Assembly (NCBI GenBank): GCA_030591525.1
Contig: JAUVAV010000015.1
Coordinates: 1 to 64,000, forward strand
Source of the DNA: a candidate division FCPU426 bacterium
GTDB taxonomy: Bacteria; Oederibacteriota; JAAXVQ01; JAUVAV01
Reading direction: 5' to 3'
DNA length: 64,000 nucleotides
Made by a program: the position numbers and the translations under genes. Under the pieces are notes generated by a model. That model was not told the origin of the DNA and ran no database searches. It saw only the letters and a list, made by a program, of their open reading frames with translations. Numbering within the stretch: position 1 is the stretch's first letter; every line of letters starts with the position of its first letter. Shown one piece after another: positions 1 through 64,000 of this stretch.

Positions 1-2
1 CG

Positions 3-983
3 CCGGTTTTTCCGGAGATTATCCGTTTTACTTTTACTAAGCAGCAGGCCCTGCGTTATGGAGAAAATCCTCATCAGCAGGCAGCTTTTTACCGGCAGGA
101 ACCGGTTGGCAATCAAAAACCCGAACCTTCCGTAACTTCAGCGCGTCAGGTTCACGGGAAGGAACTTTCTTTTAACAATATCATGGATATTCACGCGGCT
201 CTGGAAATAGTCAGGGATTTTGAAGAACCTGCGGTCTGCGTGATTAAGCATACCAATCCCTGTGGCGCAGCGATAGGACTGGATATTAACCAGGCGTTTC
301 GCAAAGCCTATGAGGCGGACCCGCTTTCCGCTTTCGGTGGGATTGTAGGACTCAACCGGACATGCACCTCCGAGATTGCCGGGAGTATAAAAGATATTTT
401 TCTGGAGTGTGTAATTGCGCCGGATTTTGAATCCGAAGCTCTGGCAATATTAAAAGCGAAAAAAAATATCCGTCTATTGGAAACCGGAGCTTTGAAATAT
501 CAGGCAAAGCCGGCGGATTCCTGGATGGGAATGGATTTCAAACGGGTGGTTAATGGACTCTTGCTCCAGGAACGGGACCAAGGCATGATTGCTTCTCAGG
601 ACTTGAAAATCGTCACTAAACGCCGGCCGGAAGAGGCGGAAATCCGGGATTTACTTTTTGCCTGGAAGGTTTGCAAGCATGTGAAATCGAATGCCATTTT
701 GCTGGCTAAAGATGGCGTTACTTTAGGCATTGGCCCGGGACAGACCAACCGGGTGGGAGCTGTGGAGATTGCGCTGCGGAATGCCGGAGAAAAGGCTTAC
801 CATGCAGTTTTAGCCTCAGATGCTTTTTTTCCCTTCCGCGACGGTTTGGACGCTGCGGCCCAACAAAAAGTCGCGGCCATCATTCAGCCGGGAGGATCTG
901 TCAAGGATGCCGAGGTTATCGCGGCTGCGAATGAGCATAATATGGCCATGGTTTTTACCAATGTGCGGCATTTTAAACACTAG
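3..983 (+). CDS. purH: PurH C-terminal part (AICAR transformylase), 5' end outside window
   Basis: This is the 3' part of bifunctional PurH, the last enzyme of de novo IMP synthesis. The frame is open from base 3, so the gene starts upstream of the window. About 326 residues are visible. The motifs LRYGENPHQ and HGKELSFNNI mark the start of the transformylase domain, and IKHTNPCGAA holds the Lys-His pair known as catalytic in AICAR transformylase. FFPFRDGLD and the C-terminal NVRHFKH are also typical of the family. The IMP cyclohydrolase half is not in view. The TAG stop lies inside a CTAG that forms the left flank of repeat element A1, and purD follows beyond that element, so purine genes form one cluster. 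Confidence 0.96.
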   Translation, partial: PVFPEIIRFTFTKQQALRYGENPHQQAAFYRQEPVGNQKPEPSVTSARQVHGKELSFNNIMDIHAALEIVRDFEEPAVCVIKHTNPCGAAIGLDINQAFRKAYEADPLSAFGGIVGLNRTCTSEIAGSIKDIFLECVIAPDFESEALAILKAKKNIRLLETGALKYQAKPADSWMGMDFKRVVNGLLLQERDQGMIASQDLKIVTKRRPEEAEIRDLLFAWKVCKHVKSNAILLAKDGVTLGIGPGQTNRVGAVEIALRNAGEKAYHAVLASDAFFPFRDGLDAAAQQKVAAIIQPGGSVKDAEVIAAANEHNMAMVFTNVRHFKH

Positions 984-1130
984 GAGCTTAAGCATTTAGT
1001 CTGATTTTTTAATTTCTGAGCAATTGAGCAATAGAAAATAGACCGCAATTGAGCTTTTTATTGCTCTATTGTTCAATTTTCAATTGCTCTGGAGTTTGAA
1101 CAATTAGTCTATGACTAATTGCTCAAACTC
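984..1130 (+). mobile_element. Family A palindromic element, copy A1 (MITE-like)
   Basis: A 147-bp element flanked on both sides by CTAG (980-983 and 1131-1134). The left arm begins GAGCTTAAGCATTTAGTC. The core carries GACCGCAATTGA, which can pair with TCAATTGC further on. The right end is a hairpin, GAGTTTGAACAATTAGTC at 1092-1109 against 1113-1130, that repeats the left-arm sequence. The left CTAG supplies the TAG stop of purH, and the right CTAG plus GAGG builds the AGGAGG ribosome-binding site of purD. There is no room for a transposase, so any movement would need one in trans. It is closely similar, in reverse orientation, to copy A4 in the atp operon. Confidence 0.7.
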
Positions 1131-1145
1131 CTAGGAGGTAGCCGC

Positions 1146-2426
1146 GTGAAAATCCTCGTGGTAGGCAGTGGCGGCCGTGAATACGGACTGGTTTGGGCTG
1201 CCAGGCAGTCAAAACTGGTTTCAGAGGTTTTAGCCGTCCCGGGCAATGCCGGCATGGCTGAGTTGGCCCGTTGTATCCCCGTATTGCCGGACGACATAGA
1301 GGGGCTGGTTAAACTGGCTTCTCAGGAGCGGCCGGACCTGGTTTTAATTGGTCCGGAGCTTCCGCTGTCTCTGGGTTTAACCGACCGGCTGGCCAGGGAA
1401 GGCATACCGGTTTTTGGCCCTACGGCCGAGGCGGCCCGGCTGGAAAGCAGTAAAGCCTTTGCCAAGGAATTTATGGATCGCCATGGCATTCCCACGGCTA
1501 AATATCGGGTTTGTGAGACGCAGGAAGCGGCGGAAGCTTCTCTGGATGTTTTTGATTTGCCAATAGTGATTAAGGCAAACGGTTTGGCCGGCGGCAAGGG
1601 GGTTACAGTCGCGGAAACCCACGAACAGGCCGTGAAGGCTCTGGCAGCCGCTATGCAGGAGCAAGTCTTTGGCGAGGCAGGGAAGTGCGTTGTTATTGAG
1701 GAATGCTTGCAGGGTGAAGAAGCCAGTGTACAGGCCTTTACCGATGGCCGCATAGTGGTTCCCATGGTTTCGGCCCAGGACCATAAGCGTATAAATGAAG
1801 GGGATCAAGGCCCGAATACAGGCGGCATGGGCGCTTACGCACCGGCGCCGGTTATGACCCCGGAATTAATGGAGCGCGTTAAAAGGGAGATACTGGAGCC
1901 GACTATTGCCGGTATGGCGGCAGAGGGCCGGCCTTATAAGGGAATACTTTATGCCGGATTGATGATTACGGCTGAGGGACCCAAAGTGATAGAATTCAAT
2001 TGCCGTTTTGGCGATCCGGAAACGCAGGTGGTACTGCCGCTTTTAGGCTCGGATTTAATCGACACGGCTTTGGCCTGTATTCAAGAGCGGCTGGGAGCGG
2101 AACATGTCGATAGGAAACCGGGGGCAGCGGTCTGCGTGGTAATGGCCGCTCCCGGCTATCCCGGATCTTATCCCAAGGGCCTGCCCATTAGCGGGATGGA
2201 ATCCGCCCATGCGGTACCGGATATAATGATTTGGCATGCCGGGACCGTACGAAAAGAAGGACAACTGGTTACTGACGGAGGAAGAGTCCTGAATGTAATC
2301 GCTGTTGCTCCGGATATTGCCACAGCCGTGAAAAAGGTTTATGCGGCGGCAGAGAAAATATCTTTTGCCGGGGCACATTACCGTCGCGATATTGCCTATC
2401 GGGCGTTGAAGCGGAATAAAAAATAA
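1146..2426 (+). CDS. purD: Phosphoribosylamine--glycine ligase PurD
   Basis: GAR synthetase joins phosphoribosylamine and glycine with ATP in purine synthesis. The 426-residue length is normal for the family. The N-terminal dinucleotide-like loop VVGSGGREYG, the ATP-grasp signature GLAGGKGVTVA and the metal-binding EFNCRFGDPETQ are present. The family usually has GGREH; here it is GREY. I chose GTG at 1146 because AGGAGG lies at 1133-1138 with a 7-base gap and the N-terminus then begins directly with the Rossmann strand. An in-frame ATG at 1119 lies within the repeat element hairpin and would add nine unlikely residues. Confidence 0.96.
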   Translation: MKILVVGSGGREYGLVWAARQSKLVSEVLAVPGNAGMAELARCIPVLPDDIEGLVKLASQERPDLVLIGPELPLSLGLTDRLAREGIPVFGPTAEAARLESSKAFAKEFMDRHGIPTAKYRVCETQEAAEASLDVFDLPIVIKANGLAGGKGVTVAETHEQAVKALAAAMQEQVFGEAGKCVVIEECLQGEEASVQAFTDGRIVVPMVSAQDHKRINEGDQGPNTGGMGAYAPAPVMTPELMERVKREILEPTIAGMAAEGRPYKGILYAGLMITAEGPKVIEFNCRFGDPETQVVLPLLGSDLIDTALACIQERLGAEHVDRKPGAAVCVVMAAPGYPGSYPKGLPISGMESAHAVPDIMIWHAGTVRKEGQLVTDGGRVLNVIAVAPDIATAVKKVYAAAEKISFAGAHYRRDIAYRALKRNKK

Positions 2427-2439
2427 CCGGAATTAACTG

Positions 2440-2603
2440 GTTACTGTTGCGGGAGCGTGTTTTTTTTAAGTTTGTCATTCCGAACGAAGTGAGGAATCTC
2501 CACGAAAACGCCTGAATTATCAGGTCTTATGGAAATTCTTCGCCTTCGGCTCAGAATGACAAGATGCGGGGAGCCGCTAAAAAAAGCTTTCCACAACAGA
2601 TAC
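2440..2603. repeat. Family D inverted-repeat element, copy D1
   Basis: The purD-purE spacer holds a palindromic element with ends GTTACTGTTGCGGGAG (2440) and CTTTCCACAACAGATAC (to 2603), which are imperfect inverted repeats of each other. The core is itself an inverted pair: GTCATTCCGAACGAAGTGAGG near the left and a complementary GGCTCAGAATGAC near the right. The same outer ends reappear at 20300-20439 around a completely different core, which is why I treat the ends as defining the family. Confidence 0.55.
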
Positions 2604-2631
2604 AAACTAATAATAAAAGGAGAGTGTTGGC

Positions 2632-3159
2632 ATGAAAGACAAGGCTCTGGTTGGAATTATAGTAGGCAGTGATTCTGATCTGCCGGTTATTCAAGAAACC
2701 GTGAACATGCTGGAATATCTTGGGGTGGGTTATGATCTGACCATAGCTTCAGCCCACCGCTCGCCTGCCCGGGTCCGGGAATGGGTCCAAGCCCTGGAAA
2801 AGCGTAGTGTGGAGGTTTTTATCGCGGGCGCCGGCGGAGCAGCCCATTTGCCCGGCGTAATCGCGGCTGAGACTATTGTGCCGGTGATAGGTATTCCCAT
2901 GCCGACCCTGTATTTAAGCGGGCAGGATTCTCTTTTATCCGTAGTACAGATGCCTTCTGGTATACCCGTGGCGACTATGGCTATAGGCAAGGCCGGAGCT
3001 GCTAATGCCGCACTGCTGGCGACCCAAATTCTGGCCCGTAAATACGAGAACCTGTCAACCGTGCTTAAAAAATTTAAAAATGAACTTTACCAAGGTGTGG
3101 AAAAAAAGGCTGCCAAGCTGGAGCAGTTCGGCATTAATAAATATATTGAAACCATGTAA
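2632..3159 (+). CDS. purE: N5-carboxyaminoimidazole ribonucleotide mutase PurE
   Basis: Class I PurE moves the carboxylate of N5-CAIR to give CAIR in purine synthesis. The protein has 175 residues, slightly longer than the usual 160-170. GSDSDLPVI near residue 11 and SAHRSP near residue 43 are the substrate and phosphate-binding motifs; the His of SAHRSP is the catalytic residue of the family. GAGGAAHLPG is also typical. The ATG is preceded by AAAGGAGAG. No purK is in view. The gene is followed after 12 bases by tsaC, which suggests co-transcription. Confidence 0.95.
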   Translation: MKDKALVGIIVGSDSDLPVIQETVNMLEYLGVGYDLTIASAHRSPARVREWVQALEKRSVEVFIAGAGGAAHLPGVIAAETIVPVIGIPMPTLYLSGQDSLLSVVQMPSGIPVATMAIGKAGAANAALLATQILARKYENLSTVLKKFKNELYQGVEKKAAKLEQFGINKYIETM

Positions 3160-3171
3160 GGAACCGGGATT

Positions 3172-3786
3172 TTGTCCGCTCAAGCCAAACGGTTTTTAAT
3201 CCGGACGGAGACACAGGTTCGTCGTGCCGTGATTTCAGCCGTTGCTTTATTAAAGGCGGGCCGGTTGGTGATTCTGCCTACGGACACAGTTTACGGATTG
3301 GCGGCCCGGCCGGAAGCCGGAGCCATTCAGTGGATTTACCGTGCCAAAGGCCGGCAGGAGAACAATCCTCTGGTGCTGCTTATCTCTGATATACAGGAGG
3401 CAGCCAAATATGCCCGGGTTACACCCCAGGCCGAGGCCGTAATGTTAAGCTACTGGCCCGGAGCTTTAACCCTGGTGCTTCCGGTTAAGCCCGGAACTCC
3501 CTGGGGCCGGGTGACGCGGGGCGGAAGAAGCATAGCCTTGCGCATACCGGACCACGACCTGACCCGCCGGATTATCCGGGAGGCCGGTGGGGCTTTAGTT
3601 ATGACCTCGGCCAATCGTACCGGGTGCCCGGCGCCGGATTCGGCTTCAACAATAGATAAGAAAATCCTGGCTTTTTCGGAAATGATCGTGGATGCCGGAA
3701 AAACCAGGACCCGCATCCACTCCACGATTGTTAAATTATCCGGTCAAAAGTTAAAAGTGTTGAGACAGGGAAGTGTGGAAATTTGA
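3172..3786 (+). CDS. tsaC: Threonylcarbamoyl-AMP synthase, TsaC/Sua5/YwlC family
   Basis: The enzyme makes threonylcarbamoyl-adenylate from threonine, bicarbonate and ATP, the first step of the t6A modification of ANN-decoding tRNAs. The 204 residues cover the YrdC domain only, so this is the short TsaC form without the Sua5 C-terminal domain. PTDTVYGLAA, NPLVLLIS and WPGALTLVLP are the family motifs, and a SxN-type MTSANRTG follows. The start is TTG at 3172, just after purE, with AGGAACCGG upstream as a weak ribosome-binding site. Confidence 0.92.
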   Translation: MSAQAKRFLIRTETQVRRAVISAVALLKAGRLVILPTDTVYGLAARPEAGAIQWIYRAKGRQENNPLVLLISDIQEAAKYARVTPQAEAVMLSYWPGALTLVLPVKPGTPWGRVTRGGRSIALRIPDHDLTRRIIREAGGALVMTSANRTGCPAPDSASTIDKKILAFSEMIVDAGKTRTRIHSTIVKLSGQKLKVLRQGSVEI

Positions 3787-3816
3787 AACCTTTTGAGCGT
3801 CGCGGGTTTGTTAATT

Positions 3817-4425
3817 ATGGATAAAAAGGTTTTAATTGACGAACATGTACAGCTGATGCTTCGTTTCCAGGCCGGTGACGAGAGCGCGTTTGAAACCTTG
3901 GTAGAGTTCTATAAGTCCAGGGTGGTCGGGGTAGCTTATCGTTTTCTTCAAAACCCGGAAGAGGCCAGGGATGCGGCGCAGGAAGCTTTTTTGAAGATGT
4001 ACTGTGCGCGACAAAAGTATGAGCCGGGAACCTCGGTTTTTGCTTCCTGGTTATATACTATTGTAAACCGGGTATGCCTGAATATTCTCCGGCACCGGCG
4101 CCGTCATCCGGTACAAAGATTGGAGCCTGAATTTGGGACCGAGGGCGGAAAAAGCGGGCAGCAACTTGAGGATAGCCGAGCCGAAGATGCGATGCTAACG
4201 CTGATGCAGGCCGAGACCCAAGCAGCGGTGCGAAAAGTTGTGGCCGGTCTTCCCGAGACCGAGCGGATGGCGGTTATTTTAGATCAATGGGAAGAAATGT
4301 CCTTGGCGGAAATCGGCTTGGTTTTAGATAAAAGTGTTTCCGCCGTTAAATCGATCCTCTTTCGGGCTCGCGCGAAATTGAAAATTAAGCTGGCGGGTTA
4401 TCTGGATCAGGAGGGTGAGGGGTAA
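3817..4425 (+). CDS. ECF-type RNA polymerase sigma factor (RpoE-like)
   Basis: A group 4 sigma factor. Region 2 is seen in YRFLQNPEEARDAAQEAFLK with the conserved DAAQE core, and region 4 in LPETERMAVIL followed by a helix-turn-helix ending VKSILFRARAKLK. Between them lies a variable basic and acidic linker. Neither the ATG at 3817 nor the in-frame TTG at 3793 has a good ribosome-binding site; I chose the ATG. The anti-sigma gene follows after five bases, so this is very probably a cognate sigma/anti-sigma pair for an envelope response. Its promoter targets cannot be told from the window. Confidence 0.9.
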   Translation: MDKKVLIDEHVQLMLRFQAGDESAFETLVEFYKSRVVGVAYRFLQNPEEARDAAQEAFLKMYCARQKYEPGTSVFASWLYTIVNRVCLNILRHRRRHPVQRLEPEFGTEGGKSGQQLEDSRAEDAMLTLMQAETQAAVRKVVAGLPETERMAVILDQWEEMSLAEIGLVLDKSVSAVKSILFRARAKLKIKLAGYLDQEGEG

Positions 4426-4430
4426 AGATC

Positions 4431-4937
4431 ATGGATTGCAGGGATTACCGGGAGAAAATGCCGGAATACAACAAAGGCTTGCTGAATCCTGAGCAGATCA
4501 TGCGGTTTGAAAAGCACCTGGGTCTCTGTCCCATGTGCCGCCGCGAGGCGGCACGGGAGCGCCGGCTTTCCACGCTTTTGGAAGGCTGGACAATTCCGGA
4601 AAAGGAATTGGGATTTGATGCCCAGCTCGCCGCCGGCTTGGCAAGCATAAAAGAAAAAGAGCGGAAGCGGGGAGACCGATGGTGGCGGAAGCTTATATCG
4701 CCTTGGACTTTACGCCTGGCTTATTCCGGCTTGGCAGCAGCGGTGATCATAGTCGGGGTAATACTGGCCGGCCGGTTAAGGAGTGATTTTTTGTTTTTTC
4801 AGGCCGGGAACACGGATTTAATAATAACTCAGGAAATGGAAGTGTTGCAGGAATTCGATTTGCTGAGAGACTTGGAATTATTCGAGTACTGGGAGGAAAT
4901 CGAAGGTGTTGAGCCGGCTGACAAGGAAAATTCTTGA
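4431..4937 (+). CDS. Zinc-finger anti-sigma factor, single-pass membrane protein
   Basis: 168 residues. The N-terminal cytoplasmic part carries the ZAS motif HLGLCPMC (HxxxCxxC), which in this family grips the ECF sigma factor. One membrane helix follows (about residues 92-112, LRLAYSGLAAAVIIVGVILAG), and a short acidic periplasmic tail ends the protein. It sits directly after the sigma gene and its stop codon overlaps an alternative TTG start of the next gene, so the three genes look like one operon. How it senses a signal is not visible; the periplasmic tail of about 55 residues has no domain I recognise. Confidence 0.87.
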   Translation: MDCRDYREKMPEYNKGLLNPEQIMRFEKHLGLCPMCRREAARERRLSTLLEGWTIPEKELGFDAQLAAGLASIKEKERKRGDRWWRKLISPWTLRLAYSGLAAAVIIVGVILAGRLRSDFLFFQAGNTDLIITQEMEVLQEFDLLRDLELFEYWEEIEGVEPADKENS

Positions 4938-4951
4938 GGAGACGGATTAAG

Positions 4952-5506
4952 ATGCGCCGGAAACTTATGGCAATATTAATTTTGATATTCTGCTGGGGCC
5001 TCACCGCTAGGGCGGAAGCAACGACAGAACGGGCCGCGGCAAAACCGGTTGGGGCGGAAAGCGCCGAAGTTAGATCAAAAAAATGGAAACACTGGAAATC
5101 CATGACACCTGAGAAACGGGAGGCTCTCCGCGCCCGTTATCGCGCCTGGCGCAAGATGGCTCCGGAGCAGCGGCAAAGGTTAAAGCAACGCTGGAAAAAA
5201 TTCCAAAGTCTTTCCCCGGAAGCACAAGACCGGTTGCGGCATTCCCGCCGGCGCTTTCTAAAACTTGAGCCCCATGAGAGAAAACAGCTTCGAACTCGTT
5301 ACACCCAGTGGAAAAGGCTGCCGGCCTGGAAGCGGAAACAAATCCGTAATAATTATCATCGTTTTAAAAGTCTTCCGCCCCAGGAACGCCAACGCTGGCA
5401 GCGTCGCTATCAGCGCTGGCGGGAATTGTCTCCGGATAAAAGGCGTTATTTAAAAGAAAAAAAGCGAAAACGCAGATACAACCAATCAGAACCTCTCCCG
5501 CAATAA
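4952..5506 (+). CDS. Secreted DUF3106 repeat protein
   Basis: 184 residues with a signal peptide (MRRKLMAILILIFCWGLTA, cut likely after ARA). The mature part is a run of about seven short units with the pattern P-x-x-R-x-x-L-x-x-R-[YW]-x-x-W/F-x-x-L-[ST], very rich in Arg, Lys and Trp, typical of DUF3106. Such proteins are often found beside ECF sigma/anti-sigma pairs and may act as periplasmic sensors or target-binding proteins, but no function is established. ATG 4952 is preferred over TTG 4934 because AGGAGA precedes it and the signal peptide then starts correctly. Confidence 0.8.
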   Translation: MRRKLMAILILIFCWGLTARAEATTERAAAKPVGAESAEVRSKKWKHWKSMTPEKREALRARYRAWRKMAPEQRQRLKQRWKKFQSLSPEAQDRLRHSRRRFLKLEPHERKQLRTRYTQWKRLPAWKRKQIRNNYHRFKSLPPQERQRWQRRYQRWRELSPDKRRYLKEKKRKRRYNQSEPLPQ

Positions 5507-5545
5507 TTGCCCGGCTTTCTTCAGAAATGGGCCACCCGGCAATTA

Positions 5546-5673
5546 TTAACCAAGTTGACTTACGGGAGAGGTTATAGTGCATGCTCCGTATGCCGAGACA
5601 GCCAAGACTAGAATATTCGGGAGGGTTCTGCCACCTAATCAAACGTGGAATAAAATGCCGGAGAAAAAACTAA
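5546..5673 (+). pseudogene. RAYT (REP-associated tyrosine transposase) 5' remnant, copy 1
   Basis: From ATG 5590 the frame reads MPRQPRLEYSGGFCHLIKRG, a clear match to the N-terminus of REP-associated Y1 transposases (typical form MPRxxRxExPGxxYHVxxRG). The frame runs into unrelated sequence and stops at 5673, so only the first 20 residues survive; the HUH motif and catalytic Tyr are absent. About 45 bases upstream of the ATG are also shared with a second remnant at 6561-6662. The next gene starts immediately after. Confidence 0.72.
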
Positions 5674-5701
5674 AGTGCCGGAAAACGGAGTTTTGGCAGT
5701 T

Positions 5702-6526
5702 ATGGATTTTAAGATGAGATATAGTCTTTGGGTTGTTATGTTTCTATGGCTTTTTTTTCCGGTGCCACTGCTGGCGGCAGACTGTAAATATTTTACCTTT
5801 ACTACATCTGATGAAGTCAAGATATTCGCCGAGTTTAAATCAGGGCCGGAACTGTCCAGTCAGAGGCTTATAATTGTAGCTCCCGGATTTGCCCAAAACC
5901 ACACAACCCGCTCTATGCAAGTCTTGACCTCCGGGTTGACTTCCACGGCCGACGTTTTGATCATTGATTTTCGCGGTACCGGAGAAAGCTATGGCTGTTA
6001 TTGGTTTGGCGCCAGGGAACACCTGGATATTGAACCAGTCTTAAATTGGGCCAGGCCGCAATATGGCGATATCACGCTTTTAGGTTTTTCTCTGGGCGCC
6101 TACAGCAGCCTGCGAGCTGCTGTTGAATTTCCCGGCCGGGTTGACCGTCTTTTGCTGGTTTCCTGCCCGACCCAGGTGGAAGACATCATCTTGAGCGGCG
6201 CAGCCTTTTTGAATCCTCTGGCCGTGGCTTTCCGGCAGACCAAATTCCACATCAAGCCTGAAGACGACATGTTTTTTCGCTGGGGTCCGATTTTGGCCGC
6301 CAAACCTAGCGGCGCGGAACTGGCCAAGAAGATCCAAATCCCTTGTCATTTCCTGATAGGCGGCCAGGATACTCTGGTTTATGAATCCCTAAGTAAAAAA
6401 GTCTATAATGCTGTCGAAGTCTCCAAATCGTGGTTGAAAATCGTAAACGGGGTGCATGCCGAACAAATCTTTCTGCAAGACCCGGACTTTTTTACAACTT
6501 GGGTAAGGGCAAAAATGAATTTGTGA
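5702..6526 (+). CDS. Secreted alpha/beta hydrolase
   Basis: 274 residues with a signal peptide or anchor (MRYSLWVVMFLWLFF, then PLLAAD). The core is an alpha/beta hydrolase: GFSLG holds the nucleophile Ser in a GxSxG elbow, GGQDTLV offers the acid Asp and NGVHAEQ the His. DFRGTGES is the usual oxyanion-side loop. Substrate is unknown; esterase or peptidase roles are equally possible. ATG 5702 has AACGGAG upstream; a GTG at 5675 would add residues before the signal peptide. The gene is bracketed by two RAYT remnants, so it may have been carried or rearranged with them. Confidence 0.8.
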   Translation: MDFKMRYSLWVVMFLWLFFPVPLLAADCKYFTFTTSDEVKIFAEFKSGPELSSQRLIIVAPGFAQNHTTRSMQVLTSGLTSTADVLIIDFRGTGESYGCYWFGAREHLDIEPVLNWARPQYGDITLLGFSLGAYSSLRAAVEFPGRVDRLLLVSCPTQVEDIILSGAAFLNPLAVAFRQTKFHIKPEDDMFFRWGPILAAKPSGAELAKKIQIPCHFLIGGQDTLVYESLSKKVYNAVEVSKSWLKIVNGVHAEQIFLQDPDFFTTWVRAKMNL

Positions 6527-6560
6527 ACGGGAACGTCCTGGGATAGCCCTGGTTAATTAT

Positions 6561-6724
6561 TTAACCAAGTTAACTTACGGGAGAGGTTATAGGACATTAT
6601 CCGTATGCCAAGACATCCCAGACTGGAATATCCAGGAAGGTTCTATCACCTCATCGTTCAAAACCACTTTTGCAATAATTCTCCGGCTTTCTTCATCAGT
6701 TCATTCGGGCTTAACGGTTTTTGA
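6561..6724 (+). pseudogene. RAYT 5' remnant, copy 2
   Basis: ATG 6605 opens MPRHPRLEYPGRFYHLI, again the N-terminus of a REP-associated Y1 transposase. Similarity to copy 1 covers about 6561-6662, including the shared upstream stretch GGGAGAGGTTATAG, at roughly 80 percent identity by eye. Homology ends exactly around the stop codon of the TadE-like gene on the other strand, and the frame then runs through that gene to a stop at 6724. TGGTTAA and TTAACCA at 6550-6567 form a small hairpin at the left end. Confidence 0.68.
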
Positions 6725-7092
6725 ATAAAGGCTACGACCGCACTGCGCGCCCTGACCTGAAAACCCTGAGGTTTGAATAATTTAAAGAAACCCACGGCCG
6801 GCACAGTATAGGAGACCTCGACGGTTATACCCTCTTCCTTATTATGGCCTGAGATCCGGTCATCTATGGAACAGCCGGGCAGAATAGCCTGGACTTGCCG
6901 GTCTTGCAGGGGAGCATGGTTCAAGGTGTTGCGCAGCCAGGACGCCCGGCGGGCCGCTTCCTGGACTTTGATCTGGGCCTTTCCGAGCATAACTATTTGG
7001 GTTATACCCGTTACGAAGAGCATGAATAAAAAAAGCACCATGACCAGTTCAACATAAGCCTGGCCCCTTCGCGATCGAACCAGACAGCTCAT
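6658..7092 (-). CDS. TadE/TadG-like pseudopilin
   Basis: 144 residues. The N-terminus RRGQAYVELVMVLFLF is the TadE-type class III leader and hydrophobic helix: a charged Gly-Gln, then A-x-V-E, then a membrane helix. In Tad systems these minor pseudopilins are processed by TadV and needed for pilus assembly. The start ATG at 7092 overlaps the stop of the upstream sensor gene as ATGA, which suggests coupled translation; a longer start at 7119 is possible. A prepilin peptidase lies 1.7 kb away. The 3' end abuts a RAYT remnant. Confidence 0.75.
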   Translation of the reverse strand: MSCLVRSRRGQAYVELVMVLFLFMLFVTGITQIVMLGKAQIKVQEAARRASWLRNTLNHAPLQDRQVQAILPGCSIDDRISGHNKEEGITVEVSYTVPAVGFFKLFKPQGFQVRARSAVVAFIQKPLSPNELMKKAGELLQKWF

Positions 7093-8045
7093 CCCAGCAG
7101 GCATAAGGACCATTCCCAATTGCCGGCCAAAGGTGAGCAGACGACCTTTACAGTAATAGGGGCAGTATTGTCAGATAGGAGGATTTGACCCAGGAGCGGT
7201 TGCTCCGGAGCAGTCAGGGCTTTTTGATAGAATTTTATCAGGGATGAAGGCAGGGGAGCGCGCATCAGGTGTTGGCCTGCGAGTTGGTCAGCCCGGCAGT
7301 TGAGTAATTTGCAGCCCGGGTTATTAATTGCCAGGATGAAATTATCCCGGGTCAGGGCCAGGGCCGCGCGTGGAATTTCGGAAAGCAGTAATTCGACGAT
7401 CCGGCGGGTTTCCGCCCGGGCATGAGGAGGAGGGGAATCAGGCACTAAGGAGGTCGGCCGGGAGGTCTCAGCCAGTTCCCGGTGTTTTAAGCTATACCAG
7501 CATACCAGCCCGATCAGGAGGGAAGTGGCCAGGATTAGGATATAGAAACGGATTGCGATGGATGAATTCCCCTGGAGAACGCGGCTTTGGTCAAAATAAA
7601 CGCGGAGAAAAAGTTCCTCCTGGCTGAATAAAGGTGCCAAAACCGCGGTTATCCGGCGGCCTTGACTAAATAAAATGCTTACTTCAGGAGATGCCGGCTT
7701 GGGGCCTTGGGAAACCTGAGTTTTTTTCCCCATCCTACCCGGATCAGTATGCAATAAAATTTTACCTTGACTGTCAAAAAGTATAGCTTCCCTAAGTTGG
7801 GGGTGATTATGGCGGGAAGCTTTCAGGGCGCCCAAGGCTGCCAAATCATCATCTGCTGCCAGGGCGCGGGAGAGCTGTGCGGCGAGGTCTTTGGTAATCT
7901 GGATTTTCAGGCGCTGGGATTCGCGATTAAGAGAAGAAGTGGCCAGCCGGAGCAAGTAACCGGTGGCGCCCAACTGCAGAACCAAGGCCGCCAGGAAGAC
8001 AGCGCCTGAAATTAACAAAGGAGGATTGAGATGCAACTTGAGCAT
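7089..8045 (-). CDS. Membrane sensor protein with PAS-like C-terminal domain, no kinase
   Basis: 318 residues. A first membrane helix near residues 8-28, an extracytoplasmic region of about 140 residues that resembles a dCache/single-Cache fold (AILFDSQGKILLHTDP), a second helix IRFYILILATSLLIGLVCWY, then a cytoplasmic PAS-like domain (DNFILAINNPGCKLLNCRADQLAGQHL). No histidine kinase, GGDEF or methyl-accepting region follows, so the output is unclear. It is coupled with the TadE-like gene. ATG 8045 is chosen because the helix starts shortly after; an upstream start would add residues from an AT-rich stretch. Confidence 0.65.
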   Translation of the reverse strand: MLKLHLNPPLLISGAVFLAALVLQLGATGYLLRLATSSLNRESQRLKIQITKDLAAQLSRALAADDDLAALGALKASRHNHPQLREAILFDSQGKILLHTDPGRMGKKTQVSQGPKPASPEVSILFSQGRRITAVLAPLFSQEELFLRVYFDQSRVLQGNSSIAIRFYILILATSLLIGLVCWYSLKHRELAETSRPTSLVPDSPPPHARAETRRIVELLLSEIPRAALALTRDNFILAINNPGCKLLNCRADQLAGQHLMRAPLPSSLIKFYQKALTAPEQPLLGQILLSDNTAPITVKVVCSPLAGNWEWSLCLLG

Positions 8046-8145
8046 GTGTCTGCCGCTTTCTTCGATGAAACTACTTGATAAATAATGAATTAGAAGTATT
8101 ATATATTTTTTCAGGTTTAAGGTCAACGAGGTTCCGGACAGAGTG

Positions 8146-8302
8146 GTAACCTTTCAGTTATGGTACTAAAATCGCATTGTGATAAAGTAAGCGTTGAGAA
8201 TAGAAAATCGAAAATTGACCGCATTTGAATATTATTATCATATTTAAGGTTCAAATGCTTCGTAACTTATCAGTCATGTTAGTACCATGACTGATAAGTT
8301 AC
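8146..8302 (+). mobile_element. Family A-type palindromic element with different arms, copy A2
   Basis: Same plan as the other A copies but with other arm sequence. The left arm is GTAACCTTTCAGTTATGG; the right end is a perfect 17-bp hairpin GTAACTTATCAGTCATG (8262-8278) against 8286-8302 with loop TTAGTAC. The core has GACCGCATTTGAA pairing perfectly with TTCAAATGC. ACAGAG occurs just outside both ends (8138-8143 and 8303-8308) and may be a 6-bp target duplication. It fills the divergent spacer between the sensor gene and the pilin genes, so promoters of both may lie in or next to it. Confidence 0.6.
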
Positions 8303-8329
8303 ACAGAGCGGATGAGGTAAATTGAATTT

Positions 8330-8494
8330 ATGCTGAAATGCCGGTTTAAACAAGAGGACGGCCAGGCGCTTACTGAATATCTGCTGGTATTTGGGGTCAT
8401 AGCCTTGGCCATGGCAGGGCTTATCTGGGCCTGGAAACTTCCTTTGGAAGAGTATTTTAATATTATAGCTGGGGCTATAGCCAAGATCCGGTAA
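8330..8494 (+). CDS. Small Flp/TadE-type pilin-like protein
   Basis: 54 residues. The sequence GQALTEYLLVFGVIALAMAG has the Flp/Tad layout of a short charged leader, Gly-Gln, a Glu-Tyr pair and a long hydrophobic helix. It is followed 77 bases later by a second, more typical Flp pilin and then by the prepilin peptidase. The ribosome-binding site is weak (GATGAGGT). It could be the major pilin, a minor one, or a diverged duplicate. Confidence 0.7.
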   Translation: MLKCRFKQEDGQALTEYLLVFGVIALAMAGLIWAWKLPLEEYFNIIAGAIAKIR

Positions 8495-8571
8495 TTGCTT
8501 CCGTGTTTTTTCATTTATGGAAGATATGCTGGAGTGAAAGAGTTAATAATTAATTTGGGAGGTAAAGAAAA

Positions 8572-8757
8572 ATGCTTGAAATAATTAAAAAACTGGTACG
8601 TGAAGAAAAAGCGCAAGGCATGGTTGAGTATATTTTAATTGTTGCCTTAATTGCGGTTATTGCCGTGGCTGCGGTCAAAATGTTCGGCGGTGAAATCAGC
8701 AAATGGTTTAAAGGTTCGGCCGAAAAACTTCAAGAAGAACTTGATCATTTGGAGTAA
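8572..8757 (+). CDS. flp: Flp-family type IVb pilin
   Basis: 61 residues, the usual Flp length. EEKAQGMVEYILIVALIAVI shows the Flp processing site: cleavage after Gly leaves Met at +1 and Glu-Tyr at +5/+6 as in the Flp consensus. The C-terminus is amphipathic. GGGAGGTAAAG precedes the ATG. The prepilin peptidase gene starts eight bases after the stop, so processing enzyme and substrate are co-transcribed. No TadA ATPase, TadB/C platform or RcpA secretin is in the window. Confidence 0.88.
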   Translation: MLEIIKKLVREEKAQGMVEYILIVALIAVIAVAAVKMFGGEISKWFKGSAEKLQEELDHLE

Positions 8758-8765
8758 CCGGAGAT

Positions 8766-9290
8766 ATGAGTAATCTGCCGTTTATTCTTATCCTGCTGGG
8801 CCTGATATTGCTGATAGCCGCGTTTACGGATCTGAGACAACATAAGGTCTACAATTGGCTTACTTTTCCAGGCATGCTATTGGGATTGGGATTTCACCTG
8901 GCAGCGCAGGGTCTGCCCGGCCTCTGGTTTAGCTTGCTGGGATTATTAATTGGCGGATTGTTGTTCTTTCCGGCTTTCTTCTGGGGCGGTATGGGGGCAG
9001 GCGATATCAAGCTTATGGCCGTGATTGGAGCTTTCACCGGCGCGGCCTTTGTCGTTAATGTAGGCCTTTACACGGCCCTGGCCGGAGGAATCATAGCCCT
9101 GGTGATTCTGGGGTTAAAGGGCGAATTATGGATGACCTTAAAAAACCTCGCGCGCTTGTTTTGTTTCCTCATGCTTCCCAAATATGCCGTGAAGCCTGAT
9201 TTCAAAAAAAAACCGCTGCCTTTTGCCGCCGTGATCGCACTCGGTGCCGGTGCCGCCTATTTTCTTCCCCCGCTGATTGATTTTAACTAG
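8766..9290 (+). CDS. TadV/CpaA-type prepilin peptidase
   Basis: 174-residue A24 aspartic peptidase that cleaves Flp and TadE-type leaders at the inner membrane. The two catalytic Asp are visible: FTDLRQHKVYNWLT near residue 21 and the GxGD motif in GGMGAGDIKLM near residue 80. There are about five to six hydrophobic helices. There is no N-terminal methylase domain, as expected for TadV/CpaA. It is the last gene of the pilin cluster. Confidence 0.9.
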   Translation: MSNLPFILILLGLILLIAAFTDLRQHKVYNWLTFPGMLLGLGFHLAAQGLPGLWFSLLGLLIGGLLFFPAFFWGGMGAGDIKLMAVIGAFTGAAFVVNVGLYTALAGGIIALVILGLKGELWMTLKNLARLFCFLMLPKYAVKPDFKKKPLPFAAVIALGAGAAYFLPPLIDFN

Positions 9291-9661
9291 TGTTTGTTGC
9301 GAAAAGATATTTTTCTTATTACTGGAGTTGTGTCATTCCCGCATGTTTTTAGCGGGAATCCAGAGGCTTTGATTTTAAAGGAATTAATTGTAGGGGCGGG
9401 TTTAAAACCCCCTCCAACGGGAATATAAATATCATGCGGGTATGACAAAATCGACTAATGGCTCAGGCTCCTGGCCGGGGATATAATTCTTAGGATTAAT
9501 CCGGCGCGCTTGTTCCGCGAGAAAAAATAATGTTTGTTTTTTTAAGCCGGAGGGTTAATAATTTATGGAAATATACCGAAGCTTATTCTGGAAGTTAATT
9601 TAATCTCTTTACTGCGCCGGAGTAAGCCGGCGGCCGGTTAAAAGAAAGCGGGGTGTTGAAT
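9291..9661. repeat. Spacer with decayed palindromic elements
   Basis: No gene seen in this 371-bp stretch. TGTCATTCCCGCATG (9332) and CATGCGGGTATGACA (to 9447) form an outer inverted repeat. Inside lies a decayed form of the 28-bp palindrome found elsewhere: GTAGGGGC at 9390 with centre near GGGTTTAAAACCC. GACTAATGGCTCAGGCTCC at about 9454 matches the right arm of family A and is probably a relic. The rest has no clear signal beyond an AT-rich stretch before the PilZ gene. Confidence 0.5.
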
Positions 9662-10048
9662 ATGGCTCAACACAGAAAAGACTTGCGGCTGGAAGTCAAT
9701 ATTCCTATAGTATGCGAGATTGAAAATATGGAAGATAAAATGATTATTTCTTCCATGGGAGAAGTCAAAAATCTAAGTATTGGCGGAATGAGAATCGCTT
9801 TACCTATCTGTTTTTCTCTTTTTAAAACACGACTAATCGAGTACTATCTAAAACTTCCCCAACCATTTATTCAGATCCAGGGCCGGGGCGTAGTACGATG
9901 GGCCTACTGGGATGAAACCAGCCAATGCACGACTTTCGGCTTGGAGTTCTCGCCACTGGAGAGTTATCAAAAGGAAGACATTGAGATAATCTTGAAAGAA
10001 TTGGCAGGTAATAATCCCGCCCGGCAATCGGCCAATATAAGTAATTAA
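9662..10048 (+). CDS. PilZ domain protein
   Basis: 128 residues, a single PilZ domain, the common receptor for cyclic di-GMP. The RxxxR motif is RKDLR near residue 5 and the second binding motif is NLSIGGM (NxSxxG) near residue 40, so nucleotide binding looks intact. Partner unknown; it lies just after the Tad-type cluster, which may be the controlled system, but no operon link is visible across the 371-bp spacer. ATG 9662 is chosen; an in-frame GTG at 9653 is possible. Confidence 0.88.
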   Translation: MAQHRKDLRLEVNIPIVCEIENMEDKMIISSMGEVKNLSIGGMRIALPICFSLFKTRLIEYYLKLPQPFIQIQGRGVVRWAYWDETSQCTTFGLEFSPLESYQKEDIEIILKELAGNNPARQSANISN

Positions 10049-10085
10049 AATACCGCTTTAAGCCGCAGCTTCTGCATCCGGAGAT

Positions 10086-11630
10086 CTATCTTTCCCACTC
10101 AATGGTTTTCTTGATTATGGTTTTATCCTTGGTCTTAGCAGCGGGCTCAACCTGGGAGGCCTTATCCGCCTGGTGGATAATTTCATTATAAACTTCCACG
10201 GCTTTCTCCCGGCGGCCGGTTTTTTCAAAACAATCAGCCATAGCGGTGTAAGCCACCGCCAGTTGGGAGTTGATTTTTAGAGCCTCCTTGAAATCGGAAA
10301 TGGCCCGGTTATATTTACCTTGCTTGCTGTAAGTAGTTCCTCGATTGTAATAAGCCTTGGCATATTTGGGATTTATTTTTAAAGCCTGATTAAAGTCGCG
10401 AATAGCCCGGTTATGCTCTCCTTTCAGGCTGTAGGCCAGACCCCGGTTGCGATAGGCATTAGCGTATTCAGGATTTTTTGACAGGGCATTATAATAATCC
10501 TCGATCGCCCGGTCATATTTGCCTTGTAAGCTATAGACGAGTCCGCGGTTATTGTAAGCTTCGGCATAATCCGGATTAATGTTCAGAGACTGAATAAAAT
10601 CCGGTATGGCCTGGTCATACTCGCCCTGGGCTAAATAGGCCACTCCCCGGTTATTATAGGCCTCGGCATAGTCTCCATTGAGATTCAGGGATTGATTGAA
10701 GTCCGGAAGAGCATCACCGTATTGACCTTTTCCGGCATAGGCCAGTCCCCGGTTATTGTAGGCTTCAGCGTCCTGGGGATCTATTTCCAGGGCTTGATTG
10801 AGATCCACGAGAGCATCGTTGTATTTGCCTTGGGCAATATAAGAAGCGGCCCGGTTACTGTAAGCTTCGGAGTCGTTCGGTTTTAATTTTAAAGCGTGAT
10901 TTAACGCCTCAATAGCTTTATCATGTTTACCCATCAAGCTGTAGACCAGGCCGCGGTTATTCCAGGCCGCGATATTTTTAGAATCAATTTCCAGGACTTG
11001 ATTAAAATCAGTTTGCGCCCGGTCATAATCTTCCGCGGAACTGTAAGCCAGGCCGCGGTTATTGAGAGCGGATAAATTTTGGGGATCGGCTTCCAAAACC
11101 TGGGTGAAATCCTTAATGGCTGAGGCATAATGTTCTTTTCGAGTATAGGCGATTCCCCGGTTGATTTGGATATCGAACTCCTCCGGTCCGTATCCCAAAG
11201 CCTTGGTGAAATCAGCAATGGCCTTGTCATTATCCCCTTTTTCCAGATGCGCCAGACCGCGGTTATTGTAGACCTTGATGAATCTGGGTTTTAGTTTTAA
11301 GGCTTGGGTAAAGTCAAGAATGGCCAGGTCATACTCGCCTTTATCATCCCAGGCATTGCCTCTTTTGAAATAAGCCTCGGCATGCTTGGGTTTTATTTTT
11401 AAGGTTTTGGTGAAATCAGTGATAGCCCGATCATGACGGCCATGTTCTTGGTAGGCCAGGCCCCGCTGGTAATAAAGTTCGGGGTCCGAGGGATTAAGTG
11501 TCAGAGCTTTAGTGATGTCCGCGATGGTCTGTTTGGCCGGCTTTTCCGTACCCTGAGTTGAATGAACGGATAGAGGGCCTAATATTATAAGGTATGAATA
11601 GAAGCAACAAACTATGATTTTTCTAATCAT
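10086..11630 (-). CDS. Secreted TPR-repeat protein (about 13 TPRs)
   Basis: 514 residues. An N-terminal signal peptide (MIRKIIVCCFYSYLIILGP) is followed from about residue 35 by some thirteen tetratricopeptide repeats of 34 residues, each with the pattern AYNNRGLAYxxxGxYDxAIxDFxxALxxxP. The C-terminus is lysine-rich without a domain. TPR arrays bind peptides or scaffold complexes; periplasmic location is likely. Several units are close to each other in DNA sequence, pointing to internal duplication. It is a single gene on the minus strand with its own upstream region. Confidence 0.88.
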   Translation of the reverse strand: MIRKIIVCCFYSYLIILGPLSVHSTQGTEKPAKQTIADITKALTLNPSDPELYYQRGLAYQEHGRHDRAITDFTKTLKIKPKHAEAYFKRGNAWDDKGEYDLAILDFTQALKLKPRFIKVYNNRGLAHLEKGDNDKAIADFTKALGYGPEEFDIQINRGIAYTRKEHYASAIKDFTQVLEADPQNLSALNNRGLAYSSAEDYDRAQTDFNQVLEIDSKNIAAWNNRGLVYSLMGKHDKAIEALNHALKLKPNDSEAYSNRAASYIAQGKYNDALVDLNQALEIDPQDAEAYNNRGLAYAGKGQYGDALPDFNQSLNLNGDYAEAYNNRGVAYLAQGEYDQAIPDFIQSLNINPDYAEAYNNRGLVYSLQGKYDRAIEDYYNALSKNPEYANAYRNRGLAYSLKGEHNRAIRDFNQALKINPKYAKAYYNRGTTYSKQGKYNRAISDFKEALKINSQLAVAYTAMADCFEKTGRREKAVEVYNEIIHQADKASQVEPAAKTKDKTIIKKTIEWER

Positions 11631-12047
11631 GGACTAGCGACTCCTTTTGACGATGTTTTCTATTCAGCCTCAATATTCTCTCTCTTTTTTTCGCTAAAAG
11701 CAATAAAACAATGCAGCCATGAAGACGAATTATAACACAGCCTATTCCACGGGGGTGACAGGACTAACTTGCTTTTCCCTAACCGGAACTACCTGAATTG
11801 AGCGATTTTGATTTACAAATTATCGCCTATGACTTAAATATAAGAAGCTGTTATATTATGGCTCCATCATTTCATGAAATACAGTGTTTCTAGGAGCTTG
11901 AGCATTTGGTTGGTTTTTTGAGAGTAGAGAGTAGAGAGTAGAAAGTAGACCGCATTTGAGATATTTTATCTAATTTCTACTATCGAATCTCAAATGCTCT
12001 GGAGCCTGAGCAACTAATTGCTCAGGCTCCTAGAGGGGAGTATTTAG
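11631..12047. other. Divergent spacer containing element A3
   Basis: A 417-bp gap between the divergent TPR gene and the MBL-fold gene. It holds the A3 element (11894-12029, listed separately). The left half is AT-rich and should contain the promoters of the TPR gene, though I see no strong consensus. GGGGTGACAGGACTA followed by CCGGAACTACCT near 11755-11803 resembles a segment at 12813-12870 before the CsgG-like gene. Confidence 0.4.
11894..12029 (+). mobile_element. Family A palindromic element, copy A3
   Basis: 136 bp flanked by CTAG at 11890-11893 and 12030-12033. The left arm is GAGCTTGAGCATTTGG. The core carries GACCGCATTTGAGA, pairing perfectly with TCTCAAATGC. The right hairpin is GGAGCCTGAGCAA (12001-12013) with loop CTAA and TTGCTCAGGCTCC. 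Compared with A1 and A4 the stem has changed GAGTTTGAG to GAGCCTGAG with the matching change CTCAAACTC to CTCAGGCTC on the other side, so pairing is kept. It ends 14 bases before the MBL-fold gene start. Confidence 0.7.
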
Positions 12048-12806
12048 ATGCGCGTGACTTTTCTCGGGACCGGTACCAGTCATGGTATTCCGGTTATTGG
12101 CTGCCACTGTCCGGTTTGTAAGTCAACGGATCCCCGGGACCGGCGTTCCCGGACTTCTATAATATGGGAGTCGGAACAAGTGAGATTGCTGGTTGATGCT
12201 GTGCCGGAACTCCGTCTCCAGCTGATTACCGCTGGAATAGATAATGTGGATGCCTTGCTTTTAACCCATGCCCATTCCGATCATATTGCCGGGCTGGATG
12301 ATGTGCGGATATTCTCTGAGAGGTCGGCCCGGAAATTTCCGGTATACGGCTCGGCTTCGACGCTGCGCGCGGTTCGTCGCAGGTATGATTATATCTTTCG
12401 GAATACTCAGAAGGGCGGCGGCAAACCGCAACTTTCCTTACACCCAGCAGCCAAACAGTTTACCTTTAAAGGTATAAAAATCATCCCTGTCCCGCTTTGG
12501 CATGGCCGGATTCGGGTCTTGGGGTATCGGTTGGGCAATTTCGCCTATTTAACGGATGTCTCGAAAATCCCGGATGAGTCCTATGCCTTATTAAAAGGAT
12601 TGTCCGTGCTGGTACTGGATGCGCTCCGTTCTAAGCCGCATGCTACCCATTTTCACCTGGAACGCTCCCTGGCAGAAGCCGAACGGGTGGGCGCTAAGAA
12701 AACCTATTTTATTCATATGTGCCATTTACTCGGTCACCGGGAAACCGAACGCCGGCTCCCGCGAAACGTACGACTGGCATACGATGGGTTAAAGATCAGC
12801 CTGTAG
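12048..12806 (+). CDS. MBL-fold metallohydrolase, PhnP/RNase Z-like
   Basis: 252 residues. The metallo-beta-lactamase motif is THAHSDHIAGLDD (HxHxDH) near residue 76. The N-terminal FLGTGTSHGIPVIGCHCPVC, with its three Cys, matches the phosphodiesterase subfamily that includes PhnP, in which these Cys form a structural zinc site. A second metal site is likely at the Asp in YLTDVSKIP and the His in FIHMCHLLGH. Substrate is probably a phosphodiester, perhaps a cyclic phosphate, but no phosphonate genes are nearby. GAGGGGAGTATTTAG precedes the ATG. Confidence 0.85.
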   Translation: MRVTFLGTGTSHGIPVIGCHCPVCKSTDPRDRRSRTSIIWESEQVRLLVDAVPELRLQLITAGIDNVDALLLTHAHSDHIAGLDDVRIFSERSARKFPVYGSASTLRAVRRRYDYIFRNTQKGGGKPQLSLHPAAKQFTFKGIKIIPVPLWHGRIRVLGYRLGNFAYLTDVSKIPDESYALLKGLSVLVLDALRSKPHATHFHLERSLAEAERVGAKKTYFIHMCHLLGHRETERRLPRNVRLAYDGLKISL

Positions 12807-12875
12807 CAGCCGGGGTGACGAAACAGGGGTGCCTAGAACGAAAAGGTCTTTCCGCAAACGGAACTACCTATTTAA

Positions 12876-12904
12876 TTGACGCGGCAGAAAACCTATTCTA
12901 TACT
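12876..12904 (+). promoter_or_regulatory. Sigma-70-type promoter for the CsgG-like lipoprotein gene
   Basis: TTGACG (12876-12881), a 17-base spacer and TATACT (12899-12904), 33 bases before the ATG at 12937. An AGAGGTG ribosome-binding site follows. Confidence 0.55.
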
Positions 12905-12936
12905 TTAGTCAGAGAAAACGAGAAGAGGTGTAACTT

Positions 12937-13557
12937 ATGAAACATATGGCTTTAACTATGGCTTCAATATTTTTAATGCTCGGACTGGCCGGCGGTTGCG
13001 CGAAGCGCGTACTGGTGCAACCGGTAGCCGATATGTCCCGGTATAATCGGTTGGCGGTTCTGCCGTTTGAGACGGATAGCTTCCTATCTACGGTGGGAAA
13101 TCAACTGGCGGATGATATAATAGTAAACCTTTTGGAAAAAGCGCCGAACCTTAACATAGTGGAACGTGCGCGTATTGATGCCCTGATGAACGAACAGAAT
13201 CTGGTCCGGCGCGGATATTTAAGCCCGGAATCCGCTATTCAGGTGGGACGTCTGCTGGGAGTAAAAGCGGTGATTACTGGAAGTATTTCCATTTCTATCG
13301 GGGATATTCGCCCTACGGCTTTAAGTGCCCGGCGTGTGGCCACGGGTGTGGCGACCGTCAGATTAATAGATACCGAAACCGGGAAGGTCGTCTGGGCGAA
13401 GCGCGAAAAGAGCGAATATTCATGTTATATCGGTTCGGATAAGGAATCCGTAACTTTTAGCTTCCGGACCGACCATGAAATGGTCCAGCAAGTTATTCAA
13501 AAATTAGGAGGTTTGTTGGCTGAGGCTTTCTATCCCCATTATGAATTGCAGTATTAA
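12937..13557 (+). CDS. CsgG/LpoB-like outer-membrane lipoprotein
   Basis: 206 residues. The lipobox is GLAGGC, with Cys near residue 21 for lipid attachment. The mature part has the CsgG-like layout: LAVLPFE strand, LADDIIVNLLEKAPNLNIVERARIDALMNEQ helix-strand, GRLLGVKAVITGSIS and VRLIDTETGKVVWAKRE. In CsgG this fold forms a secretion pore; in short relatives such as LpoB it is a regulator of cell-wall enzymes. At 206 residues this is on the short side and no curli genes are near, so I leave the role open. Confidence 0.8.
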   Translation: MKHMALTMASIFLMLGLAGGCAKRVLVQPVADMSRYNRLAVLPFETDSFLSTVGNQLADDIIVNLLEKAPNLNIVERARIDALMNEQNLVRRGYLSPESAIQVGRLLGVKAVITGSISISIGDIRPTALSARRVATGVATVRLIDTETGKVVWAKREKSEYSCYIGSDKESVTFSFRTDHEMVQQVIQKLGGLLAEAFYPHYELQY

Positions 13558-13581
13558 TTACTTCGTGTTGAGGAGCAAGTG

Positions 13582-14145
13582 ATGTCTTTATCCGAAGGCG
13601 AGCGTCAAATATTACTGGAAATCGCCGGATCCTCGGTGCGAGCCGCCGTGAGCGGGACCTCTTTACCTGCGCCGCCAGAGGAGCTCTCCCCGGCCTTGCA
13701 GGAAGCCAGAGGGGCTTTTGTAACCCTGACACGGAAACGGAAGTTACGGGGTTGTATCGGCTTAATAGAAAGTAATTTATCATTGGCCCAAACCGTAATA
13801 AAGATGGCAAAAGCTGCCGCCACGCAGGATATACGTTTCCCACCGTTGCGGCCGGAAGAATTAAATGAAATAGTTATCGAGATATCCGCTCTTTCCAGGC
13901 TGCAAAAAGCGGCTTCGGCCCGGGAGATTGTTTTAGGCCGCGACGGAGTTCTGGTTAGGGCCGGCGGACGATCCGGGGTTTTTCTTCCCCAAGTGGCCAA
14001 GGAAACCGGATGGGACTTGGAAAAATTTTTAAGCGAGCTCTGCTCCGGCAAAGCCGGTCTGCCGGAGCAGGCCTGGAAATCTCCGGAGACGGATTTATAT
14101 ACTTTTACGGCGGAGGTATTTCAGGCTCCGATAACCAGCCAATGA
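13582..14145 (+). CDS. AMMECR1 domain protein
   Basis: 187 residues with the AMMECR1 fold (GAFVTLTRKRKLRGCIGLIESNLSLAQTV, the LRGCIG signature near residue 52). In many anaerobes this domain is fused to or encoded with MEMO and a radical-SAM protein (AmmeMemoRadiSam); neither is beside it here. The biochemical role is not known. ATG 13582 has AGGAG at 13571-13575; a GTG directly before it is in frame. The preceding gene ends 24 bases upstream. Confidence 0.85.
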   Translation: MSLSEGERQILLEIAGSSVRAAVSGTSLPAPPEELSPALQEARGAFVTLTRKRKLRGCIGLIESNLSLAQTVIKMAKAAATQDIRFPPLRPEELNEIVIEISALSRLQKAASAREIVLGRDGVLVRAGGRSGVFLPQVAKETGWDLEKFLSELCSGKAGLPEQAWKSPETDLYTFTAEVFQAPITSQ

Positions 14146-14191
14146 TGCTGGATTCAAATAACGCCGGAGATACAAAAGAAAAAAATATTGC

Positions 14192-14220
14192 TTGTTACCG
14201 ATAGATGATTTTTGTATAAT
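14192..14220 (+). promoter_or_regulatory. Promoter before the DUF151 gene and atp operon
   Basis: TTGTTA (14192-14197), 17-base spacer, TATAAT (14215-14220). The ATG of the DUF151 gene lies 28 bases further, with AAGGAGGGATAGG as ribosome-binding site. Since atpZ/I starts five bases after the DUF151 stop, this may drive the start of the atp operon. Confidence 0.6.
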
Positions 14221-14247
14221 CCGTTCTCGATTAAGGAGGGATAGGCC

Positions 14248-14727
14248 ATGATTGAGATGAAAGTTAAGGGATTGGCCGTAGACGCTAATTCGAAAATTCC
14301 GGTGGTTATCTTGACAGATCCTGAGGAGAAGCGTTATCTTCCCATCTGGATAGGAATTTACGAGGCTGATGCCATATTGATTGCTCTGGAAAAAATCAAT
14401 GTACCCCGTCCTATGACGCATGATTTGCTCAAGTCCACACTGGAAACTCTGGGTGTGAAAATTGAACGCATCTTGATTCATAACATTCAAAATAATACTT
14501 TTTATGCGCGCATTTCACTGCGGCGCAAGAAGCCTGAAGAAAAATGGGAGATTGATGCGCGGCCGTCGGATGCCATCGCCTTAGGACTGCGCGCCGAGTG
14601 TCCCATTCTGGTATCCGAGAAGGTTATCATTGAGGCGAGCATTACGGATAAATCCAAATATGAAAAGGAAAAGATAGAGTTTAAGAAATTTTTTAAGGAT
14701 CTCAAACCTGCCGATTTCAACCGGTAA
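14248..14727 (+). CDS. Bifunctional nuclease family (DUF151) protein
   Basis: 159 residues matching the BFN/DUF151 family throughout: VKGLAVDANSKIPVVILTD, YLPIWIGIYEADAI, PRPMTHDLL and the RPSDAIALGLR signature near residue 108. Plant relatives have DNase and RNase activity; bacterial function is not settled. The gene precedes the ATP synthase genes with a five-base gap and shares their presumed promoter, which is a contextual link only. Confidence 0.88.
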   Translation: MIEMKVKGLAVDANSKIPVVILTDPEEKRYLPIWIGIYEADAILIALEKINVPRPMTHDLLKSTLETLGVKIERILIHNIQNNTFYARISLRRKKPEEKWEIDARPSDAIALGLRAECPILVSEKVIIEASITDKSKYEKEKIEFKKFFKDLKPADFNR

Positions 14728-14732
14728 ACCGG

Positions 14733-14960
14733 ATGGCTGCCCGGGGTCCGGCTTTGATGCGGCAGTTGGGACAGGCCAGTATGGCAGGACTTATGCTGGC
14801 GGCTTGTATCTTTGTCGGAACCGGCTTAGGGGTTTGGCTAGACCGTTGGCTCGGCACGCGTCCCTGGTTAACTATTTTTTTTATGTTATTGGGGATCGTG
14901 GCGGGCTTCTATAACGTCTTCAAAATAGTTTCTGCCTTAAGTAACCCTCGCAGATTGTAA
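14733..14960 (+). CDS. AtpZ/AtpI-type small membrane protein of ATP synthase operon
   Basis: 75 residues, two membrane helices (ASMAGLMLAACIFVGTGLGVW and LTIFFMLLGIVAGFYNVF). The family is encoded at the head of atp operons and is linked to magnesium uptake or to assembly of the c ring. The larger UncI protein that often follows is missing; the 176-base gap before atpB holds no gene I can support. Confidence 0.8.
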   Translation: MAARGPALMRQLGQASMAGLMLAACIFVGTGLGVWLDRWLGTRPWLTIFFMLLGIVAGFYNVFKIVSALSNPRRL

Positions 14961-15136
14961 TGAAATTCTACCAAGTAAGCTCTGGTTTAATACCATAGCC
15001 GCGAATTCCCAGCCTTTGCAAGCAGGGAGAGGAGCGGAAGAGATTAGGGACATACCGCTTAAAGCATTCGGGAATGACAACCTGAAAGATCGATTAATTG
15101 CTTAGCCGCCTATCAATGATTTAACGGAGAAAAACC

Positions 15137-15859
15137 ATGAGTGCGGTTCCGGAATCGGTTGAATTTCATCTGCCTTTTGACAGCAGTATTCTTATGAGCG
15201 TATTGACCGTAGGAGTGATTGCGCTGGTTTCCTGGGCCGGCACGCGTAAATTGAGCATGGTTCCCAAGGGTTGTCAAAATTTTTTGGAATGGATTCTGGG
15301 CATCGTATTTCAATTCGCGGATGATATGATTGGGCCCCAAGCCCGACGCTATTATCCTCTGTTTGCCATGCTGTTTTTTTTTATAGTGGTTTCTAATTTA
15401 ATGGGATTAATTCCCGGCTTTTTTTCCAGTACCAGCCGTTTGTCCACTACGGTGGGGTTGGCCCTGGTAGTCTTTTTTTCAACTCACTATTTAGGAATTA
15501 AAGAACGCGGCCTGGGAGCCTATATCAAGCATTGGTTGGGGCCGGTGCCGGTCTGGCTTAAACCCTTTATGTTCTTGATTGAGTTGATCGGCGAGTTGGC
15601 CAGACCACTCTCCCTCTCCTTCCGGCTTTTCGGCAATATCCTGGCCAAGGAGATTCTGCTGGGTGTTCTCTGTATGCTGGTGGTAATCTTTCTGCCCTCG
15701 GGGAATATTATCCAGCAGGTTTTGACCCTGGTTCCTGTGATCCTGCGGCCATTGATTATCCTGCTTGGGGTTTTAGTTAGTATAATCCAGGCTTTTGTAT
15801 TTATGATACTGGCCATGGTATATATAGGCGGAGCTGTGCAGGCCCAGGAAGGGCATTAG
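15137..15859 (+). CDS. atpB: ATP synthase Fo subunit a
   Basis: 240 residues with five to six membrane helices. [20 protein letters not shown] holds the essential Arg (first R of this block aligns with the conserved helix-4 region, the key Arg being in SFRLFGN) facing the c ring. NLMGLIPG is the second conserved block. The C-terminal helix ends in [12 protein letters not shown] as usual. ATG follows AACGGAGAAAAACC. It forms the ion half-channels of Fo. Confidence 0.95.
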
Positions 15860-15914
15860 AAGAAATCGGCAAATATTTTTTCAATACCAATTTAATCATG
15901 AGGAGGAAACAAAA

Positions 15915-16295
15915 ATGAAACATTGGTTACACCGGATAGGACAAGTAAGCGTGGTGTTGCTGACTACCGCCAGCCTGGCAATGGCAGAAGAAGCCGGGCA
16001 TGCTGCCGGGACAACGGCCGCATCCATGGGAGGGAATGCCACCTGGTTCTTCGTGGCCTGTGTTGTTTCCGCGGCCTTCGGCTTGGGCTTGGCGGCTTTC
16101 GGGGGCGGGCTCGGGCAGGGAAATGCCATCAGCAAGGCCGTGGAAGGCATTGCCCGTCAGCCGGAGGCCAGCGGCCCGATTCAAACCGCCATGATTATCG
16201 GTATTTCTTTTATTGAATCATTGACCATATACGCGCTGGTCGTGGCGCTTATTTTACTTTTTGCCAATCCATTTATAGGTTATTTTGTGAAGTGA
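15915..16295 (+). CDS. atpE: ATP synthase Fo subunit c with N-terminal leader
   Basis: 126 residues, longer than the usual 70-90 because an N-terminal segment ([14 protein letters not shown]) looks like a signal peptide before helix 1. The hairpin loop is ARQPEA. The ion-binding Glu is E101 in FIESLTIY. Gln68 sits 33 residues earlier, as Gln32 does relative to Glu65 in Ilyobacter. Ser102 and Tyr106 match its Ser66 and Tyr70, while the Thr67 position is Leu. This is close to the sodium-binding pattern but not complete. TGA is followed at once by element C. Confidence 0.95.
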
Positions 16296-16439
16296 TGATT
16301 TTGCTGCAACCCCCTCTTTGCTGTCTTTGCGAGGAGCGATAGCGACGAAGCAAGCTCGATTTTATAAGGATAAAATCAGATTGCCGCGCTTCCTACGGTC
16401 GCTCACAATGACCGCTTGGGGGGGGTTGCAGCAGAATCA
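16296..16439. mobile_element. Family C palindromic element between atpE and atpF
   Basis: 144 bp with 19-bp terminal inverted repeats, TGATTTTGCTGCAACCCCC (16296-16314) and GGGGGTTGCAGCAGAATCA (16421-16439), one mismatch. Inside is another inverted pair, TTTGCGAGGAGCGATAGCG on the left and CGGTCGCTCACAATG on the right. It begins one base after the atpE stop codon. Confidence 0.65.
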
Positions 16440-16468
16440 GTGATTATCAAGAGGGAGATTCAACGGTT

Positions 16469-16966
16469 ATGATAGAAATTAGTTGGCCGCTGCTTTTAAC
16501 CCAGATAGGAACCTTTCTGATAGCCATGGTTATGGTCTGGAAATTATTCTGGGGACCTTTGACCAGGATGATGCAGGACCGGTCGCAGAGAATCTCCGGG
16601 GATATTCAAAGGGCTGAGTCCGGCCGCCGCGAGATTGAGACGCTGGAAGCTGATTATCACCGGCGTATGGCGGAAATCGAGGAAGGGGCCCGTAAAGCTG
16701 TCAATGAGGCAGTACACCAGGGAAATCTGGCCAGGGAAAAAATTATTCAGGAAGCCCGGGACGAGAGCCAGTGTATTCTGGAAAAAAACCGGGAGGATTT
16801 GGCACAGGAACGAAAAAAAGTGCTTAGGGAGTTACGCGGACAAGTAGCCGATCTTTCTTTAATCGCGGTGGAAAAAGTAATCGGCCGGCAACTGGATCAG
16901 TCGCTTCAGCAGAAGTTGCTGGATGATTTTTTAAATGAAATCAAAGCGGCGGAAAAGGCCGGATGA
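16469..16966 (+). CDS. atpF: ATP synthase Fo subunit b
   Basis: 165 residues. One N-terminal membrane helix (WPLLLTQIGTFLIAMVMVWKLFW), then a long charged coiled coil that forms the peripheral stalk, ending in DDFLNEIKAAEKAG. Only one b gene is present, so the stalk is likely a homodimer. Its last four bases overlap the atpH start (ATGA). GAGGGAGATTC precedes the ATG. Confidence 0.93.
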   Translation: MIEISWPLLLTQIGTFLIAMVMVWKLFWGPLTRMMQDRSQRISGDIQRAESGRREIETLEADYHRRMAEIEEGARKAVNEAVHQGNLAREKIIQEARDESQCILEKNREDLAQERKKVLRELRGQVADLSLIAVEKVIGRQLDQSLQQKLLDDFLNEIKAAEKAG

Positions 16967-17505
16967 GTGTAGAACAAATCCTGTCGGAAAAATACGCGCG
17001 GGCTTTATTGTCCTCGGCGCGGGAGCAGGGAAATGAAGAAGAAGTGCTGGCGGGTATGGACCTGGCAGCCGGGGTTTTTGGACGCGGTGAAGCCAGAGCG
17101 CTGCTGCTTAATCCCCTGGTGGGAGCGGATAAAAAAATATTCATAGTAAAGGCTATACTGGAAAAACGCGTTACTCCCCTGACGCTTTCATTTCTGCGTT
17201 TACTAATCGAAAAACGCCGTGGTGTTCTGATAACCGGGATCGCTGCGGCCTACCGGGCAGCTTGGGAGCAGGTTCAGGGCCGGCGGAACGCCAGAATGAC
17301 CAGCGCCATACCTATAACTCCGGAACAGTCGCGAAAATTGCGCGAACAGTTATCAAAACTTTGCGGAACCGAGGTTGAGCTGCAGCAGGTGGTGGATAAG
17401 GATTTAGGCGCCGGCGGACGTATTGAAATGGGGAATTTGCTCTGGGATGGAACGATCAAAAACCGGCTGGCCCAATTGCGCCGGGCTATGCTGACCGGGA
17501 ACTAG
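16963..17505 (+). CDS. atpH: ATP synthase F1 subunit delta
   Basis: 180 residues, the OSCP/delta subunit linking F1 to the b stalk. YARALLSSAREQG at the N-terminus and the C-terminal GAGGRIEMGNLLWDGTIKNRL are typical (family form GG..I..GD...DGSI..RL). It overlaps atpF by four bases. The TAG stop is inside the CTAG at 17502-17505 that flanks element A4. Confidence 0.93.
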   Translation: MSVEQILSEKYARALLSSAREQGNEEEVLAGMDLAAGVFGRGEARALLLNPLVGADKKIFIVKAILEKRVTPLTLSFLRLLIEKRRGVLITGIAAAYRAAWEQVQGRRNARMTSAIPITPEQSRKLREQLSKLCGTEVELQQVVDKDLGAGGRIEMGNLLWDGTIKNRLAQLRRAMLTGN

Positions 17506-17650
17506 GAGTTTGAGCAATTAGTCATAGACTAATTGCTCAAACTCCAGAGCAATTGAAAATTGACCAATAGAGCAGTAAAAAAATTCAATTGCGGTCTATT
17601 TTCTATTGTTCAATTGCTCAGAAATAAAAAAAAGTAGAGTAATTGCCCAG
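17506..17650 (-). mobile_element. Family A palindromic element, copy A4 (reverse of A1)
   Basis: Begins after CTAG 17502-17505 with a perfect 18-bp hairpin GAGTTTGAGCAATTAGTC (17506-17523), loop ATA, complement 17527-17544. The core, read on the minus strand, has GACCGCAATTGA as in A1. Most of it matches the reverse complement of A1 with few changes. The far end is worn and no second CTAG is present; CTAA at about 17656 is the nearest site. It separates atpH from atpA by 183 bases. Confidence 0.68.
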
Positions 17651-17688
17651 ATTGCTAAAGCAATAAATACCGGAAGGAACGGGAGAGT

Positions 17689-19197
17689 ATGAAAATATCG
17701 CCGGAAGAAGTAACCGAAGTAATAAAGCAGCAAATAGAAGGTTTTACCAGCCAAACCCAGCTGGAAGAGGTGGGAACCGTGCTGCAGGTAGGGGACGGTA
17801 TAGCGCGAATCTGGGGGCTAAGCGGCGCTATGGCCATGGAACTTCTGGAGTTCCCTCGCGGAGTATTCGGCATGGCGCTTAATTTAGAGCGCGATAATGT
17901 GGGTTGCGTGCTGATGGGTGATTATTCATGTATTAAAGAGGGAGACCAGGTTAAGCGCACGCGGCGTGTTATGGAAGTCCCGGTAGGGCCTGCGCTGCTG
18001 GGCCGGGTGGTAAATCCGCTGGGTCAACCCGTGGACGGCCGGGGAGAGATTAAAGCCGAACGTACGCGGCCGGTAGAGCGCCGGGCCCACGGAGTAATAG
18101 AGCGGCAGCCGGTAAAAGAGCCTATGCAGACCGGGATCAAGGCGATAGACGCTATGGTTCCGATCGGGCGGGGCCAGAGAGAACTGATTATCGGCGACCG
18201 CCAAACCGGCAAGACTGCGGTGGGAGTGGATGCTATTATCAACCAGAAAGATACCGATGTTTTTTGCGTCTATGTGGCTATCGGGCAAAAGCAGTCCACC
18301 GTCGCGCAAGTAGTTAAAACCCTGGAAGAAAACCAGGTTTTAGAAAAAACCATCATCGTAACGGCCGGAGCCAGCGAATCCGCGCCCCTGCTTTATCTGG
18401 CGCCGTATTCCGGGTGCGCCATGGCTGAAGATTTTATGATGAACGGCGGGCACGCCCTGATTATTTACGATGATTTATCCAAACATGCGGCGGCCTACCG
18501 CCAGATGTCACTACTGCTTCGCCGTCCGCCCGGCCGGGAAGCTTATCCCGGGGATGTCTTTTATCTTCATTCCCGCCTGCTGGAGCGGGCGTCTAAATTA
18601 AAAAGCGAGTTAGGTGGCGGGTCGCTAACCGCCCTGCCCATAATCGAGACCCAGGCCGGGGATATTTCAGCCTACATTCCGACCAATGTAATTTCAATTA
18701 CCGACGGGCAGATATACCTGGAAAGCAGCCTTTTCTACTCCGGGCAGCGTCCGGCTGTCAATGTCGGTCTCTCGGTTTCCCGCGTCGGCGGGAGCGCCCA
18801 AGTAAAAGCCATGAAACAAATGGCAGGACGCCTGCGCCTGGATATGTCCCAATACCGTGAATTAGCCGCGTTTGCCCAGTTCGGATCGGATCTTGATAAG
18901 GCTACCCAGGCGCAACTGGCCCGCGGCGAACGCATGATGAGAGTGCTGCGTCAGCCGCAGTCCCGGCCCATTCCAATGGAAGAGCAAATTGCGATTATTT
19001 TTGCCGGGACTACCGGAGCTTTGGATGATATCCCTGTGCTTGAGATATCCCGCTTTGAGCAGGAGTTCATCAAATATCTCTGGGAAAGGCATACTACCTT
19101 GATTAAGATTATCCGGGATAAGGGAGAGATGGGCGCCGAGCTGCAAGAAGAGATGCAGGAAGCGGTTAACGGTTTTAAAAAGATTTTTAAGGTATAA
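17689..19197 (+). CDS. atpA: ATP synthase F1 subunit alpha
   Basis: 502 residues, normal length. The P loop is GDRQTGKT near residue 169. The family signature [17 protein letters not shown] contains the conserved Ser-Arg region that completes the beta catalytic site. N-terminal beta barrel, central nucleotide fold and C-terminal helical domain are all present. GGAACGGGAGAG precedes the ATG. The next gene is 220 bases away beyond a repeat element. Confidence 0.97.
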
Positions 19198-19206
19198 GGG
19201 TAATAG

Positions 19207-19388
19207 ATTAGCTGTTCGGCTATAATATTTATTTCCTGGATTCCGGCCTGTCCTGGAAGGTTTAGTCCAGGGCTAAAATCATGCCGGAATGACGGCCAAG
19301 GCGTCACCCCGGCGGAAGCCGGGGTCTATAAAGGCAGTGTCTAATCATCATTACGACTTTAGTACTTTAATTATAATGAACGGCTAAT
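19207..19388. repeat. Family E inverted-repeat element between atpA and atpG
   Basis: Ends are ATTAGCTGTTCGGCTATAAT (19207-19226) and ATTATAATGAACGGCTAAT (19370-19388), imperfect inverted repeats. Inside are two broken inverted pairs: TGGATTCCGGCC with CCGGAATGACGG, and GTCACCCCGG with GCCGGGGTCTA. Ends of the same type occur near 24675-24695, 43358-43378 and 63557-63576. Confidence 0.5.
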
Positions 19389-19416
19389 ATAATACGGTTT
19401 AAGGAGACTTACAGCT

Positions 19417-20286
19417 TTGTCAGGAATCCGTGAAGTCCGCCGCCGGATTAAAAGTATAAAAAACATTAAGCAGATTACCGGGGCCATGAAACTGGTGGCC
19501 TCTGCCCGGCTGCATAAAGCCCAAAGTCAGCTTATGGAAGGCCGGCCTTATGCCGAAAAATTATACGAAATGATCCGGAGTATTGCCGCGCATTCGAAAG
19601 GCAAGTGCCATCCCTTGTTGCGAAGAAACCAGGTTCCTCTGTCCGGATTGGTGGCAATGACCTCGGATAAAGGGCTTTGCGCGGGTTTTAATGTTCAGCC
19701 GCTGCAGATCGTGGGCCGGCGACTGGCTGACCAGAAACCTCCGAACGCGGTGGAAATAATATCCCTGGGACGCAAGGGATTAGACTTTTTTCGCCGGACC
19801 GGGGTGAAGCCATACCGGGAATGGGCGGGGTTCTGGCAGGACTTGAATTGGTATCATGCCGATATGATTGGACAGGAATTGATCGAAGCTTATATTGCCG
19901 GGCGCTGGTCACACTTGCGTATAGTGTATAACCGTTTTAAATCCGTGATTGCGCAGGAAGTGGTGGAGGAGGTTCTGCTTCCTTTACCCGAACCGCAACC
20001 GCAGGCCGGAAGCCGGGATTCCTATAGCGAGTTTGAATTCGAACCCTCGGCCGAGAGATTATATGCCCACCTTCTTCCGCGCTACGTCAAGATGACGATT
20101 TGGCACGCCTTATTGGAATCCAAAGCCGCTGAATTGGCGGCCCGTATGCAGGCTATGGACAATGCGACTCAAAGCGCGGGTGAAATGATTGAAGGACTGA
20201 CTTTGCAGATGAACCGCACCCGGCAGGCCGCAATCACCCGGGAGATTTCTGAACTCGTCGGCAGTGCGGAAGCTATCAATGCTTAA
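19417..20286 (+). CDS. atpG: ATP synthase F1 subunit gamma
   Basis: 289 residues, the rotor shaft. The N-terminal helix IREVRRRIKSIKNIKQITGAM and the C-terminal helix ending TRQAAITREISELVGSAEAI are the two conserved shaft helices. SDKGLCAGFN is the usual central motif. TTG at 19417 is used as start, with AAGGAGAC upstream; no ATG lies near that would give the conserved N-terminus. Confidence 0.95.
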   Translation: MSGIREVRRRIKSIKNIKQITGAMKLVASARLHKAQSQLMEGRPYAEKLYEMIRSIAAHSKGKCHPLLRRNQVPLSGLVAMTSDKGLCAGFNVQPLQIVGRRLADQKPPNAVEIISLGRKGLDFFRRTGVKPYREWAGFWQDLNWYHADMIGQELIEAYIAGRWSHLRIVYNRFKSVIAQEVVEEVLLPLPEPQPQAGSRDSYSEFEFEPSAERLYAHLLPRYVKMTIWHALLESKAAELAARMQAMDNATQSAGEMIEGLTLQMNRTRQAAITREISELVGSAEAINA

Positions 20287-20299
20287 CAGATACTAACTA

Positions 20300-20439
20300 G
20301 TATGTGGTGTGGAAAACCAAAATAAATTCCTCCCCCTTGAGGGGGGAGGTTAGGTGGGGGTGTTTTCAAAGGTTATTTCACCCTCCCCTTAATCCCCTCC
20401 CATCAAGGGAGGGGAATTTGCTCTTTCCGCAACAGATAC
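20300..20439. repeat. Family D inverted-repeat element, copy D2, between atpG and atpD
   Basis: Ends GTATGTGGTGTGGAAAA (20300-20316) and TTTCCGCAACAGATAC (20424-20439) match those of D1. The core differs from D1: it contains CCTCCCCCTTGAGGGGGGAGG and a second inverted pair of CCCTCCCC and AAGGGAGGGG. It ends 23 bases before atpD. Confidence 0.5.
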
Positions 20440-20450
20440 CTAAAACTTAA

Positions 20451-21872
<1,422 letters not shown>

Positions 21873-21884
21873 GGAAAGGGTGCT

Positions 21885-22313
21885 ATGCCCAAGACGATTA
21901 AACTTGAGCTGGTGACGCCCCTGCGCCATGTGCTCTCGGAAATGGTGGAAGCAATGGTTCTGCCCGGCGTGGAAGGAAGTTTTGGCGTGTTGCCCGGGCA
22001 TCTTCTCTGGGTGGCGGCCTTGAAACCCGGAAGGCTTAAAATCAGCTTCCAAGGCCGGGAAATAGTCTACGCCCTGGGCGGGGGTTATGCCGAAATCATG
22101 CCTTATAAGGTCGTCGTTTTAGCGGATAGCGCGGAATTGGCCGAGGATATAGATATTGAAGCCGCGCAGAAACAAAAAGCCAAGGCGCTGGAGCAGCTTA
22201 AGCAGGGAGTTCGGGGTCCGGAGATGGAAGTAGTGGAGGTTTCTCTCAGAAAGGCCATGGTCCGGTTAAAGACAGCGGAAATCATCCGCCGCCGGAAAAA
22301 TAAAAGCGGATAA
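21885..22313 (+). CDS. atpC: ATP synthase F1 subunit epsilon
   Basis: 142 residues with the N-terminal ten-strand sandwich (ELVTPLRHVLSEMVEAMVLPGVEGSFGVLPGH) and a C-terminal helical hairpin that in this family can inhibit ATP hydrolysis. The final gene of the operon. GAGGAAAGGGTGCT precedes the ATG. The helical region, from about residue 90, is complete. Confidence 0.94.
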   Translation: MPKTIKLELVTPLRHVLSEMVEAMVLPGVEGSFGVLPGHLLWVAALKPGRLKISFQGREIVYALGGGYAEIMPYKVVVLADSAELAEDIDIEAAQKQKAKALEQLKQGVRGPEMEVVEVSLRKAMVRLKTAEIIRRRKNKSG

Positions 22314-22423
22314 TTTTTACTTGTCGACAAGTTAAAAGTATGGTAAAGGTATAGCATAAATAAGCATGAAATAAACCCTGAAGTTGCGAGGAACCAGGTC
22401 AAAAACCAAAGGAGTAATAACCT

Positions 22424-23374
22424 ATGAAAAAATTATTGATATTTATAGGATGTCTAAGTTTTGCCGGCTTAGGAAGCGGGGTGGTAAATGCAGAGCAGAC
22501 AGATTATCCTATCGGCCAAGTGGGGGGACCCGAATTAAAGATAGGTTATGGTCCCCGGCCCGTTGCTATGGGCGAGGCATTTGTAGCCCAAGCGGATGAT
22601 CTTAACAGTACGGCCTGGAATCCGGCAGGCTTGGCCCAGATATCAAGGCATGAAGCCGGATTTATGCATAATATTTACCTGGAAGAAACCTCGCTGGAGT
22701 ACCTGGCCTATGCCCAGCCTATTTTCAAGGGTGCCGGAGTAGGCGTAAATCTGATGTATTTAAATTTCGGAAAAATGGATAAAATAAATGAACAAATGGA
22801 AATAGTGGGTGACTTTACTCCCAGCGTGCTAATAGGCAGTATTGGATATGGTCAATGGTTAATGCCGGTACTGGCAGTGGGCGGAGCGATTAAAGTAATC
22901 AACCAGAACATTGATACTGAGTCATATACCGCGGTGGCGATGGATGTTGGGTGTCTATTTAAACCCGGTCTTGAAGGATTGCAATTGGGCTTGGTTGTGC
23001 AAAACCTGGGAACCCAGCTGGCAGAATCAAATCTTCCCATGAATGCCAAGGCCGGCGCGGCATATGTTCTGCCCGTCAAGTTTGCGGATAAAGATATCTG
23101 GAATGTGCTGCTGGATGTAAATCTGCCTTTCGGAGACGTGAACTACACCTCTGCCAATATCGGAACCGAGTATTGGTATAATAATCTGATCGCCTTGCGT
23201 GCCGGATATAAGGTTAAAGATACCGGAGGTTTGGGCGGTATCACGGGATTGACCGCGGGTGCCGGGGTAAAAATTCCGGTGGGAGAGGCGCTGGCGATTA
23301 AGCTGGATTATGCCATGCTTTCTTTTGGAGATTTGGGCCTGACGCACCAGATTGCGGTGGCCGTGAGTTTTTAA
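22424..23374 (+). CDS. PorV/PorQ-family outer-membrane beta-barrel protein
   Basis: 316 residues with a signal peptide (MKKLLIFIGCLSFAGLG, cut near VNAEQ). The opening GYGPRPVAMGEAFVAQADDLNSTAWNPAGLA is the hallmark of the PorV/UPF0164 barrel family, also shared with FadL-like proteins. The rest alternates short beta strands and ends in an aromatic residue (VAVSF), the outer-membrane insertion signal. PorV is part of type IX secretion in Bacteroidota, but no other Por genes are here. GGAGTAATAACCT precedes the ATG. A strong terminator follows. Confidence 0.85.
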   Translation: MKKLLIFIGCLSFAGLGSGVVNAEQTDYPIGQVGGPELKIGYGPRPVAMGEAFVAQADDLNSTAWNPAGLAQISRHEAGFMHNIYLEETSLEYLAYAQPIFKGAGVGVNLMYLNFGKMDKINEQMEIVGDFTPSVLIGSIGYGQWLMPVLAVGGAIKVINQNIDTESYTAVAMDVGCLFKPGLEGLQLGLVVQNLGTQLAESNLPMNAKAGAAYVLPVKFADKDIWNVLLDVNLPFGDVNYTSANIGTEYWYNNLIALRAGYKVKDTGGLGGITGLTAGAGVKIPVGEALAIKLDYAMLSFGDLGLTHQIAVAVSF

Positions 23375-23387
23375 TTCGGATCAAATT

Positions 23388-23407
23388 CTCCGCCCTTTAG
23401 GGCGGAG
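23388..23407. repeat. CTCCGCCC inverted repeat
   Basis: CTCCGCCCTTTAGGGCGGAG, a 9-bp stem with a two-base loop, followed by TAATTTAAC. The same block occurs at 29306-29331 (worn) and 53457-53476, always shortly after a gene. Confidence 0.6.
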
Positions 23408-23421
23408 TAATTTAACGGTTA

Positions 23422-23465
23422 AAAGAGCCCTCTGAGGATAAAATCTCAGAGGGCTCTTTTTTTTT
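23422..23465 (+). terminator. Rho-independent terminator after the PorV-like gene
   Basis: A perfect 15-bp stem AAAGAGCCCTCTGAG (23422-23436) against 23445-23459, eight-base loop, then a run of ten T. It closes the PorV-like gene and possibly the upstream atp operon. Confidence 0.93.
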
Positions 23466-23477
23466 ACACAGGTTTTT

Positions 23478-23590
23478 CTACGGAATATCTGTAATTGGTA
23501 GGATTTGTTTGAGATGGCGAGCAGTTAGAATTGCTATTTCGTGCTTTTCAATTCCATAAATGATACGATAATTTCCCTCAATTCGAAATT
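23478..23590 (-). pseudogene. RelE/ParE-type toxin remnant
   Basis: On the minus strand the frame reads EGNYRIIYGIEKHEIAIL then ARHLKQIL before a TAG at 23478-23480. This is like the last third of RelE/ParE toxins (GxxRxxYxI...xxVxxxxHxxR). An in-frame TAA just upstream cuts it off and no antitoxin gene is present, so it is a fragment. Confidence 0.5.
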
Positions 23591-23669
23591 AGGCAACCTA
23601 TTCCCTTTACTCCTTGACTTTAATTAAAATCCCAGGCATATTTATGTCCCATAAAAGGAGGGGATACTT

Positions 23670-24446
23670 ATGAGCACAGAACATAAAAGCACTTTGAAAA
23701 AAGTTTTCATCACCGGACTACTGGTGCTGATCCCCATCGCGGCCACGGCTTTTGTCGTGGTTTTCTTTTTTAACTTGCTGGAGGGATGGCTGGCGCCGGC
23801 CGGCGTGCAGATTCTTTATTTAATGGGAATCCGGCTGCCGGAAGCCTGGCAGCAGCTTCCGGGATTTGCTTTGGGGATTCTGACAACCCTGATTTTAATT
23901 TTTATTACCGGGGTATTTGCCTCGAATTTCCTGGGACGCCGGATTCTCAAATTCGGGGACCAATTAATCAAAAGTATCCCGCTGGTCAACAGTATTTACA
24001 GCGCCATGCGGCAAGTAGTTAATTCCTTTTCCGTGACCGGCGCCAGTGCCTTTAAAACCGTAGTCATGTTTGAATATCCCCGGAAAGGTCTCTGGGCCAT
24101 GGGGTTTATGACTACCTCCTCACTGGCCTGTATCCAGAAGTCAGCCAAGCAAAAAGTGACTAATGTTTTTCTGCCGACTACGCCGAATCCCACCTCCGGT
24201 TTTCTGCTTATGATTCCCACCCGGGATTTGCGGGTACTGCCCATATCCCCGGAAGAGGCTTTGAAAATTATTGCCACAGTGGGGTTGATTCAGAACAATC
24301 AGGGGAGCAAGGCTAAACTCTTGGCTGAAAATCCCATTTTGAATATAGTCGAAGATACCAACCGAGATTCAGGATCGGATGTGGATTTGAAACCTGTTCG
24401 GGGAAAAAGACGACCAACTGTTAAAATGAGAAAGAAGGTTAAATAA
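23670..24446 (+). CDS. DUF502 membrane protein
   Basis: 258 residues. Two N-terminal membrane helices (FITGLLVLIPIAATAFVVVFFF and GFALGILTTLILIFITGVFA) and a soluble domain with the DUF502 signatures IPLVNSIYSAMRQVVNSF, PRKGLWAMGF and FLPTTPNPTSGFLLMIP. The family is widespread and uncharacterised in bacteria. AAAGGAGGGGATACTT precedes the ATG. The C-terminal tail is basic. A hairpin follows the gene. Confidence 0.87.
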   Translation: MSTEHKSTLKKVFITGLLVLIPIAATAFVVVFFFNLLEGWLAPAGVQILYLMGIRLPEAWQQLPGFALGILTTLILIFITGVFASNFLGRRILKFGDQLIKSIPLVNSIYSAMRQVVNSFSVTGASAFKTVVMFEYPRKGLWAMGFMTTSSLACIQKSAKQKVTNVFLPTTPNPTSGFLLMIPTRDLRVLPISPEEALKIIATVGLIQNNQGSKAKLLAENPILNIVEDTNRDSGSDVDLKPVRGKRRPTVKMRKKVK

Positions 24447-24710
24447 ATTCAATTTCCCCGCTCGGAAGAGCGGGGAATTGGATATGATCTGTAGATTAAA
24501 TACATGTGTATCCCGCATTTCGCTTTTTTTAGCGAAATGTCCCCGGCTTGAACATGCATATCAATAATAATCTTCATCTCATGTCACGAAGTCAAGCCGG
24601 GGAATTCGCGGTTAACATATTAAGAACTAAAAAACGAAAACGGGGTCTTAACCAGAGCAAGGCAGCAACAAAGTAATATTCAGCTGTTCATTAGAGCATC
24701 ACCGGCAGTT

Positions 24711-24738
24711 GTAGGGGCGACGCATGCGTCGCCCCTAC
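24711..24738. repeat. 28-bp perfect palindrome, centre GACGCATGCGTC
   Basis: Arms GTAGGGGC and GCCCCTAC around the 12-bp self-complementary centre GACGCATGCGTC. Two further copies with the same arms and other palindromic centres are at 33698-33725 and 43316-43343. Confidence 0.85.
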
Positions 24739-24772
24739 GTTCTGTGAGAGGCGTATTCCAGCTCAAAAGGAC

Positions 24773-24800
24773 TTGACAAATATCAATATTTGAATATTAT
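24773..24800 (+). promoter_or_regulatory. Promoter of the Gld-type ABC operon
   Basis: TTGACA (24773-24778), 16-base spacer, TATTAT (24795-24800). The GTG start of the ATPase gene is about 75 bases downstream, behind a short stem-loop. Confidence 0.65.
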
Positions 24801-24876
24801 GCTTTTTTAATTTATAAGGAACGGTCGTGACCGTTCCCTACAATAACGATGGTATTAAAGAATGGGGGAAGGATAA

Positions 24877-25812
24877 GTGATCCGGATTGAAGATCTTTCC
24901 AAAAATTTTGGACAGGTCAAGGCTGTCGATGCTTTGTCATTCGAGGTCTCCCGTGGAGAGATACTCGGGTTGCTCGGCCCTAACGGGGCGGGAAAAACCA
25001 CCACTTTGAGATTGATTGCAGGCTTTTTGAGGCCGGATGCCGGACGGATTCAGGTCGGAGAACTGGATGCCATCGAGGAAACCGAGCGGGTCCGGGAGAA
25101 AATAGGTTACTTGCCCGAGTATAATCCACTCTACCATGATCTCCTGGTGTATGACTACTTGCAGTACATTGCCGGCATGCGGGGAATTGCTCCCCTGATG
25201 CGTGAATCACGTATCCGCGAAATGGTGGAGGTATGCGGTCTGGCCAGTTTGATGGATAAAAAAATCGGCGAACTGTCCAAGGGAAACCGTCAGCGGGTGG
25301 GCTTAGCCCAAGCCATGATACATGATCCGGAGTTCCTGATTCTGGATGAACCAACCGCGGGATTGGATCCCAACCAGATCAGCGAGATTCGGGATATTAT
25401 CAGGCGGCTGGGACAGCAAAAAACCGTGATTCTCTCTTCCCATATACTCTCCGAAGTTGAGGCTACCTGCAGCCGGGTGGTGATTATTCACCAGGGCCGG
25501 GTGGTGGCTGACGGAGATCCGCGGGAATTAAAGCATGGAGCGGTGAACGAATCCCGCCTGCATCTGAAAATCGCCAAGGGAAAGAGCAACCAGGTTTTGG
25601 ATACTTTGAAAAAATTACCCGGTGTAACCCAGGTCGAGACCACCCAGGATGAGAGTGCGGAGATCAAGGGCTACCTGGTGCGCAGCCCGCGTGAAAATGA
25701 TCTGCGCGCGGAGATATTTCATCTGTCCAATAAATCAGGATGGGTCTTGTATGAAATGCACCGCGAAGTAGTAAGCTTGGAAGCGGTCTTCCGCCATTTA
25801 ACCTCAAGTTAA
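24877..25812 (+). CDS. ABC transporter ATPase, GldA/CcmA type
   Basis: 311 residues. Walker A GPNGAGKTT near residue 36, signature LSKGNRQRVGLAQAM, Walker B LILDEPTAGLDP and the switch His in LSSHILSE are intact. A C-terminal domain of about 90 residues follows, as in ABC-2-type exporters. It is first of four genes that match the GldA-GldF-GldG plus DUF4340 arrangement known from gliding bacteria and many others. Start GTG 24877 with AAGGATAA upstream. The substrate is unknown. Confidence 0.92.
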   Translation: MIRIEDLSKNFGQVKAVDALSFEVSRGEILGLLGPNGAGKTTTLRLIAGFLRPDAGRIQVGELDAIEETERVREKIGYLPEYNPLYHDLLVYDYLQYIAGMRGIAPLMRESRIREMVEVCGLASLMDKKIGELSKGNRQRVGLAQAMIHDPEFLILDEPTAGLDPNQISEIRDIIRRLGQQKTVILSSHILSEVEATCSRVVIIHQGRVVADGDPRELKHGAVNESRLHLKIAKGKSNQVLDTLKKLPGVTQVETTQDESAEIKGYLVRSPRENDLRAEIFHLSNKSGWVLYEMHREVVSLEAVFRHLTSS

Positions 25813-25870
25813 AAACTAAACCGGCTGTTTTTGCCCGCAAAAAAGCTTTTAAAAATCAGGAGGAATTTTT

Positions 25871-26662
25871 ATGTCCCCTAAAACCAAAAACACATCGCTT
25901 CAGGAACGTGTAGCTCCAGCGGCGGCTGCGCCTGGAGTTTCCGGTATCGCGAAAAGCTGGAAACGCATTGCTATGCTTGCGAAAAAAGAACTCTACTCCT
26001 ATTTTTTTTCACCCATTGCTTACGTGGTTATGGTGATTTATCTGGTATTCGCGGGATGGTTTTTCTTCTCGCGCTTTTTCCTGTTCGGGCAGGTGGAACT
26101 ACGAACTTATTTTGTTACCGCGCCCTTGCTGCTGATGTTTCTGGCTCCGGCAATCACCATGCGCCTGCTGTCCGAGGAGATCAATACCGGTTCTTATGAA
26201 ATGCTTATGACCCTGCCCCTTACCCAGACGCAGATGCTGCTGGGTAAGCTGCTGGCCGCCTTGGCGTTTCTCGCGATTACGATTGGCATAACGCTAAGTT
26301 ATCCTTTAACGCTTTCCACCTTCGGCCCCATGGACTGGGGACCAATAATCGGAGGATACCTGGGCTTGTTGGTGTTGGGAGGCGCTTACTTAAGTATAGG
26401 CTTGTTTACTTCCGCGCTGACCCGCAATCAAATTGTGGCTTTTATTTTAGGTTTTGCCATCTGCTTTATCTTGTTTCTGGTGGACAAAAGCCTGATGTTT
26501 ATTCCCGGGCCCCTGGTAGGAATTTTTGAATATTTGGGAGTGGAATACCATTTCCAGAATTTTACCCGCGGGGTTATAGATACTAAAGACCTGGTTTATT
26601 TCGGGTCAATTATAACGGCCGCGTTTGCCGGCACACGGATTGTACTGGAAAGGAGGAAGTAA
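25871..26662 (+). CDS. ABC-2 type permease, GldF-like
   Basis: 263 residues, six predicted membrane helices. A cytoplasmic N-terminus of about 45 residues precedes KKELYSYFFSPIAYVVMVIYLVF, the usual opening of GldF/NosY-like permeases. RLLSEEINTGSYEMLMTLPL is the coupling region typical of this group. AGGAGG in its final codons serves the next gene. It would form the membrane channel with the ATPase at 24877. Confidence 0.9.
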   Translation: MSPKTKNTSLQERVAPAAAAPGVSGIAKSWKRIAMLAKKELYSYFFSPIAYVVMVIYLVFAGWFFFSRFFLFGQVELRTYFVTAPLLLMFLAPAITMRLLSEEINTGSYEMLMTLPLTQTQMLLGKLLAALAFLAITIGITLSYPLTLSTFGPMDWGPIIGGYLGLLVLGGAYLSIGLFTSALTRNQIVAFILGFAICFILFLVDKSLMFIPGPLVGIFEYLGVEYHFQNFTRGVIDTKDLVYFGSIITAAFAGTRIVLERRK

Positions 26663-26666
26663 TCAA

Positions 26667-28280
26667 GTGAAACCTGAAGAACGGATACGCCAGGAAATTA
26701 CCTGGTTCGTGGTTTTAGTCGGTATTCTGGTATTAGTGAATCTGGTCTCAGTCCGGACTTTCTTCCGGCTGGACCTGACTAAAAGTAAAACCTATTCACT
26801 CTCGAAAATTTCGAAAAAATATATGCGTGAGCTTAAGGATCCCTTAACCGTCAAGGCTTTCTTTACCAAGAACCTGCCGCCGCCCTACAATGCCAATGCC
26901 CGTTACTTGCGCGATTTATTGCAAGACTACCGGGTCTATGCCAAGGGAAAATTCAACTATCAATTTATAGATCCGGCTGGTGACCCCTCAATCGCCAAGG
27001 AAGCCCGCAGCCTGGGAGTTTATCAAATTCAATTAACCGCTATTGCCAAGGATAAATTCGAGCAGCAAAGCGGGTATATGGGCATCGCTTTGATATACCA
27101 GGGCCGGAAAGAAGTGATTCCCTTGATTCAGGATATCACCGGCCTGGAGTACCAAATTACGAGCACAATCAAAAAATTGCTCCAGACCGGAACTAAGGTG
27201 GTGGGCATTACCCAGGGACACGGCGAACCCGTGCTTCAGGAAGACCTCGAAAATATCCGCCAATTGCTTGCCGAGAATTATGAGATAGTGCCGGTTGATC
27301 TATCCAGCGGCGGAATACCGGAAAAGGTGGATGCTCTGATAGTGGCCGGACCGACCGAGACCCTGCCTGAGGAAAAATTATACCTTTTAGACCAGTTTTT
27401 GCGGGCCGGTAAAAATCTGGCAGTACTGATACGTATGGTAAAGGCCGATGCCAAGCAAAGCATGCAGGGCCGGCTGGTGATTTCCGATCTGACCCGCCTG
27501 CTTTCCACCTGGGGGGTTAAACTCCGGCCCAACCTGGTATACGATTCCCAATGCCAGCGGATATCCGTGGCACAGCGCGGTCCCGGATTTATTATGCAAA
27601 ACATCGTACCTTATCCGCCATTTCCCTTGGTAACCGAAATTGACCGGAAGCATCTGATCAATAAAAATATTGAATCCCTCACGCTGCCCTTTGTAAGTTC
27701 TTTAGACCTGGATGAGGGAATCCTGAAAAAGCATGCCTTGCAAGGGACCATACTGGCCAAGAGTTCAACCAAGGCCTGGAGCCAGCAGCAGTACTTTATG
27801 CTTTCGCCTCAATTCATCAGGCCTCCCCAGCCGGACCAGTTAAAGCAGTTTAACTTGATAGGGGCTGTCACCGGCGCTTTCCCCAGCGTTTTTTCCGCCG
27901 AAACGGTTCCGGAAGTATCACCGGAGAGCGAAAAGCTGCCGCCCTTCCTGGATAAAAGCCAACCCGCCCGGTTGCTGGTGGTCGGTGGCGTGGATTTCAT
28001 CACAAATGATTTTATTTCTACCCGCCGCGGTGGTCAGGGACAACTTTCTCTGTTTGTTCAGAACATGGTGGATTGGGTGGCCCAGGATGCGGCGTTAATT
28101 GAGATTCGAAGTAAAGACAGCCGGCCGGCTCCCTTAACTAATATAAGCGAGGCGCATCGCCGGTCAGTAAAATATTTCAACCTGGTCGGACTGCCCATAC
28201 TGGTAATTTTGGTCGGTTTGGGGCTTTGGCGGCGGATGGAAACCCGGCGACTGCAGATAGCCGCCAAGTACAGAGCTTAG
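26667..28280 (+). CDS. GldG-like ABC auxiliary protein (substrate-binding-like domain)
   Basis: 537 residues. An N-terminal membrane helix (ITWFVVLVGILVLVNLVSVRTFF), a large periplasmic region with the ABC_transp_aux fold (RLDLTKSKTYSLSKIS, VKAFFTKNLPPPYN, RYLRDLLQDYR, ITGLEYQITSTIKKLL, GHGEP) and a C-terminal helix (VGLPILVILVGLGLW). GTG 26667 is chosen because AGGAGGAAG precedes it; an upstream in-frame ATG lies inside the permease gene. It works with the permease and ATPase. Confidence 0.9.
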   Translation: MKPEERIRQEITWFVVLVGILVLVNLVSVRTFFRLDLTKSKTYSLSKISKKYMRELKDPLTVKAFFTKNLPPPYNANARYLRDLLQDYRVYAKGKFNYQFIDPAGDPSIAKEARSLGVYQIQLTAIAKDKFEQQSGYMGIALIYQGRKEVIPLIQDITGLEYQITSTIKKLLQTGTKVVGITQGHGEPVLQEDLENIRQLLAENYEIVPVDLSSGGIPEKVDALIVAGPTETLPEEKLYLLDQFLRAGKNLAVLIRMVKADAKQSMQGRLVISDLTRLLSTWGVKLRPNLVYDSQCQRISVAQRGPGFIMQNIVPYPPFPLVTEIDRKHLINKNIESLTLPFVSSLDLDEGILKKHALQGTILAKSSTKAWSQQQYFMLSPQFIRPPQPDQLKQFNLIGAVTGAFPSVFSAETVPEVSPESEKLPPFLDKSQPARLLVVGGVDFITNDFISTRRGGQGQLSLFVQNMVDWVAQDAALIEIRSKDSRPAPLTNISEAHRRSVKYFNLVGLPILVILVGLGLWRRMETRRLQIAAKYRA

Positions 28281-28299
28281 TTAAAGAAGGAGGAAGCAA

Positions 28300-29268
28300 G
28301 TGAAGCAGCGCAAGCTAATTATCACTTTGACTATTTTCGGGATTTTATTGATTTACGTACTTATTACCCAGACCGGGAATAAGGATTTTAATACTTTGAA
28401 TTTACCGGTATTGCCGGCCATAGTTACCGAGGAAATAGAGAAGATCGAAATAGCGCTGCCGTCCGCTGACCGCTTGGGGTTTGAAAAAAAAGAGTCCGGC
28501 TGGCAGATCGTGGCACCTTTTGAATTTCCCGCGGACAACAATAAGCTGAAGGCGCTCCAAACCATGCTGGAAGAATTGCGGCTTACGGATATGATTACCG
28601 AGCGCACGAACCAGGATGCTGATTATAGTTTAACCACCTCCACCGCGATTGGTGTGATGGTCACCGGAAGCAAGAATCAGAAGCTGGCCTTAAGCGTAGG
28701 AAGTGCCAATACCAGCGCAACGCACACTTTTATCCGCCGGCCGGGTGATTTTAAAGTGTACCAGGTCTTGGGTGATATTACCCAGCAGTTAAAACGTCCG
28801 GCCCGGGAATGGCGAAGCTTGCAGGTTTATGATTTTTCCACGGATCAGGTCCGGAGTGTGACAATTTCCCAAAAGGGAAAGCAACCGGTAATCTTCTCGA
28901 AAACCGAGGAAAGCCGGGCCCAGATCGTAAAAGACAGTCCTCAGAGCGTAACCCCTGCGGTTTTGCCGGCGCGTATTATCTGGAAAGCCGAAGGCCGGAC
29001 CGAGCCGCTGGGAGATTCCAAGGTTAATCAATTTTTAAATACGTTTACCCGTCTCACCGCGGCCAAAATATCAGACCTGAAAGACTGGACAGGAAAACCT
29101 CTGGCCAGTGTACAGGTGAAAACTCTGGACACCAAGTATGTCCTGGAATTCCTGGAATTTCAGAAAAAGGATAAACAATATTTAATACGGCGCTCCGGGG
29201 AGAGCGTTATTTACGAGATACCGGAATACCAGGGCAAGAATCTGTTAAAAGAGCTGAAAGATTTTTAA
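28300..29268 (+). CDS. DUF4340 periplasmic protein of the ABC cluster
   Basis: 322 residues with one N-terminal membrane helix (LIITLTIFGILLIYVLI) and two related DUF4340 domains; EKKESGWQIVAPFEFPADNNKLKALQTMLEEL and PREWRSLQVYDFSTDQVRSV are typical. It is always seen beside GldG-like genes, probably as a periplasmic component of the exporter. GTG 28300 follows AAGGAGGAAGC. Last gene of the operon. Confidence 0.87.
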   Translation: MKQRKLIITLTIFGILLIYVLITQTGNKDFNTLNLPVLPAIVTEEIEKIEIALPSADRLGFEKKESGWQIVAPFEFPADNNKLKALQTMLEELRLTDMITERTNQDADYSLTTSTAIGVMVTGSKNQKLALSVGSANTSATHTFIRRPGDFKVYQVLGDITQQLKRPAREWRSLQVYDFSTDQVRSVTISQKGKQPVIFSKTEESRAQIVKDSPQSVTPAVLPARIIWKAEGRTEPLGDSKVNQFLNTFTRLTAAKISDLKDWTGKPLASVQVKTLDTKYVLEFLEFQKKDKQYLIRRSGESVIYEIPEYQGKNLLKELKDF

Positions 29269-29511
29269 TACGTCACCGAATAAATAATGCCTTTCTACAT
29301 CTTCTTCGCCCTTCAGAGCGGAGTAATTTAACGCCGTCTTGCCCAATGCCCCGGAACCCAAACCCAGCGGTGCGGCCGGGCTCTCCAGAAGCAATTATAA
29401 GTTTCAAAAAAAATAAAATAAAATAAAACTGGACATTCAAGTCAACCTTGTTTATGATTCTCCCACCTTGAAAAAACATATCTCTATGCTTAAATCTCGC
29501 AAATAAAAACC

Positions 29512-29542
29512 TTGACGATGTCTACCATATATAGTGTATAAT
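29512..29542 (+). promoter_or_regulatory. Candidate nrdD promoter
   Basis: TTGACG (29512-29517), 19-base spacer, TATAAT (29537-29542). The spacer is two bases longer than ideal. The first NrdR-like box fills the spacer and touches the -10. Confidence 0.5.
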
Positions 29543-29567
29543 AACTAAATCAAACAAGATATTGTGA
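29522..29567 (+). promoter_or_regulatory. Two tandem NrdR-like boxes
   Basis: Box 1 CTACCATATATAGTGT (29522-29537) and box 2 AAACAAGATATTGTGA (29552-29567) each match about 13 of 16 positions of the NrdR consensus ACACWATATATWGTGT. They are 30 bases apart start to start, about three helical turns, close to the spacing known for NrdR pairs. They overlap the -10 of the nrdD promoter, as expected for a repressor of ribonucleotide reductase genes. Confidence 0.6.
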
Positions 29568-29637
29568 TTATTTAAAAAATATAACACTCTTTACTTTACG
29601 CAAGACAGCATTTTTTCCAGAAAAGGAGAGTTTTTCC

Positions 29638-31776
29638 TTGGCAGAAAAAATGGAACCAAAATCATTAAGGGGCAATAAACCAATGGAAAAAAAAGCGATT
29701 AACCAGATAAGAAAGCGTGATGGACGTATGGTGCCCTTTGATGAACAGAAAATCGTGGATGCGGTCTATCGGGCCATGGCCGCTACCGGGCAACATGATC
29801 TGGCGCAGGCTCAAAAACTGGCACACCGGGTCCACAATATCCTGCGGGCGGTATATAAACCCGGCCAGGTTCCCACCGTAGAGAATGTGCAGGATGTAGT
29901 TGAGACGGCCTTGATGGATGAAGGTTCCCAAGAGGTGGCTAAACAATATATCCTCTACCGGGCGCAGCATTCCAAACTCCGCCAGACGAGGGAGCTCTTT
30001 TCATCGGCGAATGAAATAATTGACAATTATCTGGGAAAGAACGATTGGCGGATAAAAGAAAACTCCAATATGAGCTACTCCCTTCAGGGACTTAATAATC
30101 ATATAACCGCTATCTTGGTTTCACAGTATTGGCTGGAAGAGGTTTACACCGCGCACATTCGCAATGCCCATCTAAATGGTGATTTGCATATTCACGATTT
30201 GGGTTCGCTCTCAGTATATTGCTGCGGCTGGGATTTAAAGGATTTGCTGCTGCAGGGGCTCCAGGGTGCTTATGGAAAAACCGAGAGCCGGCCGGCCAAG
30301 CACTTCCGGACAGCCCTGGGACAGGTTTGTAATTTCTTTTTTACTCTCCAGGGAGAGGCGGCCGGGGCACAGGCTTTCTCTAATTTTGATACTTATCTGG
30401 CGCCTTTGATTGCGTACGACCGGCTTACTTACCGGGAGGTGGTACAATGCATGCAGGAATTTATTTTCAATGTTAATGTGCCTACGCGGGTCGGTTTCCA
30501 AACGCCTTTTACCAATATTACCCTGGACTTGCAGGTTCCGGACAATATCAGGAATGAACCGGTGGTAGTAGGCGGGGAACTGCAGAGCCGGACTTACGGG
30601 GAATTCCAGGCCGAGATGGATATGCTGAATCGGGCTTTTTGCGAGGTTATGATGAAAGGGGATGCGCATGGCCGGATTTTCACTTTTCCGATTCCCACTT
30701 ATAATTTAACCAAGGATTTCGATTGGGATGCGCCGATTGTGCGGGAAGTTTTTACCATGACGGCTAAATACGGCATACCTTATTTCGCCAACTTTATCAA
30801 TAGTGATATGGATCCGGAAGATGCCCGCTCTATGTGTTGCCGGCTTCGGCTGGATAACCGGGAATTACGCAAACGCGGAGGGGGCTTATTCGGAGCCAAT
30901 CCGCTCACCGGCAGTTTGGGTGTAGTTACCCTCAACCTGCCGCGGGCGGCCTATCTTTCAACCTCGGAAGAGGAATTCCAGACGAGAATTTTGAATTTGA
31001 TGGATACGGCCCGCGAGAGCTTGCAGATCAAGCGAAAAATTTTAGAACGCTATACGGAAAAAAATCTTTATCCTTATTCCAAATTCTACCTGGGAGCGGT
31101 CAAACAGCGGTCCGGACAATATTGGACTAACCATTTTTCCACCATCGGCCTGAACGGCATGCATGAAGCGGCCTTGAACCTCATAGGTCAAGACATTGCA
31201 ACTTCAGAAGGCCGGAATTTGGCGATTCGTACCTTGGAAACCATGCGCCGCCGCCTTCAGGAATACCAGGAGGAGGACGGAGAACTTTATAACCTGGAAG
31301 CTACGCCCGGGGAGGGGACAGCTTATCGTTTTGCCCGTGCGGACCGGCGGGAATTTCCGGATATTATTGCCTCCGGCCAGGAAGAGCCTTATTATACCAA
31401 TTCCACGCAGCTGGCAGTAGATAGCACCCTGGATGTCTTTGAAGCCCTGGAACATCAGGATGAACTTCAGAGTCTTTATACCGGCGGTACGGTTTTTCAT
31501 ATTTTCCTGGGTGAAAGTCTGGATAATTATCAATCGTGCAGCGCTCTGGTTCGCCGGGTGGCGGAGCAATATCGTTTGCCTTACTTTACCATTACACCGA
31601 CGTTTTCTATTTGTCCGGTGCACGGATATATTCGCGGCGAGCATTACGAGTGTCCCTATGCCAAGGAAGAATTATCCCCGGATATCCCGGAGCGAGTAAA
31701 CTTCCCGCCGCCGGAAAAAGTAATGGAACCAAAAGATCACTTGGCGGTCCCTCGGGAGCTCGCTAAAAAGGAGTGA
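29638..31776 (+). CDS. nrdD: Class III anaerobic ribonucleotide reductase, large part lacking the glycyl-radical domain
   Basis: 712 residues. An N-terminal ATP-cone (KRDGRMVPFDEQKIVDAVYRAM, about residues 20-110) gives allosteric control, followed by the catalytic barrel (NPLTGSLGVVTLNLPR, YSKFYLGAVKQRSGQYW). The C-terminus keeps part of the zinc knuckle (SICPVHGYI and ECPYA) but then diverges for about 45 residues and stops at TGA 31774-31776 with no glycyl-radical motif. That motif is on the next small ORF in the same frame. TTG 29638 is the start, after AAAAGGAGAG. Confidence 0.93.
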   Translation: MAEKMEPKSLRGNKPMEKKAINQIRKRDGRMVPFDEQKIVDAVYRAMAATGQHDLAQAQKLAHRVHNILRAVYKPGQVPTVENVQDVVETALMDEGSQEVAKQYILYRAQHSKLRQTRELFSSANEIIDNYLGKNDWRIKENSNMSYSLQGLNNHITAILVSQYWLEEVYTAHIRNAHLNGDLHIHDLGSLSVYCCGWDLKDLLLQGLQGAYGKTESRPAKHFRTALGQVCNFFFTLQGEAAGAQAFSNFDTYLAPLIAYDRLTYREVVQCMQEFIFNVNVPTRVGFQTPFTNITLDLQVPDNIRNEPVVVGGELQSRTYGEFQAEMDMLNRAFCEVMMKGDAHGRIFTFPIPTYNLTKDFDWDAPIVREVFTMTAKYGIPYFANFINSDMDPEDARSMCCRLRLDNRELRKRGGGLFGANPLTGSLGVVTLNLPRAAYLSTSEEEFQTRILNLMDTARESLQIKRKILERYTEKNLYPYSKFYLGAVKQRSGQYWTNHFSTIGLNGMHEAALNLIGQDIATSEGRNLAIRTLETMRRRLQEYQEEDGELYNLEATPGEGTAYRFARADRREFPDIIASGQEEPYYTNSTQLAVDSTLDVFEALEHQDELQSLYTGGTVFHIFLGESLDNYQSCSALVRRVAEQYRLPYFTITPTFSICPVHGYIRGEHYECPYAKEELSPDIPERVNFPPPEKVMEPKDHLAVPRELAKKE

Positions 31777-31782
31777 ATATTT

Positions 31783-31932
31783 ATGTCTAAAAAGTGTATG
31801 GAAAAGACCGAGGTTTATTCCCGCGTAGTGGGGTATTTTCGTCCGGTGCAGCAATGGAATAAAGGTAAGCAGGAGGAATTTAAGGACCGCCGGGAATTCG
31901 AACTAAAGAAAAAGGAAAAGCCGGTAGAATGA
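31783..31932 (+). CDS. NrdD glycyl-radical domain on a separate small ORF
   Basis: 49 residues. TEVYSRVVGYFRPVQQWNKG is the conserved C-terminal glycyl-radical loop of class III reductases, where the Gly of VVGYF would carry the radical. Cys5 just before it fits the missing zinc-knuckle Cys. The ORF is in the same frame as nrdD, separated by TGA and two codons, and has its own AGGAG (31770-31773 region) nine bases before ATG. Its stop overlaps the nrdG start as ATGA. The enzyme would need both polypeptides. Confidence 0.88.
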   Translation: MSKKCMEKTEVYSRVVGYFRPVQQWNKGKQEEFKDRREFELKKKEKPVE

Positions 31933-32639
31933 ATATTGTCCAGGGGATAAAAGGTTTTTTAGGGATATCTCTGATTGATTATCCCGGTAAGGTGGCAGCC
32001 GTGATTTTTTTAAGCGGCTGTAATCTGCGTTGCCCTTATTGTCACAACAGTGCGTTGCTTGATTCCGGGCATGAGCTGGAGGATTTGCAGCTGGAGGAGT
32101 TAGTGGAAGCCTTGAAGCGGCGCGCTAAGCTTTTGGACGGGATAGTAGTGACCGGCGGCGAACCCACGGTTCATCCCCAGCTTTTTCAGCTTCTCCGGAG
32201 CCTGAAAAGCACCGGTTTATCCGTTAAACTGGACACCAATGGTATGCGGTCCGATATCCTGGCAGCCGCGGCAGGTGAAGGCCTGGTGGACTATATGGCA
32301 GTGGATATCAAACTGGCCCCGGAGCGTTATTCGCAGGAATTGCAGGCGCCGGCGGATGCCGCCCATCGGCTGGGGGCTACGGTGGACTGGTTGCGAGCCA
32401 GCGAGCTTGATTATGAATTCCGTACGACCTGTGTTCCCGGGCTGGTCAGGGAAAGGGATATCGAGATAATATCGCGAATGATCTCAGGAGCTTCGGCATA
32501 TTACCTTCAGCAGTATGTGCCCCTTCATGTCCCGGATTCCTCATTGGCCCAACGTCCGCCCTATTCCCCGGAGGTGCTGGAACGTTTTATGGAAATTGCC
32601 AGACCGCATGTTAAGGAGGTCGGACTGCGTAATCTCTAG
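31929..32639 (+). CDS. nrdG: Anaerobic ribonucleotide reductase activating protein (radical SAM)
   Basis: 236 residues. The CxxxCxxC cluster motif is CNLRCPYC near residue 32, and VVTGGEPT is the SAM-binding GGE motif. The length and sequence fit the NrdG2-type activases rather than the short E. coli form. It would generate the glycyl radical on the preceding small protein. It overlaps that ORF by four bases, so the three genes form one translationally coupled unit. Confidence 0.92.
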   Translation: MNIVQGIKGFLGISLIDYPGKVAAVIFLSGCNLRCPYCHNSALLDSGHELEDLQLEELVEALKRRAKLLDGIVVTGGEPTVHPQLFQLLRSLKSTGLSVKLDTNGMRSDILAAAAGEGLVDYMAVDIKLAPERYSQELQAPADAAHRLGATVDWLRASELDYEFRTTCVPGLVRERDIEIISRMISGASAYYLQQYVPLHVPDSSLAQRPPYSPEVLERFMEIARPHVKEVGLRNL

Positions 32640-32712
32640 TAATAATGCGGAAGCTTTGAGTCTAGCCAAACCAACGATATCTTGATATTCCGATTCCTAA
32701 AGGAGGCACGAC

Positions 32713-33105
32713 ATGACAAAGCTTGAAGAAAAACGTTATAGTAAACGCATTCAGCCGCTTACTCGGAAGCATGCCCAATTATATTCTCAGCACGGCATTG
32801 TTCATTACGCGCATTTTGCTGAAGTGGTAAACCTTTCGGAAGGTGGAATTTGCGTAAAGTCGGGCCGGGAGTTCTCGCCGGGTGAGCAGTTGCATGTATT
32901 TCTTTCCCAGCAAGAAAGGGACCGGTCTTTTAAAGCTGAAGGAAAAATTATCTGGAAGCAGACGGTCGGAAAATATGCTTTTCAATTCGGGGTTAAGTTT
33001 ATAAGCGACCCCAGAAAGAAACAAATTATGCAGGAAAAACTGAAAGACCTCATGGCTGTCTATAACGCCCGTTCCACCATATTGTCCCGGTTGTTTGATA
33101 AATAA
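32713..33105 (+). CDS. PilZ domain protein
   Basis: 130 residues, single PilZ domain. RYSKR (RxxxR) near residue 8 and NLSEGGI (NxSxxG) near residue 40 are the cyclic-di-GMP motifs. The C-terminal helix is followed by a basic tail. AAAGGAGGCACGAC precedes the ATG. It is the second PilZ protein of the window; the TerB-like gene starts about ten bases after its stop. Confidence 0.87.
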   Translation: MTKLEEKRYSKRIQPLTRKHAQLYSQHGIVHYAHFAEVVNLSEGGICVKSGREFSPGEQLHVFLSQQERDRSFKAEGKIIWKQTVGKYAFQFGVKFISDPRKKQIMQEKLKDLMAVYNARSTILSRLFDK

Positions 33106-33115
33106 AACCACGACT

Positions 33116-33571
33116 ATGGGAATACTGGATCATTTGAGCGCGTTAGTGAGCCGGGGCGAGAGTAAACCTAAGCCGGGCTTAACCTACCGGGTAGTCTTGG
33201 GAGCCCTGCTTTCCCTGGTGGCTAAGGCTGACGGAAATATAACCGAGAAGGAAAAGCAAGCCAAACGGGAAATCCTGGCCCGCTACCACTATTCCGATCC
33301 GCAGGAGCAGGACGAGATTCTTGAGGCTTCCCGCCGGGCGATTGAGGAAAGGCTGGATTGGCAGGGATTTACCCGGGAAGTAAATCAGCAGTGTGAATAT
33401 TCCGAACGGCTAAGACTCCTGCGCGAACTCTACGCCGTGGCGTGGGCTGATCATGAGCTGAGCCATTCTGAGCAGGAAACCATCCGGAAAATATCCAATC
33501 TTCTCTGGATAGACCACCAGGATTTTATCAAGGCTAAATTAGAAACCAAACCGTCTGCGGAGAAGAAATAA
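33116..33571 (+). CDS. TerB-like (DjlA N-terminal type) protein
   Basis: 151 residues, all helical. ALLSLVAKADGNITEKEKQAKREIL and AVAWADHELSHSEQETIRKISNLL are the two acidic half-repeats of the TerB fold (xxADGxxxxxE). TerB-like domains bind metal and occur in many contexts; a tellurite role should not be assumed. No good ribosome-binding site is seen at ATG 33116 or at the in-frame TTG 33095, which overlaps the PilZ gene. Confidence 0.75.
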   Translation: MGILDHLSALVSRGESKPKPGLTYRVVLGALLSLVAKADGNITEKEKQAKREILARYHYSDPQEQDEILEASRRAIEERLDWQGFTREVNQQCEYSERLRLLRELYAVAWADHELSHSEQETIRKISNLLWIDHQDFIKAKLETKPSAEKK

Positions 33572-33622
33572 ATACCTTTCTGACTTAATCCCGGATTTTA
33601 TCACAAGATTAGGAGAATCCCG

Positions 33623-33760
33623 AATGGCACTAACTTAAGATGTTTTAATATGACCTCTGTATAAAATTTCATTATTTTGCATGTAACCCTGTATTATGTA
33701 GGGGCACGGCGCGCCGTGCCCCTACTTGAACGCCGAAAAGATGCCTAAGTTAGTGCCATT
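33623..33760. repeat. Family F inverted-repeat element with palindromic core
   Basis: A perfect 15-bp terminal inverted repeat, AATGGCACTAACTTA (33623-33637) and TAAGTTAGTGCCATT (33746-33760). Inside, at 33698-33725, is the 28-bp palindrome with arms GTAGGGGC/GCCCCTAC and centre ACGGCGCGCCGT. The rest is AT-rich and has no ORF. Confidence 0.7.
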
Positions 33761-33814
33761 AATTATAAAACTATGATGGAACAGTAGCGCTGTTCGGCAG
33801 AAAAGCCGGTTAGG

Positions 33815-36748
33815 ATGGTCTTAATGCAAAAAAACATCCAAGGTTTGGTTGACCGCCTGGTGCAATCACCCCAATACGCCGGCCGGGCGGTACACTACCG
33901 TTACCTGCCGCCGGGAGCGCCCGATTTCCAGGACCTGGATGAATCCTGGCCCGAACCTTTGCGCCGAGCCTTGGCAACATCCGGGATCTCCCGGCTTTTT
34001 TCACACCAAGCCGAGGCCATGGCACTGCTCCGGCGGGGAGAGCATACGGCGGTCACGACCCCGACCGCTTCCGGCAAAACCTTAATTTATAACATGGTGG
34101 TGTGCGAAAAACTTCTGCAAGATCCTAAAAGCTGCGCCCTCTATCTATTTCCCTTAAAAGCCTTGGCCCAGGATCAACTAAAAACTTTGCAGGCGTTTTT
34201 AAAACCGCTGGAGGATCCCGGACTTACCGCGGCCGTGTATGATGGCGATACGCCGCCTTCTGTGCGGGCCCGGCTGAAGCGTAATCCGCCCCGGGTTTTG
34301 TTTACCAATCCGGATATGCTCCATTACGGCATGTTGGCGCATGCCGAAGGCTGGCTGGATTTCTTCCGGCGGATTAGCGTGATAGTAATAGATGAAGCCC
34401 ATTCCTACCGGGGAGTATTTGGTTCCCACGTGGCCTTGATCTTACGGCGGTTGCAGCGTCTCTGCGGCCGGCCGGGTCCGACCCTGGCTGCCAGCTCGGC
34501 AACCATGGCCAATTCCCAGGAGTTTTTAAGACTGCTGACCGGTCAGAATTTTAATGTAATAGAGCGTTGCGGCGCGCCCCGGCAGGGCCGGCATGTTATC
34601 CTGGTTAATCCCAAAGGAAGTCCTTACCATGAAGCCGCGGAAATCCTATGTGAATGCCTGGATCATGAAATTAAGACGATTGTGTTTACCAAATCCCGTA
34701 AAATTACGGAATTGATACACATCTGGGTCAGGGAGGCCGCTCCGCGCTTTGCGGCGCGGATCGCGGCATATCGATCCGGCTATCTGCCCGAAGAGCGCCG
34801 GATTATAGAGCAGCGGCTTTTTCAGGAAGAATTATCCGCAGTGATCAGTACCAGTGCTCTGGAATCCGGGATTGATGTAGGCGGATTAGATGCTTGCGTG
34901 CTGGTAGGTTATCCCGGCACCATGATCAGCACCTGGCAGCGGGTCGGTCGTGCCGGACGGCAACGGGAGGCCTTAATGGTTTTAATTGCGCTGCCCGATG
35001 CCTTGGATCATTATTTTCTCAATCATCCCGAGGATTTTTTTAAGGCCCGGTTTGAGAACTGCGTATTAGACCCGGATAATCATCAAATCCTGCGGCAACA
35101 CTTGCCCTGCGCCGCCCGGGAAGCTCCTCTGACCCGGGAGGATGCGGGGTGTTTCGGTACCACAGCGTGGCAGCTTCTTCCCGAACTGGTTCAGGAAGGG
35201 CGGTTACATGAGACTGCGGAAGCGGACCGCTGGTTCAGCGCCCGCAAGCTGCCGCATCGTCATATGGAGATTCGGTCAGCCGGGGAACAGTATACTATTA
35301 AACACGCTGACCAGGAACGTGTTTTTGGCAGCATTGAAGAATCCCGGGTATTCAAGGAATGCCATCCCGGCGCGATCTATTTGCATGGCGGCCTGCAATA
35401 CGAAGTAGTTGGGTTGGAACTTATCGAGCATACTGTTTTGGTGAGAGCGGCATCCGGCGATTGGTATACCCAATATACCGGCTCGGAGGAGATCGAGATT
35501 CTGGACATCCCGGCCGGACAAGTAGTACGAACCTCGGCGGAGCGATTCACGGCCGGCTTAGCGCAGGTTCGGGTAACCGAAAAGGTGGTAGCCTATGAAC
35601 GCCGGCGGGTCAGAGACCGGTCGCTTATTTCAGAACATAAACTTCAGCTCCCGCCGCGAATTTTCGAAACTCAGGCAGTGGTCATAACCGTGCCCGGAAT
35701 CTGGCGCCGCCGCTGCTGGGAATATGGAATGGATTTTGCGGGGGGTCTGCATGCAGTGGAACACACTTTAATCGCCGCACTGCCGATCCAGGTGCTTTGC
35801 GACCGCTGGGATTTGGGCGGAGTTTCCACTATGGCGCATCCCCAGCTTGATCAGCCGGCTATTTTGATATATGATGGTTTTTCCGGAGGAGTTGGTTTGG
35901 CAGCCAAGGGATTGGCTGTGCGAAAGGATTGGCTCTCCGGCGCCCGGGAGATTATTGCGGGGTGTGCTTGCGAAGAAGGCTGCCCGGCTTGCATTCATTC
36001 GCCCAAATGCGGCAGCCGAAATCAACCCCTGGATAAGTCGGCTGGCCGGATGATTTTAGAGGCGGTTGCGCGTGAAACCATTTCGGACTTGAATCTTACT
36101 TCTTTGTCCCGGGATCGGATAGACCCGTTGGCTGCAAGAAAGGAGAAAAACATAATGACTCAACCGGAAGCAACCTCCCGTCCGCCGGATCAGAAATTTC
36201 GACTCCTGGTTTTTGACCTGGAGACTCAAAAGAGCGCGGCCGAAGTGGGGGGATGGGGGAACATAGACCGCATGCGGCTTTCCCTGGGAGTGGTGTATGA
36301 TCATTCCACCGGGGCGTATACGGCTTACCGGGAAGATAAAGTGGGAGAACTCATGCAGCATCTGCTCTCGGCTGATGCGGTGGTGGGTTATAATATAGAC
36401 CGCTTTGATCTGACCGTGCTTTCCCCGTACAGTGACCATGTGAATCGCATCAGGACCTTTGATCTTGCCAAGGATGTCTGGCAAAGATTAGGACATCGTA
36501 TCGCGTTGGACAAATTAGCCCAATCCACCTTGCAGCGAGGTAAAACCGCGGAAGGACTGCAAGCCATCACCTGGTACCGGGAAGGCAACTGGGAAGCCTT
36601 GGAAGCCTACTGCCGGGCGGATGTGGAAATCACCCGCGATCTTTTCTGGTTTGGCTGGCGCTATAATTACTTGCTTTTCGAGCGTCAGGGAGTACAAATG
36701 AAAGTGCCGGTAGCCTGGCGGGAACGGTTTCCGACTTTAATACCTTAG
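33815..36748 (+). CDS. MrfA-type helicase fused to MrfB-type exonuclease
   Basis: 977 residues. Residues 1-780 are a superfamily 2 helicase of the YprA/MrfA group: TPTASGKT, DEAH, SATMANSQEF and QRVGRAGRQ motifs, then a DUF1998/MZB region with four Cys (CACEEGCPACIHSPKCG). Residues about 790-977 are an RNase-H-like exonuclease of the YprB/MrfB kind: FDLETQ, GYNIDRFD and YCRAD supply DEDD residues. In Bacillus MrfA and MrfB are separate and repair mitomycin damage. An internal AGGAG and in-frame ATG (36155) precede the nuclease domain. The TAG stop lies in TTAG beside element B1. Confidence 0.88.
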   Translation: MVLMQKNIQGLVDRLVQSPQYAGRAVHYRYLPPGAPDFQDLDESWPEPLRRALATSGISRLFSHQAEAMALLRRGEHTAVTTPTASGKTLIYNMVVCEKLLQDPKSCALYLFPLKALAQDQLKTLQAFLKPLEDPGLTAAVYDGDTPPSVRARLKRNPPRVLFTNPDMLHYGMLAHAEGWLDFFRRISVIVIDEAHSYRGVFGSHVALILRRLQRLCGRPGPTLAASSATMANSQEFLRLLTGQNFNVIERCGAPRQGRHVILVNPKGSPYHEAAEILCECLDHEIKTIVFTKSRKITELIHIWVREAAPRFAARIAAYRSGYLPEERRIIEQRLFQEELSAVISTSALESGIDVGGLDACVLVGYPGTMISTWQRVGRAGRQREALMVLIALPDALDHYFLNHPEDFFKARFENCVLDPDNHQILRQHLPCAAREAPLTREDAGCFGTTAWQLLPELVQEGRLHETAEADRWFSARKLPHRHMEIRSAGEQYTIKHADQERVFGSIEESRVFKECHPGAIYLHGGLQYEVVGLELIEHTVLVRAASGDWYTQYTGSEEIEILDIPAGQVVRTSAERFTAGLAQVRVTEKVVAYERRRVRDRSLISEHKLQLPPRIFETQAVVITVPGIWRRRCWEYGMDFAGGLHAVEHTLIAALPIQVLCDRWDLGGVSTMAHPQLDQPAILIYDGFSGGVGLAAKGLAVRKDWLSGAREIIAGCACEEGCPACIHSPKCGSRNQPLDKSAGRMILEAVARETISDLNLTSLSRDRIDPLAARKEKNIMTQPEATSRPPDQKFRLLVFDLETQKSAAEVGGWGNIDRMRLSLGVVYDHSTGAYTAYREDKVGELMQHLLSADAVVGYNIDRFDLTVLSPYSDHVNRIRTFDLAKDVWQRLGHRIALDKLAQSTLQRGKTAEGLQAITWYREGNWEALEAYCRADVEITRDLFWFGWRYNYLLFERQGVQMKVPVAWRERFPTLIP
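36155..36748 (+). other. Possible internal translation start for the exonuclease domain
   Basis: AAAGGAG at 36139-36145 is followed after nine bases by ATG 36155, in frame with the helicase-exonuclease gene. It would give a free 197-residue nuclease domain beginning MTQPEATSRPPDQKFRLL. Either the domain is made both fused and free, or this is a trace of two once separate genes. Confidence 0.5.
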
Positions 36749-36909
36749 GAGCCGGTTGGACTTAGGCACAAAAGCAGGTTTTAAGCACTCTTCCCCCTTT
36801 TGTAAAGGGGGATTGAGGGGGATTTTGAACAGATAGTTGTGCGTTTTTTTAATAAATCCCCCCAGCCCCCTTTACAAAAGGGGGAAAAAGACTTATGTCC
36901 GACAGACTC
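36749..36909. mobile_element. Family B palindromic element, copy B1
   Basis: 161 bp between TTAG (36745-36748, containing the helicase stop codon) and CTAG (36910-36913). Ends are GAGCCGGTTGGACTTAGGC and its inverted form near GTCCGACAGACTC. The interior has repeated CCCCCTTT and AAAGGGGG blocks that can fold into several hairpins. Copies B2 and B3 are nearly identical to it over the whole length, so spread was recent. Confidence 0.78.
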
Positions 36910-36948
36910 CTAGGCAAAGCTGAAAATACTTTAAAACCAGGAGGAAAA

Positions 36949-39900
36949 ATGAGGGCGTTAAAATCCATTGTATTTTTAATAAGTTTAATATTTATTGCTT
37001 TTCTTAGCTATGGTCAAACAAAAGAAACAATAATAGAAATCCAAGGGGAAAATGTTGGTTTTAGTGAGGTGGATTCTTATTATGAAAGCGGAAAAATAAA
37101 AAAAGGTTCTTTATCCCAAGACACAACGCTAATGGTAGGCGAAACTGAGATTTCTTTTGAAGCAGGTAAAAAGATTGAGTTTGATAAAAACGGGAATGTA
37201 TATTTGGAATCTTTATCCCAAGACACAAAGTTAAAAGTAGGCGCAACTGAGATTACTTTTACACCAAGTAAGGAGATTAAATTTCATGAAAATGGGAATG
37301 CAAAAAAAGGCTATTTATCTCAAGACACAACGCTAAAGGTGGGCGAAACTGAGATTTCTTTTAAAGCCGGTGAAAGAATTGGATTACATGACAACGGGAA
37401 GGTATTTTGGGGATATTTATCCCAAGACACCAAGTTAAAGGCAGGAGCAACTGAGATTCCTTTTAAAGCAGGTAAAGAGATTGTATTTCATGAAAGTGGG
37501 AATGTAAGCAAAGGCTATCTATCCCAAGACACAAAGCTAAAGGTAGGCGAAAATTTAATTTTTTTTAAAGCGGGCGAAAAGATTTGGCTTGATAATAACG
37601 GGAATGTAAGCAAAGGCTATTTATTCCAAGACACAACGTTAAAGGTGGCAGCAACTAAGATTCCTTTTAAAGCAAGTGTATGGATTTGCTTTCATGAAAA
37701 TGGGAAGGTATTTTGGGGGTTTTTATCTCAAGACACAACGCTAAAGGTGGGCGTAAATAAAATTTCTTTTAAAGCAAGCAAAAAGATTCAGTTTGATGAA
37801 AATGGAAATGTATATTTTGGATATTTATCCCGAGACACAAAGTTAAAGGCAGGAGCAACTGAGGTTTCTTTTAGAGCCGGTAAAGTAATTGGATTTCATA
37901 AAAACGGGAAGGTGTCTTGGGGATTTTTATCCCAAGACACAACGCTGAAGGTAGGTGAAACTGAGATTTCTTTTAAAGCTGGTAAAAAGATTCAGTTTCG
38001 TGAAAACGGGAATGTATATTTCGGATATTTATCCCAAGACACAACGCTGAAGGTGGCAGAAACTGAGATTCCTTTTAAAGCAGGTGAAAAGATCGAATTT
38101 TATAAAAACGGGAATGTATTGTGGGGATCTTTATCCCAAGACTCAACGCTAAAGGTGGGCGAAAATAAGATTTCTTTTAAAGCAGATAAAAAGATTGTGT
38201 TTCATGGAAATGGGAATGTAAAAAAAGGATCTTTGTCCCAAGACACAACGCTAAAGGTGACAGCAACTGAGGTTCCTTTTACAGCCGGCAAAGAGATTGA
38301 CTTTCAGGAAAATGGAAATGTGGATTCCGGCTATCTATCCCGAGACACAAAGCTAAAGGTGGGCGAGAATAAAATTCCTTTTAAAGCAGGTGAAAAGATC
38401 GAATTTGATAAAAGCGGGAATGTATATTTGGGCTATTTATCCCAAGACACAAGGCTGAAGGTGGGGGAGAATAAAATTCCTTTTAAAGCAGGTGAAAAGA
38501 TCAAATTTTATAAAAACGGGGATGTAAACAGAGGCTATTTATCCCAAGACACAAAGCTAAAGGTGGGCGAGAATAAAATTCCTTTTAAGGCAGGTAAAGA
38601 GATTCGGTTTAGTAAAAATGGGAAGGTAGACAGCGGATGTTTGTCTCATGATACAACGCTACAAGTAGGCGAATATAGATTTTCATTTAGAGCAGGTAAA
38701 GAAATTTGGCTTGGTCAAGATGGGGTGGTAATCAGCGGATATTTATCTCATTATACGCCTCTAAAAGTAGGCGAAAATAAGATTGTATTTCAAATAAATC
38801 GCGAGACTTTATTTTATTCAAATAACATAGGGCCAAATATACAGTGCGGATATCTATTCCAAGACACAAAGTTAAACGTTGGAGGGCAAAGTATTTTGTT
38901 TAAAGCAGGTAAAAGGATCAAGTTTTATGTAAATGGGGAGGTAAGCCGCGGATATTTATCTCAAGCTACCACGCTAAAAGTGGGGGAAAATAGAATTTCA
39001 TTTGCAGCAGGTAAAAGCATTGATTTTTATGAAAATGGGGATGTAAACGACGGATATTTATCTCAAGCTACCACGCTAAAAGTGGGGGAAAATAGAATTT
39101 CGTTTGCAGCAGGTAAAAGCATTAATTTTCATGAAAATGGGAATGTAGAATATGGACATTTATCCCAAGCTACCACGCTAAAAGTGGGAGAGTATAGAAT
39201 TTCATTTGCAGCAGGTAAAAAGATTTGGTTTGGTGAAAATGGGAATGTGGCTTTGGGCTATTTATCCCAAGACATCAAGCTGAAGGTAGGCGAAACCGAG
39301 ATTACTTTTATAGCCGGTAATCAAATTGGTTTTCATGAAAATGGGAATATAAACTACGGATGTTTATCCCCGGACACAACCCTAAAGGTGGGAGAGAATA
39401 GAATTCCTTTTAAAACATATGGAGGGGTTGAATTTTATGAAAATGGGAATATATGGAACGGATATTTATCCCAAGATACAAAGCTAAAGGTAGGAGAGTA
39501 TGGAATTTCATTTAAAACAGGTAAAAGCATTTGTTTTTATGAAAACGGGAATATGAGCCACGGATATTTATCCCGAGACACAACGCTAAAGGTGGCGGCA
39601 ACTGAGATTCCTTTTGAGGCCGGTAGCGGGATTGGATTTCATGAAAACGGGCATGTAAGCAATGGCTGTTTATCTCAAGCTGCAAAGCTAAAGGTAGGCG
39701 AAACTGAGATTTCTTTCGCAAGCGCAGAGATCAAATTTTATAAAAATGAGAATGTGAGACAGGGATTTTTATCTCAAGCTACAACGCTAAAAACAGGAGA
39801 GTATAAAATTTTGTTTGCAGCAGGTAAAAGGATTGGATTTTATGAAAATGGGGATGTAAACAACGGATATTCATCTCAAGCGAGAGCGCTAAAAGTAGGA

Positions 39901-40836
39901 GAGTATAGAATTTTATTTGCAGCAGGTGAATGGATGGGCTTTTACAAAAACGGAAATGTGAGCCAGGGATATTTATCTCAAGCTAAAACGCTGAAAGTGG
40001 GAGAGTATAAAATTTTGTTTGCAGCAGGTAAAAGCATTGGATTTCATGAAAACGGGAGTGTGAGAAAAGGATATTTAAGCCAAGATACAAAGCTGAAGGC
40101 AGGCGGAAATGAGATTTCTTTTCAAGCAATTAGGGAGATTGGATTTCATGAAAGCGGGAGTGTAAGAAAAGGATATTTAAGCCAAGATACAAAGCTGAAG
40201 GCAGGCGGAACTGTGTTTCCTTTTCAAGCAGGTAAAAGCATTGGATTTCATGAAAACGGGAGTGTAAGAAAAGGATATTTAACCCATGATACAACGTTGA
40301 AGGCAGGCGGAACTGAGATTCCTTTTCAAGCAATTAGGGAGATTGGATTTTATGAAAACGGGAATGTGAAAAAAGGATGTTTAACCCAAGCGACAACGTT
40401 GAAGACAGGCGAAACTGAGATTCCTTTTCAAGCAAGTAAAGAGATGGGATTTTATGAAAATGGGGAAGTAAAATATGGCAAAGCAGCAGAAACAGTTAGC
40501 ATTAATAAAAACCTGGATATAATAACAGGAGCGTGGATTTATTATTATTCTAAACTAAATAAGATTTATATAATATCACCAGACGATAGATTTCAACTCG
40601 AAAAAGACATTCCCTATATAATAAATGGAATAGGCAAGGTTGAGATAATATTACCTAAAGGAAGTTATATAACGAGATATAGTGTGGAGTTTATTTCCTC
40701 GATAACCCCTTTGGTTGATATACATTTGCAGGGGGAAATCATTGCTAAACAAGATGAACAGGCTATTTTTGAGAAGTTGCTAGAGAAAGCTCGGAAAATT
40801 ATAATAAAGAAAAGTAATCTGTTAGTAACACACTGA
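36949..40836 (+). CDS. Giant secreted protein with thirty-three 34-residue repeats
   Basis: 1295 residues. A signal peptide (MRALKSIVFLISLIFIAF, cut near SYGQT) is followed from about residue 57 by 33 tandem units of 34 residues with consensus GYLSQDTxLKVGxxEIxF then xAGKxIxFxENGNVxx. The ENGNV-x-x-G part recalls MORN-type repeats. Unit 17 has a three-residue insertion and unit 26 is one short. About 120 C-terminal residues are unlike the repeats. The gene is clearly AT-richer than its neighbours. ATG 36949 has AGGAGG at 36939-36944. Function unknown; a surface or periplasmic beta-rich rod is likely. Confidence 0.85.
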   Translation: MRALKSIVFLISLIFIAFLSYGQTKETIIEIQGENVGFSEVDSYYESGKIKKGSLSQDTTLMVGETEISFEAGKKIEFDKNGNVYLESLSQDTKLKVGATEITFTPSKEIKFHENGNAKKGYLSQDTTLKVGETEISFKAGERIGLHDNGKVFWGYLSQDTKLKAGATEIPFKAGKEIVFHESGNVSKGYLSQDTKLKVGENLIFFKAGEKIWLDNNGNVSKGYLFQDTTLKVAATKIPFKASVWICFHENGKVFWGFLSQDTTLKVGVNKISFKASKKIQFDENGNVYFGYLSRDTKLKAGATEVSFRAGKVIGFHKNGKVSWGFLSQDTTLKVGETEISFKAGKKIQFRENGNVYFGYLSQDTTLKVAETEIPFKAGEKIEFYKNGNVLWGSLSQDSTLKVGENKISFKADKKIVFHGNGNVKKGSLSQDTTLKVTATEVPFTAGKEIDFQENGNVDSGYLSRDTKLKVGENKIPFKAGEKIEFDKSGNVYLGYLSQDTRLKVGENKIPFKAGEKIKFYKNGDVNRGYLSQDTKLKVGENKIPFKAGKEIRFSKNGKVDSGCLSHDTTLQVGEYRFSFRAGKEIWLGQDGVVISGYLSHYTPLKVGENKIVFQINRETLFYSNNIGPNIQCGYLFQDTKLNVGGQSILFKAGKRIKFYVNGEVSRGYLSQATTLKVGENRISFAAGKSIDFYENGDVNDGYLSQATTLKVGENRISFAAGKSINFHENGNVEYGHLSQATTLKVGEYRISFAAGKKIWFGENGNVALGYLSQDIKLKVGETEITFIAGNQIGFHENGNINYGCLSPDTTLKVGENRIPFKTYGGVEFYENGNIWNGYLSQDTKLKVGEYGISFKTGKSICFYENGNMSHGYLSRDTTLKVAATEIPFEAGSGIGFHENGHVSNGCLSQAAKLKVGETEISFASAEIKFYKNENVRQGFLSQATTLKTGEYKILFAAGKRIGFYENGDVNNGYSSQARALKVGEYRILFAAGEWMGFYKNGNVSQGYLSQAKTLKVGEYKILFAAGKSIGFHENGSVRKGYLSQDTKLKAGGNEISFQAIREIGFHESGSVRKGYLSQDTKLKAGGTVFPFQAGKSIGFHENGSVRKGYLTHDTTLKAGGTEIPFQAIREIGFYENGNVKKGCLTQATTLKTGETEIPFQASKEMGFYENGEVKYGKAAETVSINKNLDIITGAWIYYYSKLNKIYIISPDDRFQLEKDIPYIINGIGKVEIILPKGSYITRYSVEFISSITPLVDIHLQGEIIAKQDEQAIFEKLLEKARKIIIKKSNLLVTH

Positions 40837-41060
40837 GGGTGACGCCTGAAGTATCAGTGCCAGGGATGACCTTATATCCGCACAGAGGAGAGTGGATCTG
40901 TCATTAGTCATCAAGTTTGACCCCTCTGGTCATAAGTTTGTCCCCCCTGAATCATCCCGTAATCCAGGGCCGGGTGGGAACGGTTTCCAACTTTAATAGG
41001 TTGACGCTGAACTTGGGCCAATGGTATTATAAAAAAAAATAAAATAATGGAGTTCCGACA
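40837..41060. other. Spacer with worn copy of the helicase gene end
   Basis: GCCGGGTGGGAACGGTTTCC and the next ten bases (40969-40998) match the last codons of the helicase-exonuclease gene (36713-36742) at 27 of 30 positions and in translation read AGWERFPTLIG against AWRERFPTLIP. Two imperfect tandem copies of TCATMAGTTTGWCCCC lie at about 40899-40945. These look like marks of insertion of the repeat gene. Confidence 0.5.
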
Positions 41061-42566
41061 TTGTGGCCGGTTCTATACTTACCCAATGGTGAAACTAAAA
41101 CCATAGCGCTTGACAGCCGGACGGCTGATATGACAGCGTTGCTGCTGAAATTGCAGAAGCAGCACTTCAATGGTTACGTGGAAATATTAGCGTCCCATGA
41201 ACATGGCTTGTTGCTTTTCCACCAGGGCCGAATTTGTAATTGTTTCTACGAGGGGACGGCAGAGCTTAAATTATCCCGCGAACAAATCATCCGGTATTTT
41301 CTTCCCACCACGACTAAAACAAGCGATACCATAATCAAGACCACGGAACTGGACCCTCAGAGGCTGGAAGCTTTGAGCGCCCTGGCAATTAAACCGCCCG
41401 TACAGCAGGAACTGGAAACCGTTTTTCTGGATATGAATAAATTATTCGACACCTTATGCCGGAAGAATTTCACCGGGACCCTGCGGTTTTTTCAAATCCG
41501 CAATAATCCCCGGTTAGGCAATCTTTTATTGAAAATGAAAAAAATCACAGCCGAGCAACTTCGGGAGGCTATCCAACTACAGCTTTCCGGAGCCGGGGCT
41601 TTGCGTCTGGGAGATGCCCTGGTAAAGATCAAGGCCCTGAGTGCGGGAGACTTAAAGGAGGCCTTAACCCGGCAGTTATATACCCGTAAAAGCTCGGATA
41701 ATGAACTTGCGCTGGCGCTTTTTTTCGAGGGCGTATTTCTGGGGGGATATACTTCGGCGGATAAAATATTAACTGCCAGCCGGCAGGAAGTATTGGCTTG
41801 GATTTTGGCGGACGGAGTATTATTGGATATTATCGAAGGGGTTCTTCCCAAAGAGGTTTCCTTTCCCCTCGAGCTGAAACCGGAGTCCGAATTAGAACCG
41901 ATTAATCCAAAAACTTCCCGGGCGGAAGCCCGGCCGTTATCCCGGAAAACCGAGATTAAAATACCGGATCGCCATCGTAAGGAGGAGAAAAAAATTCCCA
42001 AAAAGGCGAAGGCGCCGGAAGTTCAGGCGCCGAACCAAGAGCTCCAGCAGTTAATCGCAGAAACCTTAAACTTGAAGGGTGACGATCTCATTCTGGATTT
42101 TGGTTTGTCGGCGGACACTATACCATCCCCGCCTAAGCCGGCCGGCCGGAACCAGGAAAGAGATGCTTCACCGCGGGATATTTTGGATGAAAAATTCCGT
42201 TCAGATGAGATATTACCGGCAGCCGCAGTACCGACGCATTATGAAAGCCTAGAGCCGGTCGAAAGGCCGGAAACGAAAGACCCATTTGCCGGGGAAGATC
42301 AGGATAAGAAATTGGACCTTGAGCCGCTGCCTGATAATTTGCAAGGCCTGGAATATATGCGGGCCTTGATGGAAAAATACATGGGATTTTTAGGCCGTTC
42401 GCTGCTGAAACGGGAACAAGAACGGCTGGAGATGCCGTATGAAATTCAGAGCAACGCTCAGTTGCGAATTATTAATAAGAATCTTTTTTTGCCTCTCAGT
42501 CTATTAGTTGGTCCCAGTATGGCTCGCAGAATAGTAAATGAAATCCAGTCCAGAATCGGAGAGTGA
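41061..42566 (+). CDS. DUF4388/MshEN-like multidomain protein
   Basis: 501 residues, no signal peptide. Residues 1-120 look like a PatA/DUF4388 type domain (FNGYVEILASHEHGLLLFHQGRICNCFYEG). About residues 145-200 hold LGNLLLKMKKITAEQLREAIQLQ and LGDALVKIKALSAGDLKEAL, two halves like the MshEN/GspE N-terminal domain that can bind cyclic di-GMP. A long charged, Pro-rich linker leads to a C-terminal helical domain. TTG 41061 with TGGAG upstream is the likely start. The next gene begins seven bases after the stop. Confidence 0.6.
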   Translation: MWPVLYLPNGETKTIALDSRTADMTALLLKLQKQHFNGYVEILASHEHGLLLFHQGRICNCFYEGTAELKLSREQIIRYFLPTTTKTSDTIIKTTELDPQRLEALSALAIKPPVQQELETVFLDMNKLFDTLCRKNFTGTLRFFQIRNNPRLGNLLLKMKKITAEQLREAIQLQLSGAGALRLGDALVKIKALSAGDLKEALTRQLYTRKSSDNELALALFFEGVFLGGYTSADKILTASRQEVLAWILADGVLLDIIEGVLPKEVSFPLELKPESELEPINPKTSRAEARPLSRKTEIKIPDRHRKEEKKIPKKAKAPEVQAPNQELQQLIAETLNLKGDDLILDFGLSADTIPSPPKPAGRNQERDASPRDILDEKFRSDEILPAAAVPTHYESLEPVERPETKDPFAGEDQDKKLDLEPLPDNLQGLEYMRALMEKYMGFLGRSLLKREQERLEMPYEIQSNAQLRIINKNLFLPLSLLVGPSMARRIVNEIQSRIGE

Positions 42567-42573
42567 ACCCAGA

Positions 42574-42927
42574 ATGGAAACCATACTAACTCCCCAGCAG
42601 CATCTAATCTTTGTAACCCTGACCAGTTATATGGCCATGCTGGGCGGAGTGCTGCTTTGGGGAGGCTTTATTTTAATGGGGATTATTTCACGGCGGCTGG
42701 AACTGGTTTACGGCATCATTACCCATTGGCAGTTTCAAATTATAGCTCCGCTGGGGTTGTTTATATATCTTATGATGCAATCCCTTGCTTCCTTGCGCCA
42801 TCAGAATATGGGGCCCGTGGAACAATGGACGGGTTATACTTTATTGATATGGTCGGCCGGTCTTAGTCTATGGGGCATTTGCCGTTTTGGGCGGGTGCTG
42901 AAAATATTGGAGCGGGGGCGGGATTGA
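42574..42927 (+). CDS. Small membrane protein, three helices
   Basis: 117 residues. Three hydrophobic stretches: VTLTSYMAMLGGVLLWGGFILMG, FQIIAPLGLFIYLMMQSLA and GYTLLIWSAGLSLWGI. No domain recognised. The ATG at 42574 follows GGAGAGTGAACCCAG; an in-frame ATG at 42538 would overlap the preceding gene. It is followed after one base by another small membrane protein, so the three genes from 41061 form an operon. Confidence 0.65.
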   Translation: METILTPQQHLIFVTLTSYMAMLGGVLLWGGFILMGIISRRLELVYGIITHWQFQIIAPLGLFIYLMMQSLASLRHQNMGPVEQWTGYTLLIWSAGLSLWGICRFGRVLKILERGRD

Positions 42928-42928
42928 G

Positions 42929-43276
42929 ATGTTGGATTCTTTATATCGGGCCAGTTTTTTTCTCTACGAAATTGGTTTTATACTGTTGGCCATAGCTTTA
43001 TGGATCTACTCGCGATCCCTGTACAAGCTAAATCAAGCCCTGCGGCAGCCGAGCTTCTGGTTTTGGCCGGCCCTCGGCGCATTACTTTTGATAATCTGTG
43101 CTTCCAATCATTTCTACGTCTACTATTGGTTATCTCCCCAATATCTGCGCTACGAATCACGTCCTTTGTTAATTCTAATGTATATTTTAAAGACGCTATC
43201 CATGGGGAGTATTTTAATTGCCGGCTTGGCTCTGGCGGTCAGCAACCTGCTCTATTTAAGGAGGATTAGTAAATAA
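42929..43276 (+). CDS. Small membrane protein, three helices
   Basis: 115 residues with three predicted helices (FLYEIGFILLAIALWIYS, FWPALGALLLIICASNHFYVYY and LSMGSILIAGLALAVSNLLYL). No family recognised. The start is one base after the stop of the previous gene, with GGGCGGGATTGAG as ribosome-binding region. The two small proteins probably act together with the DUF4388-like protein. Confidence 0.65.
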   Translation: MLDSLYRASFFLYEIGFILLAIALWIYSRSLYKLNQALRQPSFWFWPALGALLLIICASNHFYVYYWLSPQYLRYESRPLLILMYILKTLSMGSILIAGLALAVSNLLYLRRISK

Positions 43277-43315
43277 TCGCCGGCGGATTAAATTATGGAT
43301 ATTGTCTCGAAAGAC

Positions 43316-43343
43316 GTAGGGGCGCACGGCCGTGCGCCCCTAC
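43316..43343. repeat. 28-bp perfect palindrome, centre GCACGGCCGTGC
   Basis: Arms GTAGGGGC and GCCCCTAC with the self-complementary 12-bp centre GCACGGCCGTGC. A family E end (ATAACGAACGGCTAAT, 43360-43375) lies 16 bases to the right. Confidence 0.85.
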
Positions 43344-43404
43344 AACTGGCGAGGAGGCTATAACGAACGGCTAATATGTTACAAAAGAAACTATCTGAAA
43401 TAAC

Positions 43405-43433
43405 TTGACAGGATGATTGCCTGGTGATAGATT
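43405..43433 (+). promoter_or_regulatory. Promoter of the cold-shock gene
   Basis: TTGACA (43405-43410), 17-base spacer, TAGATT (43428-43433). The start codon at 43494 leaves an AT-rich leader of about 55 bases. Confidence 0.55.
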
Positions 43434-43493
43434 ATAGTGAAGAATCTTTTTTTATGATTCTAAATTAATTTTTTGAGAGGAGAACGAGTATTT

Positions 43494-43700
43494 ATGTCAG
43501 TGCAGGGAAAAGTAAAGTGGTTTAACAATTCTAAAGGTTTTGGTTTTTTAGAACAGGAGGGCGGTAAGGATGTATTTGTTCATTTTTCCGCTATCCAGGG
43601 CGACGGCTACCGTAATTTAGCGGAGGGGGAGAAAGTTGAATTTGATATTGTAGACAGCCCCAAAGGACCTCAGGCCGCCAACGTTAGAAAAGCAGAATAA
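43494..43700 (+). CDS. Cold-shock protein, CspA family
   Basis: 68 residues, a single OB-fold cold-shock domain that binds single-stranded RNA and DNA. RNP1 is KGFGFL and RNP2 is VFVHF; both complete. [21 protein letters not shown] matches the family opening. ATG 43494 has GAGAGGAGAAC upstream; an in-frame ATG at 43473 lies before that site. It is monocistronic, with its own promoter and terminator. Confidence 0.95.
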
Positions 43701-43744
43701 ATCCAGTCCTTGAGCCGGGCGGTTTCACCGCCTGAAAAAAATTT

Positions 43745-43780
43745 AAGAACGGTCTTTTTTAAAGGCCGTTCTTTTTTTTT
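43745..43780 (+). terminator. Rho-independent terminator of the cold-shock gene
   Basis: AAGAACGGTCTTT and AAAGGCCGTTCTT form a 13-bp stem with one G-T pair, followed by nine T (43772-43780). Confidence 0.88.
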
Positions 43781-43794
43781 GCAAAGTATAAAAT

Positions 43795-43919
43795 CCACGG
43801 CCGGGGGGATTTCAGGGGGCGTACGCTGAAATCTAAATTGAATTTAAAATTTCCCCCTTTGGAAAAGGGGGAAACTGCTGTCATTATATCATAAGTCAAC
43901 AACAAAGTCCGACTGGCTC
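43795..43919. mobile_element. Partial family B element, copy B4
   Basis: The right end AGTCCGACTGGCTC abuts CTAG (43920-43923) as in B1 to B3, and TTTCCCCCTTTGG with AAAAGGGGGAAA gives the usual stem. The left arm is missing and replaced by a pair GATTTCAG/CTGAAATC around GGGGGCGTACG. Confidence 0.5.
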
Positions 43920-43938
43920 CTAGGGCTGTAAATAATCC

Positions 43939-43968
43939 TTGCTTCATATAATTTAGTTGTGTTATAAA
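43939..43968 (+). promoter_or_regulatory. Candidate promoter of the chaperone operon
   Basis: TTGCTT (43939-43944), 18-base spacer, TATAAA (43963-43968), 62 bases before the lipoprotein start. Confidence 0.4.
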
Positions 43969-44029
43969 ACCTTTCATATCTATCACTATCAAAGTGAGCA
44001 GGAGTTTCAGGTTGGACAGGAGGTTGGGA

Positions 44030-44713
44030 ATGCTAAAGCCGGGTACAACCACGGGGATGATTTTAGGGAGCATAATAATGCTTATTTCGGCCGGGGGCTG
44101 CGGCGGCCGGGACGTTAAAGTTCTGGCCAAAGTCGGTGATCTGAAGATTACTACACAGGATTTTAAAATCGCTCTTTCCAATCTTCCGGAAAACTATAGT
44201 AGCCTAACGGGGTCTTATAAAGGTAAACGTAAAATCCTGGATAATTTAATAAAAAAAAATCTTTTAGTGCAGGAGGCCGAGCGGCGGCATTATCACCGGA
44301 GTCCGGAAATTAAAAAGGAAGTTAAGAAATTGCAAGCCGAAAATCGGCGGAAATTAAAGAAGGAGATCGAGAATCTGAAGGAACGCATGAGAGTCATTGA
44401 CCGGCATGTTTACGAGAACGTAATGTTGGATAAACTAAACAGCCGTCTGAAAGAGGAAGGTCTTAAAGGAGTCCGGATTGCGGACTCGGAAATTAAAGTC
44501 TATTACCAGGATTATGCCCGCAAGATGAAGATAATTAATCCGGTGGTACAAGTGCCTGATCTCAAAAAAGTCCGGGGGCAGATTCAAGCTATTTTGGTAG
44601 AGGAGGAACTGCTCCAGCAACTGGGGAAGAAAAGTAAGGTTACGGTCCAGGAATTATTTTTCCGTGAAATATACGGGGACGAGAAAGATGCGGTTATCGA
44701 CGATAATCCTTGA
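44030..44713 (+). CDS. SurA-N-like lipoprotein without isomerase domain
   Basis: 227 residues. Lipobox ISAGGC with Cys near residue 24. The mature part has the SurA/PpiC N-terminal chaperone fold (VLAKVGDLKITTQDFKIAL, KILDNLIKKNLLVQEAERR) and a charged helical middle, but no parvulin domain. ATG 44030 has AGGAGG at 44018-44023 and puts the lipobox in place; GTG 43994 is a less likely start. It is first of three related genes. Confidence 0.8.
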   Translation: MLKPGTTTGMILGSIIMLISAGGCGGRDVKVLAKVGDLKITTQDFKIALSNLPENYSSLTGSYKGKRKILDNLIKKNLLVQEAERRHYHRSPEIKKEVKKLQAENRRKLKKEIENLKERMRVIDRHVYENVMLDKLNSRLKEEGLKGVRIADSEIKVYYQDYARKMKIINPVVQVPDLKKVRGQIQAILVEEELLQQLGKKSKVTVQELFFREIYGDEKDAVIDDNP

Positions 44714-44758
44714 AATTAATCCCGGCCGCGCTAACCGCCGGTCTGAAAGGCACGCGTC

Positions 44759-45697
44759 ATGCGACGAATCCTGATAGTACTGGGAGTTATGGCCGTCGGC
44801 CTGGGTTTATTTGCCTTAGGGTATTTTTCCAAAATAATCCTGATGCATTTATATCAGCCGCGGGTCCTGGCGCATGTGGACGGTATTGCAATTTCCGATG
44901 CGGAGTTGAAACGGGAAACCCTCTTTCTCAAAGTAAGCGAGAATGCCGGTCTTTCGGATATTACCCGCGAGGACGTGCTTAACCGGCTGATAAATGATAG
45001 ATTGATCCTTAATGAGGCCGGCCGCCTGGGTCTTACGGTATCCAAGGAAGCCGTGGAAAATTATCTGAAGTCCTTTTGGGAGAACTACTCATCCCAGGAA
45101 GTTAATAACCTTCTCCGGGAACACCAGCTATCGGCTTCCGCCTGGCGGGAAATTATACGCCGACGGATTTTAATTGAGAAAGTTATTAAGCAGGCGGTGG
45201 AGAGCCAGGTACACATAACTCAGGATGAAGTGGAAGAATATTACTGGACGCATCTTTTGGAATTTTACCGGCGGCAGCAAGTACAGGCACGGCAAATCGT
45301 GGTAGAAACCCTGGCTCAGGCGGAATCCCTGAGAAATAAACTTGACGAGGGAGCGGACTTTAAAAGCCTGGCGGCTGAATATTCCCTGGGGCCGGAGAAG
45401 GACAAAGGGGGAGATTTAGGGTGGGTGGGTAAATCCGATCTGCCCCGGGTTTTTTCCCAAGTGCTGTTTAAAATGAGGGCGGGAGAAATCAGTAAACCGG
45501 TGGCTACGGAGTACGGTTACCATCTTTTTCTGCTGGAAGCACGAAAAAAAGGGGGGAAGATATCCCTGGAGCAGGCCAGAGACCAAATCGCCGGAAATTT
45601 AAAGATAAATAAAATTGAACAGGCTTTCCAGATATGGATGGAAGATTTACGGGCGCGGGCGAAAATTTCAATCGAGAATATTAGAGGTGTAAAATGA
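44759..45697 (+). CDS. PpiC/PrsA-type membrane-anchored peptidyl-prolyl isomerase
   Basis: 312 residues. An N-terminal membrane anchor (ILIVLGVMAVGLGLFALGYF), a SurA-N-like chaperone part (LAHVDGIAISDAELKRETL, VLNRLINDRLILNEA) and one parvulin domain near residues 175-270 (ARQIVVETLAQAESLRNKL, GGDLGWVGKSDLP, YGYHLFLLE). Helps outer-membrane or secreted proteins fold. Its stop overlaps the next start by four bases. Confidence 0.88.
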   Translation: MRRILIVLGVMAVGLGLFALGYFSKIILMHLYQPRVLAHVDGIAISDAELKRETLFLKVSENAGLSDITREDVLNRLINDRLILNEAGRLGLTVSKEAVENYLKSFWENYSSQEVNNLLREHQLSASAWREIIRRRILIEKVIKQAVESQVHITQDEVEEYYWTHLLEFYRRQQVQARQIVVETLAQAESLRNKLDEGADFKSLAAEYSLGPEKDKGGDLGWVGKSDLPRVFSQVLFKMRAGEISKPVATEYGYHLFLLEARKKGGKISLEQARDQIAGNLKINKIEQAFQIWMEDLRARAKISIENIRGVK

Positions 45698-46803
45698 AAA
45701 ACCAATACATAAGATGCAGTTTAGGAATTTTAAGCGGGTTGCTGGTAATTTTAAACGGTCCGGTCATAATGGCCGCAGCGCCGGAATCATCAGGAACCGT
45801 ACCCAAAACCCAGGCTGAAATCAAGCCATCCGATGTGGGTATAATTTGGGAGCGGATAGAAATCAAGGTAGGCAATGAAGTTATTACCACCCTGGATATT
45901 GAGGACCCGCTCCGGCAGTTGCGGAAGCATTTTGGCCGCGAACTGCGGGGACCGGAACTGGAAAAGAAAATGAGCCAGACCCGGAAGCAGCATATTAAGC
46001 GGCTGGTGGAGGGCAAGTTGCTGCTGCTGGAAGCCCGGCAACAGGAGATAGAAATTCGGGATACCGTGGTTGAAGAGCAGGCCGAGAAAGAGATCAAATC
46101 ATTGCGGGACCAATTTCCTTCGTCGCAAGAGTTTGAAAAGCAGTTATCCCGGGAACACCTGACCCGGCATGAACTTCGCAAGCAGCGTGAACAAATAGTT
46201 CGTGAGAATATGCTGCGCCAGCGTCTCATACAGATGAAACTACAGGAATTCAAGACCGGCACTGATATAGCAGATAAACAGCTTAAGCAGTATTATGCCC
46301 AGCACCCCGCCGAGTTTCAGCGCTTAAGCCGGGCGCGTTTGAGCCAGATTTACGTTGCGCATCCCGATTTAAGCCAGGATTCGGCAGCCTATAAACAGCG
46401 GGATGAACAGGCCAGGGCCAAGATTGAACGGGCTTTGAGAGAAATTAAGCAGGGCCGGGATTTTGGGGCCGTAGCCCGGTCATATTCCGAGCATCAGGCA
46501 ACCGCCAAGAAAGGCGGAGAGCTGGGGTGGCTCGAAGCGGGTGATACCGGATTACCGGAATTCGACCGGGTAGTTTTTAAGCAGCTCCGGGTTAAGGATG
46601 TTTCGAAAGTTATTAATACGGCGCGCGGATATTTTATTGTGCGCCTGGAAGATAGGCAAGCCGGCGGCGTTGTTCCTTTTGAAGAGATCCGCGGCCGTAT
46701 TCGCCAGCAACTAATGGCCGAGAGCGCGGAGCAGCGTTATCAGAATTGGATCAAAACCTTAAAAGAGAAATTCCAAGTTACTTACGCTAAAAAAGACGGG
46801 TAA
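45694..46803 (+). CDS. SurA-like periplasmic chaperone/isomerase
   Basis: 369 residues with a signal peptide (ILSGLLVILNGPVIMAAA). The SurA N-terminal domain (IEIKVGNEVITTLDIEDPL, HIKRLVEGKLLLLEARQQ) is followed by one parvulin domain near residues 225-330 (ARLSQIYVAHPDL, GGELGWLEAGDTG, ARGYFIVRLED). E. coli SurA has two parvulin domains; here there is one. The gene overlaps the previous by four bases (ATGA), so the set is co-translated. Confidence 0.88.
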   Translation: MKNQYIRCSLGILSGLLVILNGPVIMAAAPESSGTVPKTQAEIKPSDVGIIWERIEIKVGNEVITTLDIEDPLRQLRKHFGRELRGPELEKKMSQTRKQHIKRLVEGKLLLLEARQQEIEIRDTVVEEQAEKEIKSLRDQFPSSQEFEKQLSREHLTRHELRKQREQIVRENMLRQRLIQMKLQEFKTGTDIADKQLKQYYAQHPAEFQRLSRARLSQIYVAHPDLSQDSAAYKQRDEQARAKIERALREIKQGRDFGAVARSYSEHQATAKKGGELGWLEAGDTGLPEFDRVVFKQLRVKDVSKVINTARGYFIVRLEDRQAGGVVPFEEIRGRIRQQLMAESAEQRYQNWIKTLKEKFQVTYAKKDG

Positions 46804-46836
46804 ATTTTCGGCGAGCATCATCTCCCCCGAAGCTGT

Positions 46837-46957
46837 AAGGGCGGACTTCCATGTCCGCCCTATGCCTGCCGCTTTTCTCCTAGACCTTCAGACAATTATT
46901 GCTTACAATAACCCGATTTGCAACCACAAGGGCGGACTCCTGTGTCTGCCCTATGTC
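46837..46957. repeat. Two AGGGCGGAC stem-loops before argC
   Basis: AGGGCGGAC-TTCCAT-GTCCGCCCT (about 46838-46861) and a worn second form, AGGGCGGAC then GTCTGCCCT (about 46929-46952). They lie in the 170-bp spacer between the chaperone operon and argC; no other signal is seen there. Confidence 0.6.
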
Positions 46958-46973
46958 AGCGAAGGAGAGTGCT

Positions 46974-48023
46974 ATGCTAAAAATTGGAATTGTAGGCGCC
47001 AGCGGATATACCGGAGCGGAACTGGTGCGTTTATTAGCTCAACATCCGAAGGCGCAAGTAACTGCCCTGACCTCGGAAACCTATGCGGGAAAACGTCTGG
47101 CAGAGATTTATCCTGCCCTGGCAGCAGCCGGAGACAGGGAGCTCACCAAGCTGGCGCAAACCGAACTTAACTCAAAAAACGTGGACCTGGTTTTCCTGGC
47201 TTTGCCGCATGGAGAGTCCATGTCCCTGGCTCCCGGCCTGTTGGAGGCCGGGGTGAAGGTTATAGATCTTTCCGGGGATTTCCGGTTTCCGGATACCTCG
47301 GTTTATGAAAATTGGTACCAACGAAAACATGTTGCCCCGGAAATAGCCGCCCGGGCGGTTTACGGCTTGCCGGAGTTATTCAGGAAAGAGATCAAAGATG
47401 CGGACTTGATTGCGAATCCCGGCTGCTATGTCACCTCAGCCGTGCTGGCTTTATATCCCTTGCTGGAATCGGGCTGGGTGGAGAGCCGGTCTATTATAAT
47501 TGATGCCAAGTCCGGTCTCAGCGGCGCGGGCCGCAAAGCCGGATCGGAAACCATGTTTACGCGGGTCTCAGAGAACGTAATGCCTTACAAAATGGCCGGT
47601 GTCCATCAACATACGCCCGAGATAGAGCAGGCTTTGAGCCGGGCCACGGGGCAGGAAGTCCGAGTTACGCTATCTCCTCAAATGGTGCCGGCCCGCCGAG
47701 GGATTCTTTCCACAGTCTATGCCAGACTTAACCGCCAGGCTGCCACCGGAGAGCTGATTGAATTATTCCGGAGCCGGTATAGCCAGGAACCTTTTATCCG
47801 GGTCAAGGACCAGGCGCAGCCCTGGCCGGACTTGGCTGCGGCAGTGGGCTCGAACAATTGTATCCTGGGTGTGGCAGCGGATGCACGCATTGGACTGGCA
47901 GTAGCAGCCGGGTCTATTGATAATCTGGTAAAAGGGGCTTCGGGTCAGGCTATTCAGAACATGAATATTTTGTTCGGTTGGGATGAAACTATGGGACTGC
48001 CGCAAAGCGGGCTCATACCATGA
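46974..48023 (+). CDS. argC: N-acetyl-gamma-glutamyl-phosphate reductase
   Basis: 349 residues. NADPH-dependent third step of arginine synthesis. GIVGASGYTGAELVRLL is the nucleotide-binding loop and ANPGCYVT holds the catalytic Cys; the His lies in AGVHQHTPE. ATG 46974 has GAAGGAGAGTGCT upstream; an earlier in-frame start at 46899 would run through the repeat stem. It overlaps argJ by four bases. Confidence 0.96.
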   Translation: MLKIGIVGASGYTGAELVRLLAQHPKAQVTALTSETYAGKRLAEIYPALAAAGDRELTKLAQTELNSKNVDLVFLALPHGESMSLAPGLLEAGVKVIDLSGDFRFPDTSVYENWYQRKHVAPEIAARAVYGLPELFRKEIKDADLIANPGCYVTSAVLALYPLLESGWVESRSIIIDAKSGLSGAGRKAGSETMFTRVSENVMPYKMAGVHQHTPEIEQALSRATGQEVRVTLSPQMVPARRGILSTVYARLNRQAATGELIELFRSRYSQEPFIRVKDQAQPWPDLAAAVGSNNCILGVAADARIGLAVAAGSIDNLVKGASGQAIQNMNILFGWDETMGLPQSGLIP

Positions 48024-49234
48024 AATTTAAAATAACTTCAAAACACGGAGTAGTGGCAGCCAAAGGGTTTAGGGTAAGCGCGGTTTCCGGAGGTATTAAA
48101 AAATCAGGACAGAACGACATGGCCTTGCTGGTATCTGAAGGTCCGGCGCACGCTGTTGGTATCTTTACCAGCAATCGGCTGCCAGCCGCCCCGGTTCAGG
48201 TGTCCCGGGAGCATTTACGAACGTCTTCCGTACATCGTGCGGTTCTATTAAACGCCGGATCAGCCAATGCCTGTACAGGTCAGGCCGGACTGAAGGATGC
48301 CAGCCGTCTTTGCGCTGGCGTAGCCGAAAGCATAGGCTGCAAATCCCGGGAAGTGCTGCTGGCTTCCACTGGCGTGATAGGTACGCGCCTGCCGGTTAAT
48401 CGCATGCTGGGCGCTTTACCGCAAGCAGTCGGCCGGCTTTCCCGAAAGAACGGACTGGAAGCGGCACGGTCTATTATGACCACGGATACGGTGCCCAAAC
48501 AGGCCGAAACCTCGGTGGTGATTGAGGGAACGCGGGTCAGAATCGGAGGCATGGCCAAAGGTTCGGGCATGCTTCACCCCCGTATGGCTACTATGCTGGC
48601 GGTTATCACCACGGATATGCGGATCGGGCGGAAGGATTTACACGCTGGTTTGAAAACCGCCGGCGCCGGGTCTTTCAATGCCATCAGTATTGACGGCCAA
48701 ACCTCAACCAATGACACAGTTTTTCTTCTGGCCAACGGGGCTGCCGGTTTGAGAACAGGACAACCCGGTCTATCCGCTTGCCGGGACTTTTTAGAGGCCT
48801 TAACCGAGGTGATGGACACCTTAGCCCAGAGTATAGTATACGATGGAGAAGGAGCCGGAAAATTTATTGAAATCCAGGTACAAGGCGGCCGCTCGGAGCC
48901 GGAAGCCATGATCGCGGCCCGGGCGATTGGAGATTCGCTGCTGGTCAAAACGGCTATGCATGGCGAGGACGCCAATTGGGGACGGATTTTACAGTCCCTG
49001 GGTGCGGCGGATATTAAGCTGGCGCCGAATAAGATAAAGGTGAAGATAAACCGCGTGCCACTGGTTAGCCGGGGCGTAGACGCAGGAACCCCGTGGATCC
49101 AGGCTAATCGCGCGCTTCGCAGCCGGCAGATCACCATTACAGTGGACCTGGGAGTGGGCCGGGGCCGGGCCCGCTACCGGACCTGTGACCTTTCGAGCAA
49201 ATATGTAGAGATTAACGCGGCATACCGGAGCTGA
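48020..49234 (+). CDS. argJ: Glutamate N-acetyltransferase / ornithine acetyltransferase
   Basis: 404 residues. Recycles the acetyl group in arginine synthesis, taking it from N-acetylornithine to glutamate. KGSGMLHPRMATMLAVITTD contains the Ala-Thr site of self-cleavage into alpha and beta chains. LLNAGSANACTG and ANWGRI are also conserved. Whether it is mono- or bifunctional cannot be told by eye. It overlaps argC by four bases (ATGA). No further arg genes are in view. Confidence 0.95.
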   Translation: MKFKITSKHGVVAAKGFRVSAVSGGIKKSGQNDMALLVSEGPAHAVGIFTSNRLPAAPVQVSREHLRTSSVHRAVLLNAGSANACTGQAGLKDASRLCAGVAESIGCKSREVLLASTGVIGTRLPVNRMLGALPQAVGRLSRKNGLEAARSIMTTDTVPKQAETSVVIEGTRVRIGGMAKGSGMLHPRMATMLAVITTDMRIGRKDLHAGLKTAGAGSFNAISIDGQTSTNDTVFLLANGAAGLRTGQPGLSACRDFLEALTEVMDTLAQSIVYDGEGAGKFIEIQVQGGRSEPEAMIAARAIGDSLLVKTAMHGEDANWGRILQSLGAADIKLAPNKIKVKINRVPLVSRGVDAGTPWIQANRALRSRQITITVDLGVGRGRARYRTCDLSSKYVEINAAYRS

Positions 49235-49561
49235 GTATTAAGGTCATTTATAGGATATTTATGCTGAATCATATTTTGCCTTGCTAAAAAGAAGCGTTCA
49301 TGGTACATTTCACCATGTCTCAAAAAGACATCTTCTACGCTACTGCGACGAGTTTAGCTTCCGATGGAACAATCGGAAGACAAATGACGGGGAAAGGGCC
49401 GAAGCCGCCATTAAGGGAATGGTTGGCAAAAGACTAGCTTATAAAAGTTAGTGAAATACGGGCTAAAAATTTCAATGAATTTGTGTTTTCTCTAAGAAAA
49501 TTTGGTATACTAAAAGGCATATATACCGATGTTGTAATTGTACGGAAAGGAGGCAATAAAG
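49235..49561. other. AT-rich spacer before the retropepsin cassette
   Basis: No gene I can support in 327 bp. A 45-codon ORF at 49300-49437 reads MVHFTMSQKDIFYATATS and ends LREWLAKD, without a ribosome-binding site or known match; it may be chance or a remnant. TATACT at about 49507 may be a -10 for the next genes, with no convincing -35. Base composition shifts to AT-rich here. Confidence 0.35.
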
Positions 49562-49801
49562 ATGGCCTTAAAGGATGAATTTCAATATTATTTAGATCAC
49601 CAGAATGAATTGGTAAAACAATACAATGGAAAATATATTGTAATTAAGAACCAAAAAGTAATAGGTTCTTATGATAATGAGTTAACGGCTGTGCAAAAAA
49701 CATCTAGAGATCATGAATTAGGTACTTTTTTGGTTCAAAAATGTGAACCAGGTTCTTCCAGTTACACCCAAACTTACCATTCGAGGGTCACTTTTGCCTA
49801 A
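49562..49801 (+). CDS. DUF5678-like small protein
   Basis: 79 residues. FQYYLDHQNELVKQYNGKYI and VIGSYDNELTAVQKT fit the DUF5678 pattern (a short helix, then GKYIVIKNxxVIGSYDxxxxA). ATG 49562 follows AAAGGAGG. The protease gene begins before its stop, and small proteins of this kind are often beside retropepsin-like genes, so a functional link is likely but unproven. AT-rich, like its partners. Confidence 0.72.
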   Translation: MALKDEFQYYLDHQNELVKQYNGKYIVIKNQKVIGSYDNELTAVQKTSRDHELGTFLVQKCEPGSSSYTQTYHSRVTFA

Positions 49802-50360
49802 TTTACCTCCGCACGCTAGTTTTGTCACTAAAAATCGTGGTGGATTATTTAGGGAATTAAAATCCGTTGTTTATATAACTCCAGCGTTTGAGCCATCAAA
49901 AGAACCAATTCCTGCTGGAAAAAAATATAATGCTATTTGGGATACTGGAGCCTCATGTTCGGTTATTACAAAAAAGGTTGTGGACGATCTTAGCTTAAAA
50001 TCTATTGGCATAATTGAAGTAAGTACAGCAAACGATAAACGGATGAGTAATGTTTATATTATAAGTATGGGGTTGCCGAATAAAGTTGGGTTTCCTTGGC
50101 TTCGGGTAACCGAAGGGGGTCTTTCTAATATAGATGTCCTTGTCGGGATGGATATAATTAGTCAGGGAGATTTTGCTGTTTCAAGTTATAATGGAAATAC
50201 AGCTTTTACATATAGACATCCTTCCTGCGAATGTATTGACTTTGTCCAACAAACCAACGATTCTAAAATATACCGCGCCCCAATAACTCCTGGAAGAAAT
50301 TCACCTTGTTCATGTGGGAGCGGTAATAAATACAAACATTGTTGTGGCAAGGGAAAATAA
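49794..50360 (+). CDS. Retropepsin-like aspartic protease with C-terminal SEC-C motif
   Basis: 188 residues from TTG 49794, which has GAGGGT six bases upstream and overlaps the DUF5678 gene by eight bases; GTG 49743 is an alternative. AIWDTGASCSVIT has the DTGA active-site triad of retroviral-type proteases, and VLVGMDIISQGD is the matching flap-side strand; such enzymes work as dimers. The C-terminus PGRNSPCSCGSGNKYKHCC is a SEC-C zinc motif, found in SecA and in many adaptor-bound proteins. Substrate unknown. Confidence 0.8.
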   Translation: MPNLPPHASFVTKNRGGLFRELKSVVYITPAFEPSKEPIPAGKKYNAIWDTGASCSVITKKVVDDLSLKSIGIIEVSTANDKRMSNVYIISMGLPNKVGFPWLRVTEGGLSNIDVLVGMDIISQGDFAVSSYNGNTAFTYRHPSCECIDFVQQTNDSKIYRAPITPGRNSPCSCGSGNKYKHCCGKGK

Positions 50361-50362
50361 AT

Positions 50363-50512
50363 ATGAACATTAAAAAGAAGTCTGCCAAGTCCCTCCTTGG
50401 TAAAAATAAATCCAAAAAATATGAAAAACCACTCTCACTTCATCCCATAAAGCCAGAAGAAGCCTTAAAACTGTTTATGCAGGTTGATCCCAAGAAAGTT
50501 CAATCTAAATAG
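50363..50512 (+). CDS. Small basic protein of the retropepsin cassette
   Basis: 49 residues, Lys-rich N-terminal half, then LHPIKPEEALKLFMQVDP. The second half resembles a short conserved tail seen in many small bacterial proteins of unknown role (LHPLxPEEALxxLLxVxP). It starts two bases after the protease stop, with GGGAAAATAAAT upstream. It could be a substrate, an inhibitor or an antitoxin-like partner; nothing in the sequence decides. Confidence 0.6.
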   Translation: MNIKKKSAKSLLGKNKSKKYEKPLSLHPIKPEEALKLFMQVDPKKVQSK

Positions 50513-50570
50513 ACTTCTTAATTATTAGAATATTGCATTGTATGCAAAGTGCATAATTCCGAATTCTTTT

Positions 50571-50611
50571 TATAGAATATAAGCTATATTATGTATAGCT
50601 TATATTCTATA
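50571..50611. repeat. 18-bp perfect AT-rich inverted repeat
   Basis: TATAGAATATAAGCTATA, loop TTATG, and its exact complement. No T run follows, so it may be an unusual terminator of the retropepsin cassette or a binding site. Confidence 0.7.
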
Positions 50612-50667
50612 ATCCGCCAATTATTCCGCTTCCTGTTTATTTTTGGTTAGGGAAAGCCCAATCCAAG

Positions 50668-50827
50668 GAGTCTGTCGGACTTAGGCACAAAAGCGGGTTT
50701 TAAGCACTCTTCCCCCTTTGAAAAAGGGGGATTGAGGGGGATTTTGAACAGATAGTTGTGCGTTTTTTCAATAAATCCCCCTGCCCCCTTTACAAAAGGG
50801 GGAGAATGACTTAAGTTCGACAGACTG
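50668..50827. mobile_element. Family B palindromic element, copy B2
   Basis: 160 bp between CAAG (50664-50667, worn) and CTAG (50828-50831). Ends GAGTCTGTCGGACTTAGGC and GTTCGACAGACTG. The interior matches B1 and B3 almost base for base, including the CCCCCTTT stems. Confidence 0.75.
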
Positions 50828-50993
50828 CTAGACGGGTACGGCGTCCATTTTGTCACCCCGGCGAAAGCCGGGGTCTAGGAAGTGTTTTTTTGTATTACAA
50901 TGCTTTTCTGGATTCCGGCTTTCGCCGGAATGACGACCTGGGAATTGTTTTTCGCAACATCACCAATCATTTTCACATTTCTCCACTTTCCTC

Positions 50994-51022
50994 TTGCAGA
51001 TAGATGAAACCTATGTTATATA
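50994..51022 (+). promoter_or_regulatory. Candidate promoter of the rpsB operon
   Basis: TTGCAG (50994-50999), 17-base spacer, TATATA (51017-51022). About 100 bases of leader follow, with a possible stem CTGTTCCGG/CCGAAACAG near 51049-51087, where ribosomal protein S2 control would be expected. Confidence 0.45.
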
Positions 51023-51133
51023 TCTTTGATTCAAATTCTCACGCGGCCGGACTGTTCCGGAGGTGCCTGGCAACAGGTTCCGAAACAGGGTGATGGCCGC
51101 GGCGGATAAACCAAATTGAGAGGGGAAAAAAGT

Positions 51134-52096
51134 ATGGCAAATGTTTCCATGAAGCAATTATTAGAAGCCGGGGTCCATTTTGGACATCAGACGCGTCGTT
51201 GGAACCCTAAGATGGCCCGTTATATTTACGGTGAACGCAACGGTATTTACATTATAGATCTGCAAAAAACCGTAAAAAAACTGAAGGAAGCCATGAAATT
51301 CATACGTGAAATAGTCAGCCGGGGCGAGAAAATTCTTTTTGTGGGTACCAAGAAACAGGCCAAGATTTCCATTCAGGAGGAAGCTGCCCGTTGCGGAATG
51401 TTTTTTGTTAGTCAGCGTTGGTTGGGCGGTACGCTGACTAATTTCCAGACTATCAAAAAAACCATTACGAGAATGAAGGACCTTGAGCTCCACCTGGAAG
51501 ACGGATCTCTGGAGAAACTTCCCAAAAAAGAGCGGTTGCATCTGGCCAAGGAACTGGCTAAAATGCAGCGCTCGGTTGGCGGAATTAAGGACATCGAAGC
51601 TCTGCCCGGGGCGATGTTTGTGGTAGATACCAAGAAAGAACACAACGCACTTCTCGAAGCCCGGAAATTGGGTATTCCGATTGTGGGAGTCGTGGATTCT
51701 AATTGTGATCCGGACGAGGTGGATTATATTATACCGGGTAATGACGATGCCATCCGCGCCGTCCGGCTGATTTCAAGCATGATCGCTGAGTCCGCGCTGG
51801 AAGGCGAGGAGATCCGGCGCCGGGAATTAGAAAGACAAAAGAAAGAAGCGGAAGATGCCGGTGAGTCGAAAGATACCGGTGAGTCGGAAGATGCGGGTGA
51901 GTCGGAAGATGCCGGTAAGTTGGAAGATGATGAGAAAGCTGTAAAGACGGAAACGGGCGGGGAAGTTGGCGGAATCCAGGCAGTAAAAGAGCCCGGAGCA
52001 GGCCCGCAGCCGGCGGCTGATGAAAGCAAACTACCGCCGGAGCAGGATGTTCCCGCAGCCAACGATACTACGGATGAATCTCCGGTAGAAGTGTAA
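51134..52096 (+). CDS. rpsB: 30S ribosomal protein S2 with acidic C-terminal extension
   Basis: 320 residues; the S2 body (about residues 1-235) is normal: [38 protein letters not shown] and [20 protein letters not shown] highly acidic tail of about 85 residues follows, beginning with four copies of an 18-bp repeat that encodes ED-x-GES. ATG 51134 follows GAGAGGGGAAAAAAGT. First gene of the translation and lipid block that runs to proS. Confidence 0.96.
51851..51922 (+). repeat. Four 18-bp tandem repeats in rpsB
   Basis: GAAGATGCCGGTGAGTCG and three variants in tandem, giving a Glu-Asp-x-Gly-Glu-Ser periodicity in the S2 tail. An in-frame unit, so copy number could vary without breaking the gene. 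Confidence 0.85.
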
Positions 52097-52121
52097 AAGC
52101 AGGGAGGAGAAAATAAAGAGT

Positions 52122-52718
52122 ATGAGTATTTCAGCAACGATGGTAAAAGAACTACGCGAAAAAACCGGTGTCGGAATGATGGAATGCAAAACCGCGCTAA
52201 AGGAAAGCGAGGGTGATTTAGAAAAGGCGGTGATATATCTTCGCGAACGCGGACTGGCGAGCGCGGCCAAGAAAGCCGGGCGGGTGGCAGCCGATGGGAC
52301 GGTGACAGCCTATATTCATGCCGGGGGCAAGCTGGGGGTTTTAATAGAGCTAAACTCTGAAACTGATTTTGTGGCTAAGACCGAGGATTTCCAAAAACTG
52401 GCGCGGGACTTAGCCATGCATGTGGCAGCAGCCCATCCGCTATATGTAAGACGGGAGGAAGTGCCGGCCGAGGTTATCCAGCAGGAGCGTGAAATTTTTA
52501 AAGCCCAAATGGCGGAAGCTAAAAAACCGGCGGAAATCATGGAAAAAATTATTGCCGGAAAACTGGATAAGTATTTTGAAGAGCATTGCCTGCTGGAGCA
52601 GAATTTTGTCAAAGAGCCGGATAAAAAAATCAGCCAGTTGATAGGGGAAATGGTGGCCAAAGTCGGAGAGAATATTCAGGTCCGCCGTTTTATGCGCTTC
52701 AAGGTGGGAGAGGAGTAG
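52122..52718 (+). CDS. tsf: Translation elongation factor Ts
   Basis: 198 residues, the short EF-Ts form. The N-terminal VKELREKTGVGMMECKTAL is the EF-Tu-binding helix, and LNSETDFVAK the core signature with the TDF motif. One core subdomain rather than two, as in other short forms such as Thermus. GCAGGAGGAGAAAA-type site precedes the ATG. Follows rpsB after 25 bases. Confidence 0.96.
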   Translation: MSISATMVKELREKTGVGMMECKTALKESEGDLEKAVIYLRERGLASAAKKAGRVAADGTVTAYIHAGGKLGVLIELNSETDFVAKTEDFQKLARDLAMHVAAAHPLYVRREEVPAEVIQQEREIFKAQMAEAKKPAEIMEKIIAGKLDKYFEEHCLLEQNFVKEPDKKISQLIGEMVAKVGENIQVRRFMRFKVGEE

Positions 52719-52726
52719 TTTCCATA

Positions 52727-53452
52727 GTGTCCCCGCCGCGAGCGAAGCCGAAATACCGGCGTATTCTGTTAAAATTATCCGGAGAAGTTTTGTCCGGGGA
52801 AAATGGATTCGGCGTTGATCAACAAGCCGTGGGATGGATGGCGCAACAGATCGCCGGGCTTAAGCAGTTGGGCGTGGAAGTTGCGATAATAATCGGCGGC
52901 GGAAATATTGTGCGCGGAATACGGGCGGCTTCCCAGGGCATGGACCGCATGACTGCGGATTATATGGGCATGCTGGCCACGGTTATCAACGGACTGGCTA
53001 TTCGGGACGGACTTGAGAAGCTTCGCATTCCGGTGAGAGTACATACTGCGGTGGAAATCCCGAAATTGGCCGAGACATATTATGCGCGCCGGGTGGTTAG
53101 TCAATTAAAAAAGGGACGGGTAGTAATTCTAGCCGGGGGTACCGGCAGTCCTTATTTTTCGACTGACACGGCAGCCGCCTTACGGGCGGTGGAAATCGGC
53201 GCAGAGGTTATACTTAAAGCCACCAATGTAGACGGTGTTTACTCCGCCGATCCGCATAAAGATCCCCGGGCCCAACGCTTTAAGGAAATAGAATACATGG
53301 AAGTTGTGCGGCGCCGATTGCAGGTTATGGATATCACGGCCATTACACTTTGCATGGAAAATCATATTCCCCTGATAATTTTTAATTATAAACACGGAAG
53401 CAATATCCGGGATGTAGTACTCGGAAAGCGTATTGGTACCCTGGTGCATTAA
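52727..53452 (+). CDS. pyrH: UMP kinase
   Basis: 241 residues, amino-acid-kinase fold. LLKLSGEVLSG at the start, IIGGGNIVRG the phosphate loop, GGTGSPYFSTDTAAALRA and KATNVDGVYSADPHKD the nucleotide-binding motifs. Starts at GTG 52727, eight bases after tsf. Phosphorylates UMP for all pyrimidine nucleotides. Followed by element B3, which separates it from frr by 236 bases. Confidence 0.96.
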   Translation: MSPPRAKPKYRRILLKLSGEVLSGENGFGVDQQAVGWMAQQIAGLKQLGVEVAIIIGGGNIVRGIRAASQGMDRMTADYMGMLATVINGLAIRDGLEKLRIPVRVHTAVEIPKLAETYYARRVVSQLKKGRVVILAGGTGSPYFSTDTAAALRAVEIGAEVILKATNVDGVYSADPHKDPRAQRFKEIEYMEVVRRRLQVMDITAITLCMENHIPLIIFNYKHGSNIRDVVLGKRIGTLVH

Positions 53453-53456
53453 ATTA

Positions 53457-53476
53457 CTCCGCCCTGAAGGGTGGAG
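53457..53476. repeat. CTCCGCCC inverted repeat after pyrH
   Basis: CTCCGCCCTGAAGGGTGGAG, the same stem type as at 23388-23407, seven bases after the pyrH stop region. Confidence 0.6.
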
Positions 53477-53489
53477 AATTTGATCCTAG

Positions 53490-53650
53490 GAGCCTGTCGG
53501 GCTTAGGCACAAAAGCGGGTTTTAATCACTCTTCCCCCTTTGAAAAAGGGGGATTGAGGGGGATTTTGAACAGATAGGTGTGCGTTTTTTCAATAAATCC
53601 CCCCGGCCCCCTTTACAAAAGGGGGAGAAAAACTTAAGTCCGACAAACTC
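53490..53650. mobile_element. Family B palindromic element, copy B3
   Basis: 161 bp between CTAG at 53486-53489 and CTAG at 53651-53654. Ends GAGCCTGTCGGGCTTAGGC and GTCCGACAAACTC. The best preserved copy, with both CTAG flanks. It lies inside the otherwise compact pyrH-frr operon. Confidence 0.8.
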
Positions 53651-53688
53651 CTAGTAAGACAAGGGACAGAGAATTTTGGAGGTGAAAA

Positions 53689-54261
53689 ATGCCGGTTGGT
53701 GATACGCCCGAAACGGTCTATCAAGAGACAAAAAACCGCATGTCCAAGACTTTGGAGGTGCTAAAGCATGAATATGCTGCGGTTCGGACCGGGCGGGCCT
53801 CAGCAGCCATATTAGATACTGTTCGGGTTGATTACTATGGCAGTTCCATGCCCATAAACCAGGTTGCCTCGGTCGGCGGACCGGATGCCCGCACCCTGGA
53901 GATTAAACCTTGGGATGGAAGTATTTTACCGGAAATGGAACGTGCAATTTTAAAAGCCAATCTCGGCATTACTCCCATGAACGACGGTAAGATTATTCGT
54001 CTGGTTTTTCCTCCCCTAAACGAGGAACGCCGGCGCGAATTAGTAAAACAAGTTTGCAAAATAGCCGAGGAAATACGGGTGGAAATTCGCGGTCACCGCC
54101 GCCGGGCTATGGAGAGCCTCAAAACCATGAAAAAGGAGAAAGCCCTGGGCGAGGACGAGGAAAAAGCCGCGGAGCAAAAGATTCAAAAATTAACCGAAGA
54201 GTATATTACCCAGGTTGATGAAACTACCCGGCATAAAGAGCAGGAGTTAATGGAAGTTTAA
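53689..54261 (+). CDS. frr: Ribosome recycling factor
   Basis: 190 residues. Frees ribosomes after termination with EF-G. The family pattern is complete: LKHEYAAVRTGRASAAILD, VDYYGSSMPINQVASV, LEIKPWD, LGITPMNDGKIIRL and RRELVKQVCKIAEE. GGAGGTGAAAA precedes the ATG. Any transcript from rpsB must read through element B3 to reach it. Confidence 0.96.
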   Translation: MPVGDTPETVYQETKNRMSKTLEVLKHEYAAVRTGRASAAILDTVRVDYYGSSMPINQVASVGGPDARTLEIKPWDGSILPEMERAILKANLGITPMNDGKIIRLVFPPLNEERRRELVKQVCKIAEEIRVEIRGHRRRAMESLKTMKKEKALGEDEEKAAEQKIQKLTEEYITQVDETTRHKEQELMEV

Positions 54262-54306
54262 ATTGAGCCGCTACCTTGCTCCGGCGTCCGGCCAGCCAAA
54301 GAAAAA

Positions 54307-55053
54307 ATGACAGCGTCCTCCCAGACTTCCCATATGAAAATACACCTGGATACTAAATGTCTCCCCCGGCATATTGCTGTCATTATGGACGGTAACGGCC
54401 GCTGGGCCAGGCGCCGCGGTCTCCCACGCGTGGAAGGCCACCGGGAAGGCATGAATTCCGTACGCAGTATTATTCAAACTTGCGGTGAGATAGGAGTTTC
54501 CTATTTAACCTTGTACGCCTTTTCCACCGAGAATTGGAAGCGTCCCCGCGGCGAGATCCGGTTTCTCATGAAGCTTTTAGTGGAATATTTCAAGCGGGAG
54601 ATTTCCGAGCTGCATGGCCGGGGTGTGCGCATTCGTATGCTGGGAAGGCGGGAGCCCATACCGGCCGGAGTTTTAACCAGCATTGATAATGCTGTGAGGC
54701 TAACCCGCGATAATCGCGGGTTGAATCTCAATCTGGCGTTTAATTACGGGGGGCGCCGGGAAATACTGGACGCGGTCGATACCTGGCTGCAAATGAAGCC
54801 GCGTCCCGGATTGACCGAAGAAATATTCAGCCGGGTTTTGTATACGGGCGGCATTCCGGATCCGGATTTGCTGATAAGAACCTCGGGTGAATACCGTATT
54901 TCCAATTTTCTGCTCTGGCAGCTGGCCTATGCCGAGATTGTAGTCAGTCCGGTTTTATGGCCGGCTTTTCGCCGGCCGGAATTAATGCAGGTTCTGGCCG
55001 AGTATCAGCGCCGCGAGCGGCGCTTCGGCGGAGTGAGGCCGGTCCATGCTTAA
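54307..55053 (+). CDS. uppS: Undecaprenyl diphosphate synthase
   Basis: 248 residues. Makes the C55 lipid carrier from FPP and IPP. HIAVIMDGNGRWARRRG holds the catalytic Asp of the DGNGRWA motif; YAFSTENWKRP and the C-terminal DLLIRTSGEYRISNFLLWQ are conserved. ATG 54307 is used; the family core starts at about residue 20. It overlaps cdsA by eight bases. Confidence 0.96.
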   Translation: MTASSQTSHMKIHLDTKCLPRHIAVIMDGNGRWARRRGLPRVEGHREGMNSVRSIIQTCGEIGVSYLTLYAFSTENWKRPRGEIRFLMKLLVEYFKREISELHGRGVRIRMLGRREPIPAGVLTSIDNAVRLTRDNRGLNLNLAFNYGGRREILDAVDTWLQMKPRPGLTEEIFSRVLYTGGIPDPDLLIRTSGEYRISNFLLWQLAYAEIVVSPVLWPAFRRPELMQVLAEYQRRERRFGGVRPVHA

Positions 55054-55882
55054 ACGGATAATCGTGGCTCTGGTGTTTCTACCGGCCTTTGTATGGTTAC
55101 TTACCCTGCCAAACCCGGAACCTTTTTTTGTTTTTTACTTCCTGCTGCTGGCAGCCGCTTTGCTGGAAATGGGACGGCTGATCCAGGCACGCGGTCTGAG
55201 CCTGAGATGGAGCATAAGCCTCCCCATAGTTATGCTAATGTGCCTGGCGGCCGGTTATTGCCGGGAACTGGGGAATGTTTTTTCCTGGTCGTCCGGTACC
55301 ATGCTCTGGACAATCATTATCAGCGCCGTGCTTTTATTGAGCCTGCGCGAAATATTGTTCGGCCGGATTGAAACCATTTTTTTAAATATCAGCGCCAATG
55401 TTCTGGCAATCTTAATCATCGGCGGCATGGGAAGTTTCGTCTTTCTGCTGCGCGGTCTGCCGCAAGGGTCATGGTGGCTTTGTATCCTGTTTGGTTTTAA
55501 TTGGATCTACGACGGCGGGGCCTTGTTCTGTGGAAAATATTTCGGGCGGCATAAATTGGCACCGGCCATATCGCCGGCTAAGACCATAGAGGGTTTAATC
55601 GGCGGAATTGCGGTTAACGCCGTAATTGCGATTATAGCTTATCTCACATTTCTTCCCCCCACGCTGGGTTTCTCCCTGGCCGGATTTGCGGGCTTGGGAA
55701 TGCTGATGGGTTTGCTGGCTCAGGCCGGTGATCTGCTCGAATCAGTGCTCAAGCGTTGGTCGGGAACCAAGAACTCTGCGGGATTTATTCCCGGACATGG
55801 CGGAGTACTTGATAAAATTGACAGCAGCTTTTTTACCGCCCCCTTGCTTTATGCCGTGGCGCGGATATTAATGGGCGCATGA
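55046..55882 (+). CDS. cdsA: Phosphatidate cytidylyltransferase
   Basis: 278 residues with about seven to eight membrane helices. Makes CDP-diacylglycerol. SPAKTIEGLIGG and the C-terminal signature LKRWSGTKNSAGFIPGHGGVLDKIDS are present. The signature normally has KDxG and DRxD; here it reads KNSAG and DKID, an Asp to Asn change at a usually conserved place. Overlaps both neighbours. Confidence 0.92.
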   Translation: MLKRIIVALVFLPAFVWLLTLPNPEPFFVFYFLLLAAALLEMGRLIQARGLSLRWSISLPIVMLMCLAAGYCRELGNVFSWSSGTMLWTIIISAVLLLSLREILFGRIETIFLNISANVLAILIIGGMGSFVFLLRGLPQGSWWLCILFGFNWIYDGGALFCGKYFGRHKLAPAISPAKTIEGLIGGIAVNAVIAIIAYLTFLPPTLGFSLAGFAGLGMLMGLLAQAGDLLESVLKRWSGTKNSAGFIPGHGGVLDKIDSSFFTAPLLYAVARILMGA

Positions 55883-57051
55883 GCCGCGGGCGGGGGATAA
55901 TACTGCTCGGGTCTACGGGTTCCATAGGCCGCTCCACGCTCGAAGTTGTGGCCCGCCATCCCGGCCGCTGGAGAATAATTGCCCTGGCAGCCAATAGTAA
56001 TATAAGGCTGCTGCTTCGCCAGACGAAAATCTTCAAACCCCAAGTCATCGCCATCGCCGATCCCGGGGCGGCGGAAAAAATACAGGAGACCTTTAGAACC
56101 TGGAACCGGCCGCCCCGGGTATTGGCCGGCCGCCAGGGTATCCGGAAAGCCGCAACGCTTCCCGGGGCGGACCTGGTAGTTTCGGCTATCGTGGGCACTG
56201 CCGGATTATTGCCGACATTGGATGCAATCCGGTCCGGAAAAGATATCGCTCTGGCCAACAAGGAAACCCTGGTCATGGCCGGAGATTTAATTATTCGGGC
56301 GGTGAAAAAATACGGAGTAAAATTATTGCCCGTGGATTCCGAACACGCGGCTTTGGCGCAATGCCTGCGCGGGCATGAAGGTGTTCCGGTGCGCCGTTTG
56401 ATTTTAACCGCCTCGGGCGGACCTTTTGCTCAAGTCCCGGCCGCGCAGCTGCGAAAAGTTACAGCGCAGAAGGCGCTCCGACATCCGACCTGGTTAATGG
56501 GGCCTAAGATTACGGTGGACTCCTCCACCCTGATGAATAAAGGCCTGGAAGTTATCGAAGCGCACCATCTTTTTGGCATCCCCTATGACCGGATTGAGGT
56601 GGTTATTCATTCTCAGAGTATTGTGCATTCCCTGGTGGAATTCATCGACGGTTCAGTCCTGGCGCAAATGTCCTCGCCGGATATGCGGCTGCCGATCCAG
56701 ACCGCTTTGACAGATCCAGAAAGAATCAGCGGGATGGTCAAGCCGCTGAGATTTAAGTCCGGCCTGGATTTGAGTTTTGGTCCTCCGGATCACCGGCGTT
56801 TTCCCTGCCTGCGAATAGCTTGCCAAGCCGGCCAAAGGGCCGGGACCGCGCCCACGGTATTAAACGCGGCTAATGAGACGGCAGTCCAGGCTTTTCTTGA
56901 CCGCCGGCTCGATTTCATGGGGATTCCCCGGGTGGTTTCCCGGGTCTTGCGAAGACACCGGAACAACGAGAAAGCGAATATAAAAAACATACTGAAAGCG
57001 GATGCCTGGGCGCGGGGTGCCGCAAAGGAGGCAATAAAATGCAGTTTATGA
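55879..57051 (+). CDS. dxr: 1-deoxy-D-xylulose 5-phosphate reductoisomerase
   Basis: 390 residues. Second step of the MEP isoprenoid route. GSTGSIGRSTLEV is the NADPH loop, ALANKETLVMAG and PVDSEHAALAQCL hold metal and substrate residues, and LTASGGPF and GPKITVDSSTLMNKGLE complete the active site. It overlaps cdsA by four bases and rseP by thirteen. Confidence 0.96.
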   Translation: MSRGRGIILLGSTGSIGRSTLEVVARHPGRWRIIALAANSNIRLLLRQTKIFKPQVIAIADPGAAEKIQETFRTWNRPPRVLAGRQGIRKAATLPGADLVVSAIVGTAGLLPTLDAIRSGKDIALANKETLVMAGDLIIRAVKKYGVKLLPVDSEHAALAQCLRGHEGVPVRRLILTASGGPFAQVPAAQLRKVTAQKALRHPTWLMGPKITVDSSTLMNKGLEVIEAHHLFGIPYDRIEVVIHSQSIVHSLVEFIDGSVLAQMSSPDMRLPIQTALTDPERISGMVKPLRFKSGLDLSFGPPDHRRFPCLRIACQAGQRAGTAPTVLNAANETAVQAFLDRRLDFMGIPRVVSRVLRRHRNNEKANIKNILKADAWARGAAKEAIKCSL

Positions 57052-58400
57052 CTATTCTATTCGGAGGGCTGGTTGTTTTAGGGGTTTTGATATTTGTTCA
57101 TGAGTTGGGCCATTTCCTGACAGCCAAGGCCGGCGGGATTCGGGTCTTGAAATTTTCCCTGGGTTTTGGGCGTAAATTGCTCGGCTTTAAATGGAAGGGA
57201 ACCGAATACCTGATCTCCATGCTGCCATTGGGCGGATATGTAAAGATGGCGGGTGAAAGTCCTCAGGAAGCGAATTTTGAGGCCTTTCAGCCGGGTGATT
57301 ATTTTTCGCGGCCCTGGTGGATACGATTTTTAGTCTCACTGGCCGGACCAACGGCTAATTTCTTGACCGCGATTTTGGTGCTCGGCATGCTTTTTTGGAT
57401 TGGGTTTATGGTTCCTTTGGCGCCTCCCCAGATTACGCTGGTTGAAAAAGATTCTCCGGCCGCTGCGGCCGGCATAATATCCGGGGATGTTATAACCGCT
57501 CTGGAAAACCAACCGGTAGAGGATTGGGGGAAATTTGCCGGCCGGTTAAACCAACTTTGCAGCGAGCGTAAGGGCGGCGTAATCAAATTGACAATTAAGC
57601 GTCAAGACCGGAATTATGCCCGCTCCGTGACTCCGGCTTGGGATGAAAAATTAGAGCGCTGGCGTTTGGGAGTTGCGATTGCCCCGGCGGCTACCAGTAT
57701 TATTGACAGGGTTTATGTCGGCACTCCGGCCGAACTGGGGGGAGTTAAAAAGGGCGACCGGATTATAGCGATAGAAGGAGAGCCGATTTGGACCAAACAT
57801 GAGTTTCAAACCCTGGTTTGGCCCCGGGCTGAGCAGCTTACCCGGATTAGCATTCAACGCGGAGAACAAGAACTGGAACTGCAAGTAAAGCCCATGGTCC
57901 AGCACCTGCCGGAGCAGGGCCGGGTGGGCGTTATTGGGGTCAGTTTCCAGGGTTCGGGCCAGGAACAGAAAATCAGGTATCCTTTTTTTCAGGCTTTTAA
58001 CCTGAGTGTTCAGCATACTCGCAATATTTCAAAAATGATATTAGTTTCGCTCGGACAGATGGTAACCGGCCAGATATCAGCCAAGGATTCGATAGGCGGT
58101 CCGATCACTATTATACGCATGGCTGGTCAGGAAGTCCGGGCCGGGATGAAAAATTTCCTTTTTTTCCTGGCCGGCATCTCTATTATGCTGGGAATCCTTA
58201 ACCTGCTGCCTATACCGATTTTAGACGGCGGAACCATGGTCTTCTTTATCATCGAAGGAATTATACGGCGTCCGCTCCCGATTAAAGTCCAGGAAGTATC
58301 CCAGCAGATCGGATTTGCGCTATTAATCGCGCTCATGGTTTTCGCCACCTATAATGATATTTACAAACTGATTGCTTCCATGCTGGGCGGGAAACCTTGA
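57039..58400 (+). CDS. rseP: Site-2 protease RseP
   Basis: 453 residues. Zinc site HELGH near residue 22 in the first helix and NLLPIPILDGG in the last helical part, with two PDZ domains between them (residues about 125-290: LVEKDSPAAAAGIISGDVI and GTPAELGGVKKGDRI). Cuts anti-sigma factors and signal peptide remnants in the membrane; the anti-sigma at 4431 is a possible client, which is only inference. Its stop overlaps the ispG start. Confidence 0.95.
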   Translation: MQFMTILFGGLVVLGVLIFVHELGHFLTAKAGGIRVLKFSLGFGRKLLGFKWKGTEYLISMLPLGGYVKMAGESPQEANFEAFQPGDYFSRPWWIRFLVSLAGPTANFLTAILVLGMLFWIGFMVPLAPPQITLVEKDSPAAAAGIISGDVITALENQPVEDWGKFAGRLNQLCSERKGGVIKLTIKRQDRNYARSVTPAWDEKLERWRLGVAIAPAATSIIDRVYVGTPAELGGVKKGDRIIAIEGEPIWTKHEFQTLVWPRAEQLTRISIQRGEQELELQVKPMVQHLPEQGRVGVIGVSFQGSGQEQKIRYPFFQAFNLSVQHTRNISKMILVSLGQMVTGQISAKDSIGGPITIIRMAGQEVRAGMKNFLFFLAGISIMLGILNLLPIPILDGGTMVFFIIEGIIRRPLPIKVQEVSQQIGFALLIALMVFATYNDIYKLIASMLGGKP

Positions 58401-59476
58401 GTCGTGCCCATCACCTGAGGACCTGCCGCGTCCGGGTGGGCCATCGGATAATAGGTCACGGAGCGCCGGTACTGGTGCAATCCATGACCAATACCCCGAC
58501 GGCTGACGCGCGCGCCACCCTGGCCCAGATCCGCGGTCTGGCTTCGGCCGGATGCGAGCTTATCCGCGTGGCAGTGCCGGATAATTCGGCGGTGGCGGCT
58601 CTGCCTCGAATTATCCAGGGATCGTCCCTGCCCGTTATTGCTGATATTCATTTTGACCATACCCTGGCGCTGGATGCAATTGCCGCCGGGGTGGCCAAGG
58701 TACGTATTAATCCGGGAAATATGGGACAAGATAAGTCCTTGCTGGTGGCCCGGGCCGCAGCCGCGGCCGGAAAATCGGTTCGGATCGGAGTGAATGCCGG
58801 ATCGCTACCGGAACGCGACCGTAAAAAAACCAAAACTCCGGAAGCTTTGGGACGGCTTATGGCACGAACGGCTTTAAGCTATGCCCGGGCTTTTGAAAAA
58901 ACCGGGTTGCGGGAAATAGTGCTTTCCGTAAAAGCCTCGGATATCCAAACCACAATCGCGGCCTATCGCAGCTTGGCTGAGAAAAGCCGCTGGCCCCTGC
59001 ATCTGGGCATCACCGAGGCGGGAGATGAATTGGCCGGCGCTGTAAAAACCGCGGCAGGCTTAAGCCCACTGCTTCTGGACGGGATCGGAGACACCTTGCG
59101 GGTTTCACTTACAGCTGATCCGGTGCAAGAAATTAGAGTGGCTGATCTGCTATTGAGCGCCACCGGAGTTCGCCGCAGGGGAATTGAAATTATCTCCTGC
59201 CCTACCTGCGGGCGTACCACGCTTGATCTGGCCGGAATAGTAAAACAGGTCAAGCAGGCCTTGGCCGGAGAAACCAAACCCCTGACCGTGGCAGTTATGG
59301 GATGCGTGGTCAATGGTCCGGGTGAGGCCCGGCACGCGGATTTCGGTTTGGCCGGCGCGCCGGATGGATCGTTTATGCTATTTGCCAAGGGGCGGCCCCT
59401 GCGCCGCGTGCCAATAGCCCGTGCCGTTGCGGCTTTAAAGGCGGAAGTGGATAAAAAAAAGAAAGGCTGTGATTGA
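58397..59476 (+). CDS. ispG: 4-hydroxy-3-methylbut-2-enyl diphosphate synthase
   Basis: 359 residues. Iron-sulfur enzyme of the MEP route. QSMTNTPTADARATLAQI at the N-terminus, and the cluster Cys in SCPTCGRTTLDL and MGCVVNGPGEARHADFG. Starts at TTG 58397, overlapping the rseP stop by four bases. The barrel is uninterrupted, so this is the short bacterial form. Confidence 0.95.
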   Translation: MSRAHHLRTCRVRVGHRIIGHGAPVLVQSMTNTPTADARATLAQIRGLASAGCELIRVAVPDNSAVAALPRIIQGSSLPVIADIHFDHTLALDAIAAGVAKVRINPGNMGQDKSLLVARAAAAAGKSVRIGVNAGSLPERDRKKTKTPEALGRLMARTALSYARAFEKTGLREIVLSVKASDIQTTIAAYRSLAEKSRWPLHLGITEAGDELAGAVKTAAGLSPLLLDGIGDTLRVSLTADPVQEIRVADLLLSATGVRRRGIEIISCPTCGRTTLDLAGIVKQVKQALAGETKPLTVAVMGCVVNGPGEARHADFGLAGAPDGSFMLFAKGRPLRRVPIARAVAALKAEVDKKKKGCD

Positions 59477-59479
59477 AAT

Positions 59480-61195
59480 ATGCGCTGGAGCAGAACCCTG
59501 CTGGAAACCATAAAAGAAAATCCCTCGGAAGCCGAGGTGGCCAGCCACCAACTCATGGTGCGGGCCGGTATGATCCGTAAAGTGGCGGCGGGCCTATACG
59601 ATTATCTGCCCCTGGGCTGGCGGGTCATGCGGAAGATTGAACAAATTGTTCGTGAGGAAATGGATGCGGCCGGCGCCTTGGAAGTCCAGATGCCCATACT
59701 CTCTCCGGCTGAAATGTGGCAGGAGACCGGACGCTGGACCCAGTACGGCGCGGAACTATTCCGGATTAAGGACCGCCACGGAAGAGAGTTTGCCTTAGGG
59801 CCTACTCACGAAGAAGTTATTACGGACATAGTGCGGCGCACGGTGCGTTCTTACCGCCAACTGCCGGTTAATCTCTATCAAATTCATACCAAATTTCGCG
59901 ATGAAATACGTCCCCGTTTTGGAGTGATGCGAGCCCGGGAATTTATCATGAAGGATGCCTACTCTTTTGACCGCGATGAGATTGGCGCTGAAGCTGCTTA
60001 CGACAAAATGTTCCAGACCTATCAGCGGATTTTCCAGCGTTGTGGCCTGCGTTTTAAAGCCGTAGAAGCGGATTCCGGAAGCATAGGCGGTTCTTTTTCT
60101 TCCGAATTCATGGTCCTGGCCGAGACCGGGGAGGAAGCCATTGCCAGCTGCACACAATGCAATTATGCGGCCAATATTGAAAAAGCAGTGGGAAAACTTC
60201 CGGTTATTTCCCCGGAAGAAACGCCGATTACTATGGAGATGGTCAGCACTCCGGGCAAACACACGGTAGAGGAGGTCGCGGAGTTTCTCCAGGTTCCCAT
60301 CAGCCGTTTAGCCAAGACCTTGATTTACGCGGTAGACAAAATCCTGGTGGCAGTAGTAATCCGCGGGGACCGCGAAGTGAACGAAGTGAAGTTGAAAAAC
60401 GCCCTGGGCGCCCAGGAACTGGTCCTGGCCGGCCCGGAGCAGATCCAAGCGGCGACTGGAGCGCCAGTCGGTTTTGCCGGTCCCTGCGGGCTTCAGGGAG
60501 TGGGCCGGATTCTTATGGACGACTCCCTGCATCAGGCGGTTAACCTTGTAACCGGAGGGAATCGCGCGGATACCCATGCCCAGGGAGTTAATCCCGGCCG
60601 GGATTTCCAACCGACCCAAATACTTGATCTAAAAAATGTCCGAGCCGGGGACCTGTGCCCGAAATGCAGTGCCGTGCTCACGCTAGAAAGAGGAATTGAA
60701 GTGGGGCATGTATTTAAACTGGGAATGAAATATTCCCGGGCCATGCGGGCCGTGTTTCTGGATGAAGGAGGAGAGGAACATTTTTGCGTGATGGGTTGTT
60801 ACGGCATAGGCGTTTCGCGCATCGCTGCGGCGGCCATCGAGCAAAACCATGATGAGCATGGCATAATCTGGCCCCTGGCGATCGCGCCCTATCAGGTTGT
60901 ACTGCTCCCGGTCTCGCCCAAAGATCCCAGAGCAGCGGAGATGGCGGAAGAGGTTTACGCAGAGATGCAGGCCGCGGGCGTGGAAGCATTGCTGGACGAC
61001 CGCGACGAACGGGCCGGAATTAAATTCAAGGATGCCGACTTAACCGGCATCCCGATTCGTTTGACCTTCGGAAGAGGCGTAGCTGAGAACATGATCGAGT
61101 TAAAGCGGAGGGATACCGGAGCAGTGGAAATGGTTTCCCGGACGGAGATTGCAGCCCGGGTGAAAGCTCTGTGTGAGAAAATGGCGGGACTATAA
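59480..61195 (+). CDS. proS: Prolyl-tRNA synthetase, bacterial type with editing domain
   Basis: 571 residues. Class II motifs: motif 1 in VREEMDAAGALEVQMPIL, motif 2 in FRDEIRPRFGVMRAREFIMKDAYSF, motif 3 in GCYGIGVSRI. The insert of about 180 residues between motifs 2 and 3 (PGKHTVEEVAEFL, LIYAVDKILVAVVIRGDREVN) is the INS editing domain for Ala-tRNA(Pro). Three bases follow ispG. Last gene of the block. Confidence 0.97.
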   Translation: MRWSRTLLETIKENPSEAEVASHQLMVRAGMIRKVAAGLYDYLPLGWRVMRKIEQIVREEMDAAGALEVQMPILSPAEMWQETGRWTQYGAELFRIKDRHGREFALGPTHEEVITDIVRRTVRSYRQLPVNLYQIHTKFRDEIRPRFGVMRAREFIMKDAYSFDRDEIGAEAAYDKMFQTYQRIFQRCGLRFKAVEADSGSIGGSFSSEFMVLAETGEEAIASCTQCNYAANIEKAVGKLPVISPEETPITMEMVSTPGKHTVEEVAEFLQVPISRLAKTLIYAVDKILVAVVIRGDREVNEVKLKNALGAQELVLAGPEQIQAATGAPVGFAGPCGLQGVGRILMDDSLHQAVNLVTGGNRADTHAQGVNPGRDFQPTQILDLKNVRAGDLCPKCSAVLTLERGIEVGHVFKLGMKYSRAMRAVFLDEGGEEHFCVMGCYGIGVSRIAAAAIEQNHDEHGIIWPLAIAPYQVVLLPVSPKDPRAAEMAEEVYAEMQAAGVEALLDDRDERAGIKFKDADLTGIPIRLTFGRGVAENMIELKRRDTGAVEMVSRTEIAARVKALCEKMAGL

Positions 61196-61230
61196 AACGT
61201 CAGTAACCGGATGCCGGGCTGTGTAACCGA

Positions 61231-61605
61231 TCATTTACTTGCAAATCTAAATTTAGCTTTCTTTTGATCGCTTTCTTCCTCTAAGATTATCAGTTTAGTA
61301 ATCATTTCATCTAAAAAGGAATTGATTAGCTCGTTATCAACTTCCAGAAATTCCTCGTCGGTTATTTCTTGCAGAAGATTTTGGGCATTTACCTGCGTAA
61401 TTCCACTCATAATTTCACCCATTAAGAATATCTGTATCATATCATCTAAAAAAGAATTGATTAGTTTATCATCAACTTTCAGAAATTCCTCGTCAGTCAT
61501 TTCTTGCGAAAGATTTTGGGCATTTACCTGCGAGATTCCACCCATAAGCCCACTTATTAAGAATATTTGTATCATAAAAACCAGCAAACAGATTTTTTTA
61601 ATCAT
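61231..61605 (-). CDS. Small secreted protein made of a duplicated 45-residue unit
   Basis: 124 residues. A signal peptide (MIKKICLLVFMIQIFLISG) leads into SQVNAQNLSQEMTDEEFLKV. A second unit from about residue 56 repeats MIQIF, then the ITQVNAQNLLQEITDEEFLEV segment and LINSFLDEMI. So the signal peptide's second half, the cleavage region and the acidic part are all duplicated in tandem. AAGGTGGTGAAAAGT precedes the ATG. AT-rich; no family recognised. Confidence 0.6.
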   Translation of the reverse strand: MIKKICLLVFMIQIFLISGLMGGISQVNAQNLSQEMTDEEFLKVDDKLINSFLDDMIQIFLMGEIMSGITQVNAQNLLQEITDEEFLEVDNELINSFLDEMITKLIILEEESDQKKAKFRFASK

Positions 61606-62126
61606 TACTTTTCACCACCTTTAGTAATTTAGTTGAACCTTCTATTTAATATAAGCATTTTGTATGCCAATTTTTAAGATGAATTATAATTTGAAGATTT
61701 GCCCGAAAAACGCGAAATTTTCGAGAAAAAAACTATTATAAGTTTTTTTGTAATTATTAATTTTTAAAATAAAATAGGGAAATTATTCCATAAAATAAAC
61801 ATTCAAATATCCATCCTATCCTTTCAAAATTCCTGGTATGGTCAAAAGTTTTTGACTTTATTTCTTAAAAACAAAATCCATTCAAAAAAAGACCTGGAAA
61901 ATAATAAAAATATTTCCTGAATATCTGCTACTTACATGCTGGTATGACAAAAAAATGCATTATGACACAGCATCCCAAAAGGGGGATATTAAGGCTAATG
62001 ATTAATGAACCGATAGTGATAAGATATTTTGTTGCAAAAAAGATAACTATTCAATACAATATAATTGTATATATTATAGATGTATTAACTATAATACATA
62101 GGGGACTAAAAGGGGTTAATCGCGAA
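61606..62126. other. AT-rich non-coding stretch with repeat G1
   Basis: 521 bp of very AT-rich DNA. No gene seen. A weak inverted pair CGCGAAATTTTCG lies at 61709. Repeat G1 occupies 61960-62095 directly before the TPR gene. Confidence 0.45.
61960..62095 (+). repeat. Direct repeat G1
   Basis: About 136 bp, beginning TTATGACACAGCATCCCAAA and containing GGATATTAAGGCTAATG; matched by G2 at 63340-63480 at about 80 percent by eye. Both lie in front of genes for proteins with exported repeats. Confidence 0.7.
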
Positions 62127-62807
62127 ATGGGTTTTCAATCAGTAATAGAAAATAAAAACCTTAAACGCATAGGTTTCATCTTTGCGGGTTTAACCATATT
62201 CCTGCTTTTAGTCTATGGCGTTTATTCCTTTAGCATTTCTCTTTTGGCGAAATCCTATACTCAAAGAGGATTACGTGCCTTGGAGGAAAATAACTTATTG
62301 CCGGCAAAAAAGTATTTTATAACGGCTTTAAGTAAGAATGCCCGTTTTTTGCCGGCCTATATTAATCTTGGCGTGGTTTACGAAAAAGAGAAAGAATTTC
62401 TTCAAGCTATTCATGCCTATGAAAAAGTGCTCAAATTAACCGGCAATCCTAAGTTTCTCCAGCTTGCCCGGTATCGACTGGCTTCCATCTACAATGATGC
62501 TTCCCTTCAGCCGCCGATCCGGGAACCGGATTGGTTTAACCAGGGGATTAAACATCTTGAAATTCTCGTCAAAGATGACCCCGGGAATCCGCGCTATCAC
62601 CTCCTCTTGGGTTTTGCCGCTTTCAACGCCGCCAATCCGGGAAGAGGCTTTCAAGCACTCAGCCGGGCCTCAAAGCTGGCAGCCGGACCAGAGCAGCTTT
62701 GGGTGCATGAGAAATTATTGGAATTTTATCTTAAAATTAATCTGGCCTCGCGGGCGCAAGCGGAACGGGAGATTCTCGATAAATTTAAACCGGCAGTAAC
62801 AAAATGA
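62127..62807 (+). CDS. Membrane-anchored TPR protein
   Basis: 226 residues. One N-terminal membrane helix (RIGFIFAGLTIFLLLVYGVYSF), then three to four TPR-like units (RGLRALEENNLLPAKKYFITAL, ARFLPAYINLGVVYEKEKEFLQAIHAYEKVL and two weaker ones). ATG 62127 is chosen because AAGGGG precedes it and the helix starts soon after. The next ORF overlaps its stop by four bases, so the TPR protein and the broken NHL-type protein belonged to one operon. Confidence 0.72.
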   Translation: MGFQSVIENKNLKRIGFIFAGLTIFLLLVYGVYSFSISLLAKSYTQRGLRALEENNLLPAKKYFITALSKNARFLPAYINLGVVYEKEKEFLQAIHAYEKVLKLTGNPKFLQLARYRLASIYNDASLQPPIREPDWFNQGIKHLEILVKDDPGNPRYHLLLGFAAFNAANPGRGFQALSRASKLAAGPEQLWVHEKLLEFYLKINLASRAQAEREILDKFKPAVTK

Positions 62808-63130
62808 ATTTCTTTGGAAGCAAGATTAACCGACCGGTTTTAGTGATGATATTTATGGGTTTTTTCCTGGCCTTAACCATGCTGGTGCTGGCCTTTGTAA
62901 CCAATCAGTCGGCGGACGTGGTTATTGGGCATGCAACTCTTAATCAAAACGGAATTAATGGTCAGGACCCTTTCAGCCATACCCTCCACATCCCTTCTTC
63001 GGTCTACACCGATGGGACCAAACTTTATATCGCTGACGGCGGCAACCACCCGCAAGACCCACTCTCCGCTGCGGATAAGCAGTCATCCCCCTTACTGATG
63101 CTGCAGGTGCCATTCCCGGCGTGTTGCTGA
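62804..63130 (+). pseudogene. NHL/beta-propeller protein, N-terminal fragment
   Basis: 108 residues. A membrane helix or signal (VLVMIFMGFFLALTMLVLAF), then ADVVIGHATLNQNGINGQ and HIPSSVYTDGTKLYIADGGN, which is one blade of an NHL-type propeller (usual form xxPxGVxVDGxxLYVADxGNxRV). After GGN the sequence turns into unrelated residues and ends at TGA. Intact proteins of this kind are several hundred residues, so the gene is broken by deletion or frameshift. Confidence 0.65.
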
Positions 63131-63752
63131 GATGTTACTATTTTACCAATAAAGTCCTTCCCCTCGAGAGACTGTGTCATTATAGCTTTTTAAAGTTGTC
63201 ATCCCGGACTTGATCCCTGGACGAAACCATCCAGGACAGGCAGGACAGGCCGGGATACAGGACACATACTGCTTATATTGCAATGATTTCCTGGATTCCG
63301 GCTTTCGCCGGAAAGACAAAAAAAATGAACAAATTTGAATTATGATACAGCATCCCAAAGTGTGGATATTAAGGCTAATGGTTAATGAGATAGTAGTGAT
63401 AAGTTATTTTGTTGTAATAAAAGATAATTATTTGATATAATATAATAGACTATTTTATAGATAATTTTTCTAATTATAATGTCATAATTTTACGAAAGAT
63501 TAAATTGAATTTATATAAAGCACTAAATAAACATAAAAGCATTCAGTTGTATTTTACCATCATGAACAGCTAAATAGTATATGTTGCGGAAAGGTTAATT
63601 TTATTGGATTTTCCGCGTTGTATCATTCCGGGCGCAACGAGGCAAAGCTGGGTTTTATACTTGCTCCTATATAGATCCAGTAAAAGTTTTTTATAAATAA
63701 TGTGCATGATTTAATGCCAACGGTATGATGATCATTTGAGGCGGTAGCAGGA
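63131..63752. repeat. Spacer with dispersed repeats and G2
   Basis: 622 bp, no gene. GTCATCCCGG (63198) and its partner CCGGAAAGAC (to 63317) bound a CCGG-type inverted element. G2 follows at 63340-63480. A family E end, CATGAACAGCTAAATA (63561-63576), lies next to TGTTGCGGAAAGG and TTTTCCGCG, which resemble family D ends. Confidence 0.55.
63340..63480 (+). repeat. Direct repeat G2
   Basis: Second copy of the G repeat (see 61960-62095), starting TTATGATACAGCATCCCAAA. It is about 270 bases from the next gene start. Confidence 0.7.
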
Positions 63753-64000
63753 ATGAAAAAAATCGTATTAAGTTCAACATGGTTTCTTTTATATCTATAC
63801 CTCTTGATTCGAGTTCCATTGGTTTGGGGCGATTGGGTCCAGGACGGTGGGAGTTTGAACGTGAATACAGGCATCAGTGCACAACTCTCTACTATAGCGA
63901 TCTCCAATGGTACACCATATGTGGCTTGGCTTGAAGTCATGCAAATCTATGTGAAACATTATAACGGCACCGCCTGGGTACAGAATGGCGGGAGTCTGAA
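63753..64000 (+). CDS. Secreted repeat protein, 3' end outside window
   Basis: 82 residues visible, frame open to the window edge. A signal peptide (IVLSSTWFLLYLYLLIRVPL, cut near VWG) is followed by DWVQDGGSLNVNTGISAQLS and a second start of the same unit, WVQNGGSL, about 48 residues later. APYVAWLE-like TPYVAWLEV and YVKHYNGTAW between them suggest a propeller or lectin-like repeat. ATG 63753 has AGCAGGA just upstream. Confidence 0.7.
   Translation, partial: MKKIVLSSTWFLLYLYLLIRVPLVWGDWVQDGGSLNVNTGISAQLSTIAISNGTPYVAWLEVMQIYVKHYNGTAWVQNGGSL

What the first reader, a model, noticed from the sequence alone, without database searches (positions are those of the whole stretch)
36949..40836. Secreted protein of thirty-three 34-residue repeats
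Repeats occupy nearly 90 percent of a 1295-residue protein and keep 34-residue phase with only two exceptions (units 17 and 26). Neighbouring units such as 19-21 and 29-32 are very alike in DNA, so the array is growing or being homogenised. The C-terminal 120 residues are different and may be an anchor. Composition is AT-rich beside GC-balanced neighbours. The repeat joins an LKVGxxxIxFxAG strand pair with an ENGNV MORN-like turn.
Basis: partly seen in the sequence, partly recalled or inferred. Interest (0 to 1): 0.65.

Follow-up and report, generated by a model that had tools for sequence, protein, structure and literature searches.

The report
Giant exported MORN-like beta-repeat protein
The window carries a gene, apparently foreign to this bacterium, for a very long protein built from 33 similar 34-residue beta-sheet blocks; the blocks belong with the widespread but functionally obscure bacterial MORN-type (MORN_2) repeats, so it is an unusually long and divergent example of a known kind rather than a new kind.

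Summary
Frame 36949-40836 encodes 1295 residues: a signal-peptide-like start, a degenerate unit, 33 units (34 aa; unit 17 = 37, unit 26 = 33) over 87% of the protein, and a 119-residue tail. Direct family searches give nothing trustworthy. However, a profile built from 42 repeats of five proteins of other lineages scores this protein at 508 bits, against at most 11.9 in controls; all five pass Pfam's MORN_2 cut-off. AlphaFold gives confident all-beta units with four strands, i.e. two hairpins, each; Foldseek ranks viral MORN-repeat proteins first. So it is a long, divergent MORN_2-like protein, not an orphan repeat. The gene looks foreign: GC3 0.31 against 0.47-0.61 in 20 neighbours, absent from the other 44 held genomes of its phylum, in a slot nearly empty in three related genera and differently filled in a sister species, beside a 165-bp multicopy repeat and bracketed by a 30-bp duplication. 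Adjacent units are more alike than random ones (p = 5e-5). The C-terminal 'anchor' is unsupported. Most likely role: an extracytoplasmic scaffold or adhesive ribbon; that is inferred, not shown.

The parts
36949..40836 (+). Coding sequence of the repeat protein, 1295 aa, about 141 kDa mature, pI about 9.1
36939..36944 (+). Shine-Dalgarno AGGAGG four bases before the ATG
   Evidence: read directly
36949..37017 (+). Signal-peptide-like N-terminus MRALKSIVFLISLIFIAFLSYGQ, by composition only
   Evidence: no dedicated predictor was available
37018..37104 (+). Degenerate unit 0 (TKETIIEIQGENVGFSEVDSYYESGKIKK); its YYESGKIKK stretch is matched by the relatives' profile
   Evidence: domain 1 (17.2 bits)
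37105..40476 (+). 33 tandem units, consensus GYLSQDTTLKVGETEISFKAGKKIGFHENGNVSK; four beta strands (two hairpins) per unit in the models
40477..40833 (+). C-terminal 119 residues: first part seems to continue the sheet, the rest is unpredicted plus one helix; no membrane segment
36749..36913 (+). 165-bp multicopy intergenic repeat (MITE-like; ends read CTAGGAG / CTCCTAG in the better copies) that starts at the stop codon of the preceding helicase gene and ends 35 bp before the ATG
   Evidence: about ten near-full-length copies in the genome and many fragments; two more in the window at 50668-50831 and 53490-53654
36713..36742 (+). Upstream copy of a 30-bp direct repeat (3' end of the helicase gene)
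40969..40998 (+). Downstream copy of the same direct repeat, 90% identical, just before the next gene's promoter-like TTGACG

Best explanation
This is a horizontally acquired, exported protein made almost entirely of MORN_2-like beta-hairpin repeats. Each 34-residue unit folds as two beta-hairpins: the MORN_2-like 'IxFxENGNVxxGYL' hairpin and a second 'LKVGExxISF' hairpin. Stacked end to end they would make a long, twisted, mostly single-layer beta ribbon of about 66 hairpins. The protein probably leaves the cytoplasm by the Sec route and works outside it as a scaffold, spacer or multivalent adhesive surface whose length is set by repeat number; the array changes length by unequal recombination between similar neighbouring units. 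Shown by computation: the repeat array, its homology to MORN_2-type repeats, a confident all-beta model of the units, foreign composition, insertion at a synteny breakpoint, excess similarity of neighbouring units. Inferred: export, ribbon shape over the full length, and the scaffold or adhesive role.
For: A profile from 42 repeats of five proteins of other lineages scores this protein at 507.8 bits; the maximum over 300 residue shuffles is 11.9 and over 300 column-permuted periodic controls 6.1. All five source proteins exceed the MORN_2 gathering score, by 7 to 29 bits (L064, L075, L089, L109; the caspase-fusion protein). All 25 three-unit segments match MORN_2 at E <= 10, best 3.8e-5. The four-unit model has pLDDT 96.6 with four strands per unit. 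Foldseek's top viral matches are MORN-repeat proteins, probability 0.72-1.00; the top solved structures are OspA variants with a single-layer sheet. pN/pS of 0.58 between units indicates maintained coding. GC3 0.31 vs 0.47-0.61, and an insert between two genes that are neighbours in related genera, indicate acquisition.
Against: The full protein itself scores only 11 bits against MORN_2, below the 29.6 cut-off. TM-scores of the fold matches are low (0.15-0.24) and the four-unit model finds no solved structure below E = 0.015. Unit period and two-hairpin layout differ from the 23-residue, one-hairpin MORN repeat defined by crystal structures (PMC7725318). Nothing in the neighbourhood hints at a surface role. 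Export rests on an N-terminal hydrophobic stretch only.
Confidence: 0.6

Rival explanations
1. It is an orphan repeat family, not related to MORN_2; the FYENG-G similarity is a convergent beta-turn.
For: Direct scores to MORN_2 are under the cut-off; no relative in the other 44 genomes of the phylum, in phages or plasmids, or in the first genome scan.
Against: Local alignment of the whole protein to the repeats of a caspase-fusion protein of another lineage: 437 columns, 127 bits, E 2.9e-33 in a two-sequence search. A profile from other lineages reaches 508 bits while periodic, composition-matched controls stay at or below 6.1; the match spans IxFxENGxVxxGxLxxDTxI, far more than a turn.
Confidence: 0.07
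2. It is a decaying or selfish expansion: a horizontally acquired AT-rich repeat gene under little selection that is not a functional scaffold.
For: pN/pS of 0.58 is only mild constraint, and the recent pairs 30/31 (pS 0.05, pN 0.13) and 30/32 (0.09, 0.11) show none; a multicopy repeat sits immediately upstream; the sister species lacks the gene.
Against: The frame is intact over 3.9 kb with a good Shine-Dalgarno; L9, F18 and G30 are invariant in all 31 aligned 34-residue units; phase is kept in 31 of 33 units and the two exceptions stay in frame.
Confidence: 0.2
3. It is an antitoxin- or immunity-type protein, as MORN_2/YwqK proteins are sometimes named, rather than a scaffold.
For: Fusobacterium MORN2 proteins are described as possessing YwqK domains that may work in toxin-antitoxin or abortive-infection systems (PMC12940168).
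Against: No partner gene lies next to it on either strand: its neighbours are the two genes that are adjacent to each other in related genera. Thirty-three repeats and an exported-looking N-terminus do not fit a small cytoplasmic antitoxin; NCBIfam gives no trustworthy hit.
Confidence: 0.05

Closest known systems
MORN_2 (Pfam PF07661, MORN repeat variant), including the MORN2 proteins of Fusobacterium nucleatum
   Same: I-x-F-Y-x-N-G-x-V/I-x-x-G hairpin core; tandem arrays; most Fusobacterium members carry signal sequences and have 1 to 27 repeats, function unknown (PMC12940168)
   Different: 34-residue units with a second hairpin instead of about 20 residues; 33 units; below the MORN_2 cut-off directly
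30-36-residue MORN_2-type arrays in Margulisiibacteriota (L089), a groundwater deltaproteobacterium (L075), Spirochaetales (L109), a tailed-phage contig (L064) and a caspase-domain protein (L044/L085)
   Same: FYENGxVxxGxLAxxTxIxGxxYKxGxx: same order of motifs in long tandem arrays, sometimes with little else in the protein
   Different: Mostly 30-31 residues per unit, the second hairpin about four residues shorter than here; fewer units
MORN repeat of eukaryotes, e.g. TbMORN1 (PMC7725318)
   Same: Beta-hairpin repeat stacked into an elongated ribbon, as far as the models go
   Different: 23-residue single-hairpin unit with the consensus YxGEWx2Gx3GxGx3Yx2Gx2
Borrelia OspA single-layer beta-sheet
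   Same: Best solved-structure match to the six-unit repeat model (E 8.1e-4)
   Different: No sequence similarity found; E 0.027 or worse with the clean four-unit model

Membership tests
MORN_2 (PF07661) | Whole-protein score above the curated cut-off of 29.6 bits | tested here: not met
   11 bits for the protein; 13.6 bits for the first three-unit segment
MORN_2 (PF07661) | Detectable homology to accepted MORN_2 repeats | tested here: met
   A profile built only from other proteins, all of which pass the MORN_2 cut-off, hits this protein at 507.8 bits against at most 11.9 in controls
MORN repeat (structure-based definition, PMC7725318) | 23-residue unit: one beta-hairpin plus a 6-residue linker | tested here: not met
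   34-residue units with four strands, i.e. two hairpins, in models with pLDDT mostly above 90
MORN repeat (structure-based definition, PMC7725318) | Open elongated beta ribbon of stacked hairpins | tested here: inconclusive
DUF5649, STIV_penton_2nd, DUF4550, DUF4429, DUF2777 (Pfam hits over cut-off) | At least one convincing domain-level match | tested here: not met
   Zero stretches pass on their own; column-permuted periodic controls of about half the length also draw spurious hits near 20 bits
Sec-exported protein | N-terminal signal peptide | tested here: inconclusive
   Hydrophobic 19-residue windows only at starts 1-7, with Arg and Lys before the core; no predictor run
C-terminally anchored surface protein | C-terminal membrane segment or sorting motif | tested here: not met
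   No hydrophobic window above 1.1 in the tail and no LPXTG-like motif by eye; a type IX sorting domain was not searched with its own profile, but Pfam and NCBIfam list none

The most novel reading that the evidence does not exclude
The 30-36-residue double-hairpin repeat is a separate, so far unnamed repeat class related to MORN_2 and shared by bacteria, archaea and tailed phages, and this 33-unit protein is a horizontally moved, actively expanding representative carried into a variable chromosomal slot.
Probability: 0.3. Interest if true: 0.5.

Novelty: new variant of a known kind. Interest (0 to 1): 0.36.

Why it matters
MORN_2-type proteins are abundant in bacteria and their function is unknown. 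A protein that is almost nothing but such repeats, with a longer unit and a confidently predicted two-hairpin module, is a clean object for solving the structure of the bacterial form and for asking whether these arrays are extracellular spacers, adhesins or something else. It also shows that standard profile cut-offs miss strongly related members.

Tried and rejected
Direct Pfam, NCBIfam, PHROG and PDB sequence searches: only weak, mutually contradictory hits with no domain-level support; rejected as a summing artefact after a control with permuted repeats. Full-protein search of 58 relatives, phages and plasmids: nothing. Degenerate-peptide scans with the LSQDTTLK motif in viral and genome collections: no confirmed relative. 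What worked was a DNA pattern for two FYENG turns 75-95 bases apart. Weak profile hits in G059, G156, G306 and G313: G306 and G313 were inspected and look unrelated; G059 and G156 were not followed. An alignment mixing both lineages was too diverse for a degenerate scan. Overlapping-window alignments A4 and A5 were discarded because MAFFT aligned shared sequence rather than unit register. Most of the 53 pattern loci were only skimmed; several are ordinary MORN_2 arrays matched at an odd spacing (e.g. L086, L090). The organism could not be named with the tools.

Full report
OBSERVATION. The frame at 36949-40836 is intact, starts four bases after AGGAGG, and encodes 1295 residues. Cutting it at the G-Y-L-S motif gives 33 units at 37105-40476; 31 are exactly 34 residues, unit 17 has 37 and unit 26 has 33; together they make up 86.8% of the protein. 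TRF sees the same array as 102 bp x 32.8. The consensus is GYLSQDTTLKVGETEISFKAGKKIGFHENGNVSK, with L9, F18 and G30 invariant in all 31 34-residue units. A degenerate unit precedes unit 1 (...YYESGKIKK), and its second half is matched by a profile of relatives (domain 1).

ARRAY DYNAMICS. Adjacent units are more alike than units in random order (0.755 vs 0.714, 20000 permutations, p = 5e-5), similarity falls with distance (Mantel r = -0.22, p = 0.003), and the longest exact repeat is 51 bp. The closest pairs are 19/20 (92%), 30/32 (89%), 30/31 (88%) and, not adjacent, 1/9 (88%). This fits local duplication or conversion. Mean pN/pS over unit pairs is 0.58: the unit is constrained, but not tightly, and the most recent pairs show no constraint.

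WHERE IT CAME FROM. The gene has GC 0.367 and GC3 0.311; 20 neighbouring genes have GC3 0.47-0.61. It is absent from the other 44 held genomes of its phylum by profile and from 58 relatives by full protein. In three other genera of the family (G002, G004, G005) the helicase-nuclease gene that precedes it here is followed within about 0.1-0.4 kb by the gene that follows it here. In the sister species G001 the same two genes lie on different contigs: the helicase gene (91% identical protein) is followed by a different, minus-strand small gene, and the downstream gene is preceded by unrelated DNA up to the bases TTTAATAGG. Here the insert is bracketed by a 30-bp direct repeat, 90% identical (36713-36742 and 40969-40998). 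A 165-bp multicopy repeat with CTAGGAG-type ends fills 36749-36913, with about ten near-full-length copies elsewhere in the genome, two of them in this window. The simplest reading is a variable slot that received this gene by horizontal transfer. The mechanism of insertion is not resolved, and the contig ends in G001 leave its full cargo unknown.

WHAT THE REPEAT IS. Direct searches fail: MORN_2 scores 11 bits, the PDB gives nothing, and the Pfam families over cut-off have no domain-level match; permuted repeats also attract spurious hits near 20 bits. A three-unit profile (A1) found one distant relative, a caspase-domain protein with 13 C-terminal repeats of 31 residues (G176, the record JAKPEO010000045). 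Local alignment of the whole protein to it gives 127 bits over 437 columns. A DNA pattern for two FYENG turns 75-95 bases apart then brought in 53 bacterial and archaeal stretches and two viral contigs. Five proteins with tandem arrays of the same motif order were used as the reference set: L064, L075, L089, L109 and L085 (the last is the caspase protein). A profile of 42 of their units, with no unit of this protein in it, scores this protein at 507.8 bits and matches 30 or more stretches in phase; 300 residue shuffles reach 11.9 and 300 column-permuted periodic versions 6.1. All five pass the MORN_2 cut-off. Profiles from single proteins (8-13 units each) do the same on their own, at 160-410 bits, except the two usable units of L109. 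Hence the repeats are MORN_2-like by homology, although the protein fails that family's own cut-off.

STRUCTURE. AlphaFold2 on units 28-33 plus the tail (four-row alignment) gives block pLDDT 87-97 over the repeats and below 50 for most of the tail; four units with eight rows give 96.6 and pTM 0.87. Each unit has four strands: the two around the ENGN turn and the two of LKVGExxISF, so two hairpins per 34 residues. Foldseek's first viral matches are MORN-repeat proteins of Orpheovirus and Gaeavirus (E 8.8e-6 and 1.2e-5, probability 0.98 and 0.97); the first solved structures are engineered OspA sheets (E 8.1e-4). TM-scores are low (0.15-0.24), the four-unit model alone finds nothing in the PDB below E = 0.015, and coordinates could not be inspected, so the ribbon shape is a supported inference, not a demonstration. 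The MORN repeat as defined from crystals is a 23-residue single hairpin plus a 6-residue linker (PMC7725318); this unit differs.

FUNCTION. The N-terminus is signal-peptide-like and is the only strongly hydrophobic part; the tail is basic, has no membrane segment and no visible anchor. Fusobacterium MORN2 proteins offer the nearest described precedent: 1 to 27 repeats, mostly with signal sequences, found in outer-membrane vesicles, function unknown, adhesion or docking proposed (PMC12940168). Taken together, an exported, length-variable, multivalent ribbon serving as scaffold or adhesin is the best guess (0.6 for the statement as a whole; the role itself is the weakest step).

VERDICT. A real and striking gene, an outlier in repeat number and unit length, but it joins a known, poorly understood repeat family. 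Interest is moderate.

Noticed in passing
36749-36913, 50668-50831, 53490-53654: A 165-bp intergenic repeat with inverted ends (CTAGGAG...) and an internal palindrome (CCCCCTTTTGTAAAGGGGG / CCCCCTTTACAAAAGGGGG), about ten near-full copies plus many fragments in the genome; two of the three window copies end about 35 bp before an ATG.
   Followed up: partly
L064 4758-5594: A tailed-phage contig (IMGVR_UViG_3300028591_000337, with lysozyme- and baseplate-like genes) carries a 278-aa protein that is almost nothing but about nine of these repeats, just beyond the lysis genes.
   Followed up: partly
L044 145-3480: A caspase-domain (Peptidase_C14) protein with 13 C-terminal MORN_2-like repeats of 31 residues in an unnamed bacterium (JAKPEO010000045).
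   Followed up: partly
L063 9454-10020 and L107: The same kind of repeat in a contig labelled uncultured Methanobrevibacter that is also listed as a viral contig: an archaeal or proviral occurrence.
   Followed up: no
40907-40956: Two near-identical 21-bp units GTCATCAAGTTTGACCCCCCTG downstream of the gene; a 75-bp stretch here has an 86% match in contig C73 of the same genome.
   Followed up: no
61301-61576: Two copies of a 135-bp tandem repeat (85% matches) in an AT-rich stretch (GC 0.35).
   Followed up: no
51849-51929: 4.5 copies of an 18-bp unit CGGAAGATGCCGGTGAGT inside the frame 51116-52096.
   Followed up: no
L144 (G001 C151) after position 163: In the sister species the helicase gene is followed by a different AT-rich minus-strand gene with a signal-peptide-like start, so this chromosomal slot looks like a variable site.
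   Followed up: partly
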